A stretch of DNA of 51,123 bases from Dongia deserti (GTDB lineage: Bacteria; Pseudomonadota; Alphaproteobacteria; Dongiales; Dongiaceae): positions 1-51,123 of the forward strand of contig NZ_QORW01000030.1 in NCBI RefSeq assembly GCF_003574735.1, in the 5' to 3' direction. The position numbers and the translations under genes were made by a program. Shown in pieces: positions 1-51,123 of this stretch (its first letter is position 1; every line of letters begins with the position of its first letter). The notes beneath the pieces are model-generated. The model saw nothing but the letters and a program-made list of their open reading frames with translations. It was not told where the DNA came from and made no database searches.

Positions 1-1497
1 CTCTTCGAGCGTCTTGTCGGCCAGCTCTACCGCGCGGTTGAACGTCTCCTGGTCGATCGCCTTCTGCGCCAGCAGGTTGCCGAGGTGCTCGATCGTGTCG
101 GCATAGACCTCAGCCGGCGTGCGCATGGCCTCCATCAGCTGGCGGCCTTCCTCCATGGTGGCATTGGCCGCTTCCTGCGCCGCGTCGGCGAGCTGCTGCG
201 CGTCGGTCTTCTGCTGGATCGACGCGACCAGCTGCTGGATCGTCTGCCCGGCCGCCGAATTGATGTCGACGCCGGCCGCGTGCAACGCGTTGTAGAGCTG
301 CTGTTCTTCCGATGTGCGCGAGAGCTGCTCGTTCTCGAACTCAAGCGCCTCGACCAACTTGCGGATCTGCTTCTCCGCATCGGTCTCGCCGCGCGGTCCG
401 CCGCCGACCGGCGGTGGCGGCGCCTTGGGTGGCTGGTTGCCCTTATCGAGCATCAGGCGGTCGGCGAGGTCCTGCAGCTCGACCAGGCGCGCCTCGATCT
501 CGCCAAGGCGCTGCGTATCGCGATCGTCGCCGACGCCGAGGAAGTCCGAGATCCCGGCCAGCACGGAATCGTTCTGCCGCTGCTGGATGCGGGTGACGAT
601 CTCGTCGCGTTCGTCAATGAGATCGTTGATCTCGTTGGAGACGGCATCGAGCCCGCTGGCGTTGAGCCGGTTGATCCAGTCCGTCAGCGTGCGCAGCCCG
701 GCGATGGCGACGTCGAACGCCTTGCTGTCCGCCAGCGACTTGAGAAAGTCGCCCCAGGCGTCGTCGAGATTGTTGAGCGCCCCGGTGAGGCCAGTCACCT
801 GCTCGGTGGCCACGCCGCCGATCTGGCCGGCGACGGTGTCGAGGATGATCTGCATCGCGTGCGCCTGGTCGCCGGTCTCGACCAGGGATTTGATGAGATC
901 CTGCTGGGCCTCGGTGAAGCTGATGCCCGATCGGCGCAGGGCGGTGAGGCCAGTCACCGGGTCTTCGAGCGCCTTGCCGAGCTGCAGCACCGCGCCCTGC
1001 AGGTCGCCGCCCATGAGCGCGGCGAGATCCGTGGCCAGGCCGATCGCCTCTCGGAACGTGTCCCCCTGCACCTGGCGGAAGGTCAGCAGCACCGCTTCGG
1101 CCTGCTTGATAGCCGCATCGTCGAACAAGGTCGTGCGTTCGAGCTGGTCCGCCATGTCGGACAGCTCGTCGGCCGTGAAGCCTACGGTGCCGCCCGTCGC
1201 GCGCAGCACGGCATTGAGATTCGCGGTCGCCTTCTCGGCCGCCATGATCTCGCGCGTGGCGGCGCCGATGAAGCGCTGCACGGTCTGGAAGCTGGCATAG
1301 GCCGTGACGGCGCCGAGCACTGCCGTCTTGAGCCGGCCAAGCGATGCGCTGGCCAGGTCGGTGCCCTTGCTCGCCTGCTCGCCGGCGCGTTTGCCCGTGT
1401 CACCGAGCTTCTTCAGCTCGTCGGCGCTGACCTTGACCGCGCCGACGAACCCGGTGCCATCCGCCTTCAGCGTGATGCCAAGCGTGAGATCAGCCAT
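1..1497 (-). CDS. tail tape measure protein, N-terminal 499 residues (partial)
   Basis: The reading frame opens at ATG 1497, three bases after the stop of the tail chaperone extension, and runs off the window with no stop. The protein begins MADLTLGITLKADG and then has long helical, Ala/Gln/Glu-rich stretches and a section around residues 85-200 resembling the conserved N-terminal part of lambda H-like tape measure proteins (phrases such as LATDLAALMGG and ALEDPVTGLTAL). These proteins set tail length and help eject DNA. Position right after a frameshifting chaperone pair is the classic siphovirus arrangement. A Pro/Gly linker near residue 375 may separate two coiled-coil regions. Confidence 0.9.
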   Translation of the reverse strand, partial: MADLTLGITLKADGTGFVGAVKVSADELKKLGDTGKRAGEQASKGTDLASASLGRLKTAVLGAVTAYASFQTVQRFIGAATREIMAAEKATANLNAVLRATGGTVGFTADELSDMADQLERTTLFDDAAIKQAEAVLLTFRQVQGDTFREAIGLATDLAALMGGDLQGAVLQLGKALEDPVTGLTALRRSGISFTEAQQDLIKSLVETGDQAHAMQIILDTVAGQIGGVATEQVTGLTGALNNLDDAWGDFLKSLADSKAFDVAIAGLRTLTDWINRLNASGLDAVSNEINDLIDERDEIVTRIQQRQNDSVLAGISDFLGVGDDRDTQRLGEIEARLVELQDLADRLMLDKGNQPPKAPPPPVGGGPRGETDAEKQIRKLVEALEFENEQLSRTSEEQQLYNALHAAGVDINSAAGQTIQQLVASIQQKTDAQQLADAAQEAANATMEEGRQLMEAMRTPAEVYADTIEHLGNLLAQKAIDQETFNRAVELADKTLEE

Positions 1498-1500
1498 GGA

Positions 1501-1899
1501 TCACCGCCGCTTTTCGAGCATGGCTTTGATCGCGGCGTGCTCCATTTCGCGGAGATCCGCGAACAGCGTCGGCGTCACGGCCAGCGCCATCATGCGCGCC
1601 GCGCTTTCGACGCCGGGGTAGTCCAGCCCGATCGCCACGCCGCCCATGCCGGCCGTGCGCCACTGCGTCGAGCTGGCGAGGAACAGCCGCACCGCATCCT
1701 GGTTCTCCTCCAGGATCGCGAAGCGTGCCCGCTCTGCGTTGCCCTTTGCGCGTCGCTCCCATTGCGCGATGACCTCCGGTGGTGCGCCCAGCTCCCGCAG
1801 CTCACGCGCTACTGAATCGTCGCCGGCTGTCGGGTCATCGCCGCTTGCCCAGTGGCGAGCGGCGTCCCTGAGTTTTTTCTTTTCGCTCCGGTCATGCAC
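1501..1899 (-). CDS. tail assembly chaperone extension (GT-type, reached by -1 frameshift)
   Basis: This frame resembles DUF1799-type phage proteins and corresponds to the T part of lambda G-T. It overlaps the upstream chaperone gene (1809-2186) in the -1 frame. A slippery A-AAA-AAC at 1872-1878 joins them, giving a predicted 228-residue fusion: 105 residues from the upstream frame and 123 from this one. The ATG at 1899 lies upstream of the slip site and lacks a convincing ribosome site, so independent initiation is less likely than frameshifting. The stop is three bases before the tape measure start, consistent with the chaperone acting on the tape measure protein. Confidence 0.85.
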   Translation of the reverse strand: MHDRSEKKKLRDAARHWASGDDPTAGDDSVARELRELGAPPEVIAQWERRAKGNAERARFAILEENQDAVRLFLASSTQWRTAGMGGVAIGLDYPGVESAARMMALAVTPTLFADLREMEHAAIKAMLEKRR

Positions 1900-2186
1900 T
1901 CGATGAAGGCGCGCGCGATGCCGGCGCGCGCATAGGGGATGCGCAGCATGGTGCCGAGCGCGTCCTTGCTAAACGGCAGCTCCTCGGCTTTGCCTGGCTC
2001 GACCTCGCGCAGGACGCCGCTCCAGCCGACGATCACGTCCTCGAACTTGCTGAAGCTGGCGAGCTGGTCCGTCGGGATCAGCTTGAACGACATTTCGAAC
2101 TCGTGCTGTTGCGTGTTACCGCCGTCCACCGGCATCTCGACGATGACCGGCCACTTCACGATGCGCTCGGTGTTGAGCGTGAACAT
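1809..2186 (-). CDS. tail assembly chaperone, short (G-like) product
   Basis: This 125-residue protein is produced when ribosomes do not slip. It begins MFTLNTERIVKWPVIV, a beta-strand-rich start typical of proteins encoded between tail tube and tape measure genes. A ribosome site (AGAGGG) lies just upstream of ATG 2186. Residues after about 105 (GTPLATGQ...) are specific to the unshifted product. No enzymatic motif is seen. The G/GT role in coating the tape measure protein is inferred from position and from the frameshift signal. Confidence 0.8.
   Translation of the reverse strand: MFTLNTERIVKWPVIVEMPVDGGNTQQHEFEMSFKLIPTDQLASFSKFEDVIVGWSGVLREVEPGKAEELPFSKDALGTMLRIPYARAGIARAFIECMTGAKRKNSGTPLATGQAAMTRQPATIQ
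1839..1878 (-). promoter_or_regulatory. programmed -1 ribosomal frameshift signal
   Basis: On the minus strand the heptamer A-AAA-AAC (1878 to 1872) sits in the zero frame of the upstream chaperone gene as AGA-AAA-AAC. Seven bases later a 7-bp stem begins (CGCCGCT at 1864-1858 pairing with AGCGGCG at 1845-1839), with a possible 3-bp inner stem in its loop. Heptamer, frame, spacing and stem-loop all match canonical -1 frameshift signals, and this is the genomic position where tail phages use one. Confidence 0.85.
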
Positions 2187-2209
2187 GGATTGCCCTCTTT
2201 GCTGTGCGA

Positions 2210-2243
2210 GCGATCACGGGGTTGGCGGGGCGGCCGTGATCGC
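2210..2243 (-). promoter_or_regulatory. conserved-loop hairpin, copy 1 (after tail tube gene)
   Basis: A perfect 8-bp stem (GCGATCAC / GTGATCGC) encloses the 18-base loop GGGGTTGGCGGGGCGGCC (plus-strand reading). The element begins about 22 bases beyond the tail tube stop. The same 18-base loop occurs at 5588-5605 inside a stem of different sequence. No T-run follows on the transcribed strand, so it is not an ordinary intrinsic terminator. See copy 2 at 5579-5614. Confidence 0.7.
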
Positions 2244-2265
2244 GAGCCGGCCGCCGCCGGCGGCA

Positions 2266-3195
2266 CTATTTGACCGTAATTTTCACCTCGTCGTTGCCCA
2301 CGCTGGGATGGAACTCCAGGTCCATCGTCAGCGTCGTGATGCCCTGCGACTCGCCGTAGCGCGGATTGAGGAGCTGCACCTGCGGCGCATCGACCTGAAC
2401 GATCTGGCCGGCGCCGACGCCGTGGATCAGCTGCAGCGCGCCGAGCGTCTCGCCGCTGATGGCGCTGAAGAAGTTCTTCTGCGCGATCGTCGGCGCTTCG
2501 ATGACCACCTGTCCCGCCGGCTCGCGGTCGGTGATCTGCACGTCCTTCGTATTCACCCAGTCCCGGAAAGCGACGACATTCGCCAGGTCGATCGACAATG
2601 AGGACAGCGCGGGCGCGAAACCGTGCAGCGTGAAAGTCGGCGTATTGACCTTGTTGACGACACGCGGCTCGCTCCAGCCGGTGAAATCCGGCGTCACGAT
2701 TGCGGAATCATCAGGCTCAAGGGGCAAGCCCGTCATGGCAACGCGGAGTCGCGGCGGCAGTCCGGACGTAAACTCGAACACCGGGGATCCGCGATAGCCG
2801 TTCGCGCGGGTGCGCTGGCCGTCGACGTTCCAGAAGCTGGTCATGGAATCGAAGGCCGCCGACACCGGCGAATACTGCACATCGATGCCGACATTGATCG
2901 TCTCGGAGAACCCGCAGCAGCGCAGGTCCAGGCCCCACTTCGGCGCGGTGCCGGCAGCGCCGGCGCCGGCCATCTCCAGGAAGTAGCTCAGCGTCGACTT
3001 GGCGTTCGCCATCTTGGTCTTGGTCGTGCGCCCCATCCACGGCTTGATCGCCCTGCGGCCGACGCCGTCGGTAGCATACGGAACGAAGTCGACTTCGTGC
3101 GCGAGCGCCGCGTCGGCGGCGGCTGGCACTGGATCTGTGCCGTAGGTGACCTCACGCTTGCGCTGCAGGATCTTCTTCGCCCAATAGAACGGCAT
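2266..3195 (-). CDS. major tail tube protein
   Basis: This 309-residue protein lies between head-tail joining genes and the chaperone pair, where siphoviruses encode the tail tube. It starts MPFYWAKKILQRKREVTYGT, and its body has beta-rich stretches such as DLANVVAFRDWVNTKDVQ, as in phage tail tube/major tail V-type proteins. A ribosome site AAGGAG precedes ATG 3195. It should be one of the most abundant virion proteins, and the conserved-loop hairpin follows its stop closely. Assignment rests on position and general resemblance; a fold search would be needed to be sure. Confidence 0.8.
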   Translation of the reverse strand: MPFYWAKKILQRKREVTYGTDPVPAAADAALAHEVDFVPYATDGVGRRAIKPWMGRTTKTKMANAKSTLSYFLEMAGAGAAGTAPKWGLDLRCCGFSETINVGIDVQYSPVSAAFDSMTSFWNVDGQRTRANGYRGSPVFEFTSGLPPRLRVAMTGLPLEPDDSAIVTPDFTGWSEPRVVNKVNTPTFTLHGFAPALSSLSIDLANVVAFRDWVNTKDVQITDREPAGQVVIEAPTIAQKNFFSAISGETLGALQLIHGVGAGQIVQVDAPQVQLLNPRYGESQGITTLTMDLEFHPSVGNDEVKITVK

Positions 3196-3201
3196 GGCTG
3201 G

Positions 3202-3354
3202 TTACTCCTTCGCTGCGGGCGCCGGCTCGCCTGCGACGGCCGGCTTTGTGGGCTCTTCGACGCGCGTTCGAACGCCGTCCTTGATCATGTAGCTGCCGCC
3301 CTCGGCCGGTGGCGGCAGTTCGGACTTGCTGGTCTCGGCTGGCTTCTTCGCCAT
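3202..3354 (-). CDS. small hypothetical tail-region protein
   Basis: The likely start is ATG 3354, immediately after the stop of the upstream gene at 3357, giving 50 residues beginning MAKKPAETSKSELPPPAEGG. A longer upstream start would overlap the neighbour needlessly. The protein is rich in Lys, Pro, Glu and Ala with a short SYMIKDGVRTRV core and looks mostly disordered. Similar short proteins often sit before the tail tube gene in Mu-like phages. Function unknown. Confidence 0.6.
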   Translation of the reverse strand: MAKKPAETSKSELPPPAEGGSYMIKDGVRTRVEEPTKPAVAGEPAPAAKE

Positions 3355-3356
3355 GG

Positions 3357-3824
3357 TCAGGCTCCCACTCGGAAATGGCGCGTCGCGAGATTGAGGCGCG
3401 CGCCGTGACACAGCACATCGGCGAACATGACCGGGCCGTGCTCGATGAGCTGCACGCCGATCGCCGGCGGGGGCACTTGCGTGCCTTCAATCAGGCTGCC
3501 CAGCGTCTCGTCGGCGCGGAAAGCGTCGCGGATCGCTTCGATCAGAAGATCGAACGTCAGCTCGCTCTCGGTGGCGTCGTCGATCGCCATGAAGCCGCGG
3601 ATCTGCCAGCGGTGGTCGATGACGTAGCTGCCGAGCGTTGGGCTGGCTTCATTGGTGGCGATCCGGCGGATGTGCCAACCGCGAAGCTGGCCGCCAGTCA
3701 CATACAGTGCCTTGAGATCCGCCACACGCGTTGCCAGGCGCTCGTACTTGTGCACCACGCCGATGCCTGGAATCGCGTCCAGCTTCGCTTTGATGGCATC
3801 CCGGATCTGGGTGAGCGTCGTCAT
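3357..3824 (-). CDS. tail terminator-like protein
   Basis: The 155-residue product begins MTTLTQIRDAIKAKLDAIPGIG, a start commonly seen in neck/tail terminator proteins (lambda U / Mu gp37 position) that cap the tail tube and join it to the head. It overlaps the upstream morphogenesis gene by 4 bases (ATGA), indicating coupled translation. The middle (LGSYVIDHRWQIRGFMAIDDATESELTFD) is a conserved-looking beta/alpha section. The terminator role is inferred from gene order. Confidence 0.65.
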   Translation of the reverse strand: MTTLTQIRDAIKAKLDAIPGIGVVHKYERLATRVADLKALYVTGGQLRGWHIRRIATNEASPTLGSYVIDHRWQIRGFMAIDDATESELTFDLLIEAIRDAFRADETLGSLIEGTQVPPPAIGVQLIEHGPVMFADVLCHGARLNLATRHFRVGA

Positions 3825-4330
3825 TGGATCGCCTTTCCAAGACGCTGTAAGCCGCGTTCCGCGGCCCGCGTCAATATGGCCTGCACGGTCGCCTCGCCAT
3901 CGCTGAAGGCGCGCTGGAACATGAAATGACCCTTAGTGCCTTCGCGCGCGATCTTGCGCGCGACCGCATAGCCGACTTCCTCGGCTTCCTCCGGTGGCAG
4001 GCCGAACTTCAGCCGCGCCCACTCGCTGAGGGCCTGCACTGGCGGGAAATGCGGCTTGGTGCCCAGCTCGACGGGGATCGCATAGCCGAGCGACGTGCCG
4101 ACGACGCCGATCACGTCCTCGCCAATGCGGCGCGGCTCGCGCGCGCCGACAGAGCTGCGCAGGTTGCCGCTCGCGGTCTCGGTATTGTCCTTGACCAGGC
4201 GCTCCAGGTAGAGCGAGGCCTCCCACACGCCGTTGACCAGCTCCTCCGCCATCAGGTCCGGCGCATAGCGCCAGGCGTCCGCGACGGCTGCGACCTTGCT
4301 GGCGTCGATCTCGATGCGCATGCCGGTCAT
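3821..4330 (-). CDS. HK97 gp10-like head-tail completion / virion morphogenesis protein
   Basis: The 169-residue protein has the layout of the gp10-like family: an N-terminal helix, a segment with LVKDNTETASGNLRSSV, then GTSLGYAIPVELGTKPHFPPV, which matches the family's typical motif of a Tyr/Ala-rich turn followed by E-x-GT-x-PH. It starts at ATG 4330 (alternatively ATG 4321) and overlaps both neighbours by 4 bases. It most likely acts at the head-tail interface. Confidence 0.8.
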   Translation of the reverse strand: MTGMRIEIDASKVAAVADAWRYAPDLMAEELVNGVWEASLYLERLVKDNTETASGNLRSSVGAREPRRIGEDVIGVVGTSLGYAIPVELGTKPHFPPVQALSEWARLKFGLPPEEAEEVGYAVARKIAREGTKGHFMFQRAFSDGEATVQAILTRAAERGLQRLGKAIQ

Positions 4331-4998
4331 CGCCGCAACCTGTGTGTCATGCGCGGCCCGCCCAAAGAGTCCCTGACGTCCAGCTCCACCACCGTGCCGG
4401 CCGCCACCTCGCGCTTGGGATCGATGCCGAGCTGGTCGAAGTAGAACTTGCGCAGGCGGCTGGCGCGCGATGCGAACTGGTCGCCGCGCGAGCGGTGATC
4501 GACGGCGTCGGCCTGGATGGTGGAATCGCTGGCGCCCGAAAAGAACGCCGCCAGCTCGTCGAGCAGGATGGCGGCCGCGTAGGAGGCGATCGGCTCGCGA
4601 TCGTCGACCGGGATCGTGTCGGTGACGCCGTCGACCTGGTGACGGATCGTGTAGGTGGTGCGCACCGCCTGGCCGGCGCCGATCGCGCTGTCGAGCTGGA
4701 TGACCGTGCTCGCCGGCTTCTGGTAGAGCCGCCGGAACTCAGGGGCGATGAAGGTTGGCGGGATGTTGCCGACCGGGTGCTCCAGGCTTTTGAGGTCGGA
4801 GAAGCCTTCCTGCCAGCCAACCGGCAGCGCCAGCTCGTTGGTGCCTGCACCAACCAGGTCCTCGACCTTGGTGCGCGGACGGTCCTTGCCGTAGCGTGCG
4901 AACGCCAAGCCGAGCGCGCGGTCCCGATCGGCGACCGTGATCTTGGTCGTATCGTCGCGCACCAGGTTGTCGGTCAGCGTCTGATAGTCGGAAAGCAC
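4327..4998 (-). CDS. head-tail connector protein
   Basis: The 223-residue protein starts at GTG 4998, preceded by AGAGGGC at good spacing. The sequence is mainly helical at the ends (LSDYQTLTDNLVRDD... and SRASRLRKFYFDQLGID) with an Ala-rich helix AAAILLDELAAFFSGASD, the general pattern of gp6-like connector proteins. It lies between the capsid region and the gp10-like gene, the usual connector position. No catalytic motif is present. Confidence 0.65.
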   Translation of the reverse strand: MLSDYQTLTDNLVRDDTTKITVADRDRALGLAFARYGKDRPRTKVEDLVGAGTNELALPVGWQEGFSDLKSLEHPVGNIPPTFIAPEFRRLYQKPASTVIQLDSAIGAGQAVRTTYTIRHQVDGVTDTIPVDDREPIASYAAAILLDELAAFFSGASDSTIQADAVDHRSRGDQFASRASRLRKFYFDQLGIDPKREVAAGTVVELDVRDSLGGPRMTHRLRR

Positions 4999-5017
4999 TT
5001 CTTGCCCTCTGATGGTT

Positions 5018-5058
5018 GGCGCCGGCCGGGAGAGAAGGCTGACCCCCGCGCCGGCGCC
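5018..5058 (-). promoter_or_regulatory. hairpin downstream of the signal-peptide gene
   Basis: A perfect 9-bp stem (GGCGCCGGC / GCCGGCGCC) encloses a 23-base loop. It begins about 31 bases after the stop of the gene at 5090-5542. Its loop does not match the two conserved-loop hairpins at 2210 and 5579, but it occupies the same kind of place: one of only three sizeable gaps in the head-tail block. No T-run follows on the transcribed strand. Confidence 0.5.
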
Positions 5059-5089
5059 GTTTTCCCCCGCTGCAGAAGGGGATCTGCGT

Positions 5090-5542
5090 CTACTTCCGGA
5101 ACAGCGTTACCAGCACGACGATGTCGTTCCAGGTCGGCGAGGTGCCGCCGATCGCCAGGTTCACGGTGATCGCGGCTTCGTCGGCCAGGTTCGTGTCGGT
5201 GACGGTAGCCTCAGCCACGGCGCCGGCGGTGACCGCGACCGGCGCCGACAGGATCGTGACGCCGCCTTCCAGCACGTCGACGGTCAAGGTCGGCGAGGTG
5301 CCGCCGGACGCGCGCGCCGAGGCGCTGACGCCGAGCACGGCCGCCGGGAACGGCAGCGTGAGCCGCGCGACGGCGGTGGTGTTCGCGGTATACTGGCCGC
5401 TGATGTGCAGCGGGATGACGACGACCTGGCCGGCGCCGGGCGTGACGTTGGGGGTCGCGGCCTCTGCAAGTTGCGTGATCGGCGCCAGGATCGTCGCGGC
5501 GACGAGCAAGGCGGCGGCGAGAAGATTGCGTGCGAACTTCAT
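5090..5542 (-). CDS. secreted or membrane-anchored protein in the head module
   Basis: The 150-residue protein starts at ATG 5542 after a strong GAGGAG site. Residues 1-30 form a textbook Sec signal peptide: MKFARN, a hydrophobic LLAAALLVAATILAPI core, then ending near AEA-ATP. The remainder is Thr/Ala/Val-rich and beta-prone, with VVVIPLHISGQYTANTTA and a Thr-Val-Thr-rich middle, and ends VLVTLFRK. Decoration proteins are expected between capsid and connector genes, but those lack signal peptides. It could instead be an uncleaved anchor or an acquired exported protein. No family recognised. Confidence 0.75.
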   Translation of the reverse strand: MKFARNLLAAALLVAATILAPITQLAEAATPNVTPGAGQVVVIPLHISGQYTANTTAVARLTLPFPAAVLGVSASARASGGTSPTLTVDVLEGGVTILSAPVAVTAGAVAEATVTDTNLADEAAITVNLAIGGTSPTWNDIVVLVTLFRK

Positions 5543-5578
5543 AGTGGCTCCTCTGTCTACAACCGCTCCAACGGCGGG

Positions 5579-5614
5579 CGGCGCATCGGGGTTGGCGGGG
5601 CGGCCGATGCGCCG
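5579..5614 (-). promoter_or_regulatory. conserved-loop hairpin, copy 2 (after capsid gene)
   Basis: A 9-bp stem (CGGCGCATC / GATGCGCCG), extended by three more pairs beyond one mismatch, encloses the loop GGGGTTGGCGGGGCGGCC at 5588-5605, identical in all 18 bases to the loop at 2218-2235. The stems of the two copies differ yet both pair perfectly. The element begins about 16 bases after the capsid stop. The pattern suggests a structured RNA whose loop is the recognised part. Confidence 0.7.
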
Positions 5615-5630
5615 ACCGCCCCTGTCGTCG

Positions 5631-7961
5631 CTACGCGACGACCGATTTATCGAAGGCGCGGAAGTCGAGTGCGTTGCCGCCGTAGATGTGGCGCAGCTTC
5701 CAGGTCACTTTGTCGTTGGTGAACATGGAGCCGACGGTCGGCGCGTCCTGCACGAACAGCTCCGGCTCCTCGTTGCCGTTGAGGAAGCCGATCTCGATGC
5801 CGGGCACGTCCATCGGGTCGGCGCCCAGCGCCCAGTCGTTGGTGTCGGTCCAATACCAGATCGGCAGGATCTCCAACGTCATCATCTGGACGAACGTCTT
5901 GTCGTTGTTGGTGTTGCGGTTGAAGAGGTTGACTGCCGTCTCCTTCAGGTCCTCGGGCACCAGCAGGTATTTCGGTCCGACGCCGATGCGATCGTTCGAG
6001 TTCAGCTCGGTCTGCTTCACCATCGCGAGCCGGCGCGCGGCCAGGCTGGTCGCGTCCAGCGCAGCGGAGCCGAGGTTGCCGTGCGAGGCGTGGAAGAACG
6101 CCACGCCGTCATAGATGGTCGGGTTCGTGCGGATGAAGTCGAGCACGAACTTGGCGAGCGTGCGCTTGGCCGCCCGGCCGAGCTTGATCGGGATCTGCCG
6201 GATGGCGCCGACGTCGTCGTTGGCGATCATCTCCAGTGTCACGTCCTCGGTGCCGCCGCGCTTCTTGACGGCATAGGTTGCCTTCTCGTCAGTGGGCGAG
6301 GACTGCGCGATATAGGGGGCGCCTTCCTCGACGATCGGCAGGTCGCCATAGCCGCCGTAACGCGTGCGCTCGTTGGTGCGGAAGTCCTTGATCGGGACCG
6401 GCGTGGTGATGATCGGCCGCCACACGTCGTACTGGTTGATGTTGCGGTAATCGGCGATCATGCGGCGCGTGATCGAGTTGCCGAGCACGTTGGTGAAGCT
6501 GCCGCTGTCGAGCGACTCGCGCAGCAGCGCCTGATCACAATTGTCGATGCGGCCTGTAATGCCGTGGTCGCCAGTGATTGCCTCGTAGCACTCCCGGAAC
6601 GAGCGCGCGTGACGGTGCTCCTTGTGACTGGGATCGAAGAAGGCGTCCAGCATAGCGGCCACCTTCTCGGCCCGCGTCTCGCCCATCTCGATGCGCGGGA
6701 AGCCGCCGAGCTGCACCTTGCCGCTCTCGGTGAACTTGGCGATGTAGGTGCGTTCGTCGCCGATCAGCTTGTCGATGTCGGCCTCGGTGAACTTCGCCAT
6801 GAGCGTGACCTGCGCCGTCAGCTTCGTCTTCGCCTCGTCGGGCAGGCCGCAGCCAGCGATCGCCGCGCGGGCGTAGGCGCGCGCCTCGGTCATGCGGATC
6901 ACCTCGGCGAGCTGATCCTGCGTGACGGCGTTCGCGGGTGCCGCGGCAGGTGTGGCCGCGGGGGCCGGCGCGACGGCTTCGGTCAGCAGCGTCTCTAGCT
7001 GCTCGTCGGAGAGCTGGTCGACCTTCTTGCCCTGCAGCAGGTCGGGCCGCTTCGCTTCGATGAGAGCGATGATCTTCGTGCGATCCATGATGACGTCCTT
7101 CTTCGCTTCGAGGAGCCCGATGACGCGTCCGCCGGCGCCGGGCTCGACGATGAGGTCGACGGAGTTGACTTCGGTGAACTTGGTGGCGGTGCGCTGCGCG
7201 CGGCCATTGCGCGTCTCGTTGCGCGCCATGCCCTTGGCGTCGATCGAGAAGCCGAACAGGTTGGTGAGGCCGCTGTCCCACGCTTCGCGGATCTTCACCG
7301 CCTCCGGCCCGCTGGGATTGAGCAGCGTGAAGGTGGCCTGCACCTCACCGCTGTCAGCGCCCCGGCCTTCGACGAACTTCGGTTCCGTCAGTCCGCCGAT
7401 GAGGTTGCGGAAGTCCTTGCCCTTGCCGGCCAGGTGCTCCGCGTCGCCCTTGACGAAGACGCGGGCGTTGTCGAACAGGGGCACGGCCTCGCGCAGGACA
7501 GCGTCCGGATAGTAGTTGCTGTTGCCGCTGAGACCGGCCTTGATGACGCGGATCTTGTAGCGGCCGGGCTTGCCGGCGGACTCGATGAAGGCGCCAGTGC
7601 GCAGCGCCTCGCGCATACCGACCGGCTGATAGACTTCGATCACCTCGACCGGATCGCCGAGCGTCACGGCATTGGTGCCTTGGTCGTAGCTGTAGGGATA
7701 GGACCAGGTCTTGCCGTCGCGCTCCACGATCACGCGGTCGGAGAACAGCGCCTTCACGTAGGGCCACGGGTCCCAGTCGCTCGACATGGCGAACACGCCG
7801 CGCAGCGCCAGGGTGATGAGGCCCATGATGTGCTGGTAGGAGCCGGCGGCAGCTTCCTTGAGCGCGGCCGGCCCGACGATGCCCAGCGTGGGGATCGAAG
7901 CGCCGGCGGCTTCGATGAAGCGCGCCGGCAGCTCGTCGCCAATGACGAGGACGCGGCTCAC
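5631..7961 (-). CDS. prohead protease-scaffold-major capsid fusion protein
   Basis: The 776-residue product starts at GTG 7961, overlapping the upstream stop. Residues about 140-280 resemble prohead serine proteases: a His in DAEHLAGKG (H176) and a Ser in LFGFSIDAKG (S239) fit the catalytic pair of the herpesvirus-like S78 type. Residues about 290-420 are charged and helical with an Ala/Pro linker near 330-345, as in scaffolds. From about 440 to the end it reads as a major capsid protein (SFTNVLGNSITRRMIADYRN, KKRGGTEDVTLEMIANDDVG). In Mu these jobs are split between I/Z and T. The single chain must be self-processed during prohead maturation. Confidence 0.88.
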   Translation of the reverse strand: MSRVLVIGDELPARFIEAAGASIPTLGIVGPAALKEAAAGSYQHIMGLITLALRGVFAMSSDWDPWPYVKALFSDRVIVERDGKTWSYPYSYDQGTNAVTLGDPVEVIEVYQPVGMREALRTGAFIESAGKPGRYKIRVIKAGLSGNSNYYPDAVLREAVPLFDNARVFVKGDAEHLAGKGKDFRNLIGGLTEPKFVEGRGADSGEVQATFTLLNPSGPEAVKIREAWDSGLTNLFGFSIDAKGMARNETRNGRAQRTATKFTEVNSVDLIVEPGAGGRVIGLLEAKKDVIMDRTKIIALIEAKRPDLLQGKKVDQLSDEQLETLLTEAVAPAPAATPAAAPANAVTQDQLAEVIRMTEARAYARAAIAGCGLPDEAKTKLTAQVTLMAKFTEADIDKLIGDERTYIAKFTESGKVQLGGFPRIEMGETRAEKVAAMLDAFFDPSHKEHRHARSFRECYEAITGDHGITGRIDNCDQALLRESLDSGSFTNVLGNSITRRMIADYRNINQYDVWRPIITTPVPIKDFRTNERTRYGGYGDLPIVEEGAPYIAQSSPTDEKATYAVKKRGGTEDVTLEMIANDDVGAIRQIPIKLGRAAKRTLAKFVLDFIRTNPTIYDGVAFFHASHGNLGSAALDATSLAARRLAMVKQTELNSNDRIGVGPKYLLVPEDLKETAVNLFNRNTNNDKTFVQMMTLEILPIWYWTDTNDWALGADPMDVPGIEIGFLNGNEEPELFVQDAPTVGSMFTNDKVTWKLRHIYGGNALDFRAFDKSVVA

Positions 7962-8194
7962 GCAGCGGCCTCGATCTTCTGGCCGTCGATGGTGACGATC
8001 GTCACCTTGTCGCCGCGCATGCGGTGATCGAGGATGTCGGCGGCAGTCACCTCGCGCTCGATCACGACCTTCTGCTTGGTCTTGGGATCGATGACGGGAT
8101 TGCCCTTCTTGTCGACGTCGAACACACGCACCTTCGTGCCCTTCGCCAGCTTGGCGAGCTGCTCGGCCGTGAGGGCGGTCTTGGGTTCAGCCAT
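7958..8194 (-). CDS. small hypothetical protein before the capsid fusion
   Basis: The start ATG 8194 is chosen because AGGAGG lies five bases upstream; a longer open frame to 8320 has no such site. The 78-residue product starts MAEPKTALTAEQLAKLAKGT and has a compact beta-rich core (KVRVFDVDKKGNPVIDPKT) ending KVTIVTIDGQKIEAAA. Its stop overlaps the GTG start of the capsid fusion. Probably a small head-module protein, but no family is recognised. Confidence 0.7.
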   Translation of the reverse strand: MAEPKTALTAEQLAKLAKGTKVRVFDVDKKGNPVIDPKTKQKVVIEREVTAADILDHRMRGDKVTIVTIDGQKIEAAA

Positions 8195-8564
8195 GGAGCC
8201 TCCTGAAGGTTCGGCCGGGTTGCCGCCGGCCGCCGGTTGCCAAATCGGCAAGGCTGGGCGACTGTATCGGCGCACCCCTCTGGTGGGACCCCGAACACCT
8301 GTTCGGGGGAACCGGCCCAAACCCCAGGACAGCCCGAAATTGCCGAATCCGCCCTGGCGACCAGGACGGGAAGGCCGATTGCCGGCCTTTTAAACGGGGT
8401 TTTAAACGGGTCGGCGGTTCCGGCGCGGCAACCGGAGCGGCCGGAGGCGCGAATCGGCCTCTACGGGCTTCTGTGGGGCGTTAACGGAACAGCCTAGGTT
8501 TCCGGGGTAGACAAGCCGGTTTCGACTCGGCGTGGGTGGTATGGTGCAGACCGGAGGGCGAACC
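8195..8564. promoter_or_regulatory. intergenic control region with a 20-bp dyad and a direct repeat
   Basis: This 370-base stretch separates the divergent capsid operon (minus) and the cargo genes (plus) and holds no supported gene. It contains the perfect dyad CCCCGAACACCTGTTCGGGG at 8289-8308 (9-bp arms, 2-base centre) and a direct repeat of TTTTAAACGGG at 8388-8398 and 8400-8410, i.e. with a 12-base period. TTTAAA in each repeat is itself palindromic. These look like regulator-binding sites, but no clear -35/-10 pair was found on either strand. Confidence 0.5.
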
Positions 8565-9395
8565 ATGGACAACACCCGCGCAAGATACGTAGCGCCGACG
8601 ACCGGTGAGACGGCTTTCAACTGCCCGCACTGCGGTGCTTTGGCCAAGCAGTTCTGGCACTCCGCCTATGTCTGCGAGCTTCCAAAGGACCAGGTCCCAA
8701 CCATCATGAAGTGGACCGAACAGGAGGAGCAATTCGCTAGTCAGATCGAGGACGAAACGGGCCGCGATTGGTTTCGTGCCTGGGCTACCAAGAAAGCTTC
8801 TGGGGTGGCCTTCATCGACATGGAACCACAGTACATCAACTCGAAGCTCCGCCTTGAGAACGTGACCATCTCAAAATGCTTTAACTGCAATAGCGTCGGG
8901 CTTTGGCTGTACGACAGACTCATCTGGCCGGAGCCGGGTGATGGTCCGCCCCCGCACCCAGATCTGCCTGAGGATCTACTCCCCGATTACATCGAAGCAA
9001 GCGCAATCTTGAAGCGTTCCCCGCGCGGAGCGGCTGCGCTGCTGCGTTTAGTCATCCAAAAACTCTGCGCTCGCATAGCGGGAACGGGCAAGGGGCTCAA
9101 CGACGACATAGCCGCACTCGCAAAGCGCGATCTGGCGCCCACCATCGTGCAGGCGCTCGATGCCGTTCGGGTCATAGGGAACAATGCTGTTCATCCCTTG
9201 GAGATGGACCTTCGCGACGATCGTGCAGCGGCGGAAACGTTGTTCGGACTCGTCAACGTAATAGTTGACAACCTGATTTCCCGGCCGAAGCAGATCGAGA
9301 AGATCTACAGAAGGTTGCCACCGGGCGCGCTCGAAGCCATCGAGAAGCGGGACGGCAAGGCTGCAGTTCCCGAGCCTCCGAAGGATCGAAGTTAA
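8565..9395 (+). CDS. DUF4145-like protein with N-terminal zinc ribbon (cargo gene 1)
   Basis: ATG 8565 is chosen because GGAGGG lies six bases upstream; an ATG further out at 8532 has none. The 276-residue protein has two Cys pairs, C20-x2-C23 and C105-x2-C108, forming a treble-clef or ribbon zinc site. The C-terminal half (residues about 145-240) matches DUF4145: SPRGAAALLRLVIQKLC, then LNDDIAAL and RVIGNNAVHP. DUF4145 is found in restriction and defence contexts and looks HEPN-like in its helical make-up; that relationship is recalled, not tested here. The gene runs opposite to the flanking head genes and is visibly less GC-rich, signs of later acquisition. Confidence 0.85.
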   Translation: MDNTRARYVAPTTGETAFNCPHCGALAKQFWHSAYVCELPKDQVPTIMKWTEQEEQFASQIEDETGRDWFRAWATKKASGVAFIDMEPQYINSKLRLENVTISKCFNCNSVGLWLYDRLIWPEPGDGPPPHPDLPEDLLPDYIEASAILKRSPRGAAALLRLVIQKLCARIAGTGKGLNDDIAALAKRDLAPTIVQALDAVRVIGNNAVHPLEMDLRDDRAAAETLFGLVNVIVDNLISRPKQIEKIYRRLPPGALEAIEKRDGKAAVPEPPKDRS

Positions 9396-9448
9396 GAGCT
9401 GAAGCTGCTCGTTGCGCTGTGACAAGCGTCAACTGATCGAGAGATGCC

Positions 9449-10096
9449 ATGCGTCAGGACGATGCGCGTGACCTGGAGAATTTTCTGAACGAGTTTGATC
9501 GCGAGACCGATCGCGGCCTTGCTCTCGTCGGAGCAGCTGTGATTGACGAGAAGCTGGAGCAAACGCTCAGAGCGTTCTTTCGCGACGACGAAGACCTCGC
9601 CGATCGATTGCTCAAAGCTGAAAAACAGGGGCCGCTCAGTTCCTTTGCCGTTCGTGCTGACGCCGCTCTTGCACTAGGTCTCCTGGTGCCATTTGAGTAC
9701 GATGAGATCAAGCTCATAGCCAAGATCCGGAATAGGTTCGCCCACCAAAGGCACGGCACAACCTTCAAAAGCCCAGAGATCGTGAAGCTCTGCGCAAAGC
9801 TCAGATCTCCACTGCCCCCGATGCAGGCAGAAGACGAGCCATCGTCACGGCTCCGATTCACTACGTCGGTCATCATCACATACCTAAGACTCTACTACCG
9901 ACCTGAGCTTGCGCTGAGAGAGCGACGCCTCGCCAAAGCGTGGGTGTCAGAAGACGACGTGCGATGGGATACGCTGCCGGCCGATGATCCGCGAGTCGGT
10001 CAGCAAAGTAGCTACATTATGGTCTGGCTAAAGCAAAAGGGAGCGCCTGATTTGCCGGGCGTCCCGTTCATACTTCCTGTTCCCAGGTGTCCATGA
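9449..10096 (+). CDS. MltR-like protein with R-x4-H motif (cargo gene 2)
   Basis: The 215-residue protein follows cargo gene 1 by 53 bases on the same strand. Its first 110 residues resemble the MltR (mannitol operon repressor) family: ETDRGLALVGAAVIDEKLEQ, GPLSSFAVRADAALALGL, then IRNRFAHQ. The last segment contains R94-N-R-F-A-H99, an R-x4-H motif as in HEPN ribonucleases. No mannitol genes are nearby, so a sugar-repressor role is unlikely here. The C-terminal 100 residues are unfamiliar. The gene's 3' end overlaps the 3' end of the gpF gene by 29 bases, tail to tail. Confidence 0.8.
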   Translation: MRQDDARDLENFLNEFDRETDRGLALVGAAVIDEKLEQTLRAFFRDDEDLADRLLKAEKQGPLSSFAVRADAALALGLLVPFEYDEIKLIAKIRNRFAHQRHGTTFKSPEIVKLCAKLRSPLPPMQAEDEPSSRLRFTTSVIITYLRLYYRPELALRERRLAKAWVSEDDVRWDTLPADDPRVGQQSSYIMVWLKQKGAPDLPGVPFILPVPRCP

Positions 10097-10898
10097 ACGG
10101 CACCGATTCGCACCCGCAGTTGATCGTCTCGGCCGCCGGCGCGCGCGGGTCGCGCGGGAACATCAGCGAGATCCCGTTGCCCAGCGTGAAGGGCTCGTCG
10201 ACCGCGCGCACCTGGCCGTCGATCGCGTCGTGCTGCGGCCGGCTGTGCACCTTGCCTGATCGGTGCCATTGCTTCTTCAGGCCCGGCAGCTTTTTGGCCG
10301 CCTGCTCGTAGCGTTCCTGCGAAGCCACCGAGAACGCGCGGCCCAGCTCGGTGCGGATGATGGTGGTGGCGCGGGCGCGGCCGCCGTCGATCAGCGCGCC
10401 GATCGCCTCCGCCGCCTGGTGTTGCGTCTTCGCGCCGATCATCACCAGGCCCAGCTCGCTGTTGATGCGGTTCGCGACGCTGGTCGAGATGTCGCCGATG
10501 CGGTCGGTCATGAAGCTGCGCATCGCGCGCAGCTGCCGTGTATCGATCTCGCCGAGCACGCCGTCGAGCCGGAAGCGCGCGCCGCCCGCCGCCTCGATCG
10601 GCTTGTCGACCAGGTCGATGCCGGCCTGCCAAGCCTGGCCGGCCGCGCTGCCCAGCCGCGATGATGCTCCGCGCTCCATCGTCTCCAGCGCGCGCTTCAC
10701 GTTCTCCTTGAGGCTGCTGAGATGGAAGGCCTGCCAGGACTTCGGGTCGGGCGCGAGCGCCAGGTCATGGTTGATCTGCTCCAGCGCCTTCTTCAGCAGC
10801 CGGCGAATCTCCTTGTCGGTGTCCTTCTGGATCGCCGTCAGCCGGCGCGCCTGCTTGATCGCGGCTTTACGAAGGATCTTGTCGCGTTGGTCAGCCAT
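10068..10898 (-). CDS. gpF-like phage head morphogenesis protein (SPP1 gp7 family)
   Basis: The 276-residue protein has a basic coiled N-terminus and the conserved C-terminal module of the Mu F / SPP1 gp7 family: RTELGRAFSVASQERYEQA, then WHRSGKVHSRPQHDAIDGQ, and the final INCGCESVP. The family is a minor head component bound to the portal and is carried into the capsid. It follows the portal with one small gene between, as in Mu (29, F). Its end collides with cargo gene 2. Confidence 0.93.
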   Translation of the reverse strand: MADQRDKILRKAAIKQARRLTAIQKDTDKEIRRLLKKALEQINHDLALAPDPKSWQAFHLSSLKENVKRALETMERGASSRLGSAAGQAWQAGIDLVDKPIEAAGGARFRLDGVLGEIDTRQLRAMRSFMTDRIGDISTSVANRINSELGLVMIGAKTQHQAAEAIGALIDGGRARATTIIRTELGRAFSVASQERYEQAAKKLPGLKKQWHRSGKVHSRPQHDAIDGQVRAVDEPFTLGNGISLMFPRDPRAPAAETINCGCESVPFMDTWEQEV

Positions 10899-11136
10899 CG
10901 CACAGAACGCTGATCCCGAGCGCGAACAGCTCCGCTTCCTTGGCGAGCAGCAGCAGCTCGCCCTGCGTGAGCCGCGAGTTGACGATGGTCACGCCGCCTT
11001 CCTTGAAGCGGCCGACGATCAGCACGTCCTGCAGGTCGAGGCCGGCGGCGTGCGCGAGCGCCTGGTCCGCCTTGTAGAAGTCGCTGGCAGGCAGCGCCAC
11101 CACGCGCGCGCCGCGCTTCGGTTCGTCGGCCATCAC
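10891..11136 (-). CDS. small hypothetical protein between portal and gpF
   Basis: This 81-residue protein overlaps the portal stop and the gpF start by a few bases, so it is translated as part of the head operon. It contains DFYKADQALAHAAGLD and a hydrophobic QDVLIVGRFKEGGVTIVNS core. No catalytic or metal motif is visible. Possibly a portal-associated accessory protein, by position only. Confidence 0.7.
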   Translation of the reverse strand: MMADEPKRGARVVALPASDFYKADQALAHAAGLDLQDVLIVGRFKEGGVTIVNSRLTQGELLLLAKEAELFALGISVLCDG

Positions 11137-12659
11137 TCGCCTCCGTCATTCGGCGGCTCCGGCAGATCCTCATCCTCCGGGATCTCCTGGAACGAGTCCT
11201 CCTCCCGCCGCTTCGCCAGTTCTTTCTTCGCCGCCTGCAGCTCCGCCTCCGCGTCGATCTCGACGCCGAGCCGGCCTGCCACCGCGTTGATGATGCGCAC
11301 CGCCGTCAGCTCGGTCATGAGGCCGCGGTCGATCGCGCTGGCGCAGCCGGTGACGACTTGGGCGAGCGCAGCCGCATAGGTCGAGATGTCGCGCGTCTGC
11401 AGCTCGGGGAAGATGGCTTGCGGCATCACCTCGTCGTCGGTGCGATCGATCCAGCTCTTGCCGCTGGGATCGATGCCGCGCGACACGACGAAGCGGCCGA
11501 CGTCCTCCAGGATTGTCTTCAGGATCCGCTGCAGCATCGAGAGGACCTTGTAGGTAGGATCGCCCATCTCGCTGGCCGTCGCGCGGTTCACATCCCCGCC
11601 GCCGCCGAACCAGTGCTCCGGCAGGGTGCTGCCGGAGAGCATGTGGTTGCGGAACAGCCGCGCGGAGTTGGCCGACTCGTAGGACCCCAGCTCGGGCGAT
11701 TCCGACTTCCACGTCTCGCTGTCGTTATGGACGCGGACGCTGTTCGGCTTCGGCGGCGTGAACTCGCCGGCGCGGGCCTTCACTTCCTCCGGCGTGGCGC
11801 CGTTCAGCGTCACGTCCCAGATGAAGCTGCGCATGATGTGCGAGCGGTCGATCTCGCCGAACAGGAACTGCTCGTAGGCATCGAGCCAGTCGATCTGCGC
11901 CAGCAGCGCGCCGTGACCGCGCACCACCGACGTCAGGTCGTTGATCGAATAGTAGAAGCAGTCGCCGTCGGTGAAAGTCTTGCGGATCTCCTGGGTGCGC
12001 GCGGTGAAGCAATCCTCCTCCGTTCCCATGACGATGACGCGGTAGCGCCGCGCGCGACCCTTCTTGTCCTTCTTGGTCACGATGCCGATCGGCTGCTCCG
12101 GGTTATCGGGATCGGTGACAACCGTCTCGATGAAGCACGGATCGAGGTTGCCGAGGCGCACTCTGCCGTTGAACTGGTTGGTGAAGGCCGGCCAGCACTG
12201 CTCGCCGAACAGCTTCAGCTCGCGCACGCGCTTCGGCAGCTTCTGGTCCATGCGGTTGATCGGATCGAACCAGAAGGCGTCGAGATACTGCTGGGCTGTC
12301 TTCTCCTTCGCGACCAGCTGCACGCCCTCCGCCAACAGGTAGGCGATCGGCAGCTCGATCATGCGGTTCGCGAGCAGGTTCGACTGCCACAGATAGAGCG
12401 ACAGATCCCGCATGCGCTGCCGCGTCATGGCGGTGAGGTCGCGATCGGAATCGCCGGTCAGCTTGCGCCATTGATCCTCGTCGGCATCGACATTGATGCC
12501 GAACGCCTCGCGCAGCTTGACGGTCGCCGGTGACGACGCGGGCTTCTCCAGCGCGGGCCCTGCCGCCGCCTCTTCCATGTCGTCGCCGGCGACCACCTCG
12601 GCCGCCATCCCCTTCCGGCCGAACGCGCCCATCAGTCGGTTGAACCAGCGTGCCATCAT
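11133..12659 (-). CDS. portal protein
   Basis: At 508 residues this has portal-family length and position (directly after the large terminase, overlapping it by 4 bases). Features include RMRDLSLYLWQSNLLANRMIE in the N-terminal wing, the FGGGGDVNRATASEMGDPT segment near residue 360 typical of SPP1 gp6/Mu gp29-type portals, and an acidic Pro-rich tail. The portal forms the dodecameric DNA channel and docks the terminase. Confidence 0.92.
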   Translation of the reverse strand: MMARWFNRLMGAFGRKGMAAEVVAGDDMEEAAAGPALEKPASSPATVKLREAFGINVDADEDQWRKLTGDSDRDLTAMTRQRMRDLSLYLWQSNLLANRMIELPIAYLLAEGVQLVAKEKTAQQYLDAFWFDPINRMDQKLPKRVRELKLFGEQCWPAFTNQFNGRVRLGNLDPCFIETVVTDPDNPEQPIGIVTKKDKKGRARRYRVIVMGTEEDCFTARTQEIRKTFTDGDCFYYSINDLTSVVRGHGALLAQIDWLDAYEQFLFGEIDRSHIMRSFIWDVTLNGATPEEVKARAGEFTPPKPNSVRVHNDSETWKSESPELGSYESANSARLFRNHMLSGSTLPEHWFGGGGDVNRATASEMGDPTYKVLSMLQRILKTILEDVGRFVVSRGIDPSGKSWIDRTDDEVMPQAIFPELQTRDISTYAAALAQVVTGCASAIDRGLMTELTAVRIINAVAGRLGVEIDAEAELQAAKKELAKRREEDSFQEIPEDEDLPEPPNDGGE

Positions 12660-14065
12660 CTGCTCCTGAAGATCCCGCGCATCTGCTCGAAAGTGCGGCC
12701 GAACATGCGGACGGCCGGCCGCTCCGGCATCGACGCCGGCAGCAGGTCCTCGCGCTTGCCTTCGACGGTGGCGCCGGCCGCCGGCTGCACCAGGTTCGCG
12801 CCGGCCAGCAGCGCCAGCATGTGAGCCCAGAAGTGGTCGGCATGGCCGATCAGCTCCGAGCGCTCGGCGTCGAACCGCGGCGCGCCGGCGACGGTGGTCA
12901 TCTTGCGAACCGCATGGTGGCTTTCGCGGATTGTGCGCGTGGGCGGGATGCGCGTTCGTTTGTCCTCGAACATCTGCTTGCCGCGCGTGGCGAGATCCTG
13001 CTTGACCGGCAGGGTGAACATCACGCCCTCGACCTTGTATTCGCCATGCCGCTTCTTCGCGTCCTCGACCACCTTCTCGCCCATGCCGGTCTGGTCGATG
13101 CAGGCCCGCCGCACGTCATAGCTTCCCATCAGCCGATCGAACGCGGCGTCCTGCTCGGCGAACGTCTTGCGATGCATCTCGACGACTTCGCGGGTCCACA
13201 TGACGTCGCCCACCAGCTCGTCGATCCACATCACGCTGAGGTCCCGCTTCCGGCCAATGTCCCAGCCGGCATAGCAAGGGCCGCCGGCATAGTGGTCGGG
13301 GTTGCCGGCATCCTTGTGCTCGCACGCGGTGATGAGGTCCCAGGTCAGCCAGGCCGTCGCCTCGTCGACCGGCTGGCACATGTATTCCTGCAACCAGGTC
13401 TCTTCGTCGCCGGTCGCGTCGTGCTCGGCCGCCATCCAGGCGGCGCGCTCTTCGTCGGTGAGGACGCGGCCCATGATCTTGTCCGCGAGTCCCTGGCGCA
13501 CGGCGTCCTCGATCGTGACGGTGTGGAGCGACCAGGCATTCCCCTTTCGCGCCTCGTCGACCATGCGGTAGTAGCGGTTGCCCTTGCCGTTGTAGGTCGA
13601 GAGGATTCGCACCGGGAATCCCCAGGTGATGATCGGCCGAGCGGCTTTCCACATCTCCTCCGGCTGCGCATGGAAGGCGAACTCGTCGAGCACGAGCTTT
13701 CCGCCCTTGGACCGGAACGCCTTGGGGTTGGAGGACAGGCCATGGACTCGCTTGCCGTTCGCGAACTCGATCGTGCGGGCCTTGATGTCGTCTTCCTTGT
13801 CGATGACGATCTCGCCCAGGTCCTTCGCGGCGATGTCATAGAGCCGGGTCCACATCTCGCAATAGCGGATGTATTCGGCGGCCGCGCTGTCGTCGGCCGA
13901 GGAAAACCAGACGTCGATCGGACCGTCCGCCTTCGAAGCGTCGATCACGTCCTCATAGCTTTGCGCGTAGGTCGCGCCGATGCGCCGCGACTTTTCCCAG
14001 ATCTTGAAGCGCGACTGGTCGGTGATCCATTTCGCCTGGTAGGGCAGGAAATAGCCGCCGGTCAT
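12656..14065 (-). CDS. terminase large subunit (Mu gp28-like)
   Basis: The 469-residue protein has the packaging ATPase motifs: an atypical Walker A KSRRIGAT at residues 25-32 and Walker B LVLDEF at 123-128 with the catalytic D126-E127. The RNaseH-like nuclease half begins near YAGWDIGRKRDLSVMWID (D268) and includes GMGEKVVEDAKKR. This matches Mu gp28-like terminases that package DNA by headful from integrated copies. It overlaps the DUF3486 small subunit and the portal by 4 bases each. Confidence 0.95.
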   Translation of the reverse strand: MTGGYFLPYQAKWITDQSRFKIWEKSRRIGATYAQSYEDVIDASKADGPIDVWFSSADDSAAAEYIRYCEMWTRLYDIAAKDLGEIVIDKEDDIKARTIEFANGKRVHGLSSNPKAFRSKGGKLVLDEFAFHAQPEEMWKAARPIITWGFPVRILSTYNGKGNRYYRMVDEARKGNAWSLHTVTIEDAVRQGLADKIMGRVLTDEERAAWMAAEHDATGDEETWLQEYMCQPVDEATAWLTWDLITACEHKDAGNPDHYAGGPCYAGWDIGRKRDLSVMWIDELVGDVMWTREVVEMHRKTFAEQDAAFDRLMGSYDVRRACIDQTGMGEKVVEDAKKRHGEYKVEGVMFTLPVKQDLATRGKQMFEDKRTRIPPTRTIRESHHAVRKMTTVAGAPRFDAERSELIGHADHFWAHMLALLAGANLVQPAAGATVEGKREDLLPASMPERPAVRMFGRTFEQMRGIFRSR

Positions 14066-14625
14066 CGGGCGATTCCCAGGATCTCCGTCTCGATCTTGCG
14101 GATGGTGTCGGCCGAGAGGCCGGCCTTCGTGAGTTCGCCGGCCGTCTGCTTGACCGCCTTCTCGGCCTTCTCCGCGATCTCTGCCTTCACGCGCTCGCGG
14201 ATCTTCACCTCGCGCTCAACGTCGACCTTGGCGGCCTGCGCCAGGCGCTGCAGCGCGGTTGCTGCAAAGTAGGCTTCCTGCGCATCGAGCTTGACCGGTT
14301 CATCGCTGCCGTCGCCGGTCATCAGCTTCATGACCAGGCCGTGCATCAGCTCGATGTTGAGGCGCGCGGTCTTCGATTCCGGCGCGTCGCCCAAGCGCTG
14401 GACGATCGCGTCGGCAATCGTGCGCGTGCGCTGGATGTCCGCGACGATCTTGTCCAGGCCTTGAATGTGACGACCGAGCGCCGAGCGCGACACGTCCGCG
14501 TCCAGCTCGCGCAGCTTGTCCAGGATCTCGTCAATCGTGTGGCCGTCGCGGCGGAGCTGCCCGATCAGCTCGCGCACTTCCACTGGCAGCCTGTCGACGG
14601 AGCTGGGGCGCGGCATCGTTGCCAC
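14062..14625 (-). CDS. DUF3486 protein, putative small terminase (Mu gp27-like)
   Basis: The 187-residue protein starts MATMPRPSSVDRLPVEVREL and continues with a helix-turn-helix region, GHTIDEILDKLRELDADVSR followed by SALGRHIQGLD, the hallmark of DUF3486. The rest is charged and helical. In Mu-like phages this gene precedes the large terminase and is thought to recognise the phage end (pac). Overlap with the large subunit supports a complex. Confidence 0.9.
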   Translation of the reverse strand: MATMPRPSSVDRLPVEVRELIGQLRRDGHTIDEILDKLRELDADVSRSALGRHIQGLDKIVADIQRTRTIADAIVQRLGDAPESKTARLNIELMHGLVMKLMTGDGSDEPVKLDAQEAYFAATALQRLAQAAKVDVEREVKIRERVKAEIAEKAEKAVKQTAGELTKAGLSADTIRKIETEILGIAR

Positions 14626-14626
14626 C

Positions 14627-14935
14627 TCAGCTCGCGCCAGGGCTTGGCTTCTTCACGCCATCGACCTCGATGCGGCCGGCCACGACGTCCTGACCGCGCT
14701 CCGTCAGGTGCGCGACCCTGACCTTGTCCTCGAACCAGTCGATCGTGATGCAGCCGCGCTCTTTGAGGAAATCCAGATCCGCGCGCACGTCGTCGCGCGT
14801 GGCGGTCTCGTGCCCCGACATGCGGACGCCTGCGGTGAGGACGCTGTCGTTGGCCGCGCCGCCGGCACCCTTGATCAGCCGCAGGATGACCAGGCGCCGG
14901 TCCTGGATCAGATGGTCGACAAAACGCTTCGTCAT
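14627..14935 (-). CDS. ArsR-like winged-helix phage protein (VpaChn25_0724 / Mu gp26 position)
   Basis: ATG 14935 is the natural start, giving 102 residues beginning MTKRFVDHLIQDRRLVILRL. The remainder reads as a winged helix: DDVRADLDFLKERGCITIDW followed by a KVRVAHLTERGQDVVAGR wing. Such proteins occur in Mu-like phages between DUF2730 and DUF3486 genes. It overlaps the DUF2730 gene by 4 bases. Role unknown. Confidence 0.85.
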   Translation of the reverse strand: MTKRFVDHLIQDRRLVILRLIKGAGGAANDSVLTAGVRMSGHETATRDDVRADLDFLKERGCITIDWFEDKVRVAHLTERGQDVVAGRIEVDGVKKPSPGAS

Positions 14936-15282
14936 CGGTTCTTCGCCAGGAACTCTTCCATCCTGTCCACTTGGTGCTTGAAGACCTTCTGCAGATCCTC
15001 CATGCCCGACATGCGCTCGTTGGTGACGCCGAGCTGGCCAGTCAGCCGCTCGATCGCGATGTTGAGTTCGTGCAGGTCCTTCGCGGTCGGCCCTTGCTTC
15101 ATCTGATGACCGATCAGTGCGATGGTTGTCTCCACCGTCTGGACGCGCTTTTCGAGGGCGTCGTGGTCCTTCCTCGCGACGAACACACTGCGCATGTAGA
15201 GCATGAGGACGAAGAACAGTCCGACCGCGATCCACTGCAGGATCTGAAGAACTGGTTGCGATGCCTGCAGGAAGTCGGCCAT
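14932..15282 (-). CDS. DUF2730-like membrane-anchored coiled-coil protein (Mu gp25 position)
   Basis: ATG 15282 gives 116 residues: one transmembrane segment at about 13-30 (LQILQWIAVGLFFVLMLYM), then a long coiled coil with heptad-like spacing (DALEKRVQTVETTIALIGHQ and NIAIERLTGQLG). This is the DUF2730 architecture found right after lysis genes in Mu-like phages, resembling a spanin-like or lysis-accessory protein. A function in lysis is inferred from position. Confidence 0.85.
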   Translation of the reverse strand: MADFLQASQPVLQILQWIAVGLFFVLMLYMRSVFVARKDHDALEKRVQTVETTIALIGHQMKQGPTAKDLHELNIAIERLTGQLGVTNERMSGMEDLQKVFKHQVDRMEEFLAKNR

Positions 15283-15299
15283 CGGGGCGGTGCTCCGGT

Positions 15300-16262
15300 T
15301 TACCGCGCCACGCCGAGGATCGCCTCGATGCGCGCGCGGTTCTTGTCGATACGCTGCCCGCACCCGTCGCGCGCCGCCTCGGCCGTGAGCCGGCCGGCGG
15401 CGATGTCCGCAACCACGCGCTTCACGTCCCGCACAACGCCGTCCGCGAGCACGCCTTGCCGCGCGGCGATGCCGGCGCGGTCCAGCACGCCAGGGACGTT
15501 GATGCCGCCGGCCAGGTTCCCGAGGAGGCTGGCCACGCGCGACTTGGTCGCGTCCACGATCACGCTGGCCAGCTCCAGCGTGACGATCTTCACGTCCGTC
15601 TCGAACCAGATGTTGCCGTCCGACGTGTCGAGGTTGCCGAGCACGGCCTTGATGCGCGTGATCTGCCCGGCCGCCGTCTCGGCATAGGCGGCGTCGCCGT
15701 GCGTCACGCGGTCGGTCATGACCTCGATCACGCCCGACGCGATCATGCACAGGCGCACGCCGCGATGCTCCGGTCCGATGGCCTCGGTGAAGAGCCGATC
15801 GGCGACTGCCTGCGACGAACTCTTCTCCGCCGGCGCCTCGTCCGGCGCCAGCTCGTCGAGCGGACTGGTGCCGCCGGCCGCGCAGCCGGACAGCAACGTC
15901 GCGGCGACCACGCTGACGGCGAGCCAGAGTGCGATCGATGCGACGTTGCTGCCGGTGCCGCCCCCAGGAGACTTTGCCGCTGGTGTCTTGAGGCGATTGG
16001 GAATCGCCCACACCGCGACGAACCCGAACACGCTGGCGCCGAGCGCGAGCCACAGCACGTTGAACGCGGCTTCGAGCAGCGCCGGGCCCACCGGCTCGGC
16101 CAGGCCCAGCATGGCGAAGATCGTCTGCAGCAGCACGATGCCGGCCGGCATGGTGTCCGGCTCGATGCCGACGGGCACGGCCATGACCGAGAGGAAGCCG
16201 CCGGCGCCGCCCATGCGCGCCTTGTTGGCGTTCAACACCTGCTTTAGGGCTTGAGTGCTCAT
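15300..16262 (-). CDS. holin-like / lipoprotein fusion in the lysis module
   Basis: The start ATG 16262 follows an excellent AGGAGGTGA site. Residues 22-89 carry two hydrophobic segments resembling a small phage holin. Residues 107-127 are a third hydrophobic segment ending in the lipobox LLSGC (C127), as at the start of a separate lipoprotein, then an acidic linker and a 170-residue helical domain. There is no in-frame start codon placed to start the lipoprotein separately with a normal n-region. Either two lysis genes have fused or the segment is simply a third membrane helix. It lies directly downstream of the lysozyme gene. Confidence 0.7.
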   Translation of the reverse strand: MSTQALKQVLNANKARMGGAGGFLSVMAVPVGIEPDTMPAGIVLLQTIFAMLGLAEPVGPALLEAAFNVLWLALGASVFGFVAVWAIPNRLKTPAAKSPGGGTGSNVASIALWLAVSVVAATLLSGCAAGGTSPLDELAPDEAPAEKSSSQAVADRLFTEAIGPEHRGVRLCMIASGVIEVMTDRVTHGDAAYAETAAGQITRIKAVLGNLDTSDGNIWFETDVKIVTLELASVIVDATKSRVASLLGNLAGGINVPGVLDRAGIAARQGVLADGVVRDVKRVVADIAAGRLTAEAARDGCGQRIDKNRARIEAILGVAR

Positions 16263-16273
16263 AGCGTCACCTC

Positions 16274-16684
16274 CTAGGCGAGTTCCATGGCCGCGCGGAT
16301 CTCCGCGCCGCTGAAGGGCTGCTGTCCGTTCTCGTGGTGGATGATCGCCGCCACCATCTTCTCGGTGAGGGCCTTGTTCCCGATGACGTCCACCTGGTCA
16401 TCCACGCCGACGCCGCAGGCTTGCGCGACCGCGCGCGCATACGAGCCCGTGTCGTTCTCGCTGGGCGGCGCCCAGCGCGCGATCATCGCGGCAATGGTCT
16501 TGAGGCCATGTTTGAGCTGATAGGTCCGAAGGGTCTTGTAGAGTGCGCGGATGCCGTATTTCGGGGCTTCGAAGTGGACGAAGCTCTTGTCTGGCTGCTC
16601 GTCGCTCTGGCCCATCCAGATGATGCTGGAATGCCGGATGTTGCCCGGATTGTTATTGCGCAGGCCGCGCGGCACTTCGCTCAT
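16274..16684 (-). CDS. phage lysozyme / lytic transglycosylase-like protein (endolysin)
   Basis: The 136-residue protein begins MSEVPRGLRNNNPGNIRHSS. The RGLRNNNPGNI phrase marks a family of phage 'structural protein' peptidoglycan hydrolases (PRD1 P5-like) of this size. Further on, YGIRALYKTLRTYQ and the C-terminal KMVAAIIHHENGQQP fit the family. It has no signal peptide, so it needs the holin next to it. It is the first gene after the Mor block, so it probably opens the late operon. Confidence 0.85.
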   Translation of the reverse strand: MSEVPRGLRNNNPGNIRHSSIIWMGQSDEQPDKSFVHFEAPKYGIRALYKTLRTYQLKHGLKTIAAMIARWAPPSENDTGSYARAVAQACGVGVDDQVDVIGNKALTEKMVAAIIHHENGQQPFSGAEIRAAMELA

Positions 16685-16749
16685 GATCAGGCTCGCCAGT
16701 CGAAAGGACTAGCGGCATAGTGCCTCTGCTCATTTGCGATGTCGGTCCG

Positions 16750-16769
16750 AACAGGAGTTCTACCCTGTT
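16750..16769 (-). promoter_or_regulatory. dyad upstream of lysis genes, candidate Mor-activated promoter site
   Basis: The gap before the lysozyme gene carries a 6-bp inverted repeat AACAGG-N8-CCTGTT. A possible -10 on the minus strand (CACTAT, 16717-16722) lies downstream. Mu Mor and C bind dyads upstream of weak -10 elements without a good -35, and a Mor-family gene is encoded just upstream. The dyad centre is near -49 from the presumed start, slightly further than in Mu. No T-run follows, which argues against a terminator. Confidence 0.35.
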
Positions 16770-17031
16770 ATTGTATGCCTGCCGCGCGCAGGTTTCGGAG
16801 TCGCTGCTGCTTGCGCTCTTCAACCTCTTCGTTCCACCGGCATTGCGCAACGACGCGCGGCGCGACCACACGCAGCTTCTCGACTGCCACGGCATAGTCG
16901 AGGCCCCGCGCAACTGCGCACGCGTCCTGCGTCTCCGGGTGACCGTCGTTGCAGCCGAGATGCACCAGCTCCGGCAGATGCAAGGCGTGATAGAGCGGGC
17001 AGTGGATGATGCTGCGATGGGGACATGCCAC
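16768..17031 (-). CDS. small Cys/His-rich hypothetical protein
   Basis: A GTG start at 17031, four bases after the Mor stop, gives an 87-residue protein with Cys and His clustered at the N-terminus: ACPHRSIIHCPLYHALHL, then HLGC and a later Cys. The spacing suggests zinc binding. Similar short Cys-rich proteins appear around the lysis region in alphaproteobacterial Mu-like phages. Function unknown. Confidence 0.6.
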   Translation of the reverse strand: MACPHRSIIHCPLYHALHLPELVHLGCNDGHPETQDACAVARGLDYAVAVEKLRVVAPRVVAQCRWNEEVEERKQQRLRNLRAAGIQ

Positions 17032-17034
17032 GGG

Positions 17035-17433
17035 CTAATCGCCCTTGCGGAACAGATCGACCTGGCGCGGATCCGCATGGGCGATCTTCAGCCGCTTGCG
17101 ATGCCGGCGCACCGTCACCTCGTGGCAGTGCAGCGCGCGCGCCACTTCGTTCGCCGACTTGCCCTGCTTGATCTGGGTCGCGACTGCCGCGCGGAATCGC
17201 GCCTGGTTGGTGGTCGGACCGAGCGGGACGGTGATCTTGCCGCGCCCGACGACGCGCGCGATCTGCGCCGCCAGCTCCGGGCCGAGGTGCTTGGTGAGCG
17301 GACTCTTCGGGCCGGGATTCGCCGGCACGTAGATCAGCTGCCCGCCGAACGCATGCGCGAACTTCAGCATGGCCGCATAGCCCAGCTCAGCCTCGATCGT
17401 CTGCAGCAGCTCCGGAAGCGTATCGTCGATCAT
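17035..17433 (-). CDS. mor: Mor-family transcription activator
   Basis: ATG 17433 overlaps the GemA stop (ATGA) and gives 132 residues, matching Mu Mor (129) in length. The N-terminal half, LPELLQTIEAELGYAAMLKF with FGGQLIYVP, is the Mor/C dimerisation domain. The C-terminal half has the helix-turn-helix SANEVARALHCHEVTVRRHR. Mor/C proteins activate middle or late promoters with poor -35 elements. Only one such gene is visible, so it may do the work of both Mor and C and switch on the lysis/head operon beginning at 16684. Confidence 0.93.
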   Translation of the reverse strand: MIDDTLPELLQTIEAELGYAAMLKFAHAFGGQLIYVPANPGPKSPLTKHLGPELAAQIARVVGRGKITVPLGPTTNQARFRAAVATQIKQGKSANEVARALHCHEVTVRRHRKRLKIAHADPRQVDLFRKGD

Positions 17434-18173
17434 ACCCGTTGCGCTCGCTCCCACGCGGCCTGGCGCACCGCGGCGCCCAGCCTCTCTATCGCCTGATCGG
17501 CGAGATCCGGTGACATCAGCCACGCCCGCGTGACGCGGAACTCGCGCAGAAGCCACACGTCCAGCTCGATCGCCGTCTTGAAGAGATCGGTGGCCGGCAG
17601 GTTGGGCAGGCCGCCAAGCTGCCGCCAAAGCCTGTCGAGCAGCAGCATCTTCGCGGCGAAGCCGGCGCCGCCGCGCTCCAGCTGATGCTGGCGCCGGATG
17701 CCATCGATCGTATTGATGAGCATCACGTCCGGCGCGCGCAGGCCCACGCGATCGGCCCAGGCGCGCAGCGTGTTGATGACCTTGGCCACCTCGTTCTGGT
17801 CGCACCACTGCAGCGCGTCGCGGCTCGTGATGCGCTTGACGTAGGCGGACAGGCCAGCCTCGCTCGGATCGCGGACCTCGCCGAGTTGGTACAGCGCCAG
17901 CCATAGCGCGCGCGCCTTGGAAGCCTCCGCGCCGGGCGCCAGCGGCCGCGTGCCCGCGCGCTTCGGCGGCTTCGGTCGATCGGAGAAGCCGCTCGCCTTC
18001 AGATGATCCAGCACCTTCGTGCGGCCGACCTGGTCGAGATCGCCGGCGCTCTCCTTGCCAGCGACGCGCGACAGCATGGCGCGATAGGTGTCGTCATCCA
18101 TGCCCAGCGCCTTCTTCGCCAGGTGGATCTTCGCCAGCTCCTTCTTCCGACGGAGGTCGGTCGCCTGCTTCAT
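17430..18173 (-). CDS. gemA: GemA-like regulator (DUF1018, Mu gp16 family)
   Basis: The 247-residue protein has the family motif at residues 15-60: LAKIHLAKKALGMDDDTYRA, a conserved VAGKESAGDLDQ and VLDHLKASGF. In Mu, gemA/gp16 products alter host gene expression and DNA topology, though the mechanism is not settled. Here the protein is larger than the core domain, with a C-terminal helical region. It is coupled to Mor by an ATGA overlap. Confidence 0.88.
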   Translation of the reverse strand: MKQATDLRRKKELAKIHLAKKALGMDDDTYRAMLSRVAGKESAGDLDQVGRTKVLDHLKASGFSDRPKPPKRAGTRPLAPGAEASKARALWLALYQLGEVRDPSEAGLSAYVKRITSRDALQWCDQNEVAKVINTLRAWADRVGLRAPDVMLINTIDGIRRQHQLERGGAGFAAKMLLLDRLWRQLGGLPNLPATDLFKTAIELDVWLLREFRVTRAWLMSPDLADQAIERLGAAVRQAAWERAQRV

Positions 18174-18370
18174 GGCTGAACCTCCCGGATGATGTCGGAG
18201 CCAGCCGCGAACTCAGGCCAACGGAAGATCCCGCACGTCCACAGTTGGCCGCGCCGGCTGAAATAGATGGTTGCCGGCTTCAGCCCCTCGAAAGGCTGCA
18301 CCGTGATGATCTCGCCGGAAATCCTGAGGCGATCTCCGGGCATCGGGTTGATGCGTGGATCGCGGCTCAT
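18170..18370 (-). CDS. small hypothetical protein
   Basis: ATG 18370 gives 66 residues starting MSRDPRINPMPGDRLRISGE, with a beta-rich centre (GLKPATIYFSRRGQLWTCGI). The start overlaps the stop of the upstream gene, and the stop overlaps the GemA start. Proteins opening DPRINPxPGD are common short phage/prophage products with an SH3-like look. Function unknown. Confidence 0.75.
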   Translation of the reverse strand: MSRDPRINPMPGDRLRISGEIITVQPFEGLKPATIYFSRRGQLWTCGIFRWPEFAAGSDIIREVQP

Positions 18371-18651
18371 GCCCCACCTACCAACGGCAAATCGAGCTGG
18401 CGATCGACCAGCCGCCAGACGCTGACGAGGCGCCCCGTCGGCCCCTTGCGCAGTTCCGCGCGCACGACGACACGCAGCTTCTCCAGTTCGCCGCGGCGCG
18501 GCGTCACGCAATTGATCGGCCAGCCCAGCTTCATCGAAAGGTCCTGGTCGCTGGCCTGCCCCAGCTCCATCAGCGCGGCGGCCACGGCCGCCTGGCGCTC
18601 GTTGAGCGGCACCGTGCTGTAGGCCCACCGCGAGGTCTCAGCGACGGGCAT
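18367..18651 (-). CDS. winged-helix hypothetical protein
   Basis: The start is placed at ATG 18651, giving 94 residues from MPVAETSRWAYST; an ATG at 18687 is the alternative. The core is a winged helix: LNERQAAVAAALMELGQASD, then SMKLGWPINCVTPRRGELEK (recognition helix) and a basic wing RLVSVWRLVDR. It belongs to the early operon and likely binds DNA; targets are unknown. Confidence 0.75.
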   Translation of the reverse strand: MPVAETSRWAYSTVPLNERQAAVAAALMELGQASDQDLSMKLGWPINCVTPRRGELEKLRVVVRAELRKGPTGRLVSVWRLVDRQLDLPLVGGA

Positions 18652-19003
18652 CTGCAGTCCGAGCGGGGCGGCCGTCGCCGCGAGCATTTGCGGCCGCGCT
18701 CTCTTGGCTGAGGCGGATGCGATTCTTCGCATCGTTGAGCAGCATCTTGTTCCATCGCAGGCGGATGAACGTTTGGACGTCAAGCGGCCCTTTGAGCACG
18801 TTGCATCCGATGCAGGCCGCCACGCGGTTGCCGTCCACGTCGCGCCCGCCGGCGCTCAACGGCGTCACGTGGTCGATGGTGGGCTTCAGGGTGGGATCGG
18901 CAGGCCCGATAGCCGCGCGCGGGTCGGGCATCATGCGTCCGCAATAGGCGCAACGATGGCCCTGGAATCGCCACAGCTCGACGAGCACCGGGTTCGCTCT
19001 CAC
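18638..19003 (-). CDS. HNH endonuclease
   Basis: The 121-residue protein carries a Cys4 HNH site: HRCAYCGRMM (C-x2-C), then IDHVTPLSAGGRDVDGNRV with the DH of the beta-beta-alpha-metal core, and AACIGCNVLKG (C-x2-C). Small HNH proteins in phages often assist terminase cleavage, but here the gene sits among early genes far from the terminase. It overlaps both neighbours slightly. Confidence 0.92.
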   Translation of the reverse strand: MRANPVLVELWRFQGHRCAYCGRMMPDPRAAIGPADPTLKPTIDHVTPLSAGGRDVDGNRVAACIGCNVLKGPLDVQTFIRLRWNKMLLNDAKNRIRLSQESAAANARGDGRPARTADARR

Positions 19004-19242
19004 GGCTCCACCTCCAGCTTCCGCCCGATGCGATGCGCCACGGCCAGCTGCTTGGGTGTGAAGAGCGTGCGGTCGCGATACCGACCGAGACGCGTCGCCG
19101 TGTCGGTCGCGAAGTCGACCTCGAAGTCCGTCAGCCCGTCCGCCTCCTCGATCGCCTTGGCCATCACGCGATCCATCCAGTCGAGCTTGTCGCCGATCGG
19201 CGTCCCGGCCGACTCATGCTGCACCACGTTGTTGTGCTTCAT
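19000..19242 (-). CDS. hypothetical protein
   Basis: ATG 19242 yields 80 residues from MKHNNVVQHESAG. The sequence is acidic in the first half (AIEEADGLTDFEVDFATDTA) and basic at the end. Starts and stops overlap both neighbours by 4 bases, a strong argument for a real gene even though no family is recognised. Confidence 0.7.
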   Translation of the reverse strand: MKHNNVVQHESAGTPIGDKLDWMDRVMAKAIEEADGLTDFEVDFATDTATRLGRYRDRTLFTPKQLAVAHRIGRKLEVEP

Positions 19243-19580
19243 GCTGCCCTCCGCTTCCGCCGGCGCCGCCGGCGCGGTTTCGGATTCTCCAGCCGTTCGA
19301 GGAACGCTTTCATGCGCTTGGTCCGGTTGGCCATGCGAGCGATGCCGCGCCACCTCTCGACTTCAGTGATCTCTTCCGCGTAATAAGCAGTCCGCCCCTT
19401 GTCGTCGGCGCCGTGCAGGAAGAATCCCCGCTGCCCGATGATGCTGGAGAGCGCCAAGGCCAGACACTCCTTCGAGCATTTCATCAGGCGCGCATGGATC
19501 ACCTCGCGCTCATTCATCAGGTCGCCGTAGGTCAATGGCTTGCGCTCGGGCGCCGGCGTCTCTGCAGCTTGTTCCGTCAT
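19239..19580 (-). CDS. hypothetical protein with Arg-rich C-terminus
   Basis: ATG 19580 gives 113 residues. The centre is helical with conserved-looking CSKECLALALSSIIGQRGFF, and the last 15 residues are nearly all Arg and Lys, which suggests nucleic acid binding. It is joined to both neighbours by ATGA overlaps. No family recognised. Confidence 0.7.
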   Translation of the reverse strand: MTEQAAETPAPERKPLTYGDLMNEREVIHARLMKCSKECLALALSSIIGQRGFFLHGADDKGRTAYYAEEITEVERWRGIARMANRTKRMKAFLERLENPKPRRRRRRKRRAA

Positions 19581-19849
19581 GAGATCCCCGCAGCGCGTTC
19601 GATCGCCTGCGCCTTGCAGGTTTCCCAGGTTTGATCGAAGGATCGGGCAAGGGCCTCCGCCACGCCCGCGCGGCCGAGGCGATACGCCTTCTTGATCAGC
19701 CGTCGGCAGCGCGCCAGACGGCGTCGTAGCGCGCGATCGACCATCGGCCAGTGGATCATGCAGATCCACTCGAAGCCGCTGCCCGCGCGGGTGCGGCCGC
19801 AGAACGGGACCACACACGCGATGCGATTCAGCTTCAGCTTGCGGGTCAT
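19577..19849 (-). CDS. zinc-finger-like hypothetical protein
   Basis: The 90-residue protein has a short zinc-ribbon-like N-terminus: CVVPFCGRT followed by EWICMIHW, supplying three Cys and a His, then a basic helical part (RALRRRLARCRRLIKKAY). It overlaps its neighbours by 4 bases on each side. Probably binds nucleic acid; function unknown. Confidence 0.75.
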   Translation of the reverse strand: MTRKLKLNRIACVVPFCGRTRAGSGFEWICMIHWPMVDRALRRRLARCRRLIKKAYRLGRAGVAEALARSFDQTWETCKAQAIERAAGIS

Positions 19850-20025
19850 GGCTGCGGGCTCTGCGCCAGCACGGTGGCTTCAAGCGCGCCGAGGCTCCAG
19901 CCCATGAAGAACATCGCCCCCATGGCACATACGAAGGTGACTGCGATGCGTCCGGGCGTTTGCCTGCCCTCGATCGCGATCATGGCGCCGATGAGGAACG
20001 CCATAGCGAGTATGATCTGCATCAT
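19846..20025 (-). CDS. small two-helix membrane protein
   Basis: This 59-residue gene is short but well supported: ATG 20025 overlaps the ParB-like stop and its TGA overlaps the next start (ATGA on both sides). Residues 3-19 (QIILAMAFLIGAMIAIE) and 28-48 (AVTFVCAMGAMFFMGWSLGA) are hydrophobic helices joined by a short basic loop. It could be a superinfection-exclusion or accessory membrane protein, but this is a guess. Confidence 0.75.
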   Translation of the reverse strand: MMQIILAMAFLIGAMIAIEGRQTPGRIAVTFVCAMGAMFFMGWSLGALEATVLAQSPQP

Positions 20026-21335
20026 GACTTGCCCTCCGCCTTCTGCTTGATCGCCTTGAGCCTGGCTTCCTGCTGTGCCTTCGGGCCACGCCAGCCTTCG
20101 ATGCCGATCGCGGCCTCGCGCTGCTTGCGATAGGTGCGCAGCTTCCTCTGGTCCGTCGCGCCGATCGCGGCGCCTTCCGTCGGCGCGACCGCCGCTGTCG
20201 GGCAGCGCGTGACGCGTCCGGCCTTCACCGCGTCGTCGATCATGCGCTGCTCAGCCGCGCGCTGTTGCTCGCGCTGGCGCTGCAGCTCGGCCGCGCTCGG
20301 CCCACCGCTGCTGTCGAGGCGTCGGACACCTGGCGTCCTGTGGTGGACCACGGATTTAGTTGGGGTCGACCCCACCTTGGCGCGGGGTTCACCCCCTGCC
20401 TGCTTGCGGTGGAATGCCTTCTCTGCCGCCGGCGCCGGCAGCGCGACAGATGATGTCCGCTCGTAGAGGTCACGCAGCAGCCGCGCCATCGCAGCCGGCC
20501 TGGTCAGCTCCCAGTCCCTGGCGGCGATCGTCATCTCCGCGACTAGGCGCGTGCTGTCGATGCGCTGCAGCGTCCTGACCAGGTCATCGTGCTTGATCGT
20601 CTTGCCGTGCGTTGCGACCAGCTCCGCCACGCCGCGCAGCGCCCATGATCCGAAGGTGTCGGCCTCCGTCGGCTTGGCCTCGGCCAGCGCATGCAGTGTG
20701 CGCGCCAGAACATCTTCGCCCGACTGCCGCAGGATCTGGCGCAGCACCGTGACGGCGCTCACCGTGCGCGCGGGTAGGCGGCCGATGGCCACCGGCGAGA
20801 TCGCAACGCCGGCCTGGTCACAGATCCGTTTGATGGTCACGGCCTCCGGCGCATGCGCCGCCAGCTCGGCCCAAAAGATGTTGACGTTGCTGACGGCGAC
20901 GCGGTCCCGGTTGAGCGTGACGAAGGCATTCGCCTCCAGGCCGACGTCGCCTGGGCTGATGCCGTAGAACGGCAGGCGCGGGATCTCGCGGATCTTCGCC
21001 GCTTCCCAACGATGCTGGCCGTCAATCACCGCAAGCCTGGCCTTGCCGGGCTCGCGGCCCGTGATTGTGACGGGCTGGTACTTGCGCCAGTCCCACTCGG
21101 CCGCGATCTTCCGGATGCGCTTCCAGCCCTCGCGCGTGATCGGGCGCTGGTAGGTTGGGTCGACGAACAACAGGCTCGTCGGCACCCAGCCTTGGACCGG
21201 CGGCACGCCGAGCTGGTCTTTGCCACCCCTTCCAACATCGTTCTCAACGGCTTCGAACAGGCGTCGAATGTCGGCCGCCGGCAGGCCGAGCCGGTTGCAG
21301 CAGAACCTGACCTGCGATGCGGTCAGCTTGCCCAT
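20022..21335 (-). CDS. ParB-like nuclease-domain protein
   Basis: ATG 21335 gives 437 residues. Residues about 45-115 form a ParB/sulfiredoxin-type domain: PTYQRPITREGWKRIRKIA, PVTITGREPGKARLAVIDGQ and HRWEAAK, the last matching the GQHR motif of the family. A long C-terminal part is helical, then Gln/Arg-rich and disordered. The protein lacks a plasmid-like ParA partner here. Such proteins occur in early operons of Mu-like phages, with an unknown role in DNA handling. Confidence 0.8.
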   Translation of the reverse strand: MGKLTASQVRFCCNRLGLPAADIRRLFEAVENDVGRGGKDQLGVPPVQGWVPTSLLFVDPTYQRPITREGWKRIRKIAAEWDWRKYQPVTITGREPGKARLAVIDGQHRWEAAKIREIPRLPFYGISPGDVGLEANAFVTLNRDRVAVSNVNIFWAELAAHAPEAVTIKRICDQAGVAISPVAIGRLPARTVSAVTVLRQILRQSGEDVLARTLHALAEAKPTEADTFGSWALRGVAELVATHGKTIKHDDLVRTLQRIDSTRLVAEMTIAARDWELTRPAAMARLLRDLYERTSSVALPAPAAEKAFHRKQAGGEPRAKVGSTPTKSVVHHRTPGVRRLDSSGGPSAAELQRQREQQRAAEQRMIDDAVKAGRVTRCPTAAVAPTEGAAIGATDQRKLRTYRKQREAAIGIEGWRGPKAQQEARLKAIKQKAEGKS

Positions 21336-21874
21336 TTCTGATGCTTCGCGTTGAACAGGGGCGTGGCCGCTCCGGCGTGCGGCACGCGCTTCTGGAACGC
21401 CTTTGCATGATGCTCGTCGCAGTAGGAGCGGCCCTCTCGCACCGGCGTCGCGCCGCAGAAATGGAAGCCCGGCTCGCGCGGGTCGCCGATCGGCCAGGCG
21501 CACGTGCGGCTGGAGATCCGCGGTTCGCGCAGCGGCGGAGGTGCAGGCGGCGGCGCGAGTTGGATGACAGGAGGAATCGGAGTCGGCGCCTTCGCCTGCT
21601 CAGCCCGCTGCCGCGCATCGTCGACCTGCTTGCGACCGGCCTTTGCGGACTGTGGCTTTCTCGGCCTGCGCGGCCGACCGTCGCGGATGATCGGGCTCGG
21701 GCGGCCGGCCAGGCCCATGCGGTGAGCCTTGCCCACGACGGCGTTGCGGGTGAGCCCACCGCCCAGCGCCGAGGCGATCTGCTTGGCCGAGACGCCTTGC
21801 CCCCACAGCCGCCGCAGCGCTTCGAGTCGCCACTCCGGCCATGTGTCGTTCACACCTGCAGGTCCGCGCGTCAT
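21323..21874 (-). CDS. GcrA-family cell cycle regulator homologue
   Basis: ATG 21874 gives 183 residues. The N-terminus is a clear GcrA DNA-binding domain: LEALRRLWGQGVSAKQIASA with TRNAVVGKAHRMGLAGRPSP. A Pro-rich linker leads to the GcrA C-terminal motif CAWPIGDP...FHFCG and a YCDEHHAKAF tail. In Caulobacter GcrA works with sigma70 at promoters carrying methylated GANTC. A phage copy could redirect host cell-cycle transcription or read CcrM methylation. It sits mid-operon with ATGA overlaps. Confidence 0.93.
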   Translation of the reverse strand: MTRGPAGVNDTWPEWRLEALRRLWGQGVSAKQIASALGGGLTRNAVVGKAHRMGLAGRPSPIIRDGRPRRPRKPQSAKAGRKQVDDARQRAEQAKAPTPIPPVIQLAPPPAPPPLREPRISSRTCAWPIGDPREPGFHFCGATPVREGRSYCDEHHAKAFQKRVPHAGAATPLFNAKHQKWAS

Positions 21875-22125
21875 GCTGGCATCTCCTCTGGCTTGTCCTG
21901 TGTCCGCCCCGCCGCCTTGATGGCGTTGTTGACCGCGAGGATGAAATCGCTGCGCGTGCGCCACTTGAAGCGCGGGTTGTCCTTCCGCCAGGCCAAATAG
22001 CGGCGGCGGACTTCCACGCGGTGGTCGGCGGAGAGCGCGTCCCAATGCGCGCCGCACAGGATGTGATGGGGCTCCGCGAGTGTCGTCTCGCATCCGTCGA
22101 CGGGGCACGTGCGCGGCTCAGCCAT
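21871..22125 (-). CDS. zinc-ribbon hypothetical protein
   Basis: The start ATG 22125 is preceded by GGAGG at 5-base spacing and gives 84 residues. The N-terminus has a Cys/His cluster, CPVDGCETTLAEPHHILCGA followed by HW, consistent with a zinc site. The rest is basic and helical, including RRRYLAWRKDNPRFKWRTRS. Likely nucleic acid binding; no named family. Confidence 0.75.
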   Translation of the reverse strand: MAEPRTCPVDGCETTLAEPHHILCGAHWDALSADHRVEVRRRYLAWRKDNPRFKWRTRSDFILAVNNAIKAAGRTQDKPEEMPA

Positions 22126-22357
22126 TGCCGCCTCCGTCGACCGCGCGCGCGGCTGCCAACGCCGCCGCACTCGTGTCGCTCAACGGCTCAAGGTTCTTCA
22201 GCACGCCGAGCGCATGCTGCCTGGCCGCGTCTGGTGTCAGCTCGATCGCCGCCCGATCCATCTTCGTCGTCAGCTCGATGCGCACGCCACCGCGCGGCAG
22301 GCGCTTGGACTGGATCACGCCGTCGACCCCATTCCTCATTCGTCTCGCGTCAGTCAT
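22118..22357 (-). CDS. hypothetical protein
   Basis: The 79-residue protein starts MTDARRMRNGVDGVIQSKRL, with a beta-strand section GGVRIELTTKMDRAAIELTP and an Ala-rich C-terminal helix. Its ATG overlaps the stop of the zinc-ribbon ORF at 22350-22514, and its stop overlaps the next start, so it is embedded in the early operon. No family recognised. Confidence 0.65.
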   Translation of the reverse strand: MTDARRMRNGVDGVIQSKRLPRGGVRIELTTKMDRAAIELTPDAARQHALGVLKNLEPLSDTSAAALAAARAVDGGGNG

Positions 22358-22514
22358 CGCAGCACCGTTCGATCACGCCGTTGCACTTGCGGCATTGGGT
22401 GTGTCCGTGGACTCGGATTTCTGGATCGCGTTCGCCGCAGAAGGGGCAGTGTTCCCAAACGCCTGCCTGATCGCCCGGCCCTTCTCGAACCAGGCCAGCA
22501 TCTTGTCGCTGCAT
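22350..22514 (-). CDS. zinc-ribbon protein overlapping its neighbour in another frame
   Basis: This 54-residue frame (ATG 22514) lies mostly inside the end of the gene at 22373-22750 but in a different frame. It carries a clean Cys4 ribbon: HCPFCGERDPEIRVHGHTQC then RKC, and ends ERCCDD, a pattern common in small phage ribbon proteins. Its TGA overlaps the ATG of the next gene. The conserved-looking Cys pattern argues that this frame is translated, either from its own start or by a frameshift from the upstream gene. Confidence 0.7.
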   Translation of the reverse strand: MQRQDAGLVREGPGDQAGVWEHCPFCGERDPEIRVHGHTQCRKCNGVIERCCDD

Positions 22515-22750
22515 GCGAGAGCCTCGATCAGTTTCGCCTCGTCGGCGTCCTTTTCGCCCAGGATCTTCAGGTCGACGATCGCGTCATCGAGCAGCTGGCG
22601 GGCCATCTCGAAATGTCCCCAGCGGAGCGCTGACCAGATGCGCACCAGGTGGAAGGCCGTCCGATCACGGCCAAGGAGCGTGAACATCGGCTCTTCGGGA
22701 TGCGCCTTCGCGTAGCAGTCGTACTCGCCCGGATCGTTCTTCGTGCCCAT
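22373..22750 (-). CDS. hypothetical phage protein
   Basis: The 125-residue product follows a GAGGGC ribosome site and begins MGTKNDPGEYDCYAKAHPEE then PMFTLLGRDRTAFHLVRIW, a recognisable opening of conserved phage proteins of unknown function. The helical middle (EMARQLLDDAIVDLKILGEK) looks genuine, but the last 30 residues are low complexity and coincide with the zinc-ribbon frame at 22350-22514. Translation may therefore switch frame there. Confidence 0.75.
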   Translation of the reverse strand: MGTKNDPGEYDCYAKAHPEEPMFTLLGRDRTAFHLVRIWSALRWGHFEMARQLLDDAIVDLKILGEKDADEAKLIEALACSDKMLAWFEKGRAIRQAFGNTAPSAANAIQKSESTDTPNAASATA

Positions 22751-22769
22751 TGTTGCCCTCGCTCCCCAC

Positions 22770-23069
22770 TCAGCTGCTCCGCTTCAGCGGCACGCCCGCC
22801 CAGCCGGAATCCATCAGGTTGTGCAGCTCCGGTTCCATCTCGATGACCAGGTCCCGAAGCAGCCAAGCGACCTGCGTAACGCATTGGCTGTTGATGCCGT
22901 GCTCCCGCTGCGCCCGTTGCAGCACCATCAGGACCGACGCCGCCGTGAAACCATCGAGGCGGAGCATCAGCGCCTTCGTTCTGGCGCGCTTCATCGCTTC
23001 TATTTCTGGCTCTGTTGGCTCGCGAACGAGCAGCGCACCGATGGCCTGTTGGCTCTCAAGCCCCATCAC
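22770..23069 (-). CDS. hypothetical protein
   Basis: A 99-residue helical protein beginning MMGLESQQAIGALL, with a run of basic residues (MKRARTKALMLRLDG) and a C-terminal VAWLLRDLVIEMEPELHNLM. Its 5' end overlaps the next upstream gene by 14 bases. No motif or family recognised; kept because it fills the operon without competing frames. Confidence 0.65.
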   Translation of the reverse strand: MMGLESQQAIGALLVREPTEPEIEAMKRARTKALMLRLDGFTAASVLMVLQRAQREHGINSQCVTQVAWLLRDLVIEMEPELHNLMDSGWAGVPLKRSS

Positions 23070-23280
23070 GCACCTCCGCCGGCGCGGTACCCTCAGCGCG
23101 CGCCATGTCGACGATCCAGGACGTCGGCACGATCTGCCCGTCCAGCTCGTGGTGCGTTTCCGCGCCGTTCGCGCGGCGCGCGCAATAGACGCGGTGCCCG
23201 TGCCGGCGCAGCTTCAGGACGGCCTGGTAGGCGACCGGCATCAGGCCAGTGTCGTTGTGGTGCAGCTCCTTCCACCTCAT
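23056..23280 (-). CDS. hypothetical protein
   Basis: The 74-residue product starts MRWKELHHNDTGLMPVAYQA and has a basic stretch LKLRRHGHRVYCARRANGAE. The ATG overlaps the Gam stop by 4 bases. The composition hints at nucleic acid binding but no domain is recognised. Confidence 0.65.
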   Translation of the reverse strand: MRWKELHHNDTGLMPVAYQAVLKLRRHGHRVYCARRANGAETHHELDGQIVPTSWIVDMARAEGTAPAEVRDGA

Positions 23281-23810
23281 TCCGCCGCCCTCTCCAGCTT
23301 CATCTCGTTGGGGGTGACGGTGAACTGCTCGCCGGCGCTGCCGACCGTGACGCCCGGGACTTGCGACGCCAGCTCCGGCCAGCGCAGCATCGCTTCCTTG
23401 TCGATCTCGTGCTTGATGCGGAGCAGCGGCTTGAACCTGGCGGGCGCCTCAACCAGCCACGCGAGCGCGTTCTTGACGCGCCGGATGGTGACGCTCGCAG
23501 GCCGCAGCCGCCACGCGACCTCGCCGTTGCCGAAGCGATACATCTTCACCCGCCCGCCGCCGGTGAGCCGCGCCCGGTGCTCCGTGCAGTAGATCTCGAT
23601 CGCGCCGTGATAGTCGGCCAGCAGCTGGCGCAGCGGGTCCGCGCGCTCCTCGTATGCGGCTTTGGCGCGCGCCAGCGCGTCGTTCATGTCGGCTTCGAGC
23701 TTGGTGAGCTGGCGGTGCAACACGCCGAGCTGCAGGATGTAGGCATCGCACTCCTGGTCATTGACCGGTGAATCGATCTCCGGGAGCTTCGCCTTCTTCG
23801 CCTTTGCCAT
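23277..23810 (-). CDS. gam: Gam-like host nuclease inhibitor
   Basis: ATG 23810, preceded by GAGGGCA, gives 177 residues, the length of Mu Gam. The N-terminal half is a long coiled coil (LHRQLTKLEADMNDALARAK), followed by the family's beta section: GGRVKMYRFGNGEVAWRLRP and VKNALAWLVE. Mu Gam is a Ku-like protein that binds DNA ends and shields them from RecBCD/exonucleases. Position downstream of B in the early operon matches Mu. Confidence 0.9.
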   Translation of the reverse strand: MAKAKKAKLPEIDSPVNDQECDAYILQLGVLHRQLTKLEADMNDALARAKAAYEERADPLRQLLADYHGAIEIYCTEHRARLTGGGRVKMYRFGNGEVAWRLRPASVTIRRVKNALAWLVEAPARFKPLLRIKHEIDKEAMLRWPELASQVPGVTVGSAGEQFTVTPNEMKLERAAE

Positions 23811-23821
23811 GGTGCCCTCTC

Positions 23822-24544
23822 TCAGTCGCTCGTCTGGTTGTCTGCTTGCGCCAACGCCCGCGTGTTGAATGGATCGTCCGCGCTGGCCCACGGCGCGAAG
23901 CGGCCGGCGTTCACGACCAGCGTCTCGCCGTTGCGGATCGCGCTGTTGAGGCCGATCAGGCGCGCGCCCTCGGCGTCGATCAGCAGAACCGGGCCGCCGG
24001 AATCGCCCGCCCTGACGGGACAGCGCGTTGTGAAGAAAGCCTCGCCCCATACGTCCAGCAGCGCGCAGCCTGTGTGTTCGACCAGCGCATCAGGATGGGC
24101 GAAGCCGAAACTCGCCAGGCGCGCGCCTTGCGCGATCGCCTTCTGGATCTCGATCTTGGTCATCGGCAAGATCGCGATGGGCGCGATCGGCATGGGTGCC
24201 GTGCGGATCAGCGCCCAGTCACGCGCAACTTCAACGGCGTTGACCTCGGCGCCCTCGGTGATACCGCCGGCGGCGAGGATCTCCATTCCGCGCCAGGCGT
24301 GGTTGGTGCCGGCCGGAATGAACAGCAGCTCGCGCGCACCGGCGCCCTGCAGGCAATGGCCCGCCGTGGCCACCAGGTTCACCTGCACCAGCACGCCCGT
24401 GCAGACCACGTTCGCGTGCCGGTTCTCAACGTGCATGATCGCCGCATGCCAGTCGGCCCCGCTATCACCAGCTGGCACGGCTGCCGGCTGCGCGACTGCG
24501 CAACCGGCGAGCAGCAACCCAGCGATGACGGCGGCGAAGCGCAT
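23822..24544 (-). CDS. trypsin-like serine protease with lipoprotein signal
   Basis: The 240-residue protein begins with a lipoprotein signal peptide (MRFAAVIAGLLLAGC, lipobox LAGC, C15). The body is a chymotrypsin-fold protease: VATAGHCLQG (H63), VEVARDWALI (D109) and RAGDSGGPVL (S182) form the triad. It should sit in the periplasm, anchored to a membrane. Secreted S1 proteases are not part of the Mu plan, and lysogens would expose it to the envelope if expressed. It lies inside the early operon, between Gam and the DnaA-like gene, overlapping the latter by one base. A lysogenic-conversion or exclusion role is possible but untested. Confidence 0.9.
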   Translation of the reverse strand: MRFAAVIAGLLLAGCAVAQPAAVPAGDSGADWHAAIMHVENRHANVVCTGVLVQVNLVATAGHCLQGAGARELLFIPAGTNHAWRGMEILAAGGITEGAEVNAVEVARDWALIRTAPMPIAPIAILPMTKIEIQKAIAQGARLASFGFAHPDALVEHTGCALLDVWGEAFFTTRCPVRAGDSGGPVLLIDAEGARLIGLNSAIRNGETLVVNAGRFAPWASADDPFNTRALAQADNQTSD

Positions 24545-24990
24545 CAGGCGGCCTCACCCTTCTTGCGCAGGAAGGACGCCAGCGCGTGGTGCACGACCTT
24601 GGCGGCTTCGACCGGATCCAGCTCGAACGCCCGGGAAGCGAGGGGGCCAATGTCGATCGGCACCGCGGAGGCGGAGGCCTTGATCGCCTGCTCGCTCCGT
24701 ACCAGGCTCTCGCAGCGCAGGACCTTGGCGCTGAACTCGGGGTCGCGGGCCATGTCCTGCACCACCATCTTGTTTGAGTGGTAGGCTGACGTCGGCGCGC
24801 GCTGGAACGCCTTGGCGATCGTCTTCTTCGGGAGGCCGGTGGTGCGCTGTGCCACGTAGATGGCCACCATGCGCGGGCGGGCAAATTCCCGCTCGCGGTT
24901 CTCAGAGAGCATGTCGGCGAGCGGCACGCCGAACACCGCTGCGACAATGGACGCGATCCGCCCACAGATGATGCCGCTGGGCGTGCTCAT
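24544..24990 (-). CDS. DnaA domain IV-like DNA-binding protein
   Basis: ATG 24990 gives 148 residues. Residues about 20-80 resemble the DnaA C-terminal domain: FGVPLADMLSENREREFARP and RMVAIYVAQRTTGLPKKTIA followed by KAFQR, ending in TSAYHSNKMV where DnaA has its DHSTV signature. The AAA+ motor of DnaA is absent. The C-terminal half is a separate helical region. It may bind DnaA boxes or phage sequence to influence replication. Its start overlaps the upstream stop (ATGA). Confidence 0.8.
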   Translation of the reverse strand: MSTPSGIICGRIASIVAAVFGVPLADMLSENREREFARPRMVAIYVAQRTTGLPKKTIAKAFQRAPTSAYHSNKMVVQDMARDPEFSAKVLRCESLVRSEQAIKASASAVPIDIGPLASRAFELDPVEAAKVVHHALASFLRKKGEAA

Positions 24991-25226
24991 GTGCGTTGCC
25001 TCGACGCGATCGACACGACGTTGCTGCCCCATTCCCACGGCGGCTGCTTGCAGATCCGCGCGTCGGCCGGCACCGGCTGCCGTTCGAGCTGAACGACCTG
25101 GCGCTTGATCGCGACGAGGATCGAGTACCAGTTGGCGAACCCTTCGCCGCTCAGCTCGACGGTTTCGGCGCCGAGATGCTCCTCCATCACGCGCAGCAGG
25201 TTGCCGAGATCCTCGCTGGCGCTCAC
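24987..25226 (-). CDS. small hypothetical protein
   Basis: A GTG start at 25226 overlaps the B stop (GTGA) and gives 79 residues. The sequence is helical (EDLGNLLRVMEEHLGAETVE) with a NWYSILVAIKRQVVQLERQP section and a Cys-containing PADARICKQPPWEW. No family recognised; coupling to transposition gene B suggests an accessory role. Confidence 0.7.
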   Translation of the reverse strand: MSASEDLGNLLRVMEEHLGAETVELSGEGFANWYSILVAIKRQVVQLERQPVPADARICKQPPWEWGSNVVSIASRQRT

Positions 25227-26212
25227 GACGCGGCCTCCTGCTGATCGATCGCCTCGCCCTGCAGCTCCTCCCACGCCGCCTTGATGTGCTGGACGGTGAC
25301 GGCCGCGCCGCCAGCGAGCACGGCCGCGAGGCGCAGCACCTTCACCACCATGCGCAAGGCGCCGGGCCGCCGGCTGATCGCCTCCAGCTCGCGCAGCTCC
25401 GCCGTGCCCTTGATCTTGAAGGCGCCGGCCATCGCATGCACGTCGCCGGCGACCGGCCGGACCAGGGCGAGCCGCTTGCCGACGCGGCTGAAGAGCTGGG
25501 CGAAGCCGTTGTTGCCGCCGCGATAGAGGTTGTTGAACACGGCCGCGTTGCCGCTGAGGACGAGGCCGATGCCGGTGGCGTCGTGCAGCGAGCGCGCCGC
25601 CTCCAGTGCCTGCTTGGTCAGGTGCTGGGCCTCATCGATGACGAGCAGCCCGCCCGTATCCTGGATGTGGCGCAGGATGGCGCGCTGCAGTTTCGCGGGA
25701 TGCAGCGGATAATCCCGGAAGCCGAGAGCGATCGCGATCTCTTCCAGCACAAGGGCCACGCCTGCGGTCGCCGGCGTCGCCGTCACCACCCACACGTTCA
25801 CGTTCTTCTCGCGGTAGCGCCGGATCGTGGTGGTCTTGGAGAGCCCGGCCCCGCCATAAATCACGGCGATGTCGCCGACGTGCTGGGCGTAGGCGAGCGC
25901 GTCGTAGATCCGCTTCGCCGTCGGCGCCTCGACCCAGCTCGGTGCCGAGGGCAGCACCGCGTTGATGCGCGCGTTCTCGTCGCGGCTCTTCAGCCACTTC
26001 ACGAGCGCGCCGGCGACCTTGTTGCTGTCGCCCCTGTAGGAATCGCTGAGCCACTGGCTGATGACGGAGGTCGATAGCCCGACCTCGCGCGCCAGCTGCG
26101 CCTGGCTGATCTCTTCCTTGGTCATCAGCGCGCGCACGCGCTCGCGCAGTTCCGCCTGGTTGAGTGGCACGACGACGCTGTCGGCCGGGGCTTGATCGAT
26201 TGCTTGCTTCAT
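25223..26212 (-). CDS. B: MuB-like transposition target ATPase
   Basis: The 329-residue protein has an N-terminal helix-turn-helix (SQAQLAREVGLSTSVISQWL, about 36-55) and an AAA+ core: Walker A GGAGLSKT (120-127) and Walker B LLVIDEAQ (189-196). In the A loop a Ser (S125) takes the place of the usual last Gly. MuB coats target DNA, activates the transposase and gives target immunity. It lies downstream of the transposase with one small gene between, as in many Mu relatives. Confidence 0.93.
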   Translation of the reverse strand: MKQAIDQAPADSVVVPLNQAELRERVRALMTKEEISQAQLAREVGLSTSVISQWLSDSYRGDSNKVAGALVKWLKSRDENARINAVLPSAPSWVEAPTAKRIYDALAYAQHVGDIAVIYGGAGLSKTTTIRRYREKNVNVWVVTATPATAGVALVLEEIAIALGFRDYPLHPAKLQRAILRHIQDTGGLLVIDEAQHLTKQALEAARSLHDATGIGLVLSGNAAVFNNLYRGGNNGFAQLFSRVGKRLALVRPVAGDVHAMAGAFKIKGTAELRELEAISRRPGALRMVVKVLRLAAVLAGGAAVTVQHIKAAWEELQGEAIDQQEAAS

Positions 26213-26244
26213 GACACTTTGCCTTCTGGTTTGGGTTGCTAGGC

Positions 26245-26523
26245 TCAGACCGGCCGGTTCCCCTCATCAGGAAACTCGGCTTCGACATGGGCCGGGACCT
26301 CACTCCCGGCCCTTGTTCTTTCAATCTCATCGAGATCCTCAGCGGCGGTGAGGAGCGCATAGGCAGTGCGGCGAGCTTCCGTGCTCGTGGCATGGACGAA
26401 CGCCGCGACGCCGGCGTTGTCCGTCCCCGACACGCCGATCACGATCGCGGTGTCCTGCACGGCGATCGACAGGGCTCCATCTCGGCAGCGGCTTTGCGTG
26501 ACGCTGTGGATCGCCATGGTCAT
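26245..26523 (-). CDS. hypothetical protein between A and B
   Basis: ATG 26523 overlaps the transposase stop and gives 92 residues (alternatively from the ATG at codon 3). The sequence has a DTAIVIGVSGTDNAGVAAFV core and an acidic tail. No family recognised. Overlap with A implies coupled translation. Confidence 0.65.
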   Translation of the reverse strand: MTMAIHSVTQSRCRDGALSIAVQDTAIVIGVSGTDNAGVAAFVHATSTEARRTAYALLTAAEDLDEIERTRAGSEVPAHVEAEFPDEGNRPV

Positions 26524-28403
26524 GCCTCCTTGACCAGCCCGAGCTTGCGCATGCCGTCCGCGAACAGGCGGTCGCGCTCTTCGGCGGTGATGCGTGGCTG
26601 ATCCGGCGCTTGGCTCGCGAAGCCGAGAGGCCGGATGACGTTCGCCGCCGGCGCCGGCGGTTCCGGCGCCTTGGGCAGAAGCGCGGCAACGCGCGCCGCA
26701 TCCATGGTGCGCTCGGCCTGCAGCAGCTCGCGCTGCGCCTTGGTCCAGCTCTTGCGCGCGCGGGCGTGCTCGCGCGCCGCCTCGATGTCGTTGAAGCCGG
26801 CCAGCTCCTGGCACTCGGCAGCGCAGAGGTAACGGCCATCGAGCCCATAGACGTGGATCGGGTCGGCCAGGCGCTGCGGATCGAAGCGCGCGATGACCTT
26901 CTTCCCTGCCATGCGCGCGAGCGCCGGCGCCTCGCTCCAGTAGACGTTGCCGAACAGGTGAATCGCGGCGGTGTCCGCGCGCGCCGTCACGCCCTCGGCC
27001 GCCAGCAGCAACAGGCGCAGCTGCTCCTCGGTCGCCTTGCGGATCGGCGCGCGAGAATACGATTCCGCGAAGGTCACATCGAAGCTGCGTCCGGCGCACA
27101 CCGGCGAGCGGCGGCCGTCACGCCGATTGAGCGCGCGCATGCGATCGTCGACTAGCGCGATGAACGCGTCGAACGGCACCGTGCGGCTGTCGTAATTCTC
27201 GGGCTTCTTGTCGGCACTGCCGCCGGTGTAGGCGCCCTCGCACAGCGGGTGCTTCGAGATCTCCTCGATGACGTCCTGGAACCCGCGCTCGATCGGCTTG
27301 GACTGGCCGCTGTAGGGATTGGTCCAGTGGATCTCGACGCCGAGCTGCTTGAACACGCCGTCCGGCTCTTCCTCGCGGAACTTGAAGCGGTAGCGGTTCG
27401 GGATGCCGCCGGTGTTCCACTTGCTCGCGAAGGCGCGGCCGTTGTCGAGATAGGCCTGCGCCGGCAGGCCATAGGTGCGGCACACGTCGCTGAAGCTGAG
27501 GCGCACCAGCTCGGCGCACTCGGTTGCGGCGACGCGCCAGCCAACCCACTTGCCGGAGTAGATGTCCTGCCAAGCCAGCAGCGTCGGGCGGAACTTGTTG
27601 CCGTCGCGGTCGCGCACGAACACGTCGAAGCGATGGCCGTCGCCGTTGATCGCTTCGAGGGCGTGGAATACCGCATGGTCGCGGCGCTGCGCGGGGAACG
27701 CGCGCTTGAGTGCATCCGGTCCGCCGCGTGCCAGGCGCAGCACCGCCGGCGGCAGCTCTCGCGCCAGGCGCCGCTGCAGCGTGCGCAGCGACGGGATCGT
27801 CCAGCCATGCACGGCCGCCGCTTCTTCGAGCCGGCGATAGCAAGGCTCCGCACGCGGCTGCGACATGCGGCCGAAGTCGCCCTTGAAGAACTCCCATGCC
27901 TCGGGGCTGCAGTCTGCCGTGTCCGTACGGCCGGTCCATTTCGGCGCGAGCGCCGGCAGCCAGTCTGCGCGATCGAGGCCGGCGACGAGCTGCTGCCAGC
28001 GGCGCAGCGTCGATGGATGTTCCTGGATGTGACCGGCGACGGCATTCACCGCTTCCAGCTTGCCGCGCCCGCCGGCGATCAGCGTCTCGACCGCGTCGAG
28101 CGCTTCGAGCCGGCGCTGCGCGATGTCCTTCAGCTTCTGCGGCTTGCGTTCGAACAGCGCCCACAGGTGCGACCGCCGGGCGTCGCTGTCGTTCGCCGGC
28201 ACCGCCGGCGTCGCGTGCTTCAGCGCGAGCGCCGCCTGCGTCTCCGCCGGCAGGCATGTGATCGGATAGACCCAGCCGCCACCGCGTCCACTGCGCTTCT
28301 CACGCGGCCAGGATTCGCGTTGGGCGGTGCGCGTAACACTGCGCACCGTCTCGGGCATACCGGGCAAACCAGCCAGGTCGACGGCGGCGAACAGCATCGT
28401 CAT
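26520..28403 (-). CDS. A: Mu A-type DDE transposase
   Basis: The 627-residue protein matches MuA in domain order: an N-terminal winged helix (about 1-65), two helical end-binding domains (about 75-215), the RNaseH-fold core and a C-terminal region that binds B. The catalytic triad is visible: D255 in INGDGHRFDV, D320 in AYLDNGRAFASKW and E372 in KPIERGFQDV, aligned with MuA D269, D336 and E392. The GGIPNRYRFK segment also matches MuA. It performs integration and replicative transposition at the ends marked at 30524-30706. Confidence 0.97.
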   Translation of the reverse strand: MTMLFAAVDLAGLPGMPETVRSVTRTAQRESWPREKRSGRGGGWVYPITCLPAETQAALALKHATPAVPANDSDARRSHLWALFERKPQKLKDIAQRRLEALDAVETLIAGGRGKLEAVNAVAGHIQEHPSTLRRWQQLVAGLDRADWLPALAPKWTGRTDTADCSPEAWEFFKGDFGRMSQPRAEPCYRRLEEAAAVHGWTIPSLRTLQRRLARELPPAVLRLARGGPDALKRAFPAQRRDHAVFHALEAINGDGHRFDVFVRDRDGNKFRPTLLAWQDIYSGKWVGWRVAATECAELVRLSFSDVCRTYGLPAQAYLDNGRAFASKWNTGGIPNRYRFKFREEEPDGVFKQLGVEIHWTNPYSGQSKPIERGFQDVIEEISKHPLCEGAYTGGSADKKPENYDSRTVPFDAFIALVDDRMRALNRRDGRRSPVCAGRSFDVTFAESYSRAPIRKATEEQLRLLLLAAEGVTARADTAAIHLFGNVYWSEAPALARMAGKKVIARFDPQRLADPIHVYGLDGRYLCAAECQELAGFNDIEAAREHARARKSWTKAQRELLQAERTMDAARVAALLPKAPEPPAPAANVIRPLGFASQAPDQPRITAEERDRLFADGMRKLGLVKEA

Positions 28404-28861
28404 GGCCGGCCGCTCCCGCGATGCCGCGTGCGCCGCTGCCGTTCGAGATCCTTGACCAGAGAATCGATCCGGGACCGCTCGTCACGGAGCTGGGCAATCG
28501 TGGCGAGTTCGTCGTCGACGATCGCGCGGCCGCATTTCGATGCGAGTCGGTCGAGCAGCCACATGGCGCCGGTGGCGCGCACGAAGGCCGGCAGGTAGAT
28601 GAGCGGGAATCGGTAGTCGGTCTTGCTGGCTGCGGTCCACGCATTGAGAAGCGCCACGCTGACCGGATAGTCCGGATCATTGCCGAGCAACCGCTCCATC
28701 TCGGTCGCGATGTTGGCGCGCCCGAATCCGCACTCCTCGATCGCTTGATTGAGCGCAGCACGCCACTCGCGATCGAAGTTGAGGCTGCCGCTCGCGACGG
28801 TGGAGGAATCGCTGTCGAACAGCGTGGCCTGCCGGGGGTCGTGACGCGCCTGGCCGGCCAT
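28400..28861 (-). CDS. hypothetical early protein upstream of transposase
   Basis: The 153-residue protein opens with a Gln/Asp-rich stretch, then SLNFDREWRAALNQAIEECG, a helical bundle including VSVALLNAWTAASKTDYRFP and YLPAFVRATGAMWLLDRLA, and ends in a basic coiled region. Proteins with this pattern are regularly encoded between Ner and A in Mu-like phages of Proteobacteria. Function unknown. Overlaps A by 4 bases. Confidence 0.75.
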   Translation of the reverse strand: MAGQARHDPRQATLFDSDSSTVASGSLNFDREWRAALNQAIEECGFGRANIATEMERLLGNDPDYPVSVALLNAWTAASKTDYRFPLIYLPAFVRATGAMWLLDRLASKCGRAIVDDELATIAQLRDERSRIDSLVKDLERQRRTRHRGSGRP

Positions 28862-28863
28862 GT

Positions 28864-29187
28864 CTAAGCGGCCCCCGAAACTTGGACATTGCGGCCGCTG
28901 GATGCTCTGATACGTTTCGGCGGCTTCGTGACGTGGAGACGCTCACCGTTGGGGCCGAATCGCTCTGGGAAGAGCTGTTTGGCCGTGACCCCAAGGGCCT
29001 TCGCGATCTCGCGCTCGATGTGCGACGATGGCAGGGCCAAGGCGTTCTGAACGGCGTTCGGATTGACGCCGATCTTGAAGGCCAGCCGGCGCAGCGTCAT
29101 GCCGCGAAGCTTGAGCTGATAGATCACCCATGCCCGCCGATGTGCGGGTTCTTTCGGGATGTCGTTGGTGTTGATGGGAGTGGTCAT
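28864..29187 (-). CDS. ner: Ner-like transcriptional regulator
   Basis: ATG 29187 gives 107 residues. The Ner/Nlp helix-turn-helix is plain: HRRAWVIYQLKLRGMTLRRL, then AFKIGVNPNAVQNAL and EREIAKALGVTAKQLFPERF. Ner represses both the early promoter and the repressor gene to favour lytic growth. It is the first gene of the early operon, right downstream of the promoter at 29197-29226. An upstream start at 29250 is unlikely because it would begin before the promoter. Confidence 0.92.
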   Translation of the reverse strand: MTTPINTNDIPKEPAHRRAWVIYQLKLRGMTLRRLAFKIGVNPNAVQNALALPSSHIEREIAKALGVTAKQLFPERFGPNGERLHVTKPPKRIRASSGRNVQVSGAA

Positions 29188-29196
29188 GGTGAATAG

Positions 29197-29226
29197 ACAA
29201 TACCGCTGATGTGCGGAGTCCGTCAA
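29197..29226 (-). promoter_or_regulatory. early promoter (Pe-like) for Ner-A-B operon
   Basis: On the minus strand TTGACG (29226-29221) and TATTGT (29202-29197) are separated by 18 bases, a good sigma70 promoter. It would start transcription just before the Ner start codon region, giving a very short leader. It overlaps two of the three operator-like sites, consistent with repression by the adjacent cI-like protein and by Ner. Confidence 0.7.
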
Positions 29227-29270
29227 CGCAGATGAGCGGTCCAAGTTCAATAGAACCCGCAGAAGGGCGG
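29203..29270. promoter_or_regulatory. three operator-like CCGC-N6-GCGG sites
   Basis: Copies lie at 29203-29216 (CCGC TGATGT GCGG), 29226-29239 (ACGC AGATGA GCGG, one arm mismatch) and 29257-29270 (CCGC AGAAGG GCGG). The spacers are also similar. The first lies inside the early promoter spacer, the second touches its -35, and the third is close to the repressor start codon. This is the expected layout of a repressor/Ner control region between divergent genes. Confidence 0.55.
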
Positions 29271-29298
29271 TATGAGAGAAAAAGAAAAGGAAAACCCG

Positions 29299-29808
29299 AT
29301 GGTTAGGCGCGCAGAAGTGCCGCCTTCAAAACCTGGACAGGAGAGTCCAAGTTACCAACTGGAACTCGGACTCCGAATAAAAGCGGCATCCGAACGGATC
29401 GGAACCCGCGTAGATGCGGCACGTGCTGGTGGGATCTCCGACGATCAGCTGGCCCGGATCATCAAAGGGCAGAGCCAGCCGAGCTTTGCGACCGCGGCCG
29501 GCATCGCCGAAGCGGCCGGCATCAGCCTTCGTTGGCTGGCGACCGGCCACGGCGAGATGGAAACACCTGACCGGGGCGAGATCGAGCTGGCGAAGCGCGT
29601 GCGCCTGCCGATCTCCAGCTACATCAGATCGGGAGATCACGATCATCGCATCCTGCGTGAGGCGCTGATCACGTGGCTGCGCTTCAAGCCGGAGCGGCAC
29701 GATCCGGCCAAGGCAGAGGACGAAGCGGACACCATCATCGACCTGTATCTCGGCAAGCTGGCGCGCGAGATTAAGGATGTATCAACCACAAAGGACGAAG
29801 ACTCGTGA
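29299..29808 (+). CDS. phage repressor, HTH (cI-like) without peptidase domain
   Basis: ATG 29299 is preferred over ATG 29272 because AAGGA sits seven bases before it. The 169-residue protein has an XRE-type helix-turn-helix at about 27-65: RVDAARAGGISDDQLARIIK, then SQPSFATAAGIAEAAGISLR and WLATG. The C-terminal part is helical with RSGDHDHRILREALITWLRF and no LexA-type Ser/Lys protease motif, so induction would not be by self-cleavage. It is divergent from Ner, as expected for the lysogeny repressor c. Confidence 0.85.
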   Translation: MVRRAEVPPSKPGQESPSYQLELGLRIKAASERIGTRVDAARAGGISDDQLARIIKGQSQPSFATAAGIAEAAGISLRWLATGHGEMETPDRGEIELAKRVRLPISSYIRSGDHDHRILREALITWLRFKPERHDPAKAEDEADTIIDLYLGKLAREIKDVSTTKDEDS

Positions 29809-29839
29809 CATTGAACCTAAGTTATGGGGATAGGGTCAT

Positions 29840-30175
29840 ATGTCGGCGTCAGATGATTTTGAGAGGGCAGTGCGGTTCTCGTTGAATGATCTGTATGGGA
29901 CGCAGCGGATGCGGTCTGAAGCGGTCGAAGCGGTGGAGGCGGGTTTTGCGGCGCTCGGGCTTGAGGCCGTGGTACAAGCCTATCTGCGCACGACGTTCGG
30001 AGTCGGCAGTCTCGCCGACCTGTGCGACGAGCAGCTCGGCCGCGCCATGCTCTTCATCGCGCAGCTGGAGCGCCAGGCCGCGCCGCCGGCGGCACCGCAG
30101 CTGCCGTGGCAGGGCGGTTCCTTCGAGGGGGAAATGATATGGGTGAGGGGAAAGGTCCACGTCGCCGGCGGGTAG
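29840..30175 (+). CDS. hypothetical protein near the left end
   Basis: The 111-residue protein begins MSASDDFERAVRFSLNDLYG and has helical AVEAVEAGFAALGLEAVVQA followed by a Pro/Ala-rich stretch and a short GEMIWVRGKVHVAGG end. It follows the repressor in the same direction and would be expressed in the lysogen. No family recognised. Confidence 0.55.
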   Translation: MSASDDFERAVRFSLNDLYGTQRMRSEAVEAVEAGFAALGLEAVVQAYLRTTFGVGSLADLCDEQLGRAMLFIAQLERQAAPPAAPQLPWQGGSFEGEMIWVRGKVHVAGG

Positions 30176-30208
30176 TGGCGGCACGATCATCGATTTGGGG
30201 GGCGTAGC

Positions 30209-30469
30209 ATGAACGCGGGATGGGCGGTCTTCGTTGCTACGCTGGTGCTCGCGGCGAGCGACAGCAATCCGGAGATCTTCACCTTATACCGGACATCGCC
30301 AGCTGGCCCGATGCGAATTCACGTCGCGACCTTTGATGCAGTGGGCGAACACGCCAACTACAACCACGCCAATTGTGAGATGGTGGTTCGCGCCCTTGAG
30401 CAGCAGCCCGGCGTGCCGAAGGGTTACTATTGGTGCGAGCCGGGGCGCTATCGGGCAGGTTCAAATTGA
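30209..30469 (+). CDS. small exported hypothetical protein
   Basis: Behind a GGGGGG-rich ribosome site, the 86-residue protein starts MNAGWAVFVATLVLAASDSN, a likely short signal peptide. The mature part has two Cys (NCEMVV and YYWCEPGR) that could form a disulfide. It is the gene nearest the prophage end, a common place for lysogenic conversion genes. Function unknown. Confidence 0.6.
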   Translation: MNAGWAVFVATLVLAASDSNPEIFTLYRTSPAGPMRIHVATFDAVGEHANYNHANCEMVVRALEQQPGVPKGYYWCEPGRYRAGSN

Positions 30470-30523
30470 GACTCTGCCCACATTCGAACGCTCTTAAACG
30501 GCCCGGTGAAGCCGGGTAGAATG

Positions 30524-30706
30524 TGCGCAAATCATGTGTCGGGAGAGCCGCCGTTCGGGGCAAAGTGCGCAATCCAAGTGTCAGGCGTCCGCGCGCGAGC
30601 GGCGCGCCGATTTTTCCGCAACCCCTTGATAGAGCGGACTCCATCCCGCCATGTCCCGCGTCATCCCGCAGAATCCCGGATTGCGCAGATCATGTGTCCG
30701 CCCTCA
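30524..30706 (-). other. prophage left end with three MuA-type binding sites
   Basis: Three same-orientation repeats are seen: L3 TGCGCAAATCATGTGTCGG (30524-30542), L2 TGCGCAATCCAAGTGTCAG (30566-30584) and L1 TGCGCAGATCATGTGTCCG (30682-30700). L2-L3 are 42 bases apart and L1-L2 116 apart, the same close-pair/far-site pattern as Mu L1-L3. Six bases beyond L1 the element ends in CCCTCA, giving the TG...CA termini of Mu-type elements. The predicted 5-bp target duplicate is GCGAG at 30707-30711. Confidence 0.85.
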
Positions 30707-30777
30707 GCGAGCGAAGACTCTTGCCGGCGCAGCTGTGGCTTCCCCCTCCCTAGCCCTCCCCCAGTTTGGGGGAAGGG
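30707..30777. repeat. host intergenic repeat interrupted by the prophage
   Basis: Read on the minus strand, 30777 to 30707 resembles 45714-45783: a C-rich/G-rich hairpin, GGAGGGCTAGGGA, a GC-rich middle, and GAGTCTTCGCTCGC. The similarity stops exactly at 30707, where the prophage terminus begins. The hairpin arms CCCTCCCCCA and TGGGGGAAGGG are at 30754-30777. It overlaps the leader of the GFA-family gene. Confidence 0.8.
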
Positions 30778-30807
30778 ATTCAGTGCGCGTTGGGAGCTGC
30801 GAAACAA

Positions 30808-31212
30808 ATGCTGACCGGTGGCTGCCAGTGCGGCGCGGTCCGCTACGAATGCGATGGCGAGCCCAAGGCGCTCTATGCCTGCCATTGCCTGGAATGCCGC
30901 CACCAATCCGCCTCGGCCTTCGGCATGTCGCTGGAGATGCCCGCCGGCACGATGCGCGTCACGCAGGGCACGCCGAGATTCTGGACCCGGCTCGCAAACA
31001 GTGGTCGCCGTATGCGTTGCGCCTTTTGCCCCGATTGCGGCTCCCGCCTGTGGCATGAGCCGGAGAGCGGCGCCTATCTCACCATCAAGGCGGGCTCCTT
31101 GGACGAGCCCGTGGACGTCGCGCAAGCCATTCACATCTGGACCTCGCGCAAGCTCCCCGGTACCGTGATCCCGCCGGACGCCGCGCAATATCCGGAAGAG
31201 CCGCCGGAATGA
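30808..31212 (+). CDS. GFA/CENP-V family zinc protein
   Basis: ATG 30808 gives 134 residues. The zinc-binding pattern of the family is present: GGCQCGAVRYEC, ACHCLECRHQSAS, and CAFCPDCGSRLWHE. GFA-like proteins are often annotated as glutathione-dependent formaldehyde-activating, though most members are uncharacterised. It is the first chromosomal gene beyond the prophage end. A longer frame upstream runs through the host repeat and is unlikely to be coding. Confidence 0.92.
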   Translation: MLTGGCQCGAVRYECDGEPKALYACHCLECRHQSASAFGMSLEMPAGTMRVTQGTPRFWTRLANSGRRMRCAFCPDCGSRLWHEPESGAYLTIKAGSLDEPVDVAQAIHIWTSRKLPGTVIPPDAAQYPEEPPE

Positions 31213-31270
31213 AAGGCGCGCTCCACACGGTAAGATGCTGCGCGTCGCAGGAGATCAGGGGGGAACCCGC

Positions 31271-31435
31271 TTACCGGGGCTTGTTCGACTGGGTGCTGTT
31301 CGGCTCCAGGGTTCGCTCGTGTTTGGTGCCGAGCTTGAGCTTGATCTTCGCGTCGTTCTTACGCGTTCCGGAACGTCCCCTCGGCCGCGCGGCTGAAGCC
31401 CCGCCCGGCCGCTTGCGTCCGTTTCCATCTGCCAT
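31271..31435 (-). CDS. small basic hypothetical protein
   Basis: ATG 31435, preceded by GGGAGGAA at good spacing, opens a 54-residue frame: MADGNGRKRPGGASAARPRG, a KNDAKIKLKLGTKHER middle, and a polar tail. It is strongly basic and probably disordered. The strong ribosome site is the main support. No family recognised. Confidence 0.5.
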   Translation of the reverse strand: MADGNGRKRPGGASAARPRGRSGTRKNDAKIKLKLGTKHERTLEPNSTQSNKPR

Positions 31436-31594
31436 TGCGTTCCTCCCGGTCTGCCGGCGGGCGAAAGTTCAAGACACGGCGAGAGCTCCAGGGGTGGGGC
31501 AGACCCGGAGCTCCCCGCCGCAGCGCGACCGCGACCTTATTGGGGAGAGGGCAGGCGTGGCCGTCGGCCGCATCGTCTTTGGGACCGAGCCCGG

Positions 31595-32050
31595 TCACGC
31601 CGCCTTCGACGAAAGCACCTGCTCGAGCCAGGCCTTGTGTCGGCGTTCGTCGCTGAGGTTTCCATCGATCAGCTCGCGCGCATTCTCCGGCAGGTTGTCA
31701 TGCTCGGAGGCACGCTCGTAGGCGGTGTTCGTGTCGCCTTCGTTTGACAGCATGGCGCGCAGGATCGCGCCGTCGCCGGCGATGTCCGCCATCGCGACCT
31801 TGCCCGTTGTCATCAGTGATTTCGCGCCCGGCCCTTCGGGCGGCGTCCCGCCCAGCCCCCGCACCACGGCGGACAGTTCCGTCGTGTGCCGGATGTGATC
31901 CGAGAGGAACTCGCTTAAGGTTTGCTTGTAGCTTGCCTCGTCCAGGCGATCGATGGCGGAGCGGTAAGCTTCCACTGCGTCATAATCGAGCGTGATGAGA
32001 GCGTTCAACAGCGCGATGGGATCGTCTTGCAGGCCGACGGTGGTGACCAT
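31595..32050 (-). CDS. ferritin-like four-helix protein (DUF2383 / PA2169-type)
   Basis: The start ATG 32050 follows CGGAG; the frame open further upstream is not coding-like. The 151-residue protein has the helical signature of this ferritin-like family: ALLNALITLDYDAVEAYRSA, SEFLSDHIRHTTELSAVV, and a C-terminal ELIDGNLSDERRHKAWLEQV. Conserved Glu and His in these helices could bind iron, but the family's function is not established. Likely stress-related. Confidence 0.8.
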   Translation of the reverse strand: MVTTVGLQDDPIALLNALITLDYDAVEAYRSAIDRLDEASYKQTLSEFLSDHIRHTTELSAVVRGLGGTPPEGPGAKSLMTTGKVAMADIAGDGAILRAMLSNEGDTNTAYERASEHDNLPENARELIDGNLSDERRHKAWLEQVLSSKAA

Positions 32051-32326
32051 TTGCTTTCTCCGGAGTGAACAACTCAACTTGAACAAGGGCCTGGCGGAGT
32101 CTGTTGCGCTGTTCTTGCTGCGCAGATCGGAAAATCGAAAAGCCAGGCGTGCAAATGCCATTTGATGCGGGTAACAGGGCCGCCGCGCTTCAAAGGATCG
32201 ATGGCCCCCGCAAACGCGCGAAATCAGGCTGCGCCGCGCGAATCATCCGGGCTGTTCCGTAACGGAGCGGCATCTCTCATGTTCTTTCCTGCGCGGCACG
32301 CTCCTGTCGCATGTGTCGCAGAGAAA

Positions 32327-32368
32327 GCGAAGGTGGCGGAGTTTCTCCTAACTCCGCCGCCCCTTCGC
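32327..32368. repeat. long intergenic hairpin upstream of the RES remnant
   Basis: GCGAAGG then GGCGGAGTT pair with AACTCCGCC then CCTTCGC around a 6-base loop, with a 1x3 bulge. It lies immediately upstream of the RES-domain remnant, where the missing N-terminus of that gene would be expected. Confidence 0.6.
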
Positions 32369-32389
32369 TTGGTAAGCCCTCGCGTGGCG

Positions 32390-32815
32390 ATGCGCGGGGG
32401 CGGGGCAGTTAACGGCCCCGACCGCGGCGCCTGGTACGCAGCGTTCGAGCTACCGACCGCCCAGGCGAGATCGCCTTCCACAAAAGCATCGAGCTCGCCG
32501 AGATGGGCTGGGCGGAGGAGAGCATCACCTTACGAGGACTACCGCGTCGATTTCAGCGCCGAGCTGCACGACATCCGCGGCAGCCGCAACTTCAACCGCT
32601 GCCTCGATCCCGCGAGCTACGTCGCCTCTCAAGAGCTGGCCCAGCAATTGTTGGCAGAGGGCGCGCTCGGCATCGTCTATCCTAGCGTCCGTCGCCCAAA
32701 GGGCACCTGCCTCGCCTGCTTCCGCCCGGCGCTGGTCATGAACGTGCGCAAGGATAAGACCTACCGATTCAGCTGGAACAAGGCGGGCAAGCTGAAGATC
32801 GCGATCGTGGGCTGA
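32390..32815 (+). pseudogene. RES-domain toxin remnant with two compensating frameshifts
   Basis: Residues GPDRGAWYAAFELPTAQ, then EIAFHKSIELAEMGWAEESI (shifted frame, 32467-32529), then EDYRVDFSAELHDIRGSRNF and the C-terminal GIVYPSVRRPKGTCLACFRP reconstruct a RES domain. A one-base loss near 32465-32466 and a one-base gain near 32530 swap the middle frame. No start or antitoxin gene is found upstream, where a hairpin sits instead. RES toxins are NAD+-degrading partners of Xre/ParS antitoxins. A sequencing error could explain the shifts, but the missing N-terminus suggests decay. Confidence 0.7.
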
Positions 32816-32819
32816 TATC

Positions 32820-33080
32820 TCACAGGATGGCTTGTGCCACCGCCACGATGACGGCGAATGCCAGGGCAAGGATCAAGGGGCAGCCCAGGCGAATTGGTCG
32901 CCTGACATCTCGACAAGGTTCACATCGTGCCAAGAAATCACGCGACGCCTCTTCGATCGCGCGGTCGACATATTCCGACAACAGCGCCCCCTCGCGGAGG
33001 GCGGCTGCCTTGGCCAGGGGCGGCGAGGCCGGCGGCGGAGCCGGTGAAATGCCCGATCCGCCGCCAGGATCGAAAGCTAT
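32820..33080 (-). pseudogene. small membrane-protein remnant without start codon
   Basis: This frame reads ...SPPLAKAAALREGALLSEYV, a linker with two Cys, and a C-terminal hydrophobic helix LILALAFAVIVAVAQAIL before TGA 32820-32822. No ATG, GTG or TTG was found at a sensible place upstream, where it runs into the end of the cupin gene. The PPLAKAAALxEGALLSE phrase also occurs in the gene at 33649-33882, so the two are related. Confidence 0.45.
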
Positions 33081-33502
33081 TGCGATGCAACCGTTGTGGG
33101 CTTGCCTTCCTCGCCGATGAATACCACGAGGATCTTGGTGACGGAGGAGCCCTTATTGAAGGCCTGGTGCCAGCGGTCGACGCTCTCCAGGAAGGCATCT
33201 CCTGTCTTGTAATGCCGCGGCTCGTCGCCTTCCGTGACGACCTCGAGCTCGCCCTCCATCACGTAGACGTAGACCGGCACCGGATGCTGGTGGCGGGCCG
33301 TTCGTCCCCCAGCCTGAATGGTGCCGATCACGGAGATGATCTGCGCCTTTTCGGTTGGCAGACGGATCGGATCTCCGTCCGCCGTCACGCTGGACTTCAG
33401 CACGGGCTGGGTCTCGAACCCGGATGGAAGCGCGTCATCCTGAGCAACGGCGACCGAGATCGGCAGTGCGAGAAATAGAGATGCAGCAAGCAAGCGCCTC
33501 AT
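33077..33502 (-). CDS. periplasmic cupin-domain protein
   Basis: ATG 33502 follows a strong GGGAGGAGAG site. Residues 1-21 are a Sec signal peptide (MRRLLAASLFLALPISVAVA-Q). The remainder is a single cupin: GRTARHQHPVPVYVYVMEGE with the metal-binding His pair and Glu, and HYKTGDAFLESVDRWHQAFN with the second motif. Such small exported cupins are common in alphaproteobacteria; substrates are unknown. Confidence 0.88.
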   Translation of the reverse strand: MRRLLAASLFLALPISVAVAQDDALPSGFETQPVLKSSVTADGDPIRLPTEKAQIISVIGTIQAGGRTARHQHPVPVYVYVMEGELEVVTEGDEPRHYKTGDAFLESVDRWHQAFNKGSSVTKILVVFIGEEGKPTTVASQ

Positions 33503-33648
33503 GACTCTCCTCCCTCTCTGACAAAGACGAACTGGATCATCAGGGGTCAGGGACGCCACGCGCCCTCATGTTCCCGGCCCTGCTCCGGGTCTAGCCTGAA
33601 GAGTGCTTGCAGCGTCGAGCAAATCGGTCGGGATCGGTTCCCCGCATC

Positions 33649-33882
33649 TCACGCGACGTTTTTCTTCGCCCGTGCGTCGACATGCTCCGATAGCAGCGCG
33701 CCTTCATGCAACGCAGCGGCTTTCGCTAGGGGCGGGGAGGGCTGCGGCTCGTCCGGCGGAAAGTAGGTGGCGAGGGCCGCAAGGAATCGCTGCCACGCCG
33801 CGCGCAGACCCTGGACCAGCCGGTGGACTGACCAGCGCCCCGACCCACGAAAATCACTGCGCAATCGGACGATCGAGCTCAT
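33649..33882 (-). CDS. small hypothetical protein, relative of the 32.8-33.1 kb remnant
   Basis: ATG 33882 gives 77 residues. A basic helical N-terminal half (GLRAAWQRFLAALATYF) is followed by PPDEPQPSPPLAKAAALHEG and ALLSEHVDARAKKNVA. The second half is shared with the frame at 32820-33080, which suggests a local duplication. No family recognised. Confidence 0.5.
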   Translation of the reverse strand: MSSIVRLRSDFRGSGRWSVHRLVQGLRAAWQRFLAALATYFPPDEPQPSPPLAKAAALHEGALLSEHVDARAKKNVA

Positions 33883-34067
33883 GACCCAAATTCTCTGCCC
33901 GGCGCGCCAACGCGTCAAGTACCGCACAGATGCCAGAGACGCTGGTCTCAAGAACATCGGTCCGGCCACTTGTCGACGTGCATGGCCCTGCACCACAGCG
34001 ATTGTTGACGCACGCGCATCGCGCGGGCACCCTCATCGCGCCAAGGGCACGGCGAGGAGCTGAGACG

Positions 34068-34697
34068 ATGGCGGCACGCACGAGCCGGAAGACGGATGCC
34101 GCGATTACTATCGTGCCGGCCAATGAGGCCAGCTGGGATGACCTGAAGGCCATATTCGGGACGCGCGGCGGAGCATCTAAGTGCCAGTGCCAGCGCTACA
34201 AGCTGCAGCCACGCGAGGCCTTTGCCTCGTTTCCCGCCGCTGTGCGTGCCGAGCGGTTGCGCCAACAGACCCGGTGCGGGCATCGGAACGCGCGCGCGAC
34301 CAGCGGCCTCGTCGCCTATCTCGGGGGCGAGCCCGCGGGCTGGTGCGCCGTCGAACCGCGCACGGCCTACGCCGGTCTGCTCCGCGTCTACCGCGTTCCT
34401 TGGGAGGGTCGCGCGGAGGACAAGACCGACGAGAGCGTGTGGGCCGTCACCTGCGTGCTCACGCGCGCGGGTTACCGCCGCCGCGGCATCAGCCGCGCGC
34501 TCGCCCGTGCCGCTGTCGAGTTTGCGCGGGGGCGCGGGGCGCGCGCCCTCGAGGCATACCCGATGATCATGCAGTCTGGACAGGACATTCCATGGGGCGA
34601 GCTGCACGTCGGCAGCCGCAGCATCTTTGCTGATGCCGGCTTCGCCGAGGTCCACCGGCCGACACCCAGGCGGGTCGTCATGCGTATCGATTTATAG
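34068..34697 (+). CDS. GNAT-family acetyltransferase
   Basis: ATG 34068 follows GAGGAG. The 209-residue protein has the GNAT core: VWAVTCVLTRAGYRRRGISR with the acetyl-CoA-binding RRRGIS loop, then ALARAAVEFARGRGARALEA. The N-terminal half contains ASKCQCQRY, seen in a subgroup of GNATs annotated as EF1-N-acetyltransferase-like or antibiotic-resistance-like. The actual substrate cannot be told from sequence. Confidence 0.87.
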   Translation: MAARTSRKTDAAITIVPANEASWDDLKAIFGTRGGASKCQCQRYKLQPREAFASFPAAVRAERLRQQTRCGHRNARATSGLVAYLGGEPAGWCAVEPRTAYAGLLRVYRVPWEGRAEDKTDESVWAVTCVLTRAGYRRRGISRALARAAVEFARGRGARALEAYPMIMQSGQDIPWGELHVGSRSIFADAGFAEVHRPTPRRVVMRIDL

Positions 34698-34770
34698 ATC
34701 ACAGGGGCGCGGCCCAAGACGCCCCGCCCCCAGAGCGGGACGCCAGATCTTGGCGCGACCTCCGTCGGCT

Positions 34771-35634
34771 CTACTCGAAGAACCCCTTCGGCGTCTTGCC
34801 CTTCAGGAACGGCTCGATGAAGGCCAGCAGCAGGTCGGGCTGGGTGATGACGGCGGTGTGCGAGGTCGCTGGCAGGATTGCGAGGCGCGAGGCCGGCAGC
34901 GGCTTGCCCATGTCGCCCATCACGCCGCCGCCCAGCAGGCGGAACATCGCGACCGAATGCTCGAGCGTCGCCACATCGGCATCGCCGGTGATGATCAGCA
35001 CTGGAGTCTTCATCGCCTTCACGTCCGCTTCCCACGCCATCGGCTCCTTCTCGAGCGCGATCAGCTTCTCCACCAGCGCCGGAAAGCCGTCGGGGTTGGC
35101 GGCGAGCTTGCGGTACTCCTCGGCGAACGGCATGCCAACGAACATCTCGACGTTCATCTGCGGGATGAACTCCTTGAACGCGGGCTGCCATCCTTCGAAG
35201 TCGTAGGCGACGGACGCCGCGACGAGCTTGTTCACCTTGCCCGGATGGCGGATGGCGAGTTGCAGCCCAGCGACCGCGCCCATCGAATAGCCGAACACGT
35301 CGGCCTTCCGCAGCCCCACCGCATCCATGAAGGCCGCCACATCGTCCGCCAGGTTGGGATAGGTGATCGGCCGGTCGATGTCGGTGGTGCGGCCGTGGCC
35401 CTGGAACTCGAGCGCATAGACCTTATGCGTCTCGGCGAGCTTGGGGATGATCGCCCCCATGGACGGGATGTTCATGTAGGCCCCGTGCAGCACGACCAGC
35501 GGATCGCCCCGGCCGGAAACCTCGTAATACATCTGCATGCCGTTGACCTCGACCCGATCGCCTCCCGGCTGAGCTGTGGCAAGGGTGGGGGCGGTGACAA
35601 GCAGGGCGCCGGCAACAAGAACGGTGCGTAACAT
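34771..35634 (-). CDS. exported alpha/beta hydrolase
   Basis: ATG 35634 is chosen for its GAGGAAG site and because a clean signal peptide follows (MLRTVLVAGALLVTAPTLAT-AQ); an ATG at 35664 is possible. The mature protein has the alpha/beta hydrolase landmarks: VVLHGAYMN oxyanion region, nucleophile elbow GYSMG with S117, acid in LIITGDADVATLEH, and His in PATSHTAVI. It probably hydrolyses an ester in the periplasm; substrate unknown. Confidence 0.9.
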   Translation of the reverse strand: MLRTVLVAGALLVTAPTLATAQPGGDRVEVNGMQMYYEVSGRGDPLVVLHGAYMNIPSMGAIIPKLAETHKVYALEFQGHGRTTDIDRPITYPNLADDVAAFMDAVGLRKADVFGYSMGAVAGLQLAIRHPGKVNKLVAASVAYDFEGWQPAFKEFIPQMNVEMFVGMPFAEEYRKLAANPDGFPALVEKLIALEKEPMAWEADVKAMKTPVLIITGDADVATLEHSVAMFRLLGGGVMGDMGKPLPASRLAILPATSHTAVITQPDLLLAFIEPFLKGKTPKGFFE

Positions 35635-35759
35635 GAGCTTCCTCGCTATCTCTTGAGTTTTCATCAACGCTGACATACGACGAACGGCGATTTCGCAATC
35701 CGACATGGTCGCGTACGAAGTTCTTCGACGCCATCCAGATGCCCGCTGCAGTGGACGGC

Positions 35760-35789
35760 TTGAGGGCCGCTTTTCCTCAGTGCTATGAT
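35760..35789 (+). promoter_or_regulatory. candidate sigma70 promoter upstream of the EamA gene
   Basis: TTGAGG (35760-35765) and TATGAT (35784-35789) are 18 bases apart in the 312-base gap between two divergent genes. The distance to the EamA start (35947) leaves a leader of about 150 bases, in which no further structure was noticed. Confidence 0.4.
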
Positions 35790-35946
35790 TTGATCTGCAA
35801 TCCTTCTGCGCGATGGCCATGACAATTCGGCCCCTTCGGAAACCCGGTTACGACAGCTGCGATGGTGACGGCTGCGGCGCGTAGGCGACGTGCCGAACGT
35901 CTCATTCGCCAATGTCAAACCCTGTCTTCCGAAACGGAGAGCCACC

Positions 35947-36852
35947 ATGGCCCGTCATTCCCTTGGCCTCGCGCCAAGCGCATCGCTCGTTCTCGCCGCT
36001 GCCTTCTGGGCGTTCGGAACGGTCATTGCCAAGCACCTGCTTGCGTCCCTCCCGCCTGTCGCGTTCCTGGTGCTTCAACTTGCACCCAGCGTCGTTGTCC
36101 TGTGGATTCTTGTCCTGGCAAACGGAACGCCGCGCGTCGCGTGGCGCCAGATGCTGCCGATAGCCGCCCTCGGCTGGCTCAATCCGGGCTTGGCTTACAC
36201 GTTCAGCATGCTCGGCCTCGTGCAGACCAGCGCCAGCGTCGCCACGCTGCTCTGGGCGGCGGAGCCCGCGCTGATCGTGACAATGGCCTGGCTGGTATTG
36301 AGAGAGCGGGTCACGGTCCGGCTCATCGGCCTGACGGCGACGGCAGCCGGCGGAGTGCTGCTGGTCAGCGAGATTCTCGACCTTGAGGCTTCGGCTGAGA
36401 CTGGCGGCGCCGTGCTGATCCTTGGCGGCGTGTTGTGCTGCGCCCTCTACACCGTGTTGTCGCGGCGGATCGTGACCGTCGTGGACCCGCTCTTCATCGT
36501 GGCGTTGCAGCAGACGGTCGGGCTGATTTGGGTCACGGGACTCTGGCTGATGGAGGGCAGTTCCGTGGTTGAACTTCGCGCCCTTCCGCTGCGAGACCTC
36601 TTGGCCGGCGCAGTGTCCGGCCTGATGTATTACGTTGTCGCTTTCTCGTTCTATCTCAGGGGGCTGCGCTCGGTGCCCGCCGGCACCGCCGGTATGTTCC
36701 TCAATCTCATACCGGTTTTCGGGGTATCCACCGCCTACCTGTTCCTCGGTGAGCGGCTGGTGGCGGCACAGTGGATCGGCGCAGCCGTGATCCTCATCTC
36801 CGTTTGTGCGCTCCTTGGCGCGCCTTCGCGCCGCCCAGAAGCCGCCAGCTGA
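35947..36852 (+). CDS. EamA/DMT-family exporter
   Basis: ATG 35947 follows GGAGAG. The 301-residue protein has ten hydrophobic helices in two EamA repeats. Repeat 1 includes ASLVLAAAFWAFGTVIAKHL and ends with AEPALIVTMAWLVLRERVTV; repeat 2 includes GGVLCCALYTVLSRRIVTVV and ends with LIPVFGVSTAYLFLGERLVA. The paired P-x...F/W-LGER motifs are typical. Members export amino acids, purines or other small metabolites; the substrate here is unknown. Confidence 0.92.
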   Translation: MARHSLGLAPSASLVLAAAFWAFGTVIAKHLLASLPPVAFLVLQLAPSVVVLWILVLANGTPRVAWRQMLPIAALGWLNPGLAYTFSMLGLVQTSASVATLLWAAEPALIVTMAWLVLRERVTVRLIGLTATAAGGVLLVSEILDLEASAETGGAVLILGGVLCCALYTVLSRRIVTVVDPLFIVALQQTVGLIWVTGLWLMEGSSVVELRALPLRDLLAGAVSGLMYYVVAFSFYLRGLRSVPAGTAGMFLNLIPVFGVSTAYLFLGERLVAAQWIGAAVILISVCALLGAPSRRPEAAS

Positions 36853-36867
36853 GAGGCGCCACCAGCC

Positions 36868-36903
36868 AAAAAGCAAAACGGCCCCGCCCATCGGGCGGGG
36901 CCG
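36868..36903 (-). terminator. intrinsic terminator of the corrinoid protein gene
   Basis: A perfect 11-bp stem CGGCCCCGCCC / GGGCGGGGCCG with a 3-base loop is followed on the minus strand by TTTTGCTTTTT. It lies 28 bases beyond the stop of the gene at 36932 and may also slow readthrough from the convergent EamA gene. Confidence 0.9.
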
Positions 36904-36931
36904 CTGCGAACTGTGAACCAGCGAGCGAGGC

Positions 36932-37639
36932 TTAAGCCCGCGCCGCCATCGCCGAGCCCTGGCGCTTCGCCATGTATTGCTTGGCGGTCTCCACCGCCAC
37001 CGCGGCGTCGCGGCAGTAGCTGTCGGCGCCGATCGAGTTGGCGAAGGCTTCGTTGAGCGGCGCGCCGCCGACCAGCACCACGTAGTCCTGGCGCACGCCT
37101 TTCTCCACCAGCGCGTCGATCACCACCTTCATGTAGGGCATGGTGGTGGTGAGCAGCGCCGACATGCCGAGGATGTCCGGGTTGTGCTCCTCGATCGCGG
37201 CCATGTATTTCTCGACCGGGTTGTTGATGCCGAGATCCACTACCTCGAAGCCGGCGCCCTCCATCATCATGGAGACCAGGTTCTTGCCGATGTCGTGGAT
37301 GTCGCCCTTGACAGTGCCGATCACCATCTTGCCGACCTTGGGCGCGCCGGTCTCCGCCAAGAGCGGGCGCAGGATGAACATGCCCGCCTTCATGGCGTTG
37401 GCGGCTAGCAGCACCTCCGGCACGAACAGGATGCCGTCGCGGAAGTCGATGCCGACGATGCGCATGCCTTCGACCAGCGCCTTGGTCAGCACATCGTAGG
37501 GCGCCCAGCCGCGCTTCAGCAGGATGCGGACGGACTCCTCGATTTCCTCCTTCAAGCCGTCATAGAGATCGTCATGCATCTGCTGCACGAGATCGTCATC
37601 ATTGAGGCTGTTCAGGTCCAATTCGCCGTCGTTCGCCAT
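36932..37639 (-). CDS. corrinoid (B12-binding) methyltransferase partner protein
   Basis: The 235-residue protein has the two parts of methyltransferase corrinoid proteins: an N-terminal helical cap (about 15-95, FRDGILFVPEVLLAANAMKA) and a Rossmann-like B12 domain with the lower-ligand motif D113-I-H115-D-I-G118 in VKGDIHDIGKN, then GAGFEVVDLG and VLVGGAPLNEAFA. H115 should coordinate cobalt. It passes methyl groups from a substrate-specific methyltransferase, not encoded here. The gene is divergent from hutH, with a leader holding two small inverted repeats. Confidence 0.9.
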   Translation of the reverse strand: MANDGELDLNSLNDDDLVQQMHDDLYDGLKEEIEESVRILLKRGWAPYDVLTKALVEGMRIVGIDFRDGILFVPEVLLAANAMKAGMFILRPLLAETGAPKVGKMVIGTVKGDIHDIGKNLVSMMMEGAGFEVVDLGINNPVEKYMAAIEEHNPDILGMSALLTTTMPYMKVVIDALVEKGVRQDYVVLVGGAPLNEAFANSIGADSYCRDAAVAVETAKQYMAKRQGSAMAARA

Positions 37640-37668
37640 GTGCCAACCCTCGGGGTTTGATGTCGCGT

Positions 37669-37683
37669 CCTTGTAAAACAAGG
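37669..37683. promoter_or_regulatory. CCTTGT-AAA-ACAAGG inverted repeat in the corrinoid gene leader
   Basis: The arms contain the same CTTGT/ACAAG words as the hutH operator at 37834-37847, with a 3-base instead of 4-base centre. A second hairpin, GGCGGC-CAAA-GCCGCC, is at 37686-37701. Both lie in the 5' region of the corrinoid gene. Confidence 0.35.
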
Positions 37684-37833
37684 CAGGCGGCCAAAGCCGC
37701 CTTTGTTGCGACGTGTTATAAGTTAGCAGCGACGCCGCGTTAATGGGATAAATCGCGAGTTTTGCATGACTTTTCCGCACCTGAGGCATGTCGCATCTGC
37801 GACACGCCTGCTTGTTGCGGGCCGGAGAACCGG

Positions 37834-37847
37834 CTTGTATATACAAG
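37834..37847. promoter_or_regulatory. HutC-like operator upstream of hutH
   Basis: CTTGTATATACAAG is a perfect 14-bp palindrome. GntR-family HutC repressors bind sequences centred on TGTATATACA upstream of histidine utilisation genes and release them when urocanate is present. The palindrome covers a likely -10 (TATATA, 37838-37843), which pairs with TTGCGG at 37814-37819 over 18 bases. It is 33 bases before the hutH start. Confidence 0.75.
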
Positions 37848-37879
37848 TTAATACAACCGACATCTGAGGGAGATCGCCG

Positions 37880-39403
37880 ATGGCCGGCGCCTTCATGCTC
37901 AATCCCGGAACCCTGACGCTCAAGGACCTGCGCGCGCTGCTGGAGGCGCCGCGCCCGATCGCGCTGGAACCCGCCAGCCATCACGCCATCGACCGGTCGG
38001 CGGCTTTGGTCCAGGCGGTGATCGACCGGGGCGAGACGGCCTACGGCATCAATACCGGCTTCGGCGCCCTGGCGCGCACGCATATCAAGGACGACCAGCT
38101 GACGGAACTGCAGCGCCGCCTGGTGCTGAGCCACGCCGCCGGCACCGGCGACCCGCTGTCCGACTCCACTGTGCGCGCCATCCTGATCCTCAAGATCAAC
38201 GGCCTCGCCCGCGGCTTCTCGGGCATAAGGCGCAGCGTGATCGAGGCGCTGATGGCCCTCGTGAATGCGGAGGTCTATCCGCGCATCCCGGCCAAGGGCT
38301 CGGTCGGCGCCTCGGGCGATCTGGCACCGCTCGCGCATATGTCGGCGACCTTGCTCGGCATCGGCGAGGTCAGCCACAAGGGCAAGGTGCTGCCCGCGAC
38401 CCAAGGCTTGGAGATCGCCGGCCTGAAGCCGATCGATCTCGCCGCGAAGGAGGGGCTGGCCCTCCTCAATGGCACACAGGTCTCCACCGCCTTGGCGGCA
38501 ACTGGCCTGTTCGCGGCCGACGATCTGCTGCGCGCGGGCCTCGTCGCTGGCGCCATGTCGACCGACGCGGCGCTTGGCAGCGACGCACCGTTCGATCCGC
38601 GCATCCACGCCGTGCGCGGGCAACTAGGCCAGATCGACGCCGCCCGCGCCCTGAAAGGCCTGATGGAAGGCAGCGCCTTGCGCGCCAGCCACATCCACTG
38701 CGACCGGGTGCAGGATCCCTACTCGTTGCGCTGCCAGCCGCAGGTGATGGGTGCCGCGCTCGACCAGCTGCGCCACGCCGCGAACGTCATCCAGCGCGAA
38801 TGCAACGCGGTCAGCGACAATCCTTTGGTCTTCGCCGACCAGGGAGACATCATCTCCGGCGGCAACTTCCATGCCGAGCCGGTGGCACTCGCCGCCGACG
38901 CGATCGCGCTTGCCATCGCCGAGATCGGCGCGATCTCCGAGCGCCGCGTCGCGCTGCTCACCGATGCGCGCATGAGCAATCTGCCGGCCTTCCTCGCGCC
39001 CGATCCGGGCTTGAACTCCGGTTTCATGATCGCGCATGTGACCGCCGCCGCGCTTGCCAGCGAGAACAAGCTGCTGGCTCATCCGGCCAGCGTCGATTCG
39101 CTGCCGACCTCCGCCAACCAGGAGGATCACGTCTCGATGGCGACCCACGGCGCGCGGCGCCTGCACGACATGGCGGACAACACCGCCGCCATTCTCGGCA
39201 TCGAGTTGTTGGCCGCGGCGCAGGGCATCGAGCTGAGGAAGCCGATCACCACCAGCCCGAGGCTGCAGCAGGTGCTGAAGCTGCTGCGGAAAGAGGCACA
39301 GTTCTGGGATCAGGACCGTCTGATGGCCCCCGACATCGCCGCCGCCAAGCGCCTGGTGCGCAACCCGGCCTTGCAGCAGATCGTGGACCTGTCGGCGATC
39401 TGA
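37880..39403 (+). CDS. hutH: histidine ammonia-lyase
   Basis: The 507-residue protein has full family length. The MIO cofactor forms from A144-S145-G146 in [15 protein letters not shown], and YGINTGFG near residue 55 and [12 protein letters not shown] also match. It converts histidine to urocanate and ammonia, the first step of histidine degradation. A GAGGGAGA site precedes ATG 37880. No other hut genes follow, so hutU, hutI and the rest must lie elsewhere. The operator upstream suggests urocanate-dependent control. Confidence 0.97.
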
Positions 39404-39447
39404 CGCTGCTATAGTGCGCGGGTCATATCAACGCGCGGACTTGACCC

Positions 39448-39654
39448 ATGAATCTCTATCGCTATCTCACCGGCCCGGACGATGCCTCGTTCTGTCATCG
39501 CATCAGCGAGCTCATCAATCGCGGCTGGCAACTCTACGGCTCGCCCACGCTCACCTATGACCCGGAGACCAAGCAGGTCGTCTGCGGCCAGGCGGTGATC
39601 AAGGAAGTCGAAGGCGGGCACTATTCGCCGGACCTCGATCTCAGCAAGCAATGA
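39448..39654 (+). CDS. DUF1737 protein
   Basis: The 68-residue protein begins MNLYRYLTGPDDASFCHRIS and continues INRGWQLYGSPTLTYDPETK, with QAVIKEV near the end, matching DUF1737. The family is small, soluble and of unknown function. It follows hutH by 44 bases on the same strand and may be cotranscribed. Confidence 0.85.
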   Translation: MNLYRYLTGPDDASFCHRISELINRGWQLYGSPTLTYDPETKQVVCGQAVIKEVEGGHYSPDLDLSKQ

Positions 39655-39669
39655 CGCCCTTCTCCCAAT

Positions 39670-39692
39670 CCTTCTCCCGCAAGGGGAGAAGG
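39670..39692. terminator. hairpin between convergent genes
   Basis: CCTTCTCCC and GGGAGAAGG pair across a GCAAG loop. It lies between the DUF1737 gene and the convergent PAS gene, and belongs to the C-rich/G-rich intergenic hairpins seen also at 42104, 45714 and 47119. Termination is plausible, but the T-run is weak. Confidence 0.5.
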
Positions 39693-39715
39693 GAATGGCG
39701 TTGGAAAAGGAAAAC

Positions 39716-40225
39716 TTAAGCGATCTGCTTGAGCGCGAGCCGCGCCGGCATCAGATCCTCGACGTCGTGCAGGCCGAGGCGCGCATCTTCGATTCCGATG
39801 CAATGGGTGATCGTCTCGCCGTCGTCCGACAGCGGCAGCAGCACTTCCGCCAGCTCGCAGGTGCGCGTGTCCTTGAGGAAGGTCTTCACGATGCCGAAGA
39901 TCGGCCGCCGCTCGCGATGCAAGGTGCGATAGACCTCGTGCCAGTCGGTGTCGTGGTCGCAGCTGAAGTCCAGCTCGTCGAGATAGTGGTTGGTGTAGTC
40001 CATCGCCGCGTGGGCCACGCAGCGCGTGCCGACCAAGGTGAATCGCACGCGCCCGTCGCGCTCGATCTTGGCCAGGATGATGTTGGGCAGGATGCGCTTC
40101 AAGTCGGCGGGGTCGATGTCCGCACGCGCGGGCATTCGCCGCGCGCCCCGCTTGCGCTCCCAATATGCGTAGAGTTCTGTGCCGATCGAGGAAGCGAGCT
40201 CCTCGACGCTTGCAATCTCACGCAC
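39716..40225 (-). CDS. PAS_5-family protein
   Basis: GTG 40225 is chosen as start because AGGGGA lies just upstream; no ATG exists until much further in. The 169-residue product matches alphaproteobacterial PAS_5 (PF07310-like) proteins: LYAYWERKRGARRMPARADI, then DLKRILPNIILAKIERDGR, FTLVGTRCVAHAAMDYTNHY and a C-terminal LLPLSDDGETITHCIGIEDA. No output domain is attached. Role unknown. Confidence 0.82.
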   Translation of the reverse strand: MREIASVEELASSIGTELYAYWERKRGARRMPARADIDPADLKRILPNIILAKIERDGRVRFTLVGTRCVAHAAMDYTNHYLDELDFSCDHDTDWHEVYRTLHRERRPIFGIVKTFLKDTRTCELAEVLLPLSDDGETITHCIGIEDARLGLHDVEDLMPARLALKQIA

Positions 40226-40518
40226 GCGCCGTCCCCTGTAGCCGGTTTTGAAAGTCTTTTTGAAGTGCCGCGGATGATGCCCCCCGGCCCCGGGAATGAC
40301 AACTGAAAAGAGTCGCGTCACTGCCGAATTGATCAAATAAAAACGGCAGTAAACACGGCCACTATTCAGCACCTGTGCGGAACTTTGATCCTAAATCCGT
40401 GACGCCACAAAGCGTTGTGTAGTTAATGCGCAAGTGGCCGCGATCGCACCATCGCAGGCGCCTGTGGAAGATGTGGATAACGGGGATAATTGGGCCGCCC
40501 GATTCGCCGATTTCGGAC
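40226..40518. other. intergenic region, no gene seen
   Basis: The stretch is AT-rich around 40320-40410 and probably carries the promoter of the PAS gene. It contains one perfect DnaA box, TGTGGATAA (40472-40480), with only a partial second copy nearby. No coding frame or stable hairpin stands out. Confidence 0.4.
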
Positions 40519-40593
40519 TGGAGCGGGCGACGGGGTTCGAACCCGCGACCCTCGGCTTGGGAAGCCGATGCTCTACCGCTGAGCTACACCCGC
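40519..40593 (-). tRNA. tRNA-Gly (anticodon CCC)
   Basis: The minus strand folds as a complete tRNA: acceptor stem GCGGGTG / CGCCCGC (one G-U), D arm GCTC...GAGC, anticodon stem TCGGC / GCCGA with loop TTCCCAA giving anticodon CCC, and T arm GCGGG-TTCGAAC-CCCGT (one wobble pair). The 3' CCA is encoded (40519-40521). It reads GGG glycine codons. Confidence 0.95.
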
Positions 40594-40795
40594 GCTCCGC
40601 CAAAAATATAGGCGAGGGGGCAGGGTCGAAGCAAGGACCTCACCCAACAAGAACATCGGCCCTCGCCGGCATGCGCCCATCGATCACATGCCTGGGAGTT
40701 CCGGAACGCGGATAGGGTCCATCGCTTGGCAAGCACGATGGTGCAGCCTAGTTTCGCGGATGCCGCACCATGAATTCGGATTGCAAGGAAACGTG

Positions 40796-42028
40796 ATGAT
40801 GCGAAGGACCTGCTGGCCGCGCCGGCGATTTTTGACGGCGGCCGGCGCATTGGCGGCACTGCCGGTTCTGGCGCGCGGGTCCTGGGCAAGGACGCCGAAA
40901 GGCGATTGGCGCGGCATCCGGGCGATGGCACGCGGCCAAGTGGTGCATTTCAACGGCTGGGGCGGCGATCAACGCATCAACGACTACATCGCCTGGGCGG
41001 CCGCGGAGATCAAGGCGGGCGCCGAAGTCGAGGTGCGCCACGTGAAGCTCGCCGACACCGCCGAAGCGGTCTCGCGCATCATCGCAGAAAAAGCCGCCGG
41101 GCGCGTGACCGGCGGCAGCGTCGACCTCATCTGGATCAACGGCGAGAACTTCGCCGCGCTGAAATCAAAGGACCTGCTGTTCGGTCCGTTCGTGGAGTTG
41201 CTGCCCAACTTCCGGAAGGTCGATCCGGAAGAGAAGCCGACCACCGTCCTCGATTTCACGGTTCCCACAGAAGGCTACGAATCGCCCTGGGGCATGGCCC
41301 AGCTCGTCTTTTTTTATGACAGCGCGCGCGTGAAGGAGCCGCCACGCAGCATGGCGGCGCTCAAGAGCTGGGCGGAAGCCAATCCCGGCCGCTTCACCTA
41401 TCCGGCGCCGCCCGACTTTCTCGGCACCACGTTCCTGAAGCAGGCGCTCTACGAAACCACCGCCGATCCGACGCGGCTGCTGCATCCGACCGGCCAGAAC
41501 GCCGCAATGGCAACCGCGCCGCTCTGGACCTATCTCGATTCCCTGCACCCGCATCTGTGGCGCAAGGGCGCCGCCTTTCCGAGATCCAGCAGCGAGATGC
41601 GGCAGCTGGTGGCCGACGGCGAGACCGACATCTATTTCGCCTTCAATCCGGGCGATGCATCCTCGGCCATCGCGCAGGATCTGCTGCCGGACACCGTGCG
41701 TGCCTTCGTCCCGAGCGCGGGCAGCATCGGCAATACCCATTTCCTCGCGATCCCCTTCAACAGCAGCGCGCCGGAAGGCGCGATGGTGTTCGCCGACTTC
41801 CTGCTTTCGCCGGAAGCCCAGGCGCGCAAGGAGCATGCGGACGTGTGGGGCGATCCCACAGTGCTGTCGATGGCGCGCCTCGAGCCTGAGGAGCGCAAAT
41901 TGTTCGAGGACCTGCCGCGCGGCATCGCCACTCCGACTCCGGAGGAGCTCGGCAAGCCGCTCCCCGAACCGCACAGCAGCTGGGTCCCCACCCTGGAACA
42001 AGAATGGCTGAACCGCTACAGCGCTTAG
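40796..42028 (+). CDS. ynjB: ABC transporter substrate-binding protein (YnjB-like)
   Basis: The start is ATG 40796 (or 40799), behind AAGGAAA. The signal region MMRRTCWPRRRFLTAAGALA resembles a Tat/Sec peptide with RRRF. The mature protein matches YnjB/COG4134: FNGWGGDQRINDYIAW, VDLIWINGENFAALK, and PEGAMVFADFLLSPEAQARK. Together with the next two genes it forms a ynjBCD-type importer, sometimes annotated as thiamine-related, but the substrate is unproven. Confidence 0.9.
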   Translation: MMRRTCWPRRRFLTAAGALAALPVLARGSWARTPKGDWRGIRAMARGQVVHFNGWGGDQRINDYIAWAAAEIKAGAEVEVRHVKLADTAEAVSRIIAEKAAGRVTGGSVDLIWINGENFAALKSKDLLFGPFVELLPNFRKVDPEEKPTTVLDFTVPTEGYESPWGMAQLVFFYDSARVKEPPRSMAALKSWAEANPGRFTYPAPPDFLGTTFLKQALYETTADPTRLLHPTGQNAAMATAPLWTYLDSLHPHLWRKGAAFPRSSSEMRQLVADGETDIYFAFNPGDASSAIAQDLLPDTVRAFVPSAGSIGNTHFLAIPFNSSAPEGAMVFADFLLSPEAQARKEHADVWGDPTVLSMARLEPEERKLFEDLPRGIATPTPEELGKPLPEPHSSWVPTLEQEWLNRYSA

Positions 42029-42103
42029 AGGCAGGGAGACCGAACGCGTGACGCGGAGAGCGCGCTATCGACGCTATCGAGTGGCGGAGCTCCGAGAAGG
42101 GCA

Positions 42104-42130
42104 CCCCTTCCCTCCTTGCGGGGGAAGGGG
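42104..42130. repeat. intergenic C-rich/G-rich hairpin
   Basis: CCCCTTCCC and GGGAAGGGG pair around TCCTTGCGG, followed by TGTATTTT. It sits in the 223-base gap between ynjB and ynjC and could reduce or end transcription there. Related hairpins occur at 39670 and 47119. Confidence 0.55.
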
Positions 42131-42251
42131 TGTATTTTCGCGGCGGATTCGTCAGGTGCAATGGCCCTCCCTGAGGGGACGTTTTCGTGGTGCCTAGTTG
42201 GCAAATGCGATCTCCCAATTAGACGCAGTGCGCCCGATCGGCGGCAAAGCG

Positions 42252-43940
42252 ATGCGTGCGCGAATCGCCTGGCTGGCACTGGTCGCGGTGCCGGGCGTCG
42301 CGATCCTGGCTGGGCTCGTGTTCGTATTGCTGCCGGCTTTCGGCTATTTCCCTGCGCTCGGCGGAACATCTCTCTCGTTGCAGCCCTGGCGCGATCTGCT
42401 CGCTTATCCCGGCCTGGGATCGGCCGCGCGCGCCACGCTGATCTCGGCCTTGGTCGCGATGCCGATCGCGCTCGGCCTCGCGCTGCTCGCGCTGGCCTGG
42501 ATCGCGCCACTCGGTCGAGCGCGCACCGGCCTTCCACTGCTGGCGGCGAAGTTCCTGTCCTGGCTGCTGGCGACACCGCATGCCGCCTTTGCGCTCGGGC
42601 TTGCGTTCCTGATCGCGCCGTCGGGTTGGCTGGTGCGCATCGCGGCACGCGTGCTCCCGATCGAGACGCCGCCCGATCTGCTGGTGCCGCACGATCCGTA
42701 CGGCCTGAGCCTCGCGGCCGGCCTGGTGCTGAAGGAGATGCCGTTCCTGTTCTTCGCCGCCCTGACTGCCCTCAACCAGCTCGATGCACCGCGCATGATG
42801 GCGATCGGCGCTTCGCTCGGCTATCAGCCCGGCCTCGCCTGGTTCAAGCTGATCGCGCCGCGGCTCTACGCGCTGATCCGCCTGCCGGTCTATGCCGCGC
42901 TGGCATATTCGCTGTCCGCCGTCGATATGGCTTTGGTGCTCGGGCCCGCGGCACCGCCGACCCTTGCTTTGCTCGCGGTCGATCTGACGCACGATCCCGA
43001 TCTCGCGCGGCGCTTTCCCGCTGCGGCGCTGGCATTGGCGCATCTGGCGCTGACCTTGATGGCACTCGGCATCTGGCGCGCGTGCGAACTCTTCGTTGCC
43101 CGCGCGCTGCGTACGCTATTGGCCGACGGTGTGCGGTCACCCACGCTCATCTGGCGATGGAGCGCGCAGGCCGGCCGCGCGCTGGCGGGCCTCGGCATCG
43201 TGTTCGGCGCGCTGGCGATTCTTGCTTTGCCGCTCTGGTCCCTTGCGGCGACGTGGCGGTTTCCCAAGGCGCTGCCGGATTGCTGCGCGCTCGCCGCGTG
43301 GCAGCGCGCCTTGCCGGACCTGTGGCTGCCGTTCCGGCATAGCCTCTCCATCGCGTTGTTCGTCACGCTGCTGGCCTTGATCGGCGCCATCGCATGGCTG
43401 CAGCTGGAGCGCTTTGTCACGCATCGCACGCGCCTCAAAGGGCGCACGATCGCCGCCCTGCCGCTTATCGTCTCCGACGTCGCGTTCCTGATGGGCGTGC
43501 AGATCCTGCTGCTCGGCCTCGGCCTGGTCGGCGGCTGGTTGCCGACGGCGCTCAGCCACACTTTGTTCGTCTTCCCTTATGTGCTCCTGGCGCTGGCCGA
43601 TCCCTGGGCACGGCTCGACCCGCGCTACGAACGATCCGCTCTGTGCCTCGGCGCCAGTCCGCTGCGGGTCCTCGTCAGCGTGCGCCTGCCGCTGCTGCTG
43701 CCGGCCCTGGTGTTCGCCGCCGCGCTTGGCTGTGCCGTCAGCCTCTCGCTCTATCTGCCGACGATCCTGATGGGCGGCGGTCGCATCACGACCCTGGCGA
43801 CCGAGGCGATCGCACTGTCATCCGGCGGCGACCGGCGCATCGTCGGCGTCTATGGTACCACGTTGGCCCTGGTGATCTGGGCCGGCTTCTTCGCCGCCTA
43901 TTGGATCGCGCGCCGTGCCGCGCGTCCGGCCCTGACATGA
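42252..43940 (+). CDS. ynjC: ABC transporter permease, duplicated (YnjC-like)
   Basis: ATG 42252 is preferred; the frame also opens at TTG 42198 with no better ribosome site. The 562-residue protein contains about twelve helices in two permease halves, each with an inner-membrane-protein EAA-like loop: ALNQLDAPRMMAIGASLGYQ and YERSALCLGASPLRVLVSV. This doubled architecture is as in YnjC/ThiP-type permeases. It pairs with the ATPase that follows 9 bases later. Confidence 0.9.
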   Translation: MRARIAWLALVAVPGVAILAGLVFVLLPAFGYFPALGGTSLSLQPWRDLLAYPGLGSAARATLISALVAMPIALGLALLALAWIAPLGRARTGLPLLAAKFLSWLLATPHAAFALGLAFLIAPSGWLVRIAARVLPIETPPDLLVPHDPYGLSLAAGLVLKEMPFLFFAALTALNQLDAPRMMAIGASLGYQPGLAWFKLIAPRLYALIRLPVYAALAYSLSAVDMALVLGPAAPPTLALLAVDLTHDPDLARRFPAAALALAHLALTLMALGIWRACELFVARALRTLLADGVRSPTLIWRWSAQAGRALAGLGIVFGALAILALPLWSLAATWRFPKALPDCCALAAWQRALPDLWLPFRHSLSIALFVTLLALIGAIAWLQLERFVTHRTRLKGRTIAALPLIVSDVAFLMGVQILLLGLGLVGGWLPTALSHTLFVFPYVLLALADPWARLDPRYERSALCLGASPLRVLVSVRLPLLLPALVFAAALGCAVSLSLYLPTILMGGGRITTLATEAIALSSGGDRRIVGVYGTTLALVIWAGFFAAYWIARRAARPALT

Positions 43941-43949
43941 CGGTGCCGC

Positions 43950-44597
43950 ATGCTGGAACTGCGTGATGCCGCGATTAGCCATCAGGGACAGCGCCTGTTC
44001 GCACCCGTGAGTTGCCGTATACAGCCCGGCCGCCCGGTCACGATCATGGGTCCCTCCGGCGCCGGCAAGTCCAGCCTTCTGGCTTGGCTGACCGGTGTGT
44101 TGCCGCCGGGTCTCCTCGGCGAAGGCGACGTGCTGCTGGACGGACACTCGATCCTCGCTCTGCCGGCGCACCGGCGCCGGCTCGGCATCCTGTTCCAGGA
44201 CGACCTGTTGTTTCCGCACATGAGCGTGGGGGAGAATCTGGCGTTCGGTCTGCCTGCCGGGGCGGACCGGGCGACCCGGCAGCGCAAGGTGGAAGAGGCG
44301 CTCGCGCGGGTTGAACTGGCGGGTTTCGCGCATCGCGACCCACTGACCCTGTCCGGCGGGGAACGCGCGCGTGTGGCGCTGCTGCGGGTGCTGTTGTCCG
44401 AGCCCAAGGCCCTCTTGTTGGACGAGCCGTTTTCGAAGCTGGATCTGACGCTGCGCGACCGGTTCCGGTCGCTCGTCTTCCAATCCGCGACGCATTTGCC
44501 AGTGTTGCTAGTAAGCCACGACCCCCAAGATTCGATCGCAGCGGGTGGCGAAGTCGTACAGTTACGCGCTATTCATCAGCCTGGAAGAATTAGTTAA
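43950..44597 (+). CDS. ynjD: ABC transporter ATPase (YnjD-like)
   Basis: The 215-residue protein carries Walker A GPSGAGKS (34-41), the LSGGE signature (133-137), Walker B LLLDEP (154-159) and the switch His in VSHDPQD. It powers the YnjC-like permease just upstream. No C-terminal regulatory domain is present. Confidence 0.95.
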   Translation: MLELRDAAISHQGQRLFAPVSCRIQPGRPVTIMGPSGAGKSSLLAWLTGVLPPGLLGEGDVLLDGHSILALPAHRRRLGILFQDDLLFPHMSVGENLAFGLPAGADRATRQRKVEEALARVELAGFAHRDPLTLSGGERARVALLRVLLSEPKALLLDEPFSKLDLTLRDRFRSLVFQSATHLPVLLVSHDPQDSIAAGGEVVQLRAIHQPGRIS

Positions 44598-44614
44598 TTC
44601 TGGTTCTTCTGCTT

Positions 44615-44643
44615 TTGACAGGAACCAAACGCCTTTCTATAGT
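44615..44643 (+). promoter_or_regulatory. near-consensus sigma70 promoter
   Basis: TTGACA (44615-44620), a 17-base spacer and TATAGT (44638-44643) form an almost perfect sigma70 promoter, rare in this GC-rich genome. It lies about 155 bases before the OmpA-like lipoprotein gene and should make that gene strongly and constitutively expressed. Confidence 0.85.
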
Positions 44644-44800
44644 TTATACGGTGTCGGCGCAAAGTCGACGTCACTGGGGATGGCATCTGAGCAACACCAA
44701 TACCTGTCATCTTTTGGCATTCCGTTGATCGTCACACCAGACGACCGCGGCGGGTTCTCCGTCAGTCGCTGGGCAACAAGGGACAAAAGCGAGGAGAGAA

Positions 44801-45631
44801 ATGAAACTATTAAAGATCCTGGGGGTTGTCGGCGCGCTGGGCGTTCTCGCCGCCTGCACTTCCGACCTTCAACGTATCCGCACGACTGAACCGAGTGGCG
44901 GCACGCCGTTCACTCAAGCGCTGACCAAGGAATATCGCGACCTCGCGGTCTTCGAAGCCGACGAGATGAGGGACTGGCGCGATGCCGGCTACTTCGCACG
45001 CCGCGGCTTGCAGTCCGCGGCCGGCGAAGTGGTGTTGCCGGAAGATCCGGTGAATCGCGACCTGCCGGAAGACACGCTGCCTGAGATCAATGACGTCCGC
45101 ACCCGCTTGCTGGCGGCGCTGGATGGCGGCGCCCGCGACAACAAGCCGGACATCGCCGCGCGTGCGCAGAGCCGTTTCGATTGCTGGCTCGAGCAACAGG
45201 AAGAGAACTTCCAGGAAGACCACATCGCCGCCTGCCGCGACGAGCTGCTGGCTGCTTTGGCCGAGCTTGAAGCTGCACCGGCACCGGTCGCGCCGACTCC
45301 GCCGGCCGTCTACCTGGTGTTGTTCGACTTCGACAGGTTCAACATCAACGCCGCGGCGCAGGCCGTGATCAACCAGGTCATTGCGGACTTCAACGCGAAC
45401 CGTTCGACCGCGATCTCGGTCACCGGTCACACCGACCGCGCTGGCTCGGCCGCCTACAACGAACGGCTGTCCGAGCGTCGCGCCGATGCGGTCCGCGAAG
45501 CGCTGATCGCGGGCGGCGTCCCGGCCGAAGCGATCACGACCGCCTGGAAGGGTGAGTCGGAGAACGCGGTCCCGACCGAGGATGGCGTGAGAGAGCAAGC
45601 CAACCGCCGCGCCGAGATCATCATCCAGTAA
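44801..45631 (+). CDS. OmpA-family lipoprotein
   Basis: The 276-residue protein starts MKLLKILGVVGALGVLAACT, a lipoprotein signal with lipobox LAAC (C19). The middle is helical and acidic with two Cys (FDCWLEQ, AACRDE). A Pro/Ala linker leads to the C-terminal OmpA domain (about 168-276): YLVLFDFDRFNINAAAQ, VTGHTDRAGSAAYNERLSER and RADAVREAL. It should bind peptidoglycan from an outer-membrane anchor. A strong promoter and terminator frame it as a single-gene unit. Confidence 0.95.
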   Translation: MKLLKILGVVGALGVLAACTSDLQRIRTTEPSGGTPFTQALTKEYRDLAVFEADEMRDWRDAGYFARRGLQSAAGEVVLPEDPVNRDLPEDTLPEINDVRTRLLAALDGGARDNKPDIAARAQSRFDCWLEQQEENFQEDHIAACRDELLAALAELEAAPAPVAPTPPAVYLVLFDFDRFNINAAAQAVINQVIADFNANRSTAISVTGHTDRAGSAAYNERLSERRADAVREALIAGGVPAEAITTAWKGESENAVPTEDGVREQANRRAEIIIQ

Positions 45632-45653
45632 TCGGCCAGGTTGGTTGAAATTG

Positions 45654-45688
45654 GCGGCGCCGGAGCAAATCCGGCGCCGCTTCTGTTT
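45654..45688 (+). terminator. intrinsic terminator after the OmpA-like gene
   Basis: GCGGCGCCGGA and TCCGGCGCCGC form an 11-bp stem with loop GCAAA, followed by TTCTGTTT. It starts 23 bases after the stop. Confidence 0.8.
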
Positions 45689-45713
45689 CCGCAACCACAA
45701 AACAAGTCGATCC

Positions 45714-45830
45714 TCTCCCCCGAAACAGGGGAGGGCTAGGGACGGGGAGCTACAGCCGTGCTGGCAGGAGTCTTCGCTCGCGTTCCCTACCCCGACCCGC
45801 CCCCAGCTTGGGGAGGGGGAACGCGCGGGT
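45714..45830. repeat. intact copy of the host intergenic repeat
   Basis: The block has a hairpin (CTCCCC...GGGGAG), GGAGGGCTAGGGA, a middle ending GGAGTCTTCGCTCGC, then GTTCCCTACCCCGAC and a second C-rich/G-rich hairpin. The part up to CTTCGCTCGC matches the sequence outside the prophage end at 30707-30777 in reverse. The remaining half is predicted at the other prophage end. Confidence 0.8.
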
Positions 45831-46006
45831 TGCGTTGGCCCCCACAGGCGATAAAATTCATGCCAGCGGCTGCGGCCGATCACGCCATCCAGCAAGGCCG
45901 ATGTCGGCGCACCCGCGCCGGGCTTGGCCCCCGAGAACATAGGGCGAGAACGACGGCCCAGAACCAAGGCCAAGCACCGAAGTCCGACAACCTTAAAAGT
46001 CCGCCG

Positions 46007-46399
46007 ATGTACAAAGAGACCACGCGATCGATCACCATCACGGTCGTACCGACCTACCTGGACGACCAGTCCTCGCCCGAGGACTCGCACTATGTCTGGA
46101 AGTATCGCGTCCGGATCGAGAACAACGGCGCCGATACGGTGCAGCTGCGCAACCGCTATTGGCGCATCACCGACTCCATGGGCCGGGTGCAGGAAGTGCG
46201 CGGCCCCGGCGTGGTCGGAGAGCAGCCGATTCTGAAACCGGGCAAGTACTACGAATACACCAGCGGAACGCCGCTGCCGACGCCCTCCGGCATCATGGTC
46301 GGCACCTACCAGATGGAAACCGAGCATGGCGAGAAGTTCGACGTGCGGGTTCCCGCTTTCTCGCTCGACAGCCCCTATCAGCCAGTGAAACTGCACTGA
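46007..46399 (+). CDS. apaG: ApaG protein
   Basis: ATG 46007 gives 130 residues, the usual ApaG length. The ApaG/FN3-like domain covers the whole protein: [51 protein letters not shown] and [19 protein letters not shown]. ApaG is linked to cobalt/magnesium phenotypes and Ap4A levels in enterobacteria. A longer frame upstream runs through the host repeat and is not the start. Confidence 0.96.
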
Positions 46400-46419
46400 G
46401 CGGGACGAGGACGACGATC

Positions 46420-47070
46420 TTGGCGAAATCCAGCAAGCCCCGCGCCGGCGCAGCGCGCGCTTCCAAGCAGCGAATCCAGCGGCCGAGCCGCGATGAGGCG
46501 GAAGAGGCCGTCCGCACCCTGATTCGCTGGGCGGGCGATGATCCCGGCCGCGAAGGCCTGCGCGGTACGCCCGACCGCGTGGTGCGCGCCTATCGCGAGT
46601 TCTTCCGCGGCTACGAGCAGGATCCGCACGCCCTCCTCGCGCGCACCTTCCAGGAGACCGACGGCTACGACGAGATGATCGTGCTGCGCGACATGCGCTT
46701 CGAAAGCCATTGCGAGCATCACATCGCGCCCATCATCGGGCGCGCGCACATCGCCTATCTGCCCCATCATCGCGTGGTCGGCATCAGCAAGCTGGCGCGG
46801 CTGCTCGATTGCTATGCCAAGCGCCTGCAGATCCAGGAGACGATGACGGCGCAGATCGCCAACACGCTGCAGGAGGTGCTGCAGCCGCGCGGCGTCGCCG
46901 TGGTGATCGATGCCAGCCACCAATGCATGACCACGCGCGGCGTGCACAAGCCCAACACCTCCATGGTCACCAGCCGCATGCTCGGCGCCTTCCGCACCGA
47001 CCCGTCGACCCGGCGCGAGTTCCTCGCCATCATCGGCCTGCCACCCTCCACGGTCGCGTCGAGTTCGTGA
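46420..47070 (+). CDS. folE: GTP cyclohydrolase I
   Basis: No ATG or GTG lies before the conserved region, so TTG 46420 is the likely start, giving 216 residues. The zinc ligands of E. coli FolE (C110, H113, C181) correspond to C98 and H101 in [11 protein letters not shown] and C169 in [10 protein letters not shown], with identical spacing. [12 protein letters not shown] and TSRMLGAF also match. It makes dihydroneopterin triphosphate, the first step to folate. It follows apaG by 20 bases. Confidence 0.95.
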
Positions 47071-47118
47071 GGCTCGACTGTTGACCGTTTGTCGCCTATG
47101 AACGCCCTCAAGAAGTTG

Positions 47119-47210
47119 CCTTTCCCCCTTGCGGGGAGAGGATGCGAAGCCTTAGCGAGCGCGAGCGACCCCCGGGTCGCAAGAGCCCGGGGGCGAAACT
47201 GGATGAGGGG
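47119..47210. repeat. intergenic repeat with nested hairpins
   Basis: The block begins with CCTTTCCCCCTTGCGGGGAG and ends GGATGAGGGG, framing an inner perfect hairpin CCCCCGGG / CCCGGGGG (47169-47193). Intergenic blocks of this composition occur repeatedly in this window, and it lies in the 268-base gap between folE and trkH. No gene is supported in the gap. Confidence 0.6.
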
Positions 47211-47338
47211 TAGCGCGGCGATGGCCGCGCGCGCTTGCAGGAGCGCCAAACGAGCGTCGCCAAGCCGAATTGTCGTAGCGCCTACGCACGACACGCCTTC
47301 GGCACGGCCGGGAATCTAAGAAGGGGGAAGCCTAGCCG

Positions 47339-48796
47339 ATGTCGTGGCCGGATCATCGTTCCGTGTTCTACACGCTCGGCATGTTCCTCAGCGGCATCGC
47401 CGCGTTGATGCTGCTGCCGGCGCTGGCGGACTATGCGGCCGACCATCGCAACTGGACGGGATTCATCGCCGGCGCGGCGGTTAGCGGCGGCGCAGGCGGC
47501 GCCATGATCCTGGCCTTCCGCACCAACCAGAAGCCCGTGATCGGCCGGCGTGAAGGTTTTCTGCTGACCTCGCTGACCTGGGTGGTGATGTGCGCCTTTG
47601 CGGCACTTCCCCTCGCACTGTCCGACGCCGGCCTCGGCTACACGGATGCTTTCTTCGAAACGATGTCCGGCCTGACGACGACCGGCTCTACGGTGATGGT
47701 CGGGCTCGACACCCAGTCGCGCGGCATCCTGCTGTGGCGCTCCATCCTGCAGTGGCTCGGCGGCATCGGCATCATCGTGCTGGCGGTGATGATGCTGCCG
47801 TATCTCGGGGTTGGCGGCATGCAGCTGTTCCGCACCGAGTTCTCCGAGAAGGTCGACAAGATCCGGGCGCGCGCCGTCGACGTGACGTGGGAGATCTTCA
47901 GCATCTACGCGGTCCTCACAGTCATCTGCGCGGTCCTGCTCACGGTCGCCGGCATGCCGCTGTTCGATGCGGTGTGCCATGCCATGACATCGGTCGCGAC
48001 GGCGGGCTTCAGCACCAAGGACGCCTCGATCGGCTATTATGGTCCCCTGGTCCAGTGGATCATCATCGTCTTTATGTTCATCGGCGCGCTCGCTTTCATG
48101 CTGATGGCGCGGCTGGTGTGGCATGGCGATTGGCGCTCGCTCCTGCGCGACGAACAGGTCCGTTGGTACGCCTTCACCATGGTCTGCGTCATCATCCTGG
48201 TGACGCTCTGGCAGTTCGGCGTCAACGGCCGGGATTTGGAGAGCGCCTTCCGTTCCTCCGCTTTCAACGTCGTCTCGATCCTGACGACGACCGGCTTCTC
48301 CTCGGAGGACTATTCGGCCTGGGGCACCTTCCCGCTGACGCTCTTCATGATCCTGTTGTTCGTCGGCGGCTGCACCGGCTCCACCGCGGGCGGCATGAAG
48401 ATCTTCCGTTTCTGCATTCTCGGCTCGTTCGCGAAGTGGCAAATCCGCTCGCTGGTGCACCGCAATCGTGTCCTGCTGCCGACCTACAACGGCGTCGCCG
48501 TGACGGAGGACGTCATCCGCTCCGTCATCGGCTTTATCGTGCTCTACATCTTCACCTTCGTGATCCTGGGGCTGGCCATCGCCGCGTTTCAGATCGATAT
48601 TCTGACCGCCTATTCCGCCGCGGCGCAGGCCCTGGGCAACGTGGGACCGGGGCTCGGCCCGATCATCGGTCCGTCCGGGAACTATGCGAGCCTGCCGGAC
48701 GGCGTGAAATGGCTGCTGGCTTTCGGCATGTTGATCGGGCGGCTTGAGCTGTTGACGGTCATGGTCCTGTTCACGCCGACCTTCTGGCGGGGCTGA
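47339..48796 (+). CDS. trkH: Trk-type potassium transporter membrane subunit
   Basis: The 485-residue protein has the four pore loops of the TrkH/KtrB family with filter glycines: GLTTTGSTVM, SVATAGFST, ILTTTGFSS and ALGNVGPG. About ten hydrophobic helices surround them. It imports K+ with a TrkA regulatory partner not present here. The gene ends three bases before argE, so the two may be cotranscribed. Confidence 0.95.
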   Translation: MSWPDHRSVFYTLGMFLSGIAALMLLPALADYAADHRNWTGFIAGAAVSGGAGGAMILAFRTNQKPVIGRREGFLLTSLTWVVMCAFAALPLALSDAGLGYTDAFFETMSGLTTTGSTVMVGLDTQSRGILLWRSILQWLGGIGIIVLAVMMLPYLGVGGMQLFRTEFSEKVDKIRARAVDVTWEIFSIYAVLTVICAVLLTVAGMPLFDAVCHAMTSVATAGFSTKDASIGYYGPLVQWIIIVFMFIGALAFMLMARLVWHGDWRSLLRDEQVRWYAFTMVCVIILVTLWQFGVNGRDLESAFRSSAFNVVSILTTTGFSSEDYSAWGTFPLTLFMILLFVGGCTGSTAGGMKIFRFCILGSFAKWQIRSLVHRNRVLLPTYNGVAVTEDVIRSVIGFIVLYIFTFVILGLAIAAFQIDILTAYSAAAQALGNVGPGLGPIIGPSGNYASLPDGVKWLLAFGMLIGRLELLTVMVLFTPTFWRG

Positions 48797-48798
48797 AG

Positions 48799-49956
48799 AT
48801 GCAAAGCGCCATCGACATCCTGGAACGGCTGGTCGCCTTCGCGTCGGTCTCGGCGCGCAGCAATCTCGACCTCATCCAGTGGATCCGCGACTGTCTCGGG
48901 GAGCACAACGTCAAGAGCGACCTGGTGCCCGCGCCCGACGGCCAGCCGAAGGCCAATCTGTGGGCCAGCATCGGCCCCGATGCGCCGGGCGGCCTCGTGC
49001 TCTCGGGCCACACCGATGTCGTGCCGGTGGAGGGACAGCCTTGGACCAGCGATCCCTTCACCCTGACCCGGCGCGACGGCCGGCTCTATGGCCGCGGCAC
49101 CTCCGACATGAAGGGCTTCATCGCGCTGTGCCTCGCCCTGGTGCCGGAGATGCTGGCGCGTCCTCTGAAAGTGCCGATCCATTTCGCCTTCTCCTATGAC
49201 GAGGAGGTCGGCTGCCTCGGCGCGCCGCATCTGATCGCGGAGCTGGGCCGGCGCTTTCCCAAGCCCGCGCTTGCCATCATCGGCGAGCCGACGGAGCTGC
49301 AGCTCGGCACGCGCCACAAGGGCTGCTATTCCTTCGAGACCGAAGTGACCGGCCGCGATGCCCATTCCAGCCAGACACACAAGGGCGCCAACGCCATCGT
49401 CGCCGCGGCGGAGATCGTGGCCGAGCTCGACCGCATCGCGGAGGAGCTGAAGCACTCCACCTTCAACGATGCGAATTTCGAGCCGCCTTATCCTACGATC
49501 AATGTCGGCCGCATCGAAGGCGGCACTGCAGTCAACATCATCGCGCGCCACTGCACATTGCACTGGGACTTCCGCGCGACACCTGGTGCCGATCCATCCG
49601 TCGTCCTGCCGAAGCTTGAGTCATTCGTTGCCGCCACGGTCCTGCCGCGCCTCCAGCGCGTCGCACCCGAAGCCGCGATCGTCACGCGTCCGCGCGCACA
49701 CGTGCCGCCGCTGGCGGACGAGCCCGGCGGCGCCGCGGAAACCCTCGTGAAGTTCCTGACCGGCGCCAACCAGACGGTCGGCTTGGCATTCGCGACCGAA
49801 GCGGGCCAGTTCCAGCAAGCCGGCCTCTCCGCCATCGTCTGCGGCCCCGGCTCCATCCTGCAGGCCCACCAGCCCGACGAGTTCATCGAGCTGTCCCAAA
49901 TGGCGGCAGGAGAGGCGTTTCTGAGGAAGCTGATCGCCTGGGCGCAGGGCGCCTGA
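48799..49956 (+). CDS. argE: acetylornithine deacetylase (M20 family)
   Basis: The 385-residue protein fits ArgE in length and motifs: SGHTDVVPVEGQPW (metal ligand H71 and D73), GRGTSDMKGF (D103), SYDEEVGCLG (catalytic/metal E135-E136) and the late metal His in ILQAHQPDEFIELSQ. It releases ornithine from N-acetylornithine in arginine synthesis. A related M20 deacetylase role cannot be fully excluded. Confidence 0.9.
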   Translation: MQSAIDILERLVAFASVSARSNLDLIQWIRDCLGEHNVKSDLVPAPDGQPKANLWASIGPDAPGGLVLSGHTDVVPVEGQPWTSDPFTLTRRDGRLYGRGTSDMKGFIALCLALVPEMLARPLKVPIHFAFSYDEEVGCLGAPHLIAELGRRFPKPALAIIGEPTELQLGTRHKGCYSFETEVTGRDAHSSQTHKGANAIVAAAEIVAELDRIAEELKHSTFNDANFEPPYPTINVGRIEGGTAVNIIARHCTLHWDFRATPGADPSVVLPKLESFVAATVLPRLQRVAPEAAIVTRPRAHVPPLADEPGGAAETLVKFLTGANQTVGLAFATEAGQFQQAGLSAIVCGPGSILQAHQPDEFIELSQMAAGEAFLRKLIAWAQGA

Positions 49957-50535
49957 CCGGTGCGTCACGGCTCTATTTTGTCAATCGGAATTTTCCAAAG
50001 AAGACACACCCCGATAAGTAGCAATAACCCGCGTTTACCATACTGCTACCTTGTCGTGTGTAGCACGCAGGGTCTAGCATCCCTTCAATTATAAGAAAAT
50101 TCGATCGAACGAGGCTTGGGGTTTCCTCTCTCATTTCGCCGCCCGCCGCAGCTCAAGGCAGGCGCCGCACGGGAAATCTCTGTCGCATCTCCAGCTCGAG
50201 GGGAGACGCGCCGCGGGGCTGAATGAGCGCTCCGCATGCACGTCTCCGGAGGAACGGCCGGCCGATTCGGCCGGCGCACGAACACGCGCGCAACCGCGCC
50301 CCGATGATGCATCGGGCCGAGCTGGAGGGAGCTATGGTCGTTTTGCCGTGTCAGGAACGCATGCGTCTGCGGATACGCCGCTGGCCGCCACCGACGGAGC
50401 AACGGTGCCTTCCAGCCTCTGATGCGCGGCATCAACCCGAACAATCTCGATTGAAGCGAAGGAGCCGGTAGGCAGCCGCGCATTCCCGCGCGCCGACGTC
50501 CCTTTATTTGACTGGCTTACTTAGGAGCGAAAGCG
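49957..50535. other. 579-base intergenic region without a supported gene
   Basis: The first part (to about 50110) is unusually AT-rich for the window. A 19-bp palindrome GCCGGCCGATTCGGCCGGC lies at 50257-50275. Short open frames on both strands have Arg/Pro/Ala-rich random-looking translations and no ribosome sites. It probably holds the control region of the adhesin gene. Confidence 0.5.
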
Positions 50536-51123
50536 ATGACCACCAGCGATCTCAGCAGCCCAACCGCACCGGTCGGTCTTTCCACAGTCAGCTATTCACT
50601 GACGCCGCAGGCTAAGGATGACTACTACACGGTGACGGAGGATGGCTTCGTCTACTTGATCGACGTCATGGCGAACGATCTGGGTGGAAAGGCGAAGACG
50701 CTCTACTCGATCGATGGCATCGAGGATGGCGTTGGAGTGGTTGACCTCCTGGTAAAGGATGCATCCTTCACTGCGCCGAATGAGTCGACGGCGACGCTTG
50801 AGAGCATTACGTGCTCCGAACAAAGCGCAATGGGCGCCGACATCGCGATCGTGAACGGCAAGATCCTGTACAAGACAAATACGACACAGTTTCAAGACGC
50901 GTTCAATCATCTTGCGGCAGGACAAGTGGACTATGACACTGTCACCTACGCCATAAGGTTGTCCAACGGCACCCTTAGCACGGGAACGCTCACCATTGCG
51001 GTGATCGGCACCAACGACGACCCGACGGTGACGGCTGGGCCGCAGAGCCCGCTGAAGCTGGTGGAAGCGGGCGAGGACGAGGCCGGGGTTGCCTCGGCGA
51101 GCATCGCGCTGACCCTGGCCGAT
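50536..51123 (+). CDS. VCBS-repeat adhesin/RTX-type surface protein, N-terminal part (partial)
   Basis: ATG 50536, behind AGGAG, opens a frame of 196 residues that runs off the window. After a polar N-terminus it has AKDDYYTVTEDGFVYLIDVM and a VCBS-like module: VNGKILYKTN, YDTVTYAIRLSNGTLSTGTL and TIAVIGTNDDPTV. A second repeat begins near residue 180. There is no Sec signal, in keeping with type I secretion of large repeat adhesins. Aspartates in the repeats probably bind calcium. Total size cannot be seen. Confidence 0.88.
   Translation, partial: MTTSDLSSPTAPVGLSTVSYSLTPQAKDDYYTVTEDGFVYLIDVMANDLGGKAKTLYSIDGIEDGVGVVDLLVKDASFTAPNESTATLESITCSEQSAMGADIAIVNGKILYKTNTTQFQDAFNHLAAGQVDYDTVTYAIRLSNGTLSTGTLTIAVIGTNDDPTVTAGPQSPLKLVEAGEDEAGVASASIALTLAD

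Follow-up and report, generated by a model that had tools for sequence, protein, structure and literature searches.

A dispersed palindromic element with a conserved loop and freely varying stems in Alphaproteobacteria and their phages, possibly kept as folded DNA

The hairpins of IS200/IS605-type elements and the attC sites of integrons function as a folded single strand, with one strand preferred, and the stem sequence of attC may vary. REPs, in the sections of Di Nocera et al. 2013 (PMC3733652) that concern us here, are short palindromic repeats found mostly behind coding regions and also inside polymerase and tRNA-synthetase genes. The same sections note an unpaired GA in the stems of the P. 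aeruginosa GTAG-24 repeats, and describe CGTC repeats, whose stems measure 8-9 bp and whose loops 4-5, as having no known transposase and as missing in Acetobacteraceae. Rickettsia palindromic elements (RPEs) are described, in the relevant part of PMC10969869, as lying in frame in unrelated alphaproteobacterial genes, with a length of ~150 bp and a conserved peptide. The thrombin-binding aptamer is given as d(G2T2G2TGTG2T2G2) in the pertinent portion of PMC13204723.

The window analysed here, a 51,123-nt contig of Dongia deserti (NZ_QORW01000030.1), contains GGGGTTGGCGGGGCGGCC exactly twice, on the + strand at 2218-2235 and 5588-5605; shuffled windows give a mean of 0.38 matches even with three mismatches allowed. 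The first-pass annotation had described two hairpins with an identical 18-nt loop and differing, perfectly paired stems, and exact matching and base pairing bear this out. The stems flanking the two copies pair perfectly and are mutually unrelated, and of the window's 19 listed perfect stems of at least 9 bp no others enclose this loop. Because the supposed 18-nt loop also pairs in its outermost two letters at either end, the loop is 14 nt in both, closed by an 11-bp helix in copy 1 (5579-5589/5604-5614) and a 10-bp helix in copy 2 (2210-2219/2234-2243). Base-by-base pairing carries the stem of copy 1 five further pairs past a single G.A mismatch at 5578/5615, giving a hairpin at 5573-5620 of 17 pairs, the G.A included. 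The stem of copy 2 continues for two pairs past a tandem A.G/G.A (2209/2244 and 2208/2245, in the context CGAG/CGAG), giving a hairpin at 2206-2247. Both lie on the + strand, which is G-rich and is taken as the folded strand.

All genes adjoining the two hairpins lie on the - strand, so that the G-rich strand is the template of these late genes. Upstream of copy 1, in the sense of transcription, is a protease-capsid gene (5631-7961, start codon provisional; PF25209, 2.4e-51; PF10124, 1.1e-5; phrog_4523 and phrog_133), and downstream a small ORF (5090-5542) with no family match in Pfam or PHROGs. Copy 2 lies between two tail genes, one upstream (2266-3195; phrog_290, 1.8e-18) and one downstream (1809-2186; phrog_569, 2.1e-13). 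As originally drawn, the stems begin 16 nt past the capsid stop and 22 nt past the tail-gene stop, as had been reported. The Pfam matches uphold the earlier naming of the capsid gene; for the gene before copy 2 the tail assignment stands, PHROGs giving a minor tail protein, and the designation as tail tube came from its position. On the sense strand no T-run comes after either copy, making a plain terminator unlikely, as first proposed.

This element is not confined to phages; several alphaproteobacterial families carry it, as do their phages. Of 17 genomes from the same order, 11 contain the loop; it matches 20 times, whereas a reversed control matches once, and its flanks are complementary in all 20, supporting the earlier suggestion of constraint on the fold together with a recognised loop. 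Exact cores reach 56 in one genome, with none for the reversed control. A motif search gave 101 matches against 2, 2 and 0 for a swap control and two permuted controls; in this comparison the reversed control overlaps the real motif, is invalid and was excluded. On the C-rich strand the core reads RGCCGCC, 1-3 nt, CCAACCCY, two nearly invariant blocks in an element of ~44-48 bp whose arms, 12-15 bp in most cases, vary freely in sequence and keep their pairing. Similar arms (GGGCGGGCAAAG) recur at differing loci in Rhizomicrobium relatives. A two-mismatch core match on another contig of the same genome (C48) is taken as chance because it has no stem and lies inside an ORF. A plasmid search with a 66-nt hairpin returned weak matches only, the best listed E-values being 0.04 to 5.

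The view that no such element had been described also finds support: over the hairpins of the window and of the other element-bearing sources examined there is no Rfam match at gathering score, and the core 16-mers were not found in the literature searched. A 'Mu-gpT-DS' motif that was considered has no Rfam match here, and its name was not found in that literature.

Further copies behind capsid genes, which the first-pass annotation had looked to, occur in related prophages; of 76 loci in viral contigs whose capsid gene is related, none has the element, implying that capsid genes of this type are not generally accompanied by it. One weak match to core plus stem among the 76, with two mismatches, is probably chance. 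By eye, many of the 29 capsid-relative loci displayed show hairpins of another kind downstream of that gene. Viral contigs gave 17 exact core matches, 7 of them without a good stem, and searching them for relatives by way of the tail protein confirmed none.

Quantitative comparisons were made on a set of 80 copies, from which we excluded copies with flanks of <40 nt, with arm scores of <7, with GCGCG arms scoring <9, with near-identical arms, or with a mismatch in either core block. A collection of 15 hairpins is not an independent replicate, since 4 had already been seen and all feed into this set. T makes up 0.44 of the sequence left of the left arm and 0.21 of that right of the right arm. 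TTTT stands to the right of the arm in 2 of the 80 (1.6 expected); a T-run is present at the rpoA copy (L246). GTTG occurs there 9 times against 2.5 expected, mostly in phage copies, and may be a decayed inverted core; a pseudoknot of CCAACC with a downstream GGTTGG was also considered.

Copies also lie within genes. In pheS an in-frame copy is present in 4 of 16 genomes and the site is empty in the other 12. In dnaE2 a copy is in frame in two genomes (G013 and G014) and the site is clearly empty in three (G000, G009 and G011); of 15 loci, 7 could be resolved over this stretch and the remaining 8 were checked for the core alone, and the other dnaE2 genes fetched contain no core. A prophage gene likewise holds an in-frame copy. 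The core is inverted between sister genomes at the pheS site, and between two prophages of the Dongia genome at one in-frame site. The window prophage and that on contig C33 are 86.6% identical over 8,584 columns and have hairpins at two matching sites, with similar cores and unrelated arms; at a site occupied only in C33, 26 nt are replaced by 52 nt, which is not a clean insertion. Related prophages show, in the arms at their post-capsid site, mirrored changes that keep the pairing. Pairs with a two-sided change were no more frequent than in shuffles (14 against 13.6), and this count is not independent evidence because the rows were chosen for their stems. The copies and sites compared revealed no fresh insertion, no duplicated target and no enzyme.

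Which of the two strands is kept foldable? Over the 80 copies, arm mismatches are TC+CT in 37 cases against AG+GA in 3 (p 2e-8), and AC+CA in 18 against GT+TG in 7 (p 0.04). Tandem TC/TC (G.A motifs) occurs 12 times, 9 of them as CTCG/CTCG. The strand test was repeated on re-extracted copies with controls: 403 coreless hairpins gave mismatches of 106:106 and no tandem motif, and 1,077 looser ones gave 299:268 and one. In 28 of 36 mismatched copies the arms of the G-rich strand are lower in DNA energy. The arm mismatches are thus of the stable kinds (G.A, including tandem CGAG/CGAG, and G.T) only when the G-rich strand folds. In 29 of 34 one-sided cases the neighbouring gene uses this strand as its template. 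On this evidence the working form is more likely folded DNA than messenger RNA.

These data bear directly on the role originally put forward, in which a C-rich transcript hairpin, its loop bound by a host factor, would protect or process the 3' ends of highly expressed genes. Copies sit behind capsid genes (of three Pfam families), rpoA, rplT, ahpC, cytochrome c1 and tRNAs (behind the tRNA in 16 of 18 cases), much as such a role would predict. By our own rule a gene or tRNA end lies within 35 nt in 38 of the 80 copies and in 42 there is none; the C-rich strand alone acts as sense in 29, the G-rich alone in 5, both in 4 and neither in 42. For 24 of the 28 stop distances on the C-rich strand the arm starts 0-12 nt past the stop. 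This role as the main one is nevertheless disfavoured, because the stable mismatches lie only on the G-rich, template strand; moreover, cores are inverted within coding sequence, where the arms are short, the gene that ends at the unit often has the G-rich strand as its sense strand, and in-frame copies, or the array of copies upstream of rnpB, would have no such role. We regard it as unlikely as a general explanation, though RNA may play a secondary part behind capsid genes. Somewhat less likely again is a DNA-level transcription boundary, in which the folded G-rich template downstream of heavily transcribed genes impedes or halts RNA polymerase or reduces read-through. The strand kept foldable is indeed the template in most one-sided cases, and the neighbours include highly expressed kinds of genes; against this, some copies have the opposite orientation, those in pheS and dnaE2 would harm expression, and arms so close to stops and tRNAs would probably place the block inside the gene.

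That the repeats are a known REP moved by a REP-associated Y1 transposase is improbable. Their size, hairpin shape, post-gene location and presence in polymerase and tRNA-synthetase genes fit what the consulted sections of PMC3733652 describe; both defining features tested failed, and it is the loop, not the stem, that is conserved. At the hairpin feet of the 80 copies GTAG is not enriched (left 1, 1.1 expected; right 3, 1.6 expected), nor is CGTC (left 1, 1.3 expected; right 0, 1.3 expected), nor are their complements. The Y1 transposase family PF01797 is found in none of 11 element-bearing genomes and in 5 of 14 control genomes. Chance, or recent duplication of one hairpin, would be compatible with the two copies in the window; it is refuted by the many copies across the family, their unrelated arms and the mirrored changes at corresponding sites, and we give it almost no weight.

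We conclude, with a probability of about one half, that these hairpins belong to a new, untagged REP/RPE-like dispersed palindromic element kept as strand-specific folded DNA. The G-rich strand would be the active form, folding as single-stranded DNA, with the stem capped by GG-TT-GG-NGN-GG-C-GG, possibly as a two-tetrad quadruplex like that of the thrombin-binding aptamer; quadruplex prediction with ViennaRNA (RNA parameters) was marginal, the fold being chosen for an A-type loop only. A structure-reading enzyme, presumably not a Pfam Y1 transposase, may copy or insert the element on the 3' side of T-rich tracts; given the GC-richness of these genomes, such tracts would be found mainly at stop codons and in tRNA trailers. 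Insertions that break the frame would be lost and tolerated ones would stay, their arms then drifting by compensatory change. Phages appear to have kept the sites behind capsid and tail genes, which makes a secondary benefit there likely. The full picture, a self-spreading ~45-nt ssDNA hairpin with any stem sequence and a conserved quadruplex-like loop, read by its shape on a single strand, placed into T-rich sites by a putative enzyme and kept by phages behind capsid genes, is tentative, and we think it rather less likely than not to hold in every part. Several of the results above count against our reading, among them the copies with no gene or tRNA end nearby, the viral-contig cores without a good stem, the capsid loci lacking the element and the want of a fresh insertion; in addition, tight placement behind genes also fits a functional 3' element, and old copies remain paired, as neutral remnants need not.

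Finally, the comparison with described systems shows where this family stands. Like REPs, it consists of dispersed palindromes, nearly half of those in the 80-copy set lying close behind a gene or tRNA; unlike the GTAG and CGTC repeats, it is untagged, with a conserved loop and free stems, and its 12-15-bp arms and 14-nt loop differ from the CGTC dimensions in the sections cited above. As with RPEs, in-frame copies occur in unrelated genes (pheS, dnaE2 and the prophage gene) whose relatives have empty sites, but at ~45 bp and with unrelated arms it departs from the RPEs as there described, and an RPE-like peptide is not kept, since the core is inverted at some sites. IS200/IS605 elements differ in their Y1 transposase, which was not found in the 11 element-bearing genomes. 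The G-strand core resembles the aptamer as given in that source, here on a duplex stem, except that the third loop is a single C rather than TT and that this is a genomic element. The mismatch pattern offers a means of telling, with no more than genome sequences, which strand a palindromic repeat keeps foldable, in our judgement still an open question for REPs generally. The element further connects a chromosomal repeat with the late operons of phages and with insertions that lie in frame in such essential genes as pheS. REP- and RPE-like repeats have been detected through conserved stems, tags or transposases; the present family keeps loop and fold alone, implying that sequence-based repeat finders would largely miss such repeats.

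The two hairpins of the window lie 3' of late genes on the minus strand, copy 1 (5573..5620) behind the capsid gene, which ends at 5631, and copy 2 (2206..2247) behind the tail gene, which ends at 2266. Their stems are unrelated and their loop is the same, as the first-pass annotation had described in reporting different stems around an identical 18-nt loop. In both copies the two outermost letters on each side of the loop are also paired, and base-by-base pairing on the plus strand carries the stem of copy 1 on past one G.A mismatch and that of copy 2 past a tandem G.A. The sole Rfam match in the window is a tRNA gene (40522-40593, minus strand).

These hairpins belong to a family with two forms, linked by the common core, the 18-nt loop sequence. 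Our analysis centred on the long-armed form, of which the window copies are examples; its arms, mostly of 12-15 bp, are mutually unrelated. The short-armed form has GCGCGC arms within a longer repeated unit, whose edge is often the stop codon of an opposite-strand gene; at loci L342-L381 (genomes G017 and G019) this conserved unit includes a second hairpin (ATACC...GGTAT), with an edge that often coincides with the neighbouring gene's stop codon.

In the hairpin it is structure that is conserved, not sequence. Among 37 long-armed copies, selected for their stems, 92.4% of pairing cells pair, compared with 53.3% in shuffles, and 218 cells show two-sided change (66.3 in shuffles); slid partners pair at 34-48%, and two-sided change affects 14 of the 15 pairs, no more than in shuffles. 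Comparison of the window prophage with a second prophage of the same genome, on contig C33, is independent of choosing copies for their stems. The two are 86.6% identical across 8,584 columns, and in each prophage one hairpin follows the capsid gene and another the tail gene; the arms are unrelated and the cores nearly identical, with 17 of 18 letters shared at the first site and a variant of 17 nt at the second. C33 alone has a hairpin at a third site, where 26 nt are replaced by 52. Further post-capsid copies occur in prophage loci of genomes G002, G003, G004 and G008 and in viral loci L011 and L012, and in the closer pairs among them the arm changes are mirrored. Among 76 viral-contig loci that carry a related capsid gene, none has the element, one weak match apart. 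The retained post-capsid sites suggest a benefit to the phages.

The core consists of two blocks, GCCGCC and CCAACCC. Among 101 block pairs with arms, the linker between them is 3 nt in 86, 2 nt in nine and 1 nt in one, with outliers of 8, 31 (a nested hairpin) and 38 nt; block pairs with 10- and 16-nt linkers, each with two block mismatches, may be due to chance. The 31-nt interruption, itself hairpin-like, is in a post-capsid core of G003 (L448:1420-1491). In alignment A1 (core positions 1, 8 and 18) the closing pair (G-C or A-T) tracks the base at linker position 8 (C or A) with few exceptions, though one genome holds both types; either contact between loop and stem or descent from two old sublineages would explain this. 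Locus L018 has head-to-head pairs at 167-240 and 1748-1824, in which a G-type and an inverted A-type core have the middle arm in common. Arms near GGGCGGGCAAAG repeat at separate loci (L416, L427, L457) in two genomes of the Rhizomicrobium family, as would follow from copying of whole units.

Which strand is kept foldable can be read from the arm mismatches. In 80 copies, whose kinship was lowered by dropping similar arms and which were counted without tree weighting, TC/CT outnumbers AG/GA by 37 to 3 on the C-rich strand (p = 2e-8) and AC/CA outnumbers GT/TG by 18 to 7 (p = 0.04); same-base mismatches comprise CC 5, GG 1, TT 6 and AA 1. Read on the G-rich strand, the two frequent classes become G.A and G.T, which are the stable mismatches. 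There are 12 tandem TC/TC cases, nine of them CTCG/CTCG (CGAG/CGAG on the G-rich strand), and window copy 2 has the CGAG/CGAG tandem just outside its counted stem. In a control of 403 coreless hairpins with C-rich loops from the same loci the ratio is 106:106, with no tandem, and in a looser control of 1,077 hairpins 299:268, with one. Of 36 mismatched copies, 28 have the lower arms-only energy on the G-rich strand under DNA parameters and 24 under RNA parameters. The strand kept foldable is therefore the G-rich strand. Since this is the template strand at the window copies, the working form is not obviously the mRNA, contrary to the mRNA roles that the first-pass annotation considered possible, and the lower frequency of G.T than of G.A would fit DNA better than RNA.

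Several copies lie in frame within genes. In pheS a hairpin is present in four of 16 genomes and the site is empty in 12; G013 and its congener G014 have the core in opposite orientations. These two genomes also have an in-frame hairpin in dnaE2, the site being clearly empty in G000, G009 and G011, and the remaining dnaE2 genes fetched have no core. In the G005 dnaE2 (L334) a different, longer palindromic repeat lies at about the same site. A prophage gene on contigs C6 and C21 has the hairpin at the same place, with the core inverted between them; PDH linkers and one N-terminus, less certain as insertions, also hold it in frame. T makes up 0.44 of the 8-nt stretch that borders the left arm on the outside, compared with 0.21 outside the right arm. 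Because empty pheS alleles have the T-rich codons as well, the tract seems to be a preferred target.

The genes that precede the element encode, among others, capsids from three Pfam families (Phage_capsid_2, Phage_capsid_3 and, in the window, Phage_capsid_4 with gpT-like), RpoA, ribosomal L20, AhpC and cytochrome c1. With a protein or tRNA end counted at up to 35 nt from an arm, 29 of 80 non-redundant copies have a neighbour ending on the C-rich strand only and five on the G-rich strand only (p = 4e-5), four on both and 42 on neither. When tRNA neighbours are counted up to 120 nt away, 16 of 18 are upstream on the C-rich strand; in 14 of these the core follows 15-24 nt behind, four of the 14 being short-armed. 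A tandem array of four hairpins, which differ slightly in arms and linkers, stands at L423:1488-1780, immediately upstream of the gene for an RNase P RNA (1100-1472, minus strand).

The D. deserti genome has four exact cores, one with one mismatch and one, stemless, with two (up to two allowed); R1, a hairpin model built from rows selected for stems, adds two weak copies, on C36 and C21. Copies on C33, C6 and C21 are within or behind phage-like genes. Of 17 genomes of the order, 11 match a degenerate core, RGCCGCCMCRCCAACCCY, at 20 places in all (one for the pattern read backwards), and all 20 have complementary flanks (score at least 5). Across a sample of the class, 13 of 289 genomes match at 30 places (reversed control, 4). 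A scan of a named genome collection matched at least 120 stretches, 80 of them listed; among the matches listed, both forms are common in Acetobacteraceae (for instance Rubritepida, Roseomonas, Roseicella, Rhodopila, Acidocella, Elioraea) and many others lack arms. The stem score is reached by 85 of 143 rows listed from the order and this collection, duplicates included. In 14 genomes selected because they matched, exact cores number up to 56 per genome, against none for the reversed control. The family of G034, with model matches at E 1e-4 in 11 of 96 genomes, appears to include Rhizomicrobium, since the G378 match equals that of the L132 genome in place and score. Viral contigs hold 17 exact cores in 15 stretches, 10 of the 17 with a stem by score.

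The most economical interpretation is a small palindromic element, dispersed and with one DNA strand kept foldable, which would insert 3' of T-rich tracts. In the open-licence papers covered we found no description of it, and nothing bearing on it in passages of PMC2680597. Y1 transposase (Pfam) was found in none of 11 element-bearing genomes (5 of 14 controls were positive), and GTAG/CGTC tags are not enriched at the hairpins. REPs, as described in PMC3733652, are tagged families located behind genes and within polymerase and tRNA-synthetase genes, and Acetobacteraceae are reported there without CGTC repeats. In sequence the G-rich loop is similar to the thrombin-binding aptamer (PMC13204723), and a quadruplex in it is predicted only marginally, for the A-type loop. 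For in-frame insertion, RPEs provide a precedent (reviewed in PMC10969869).
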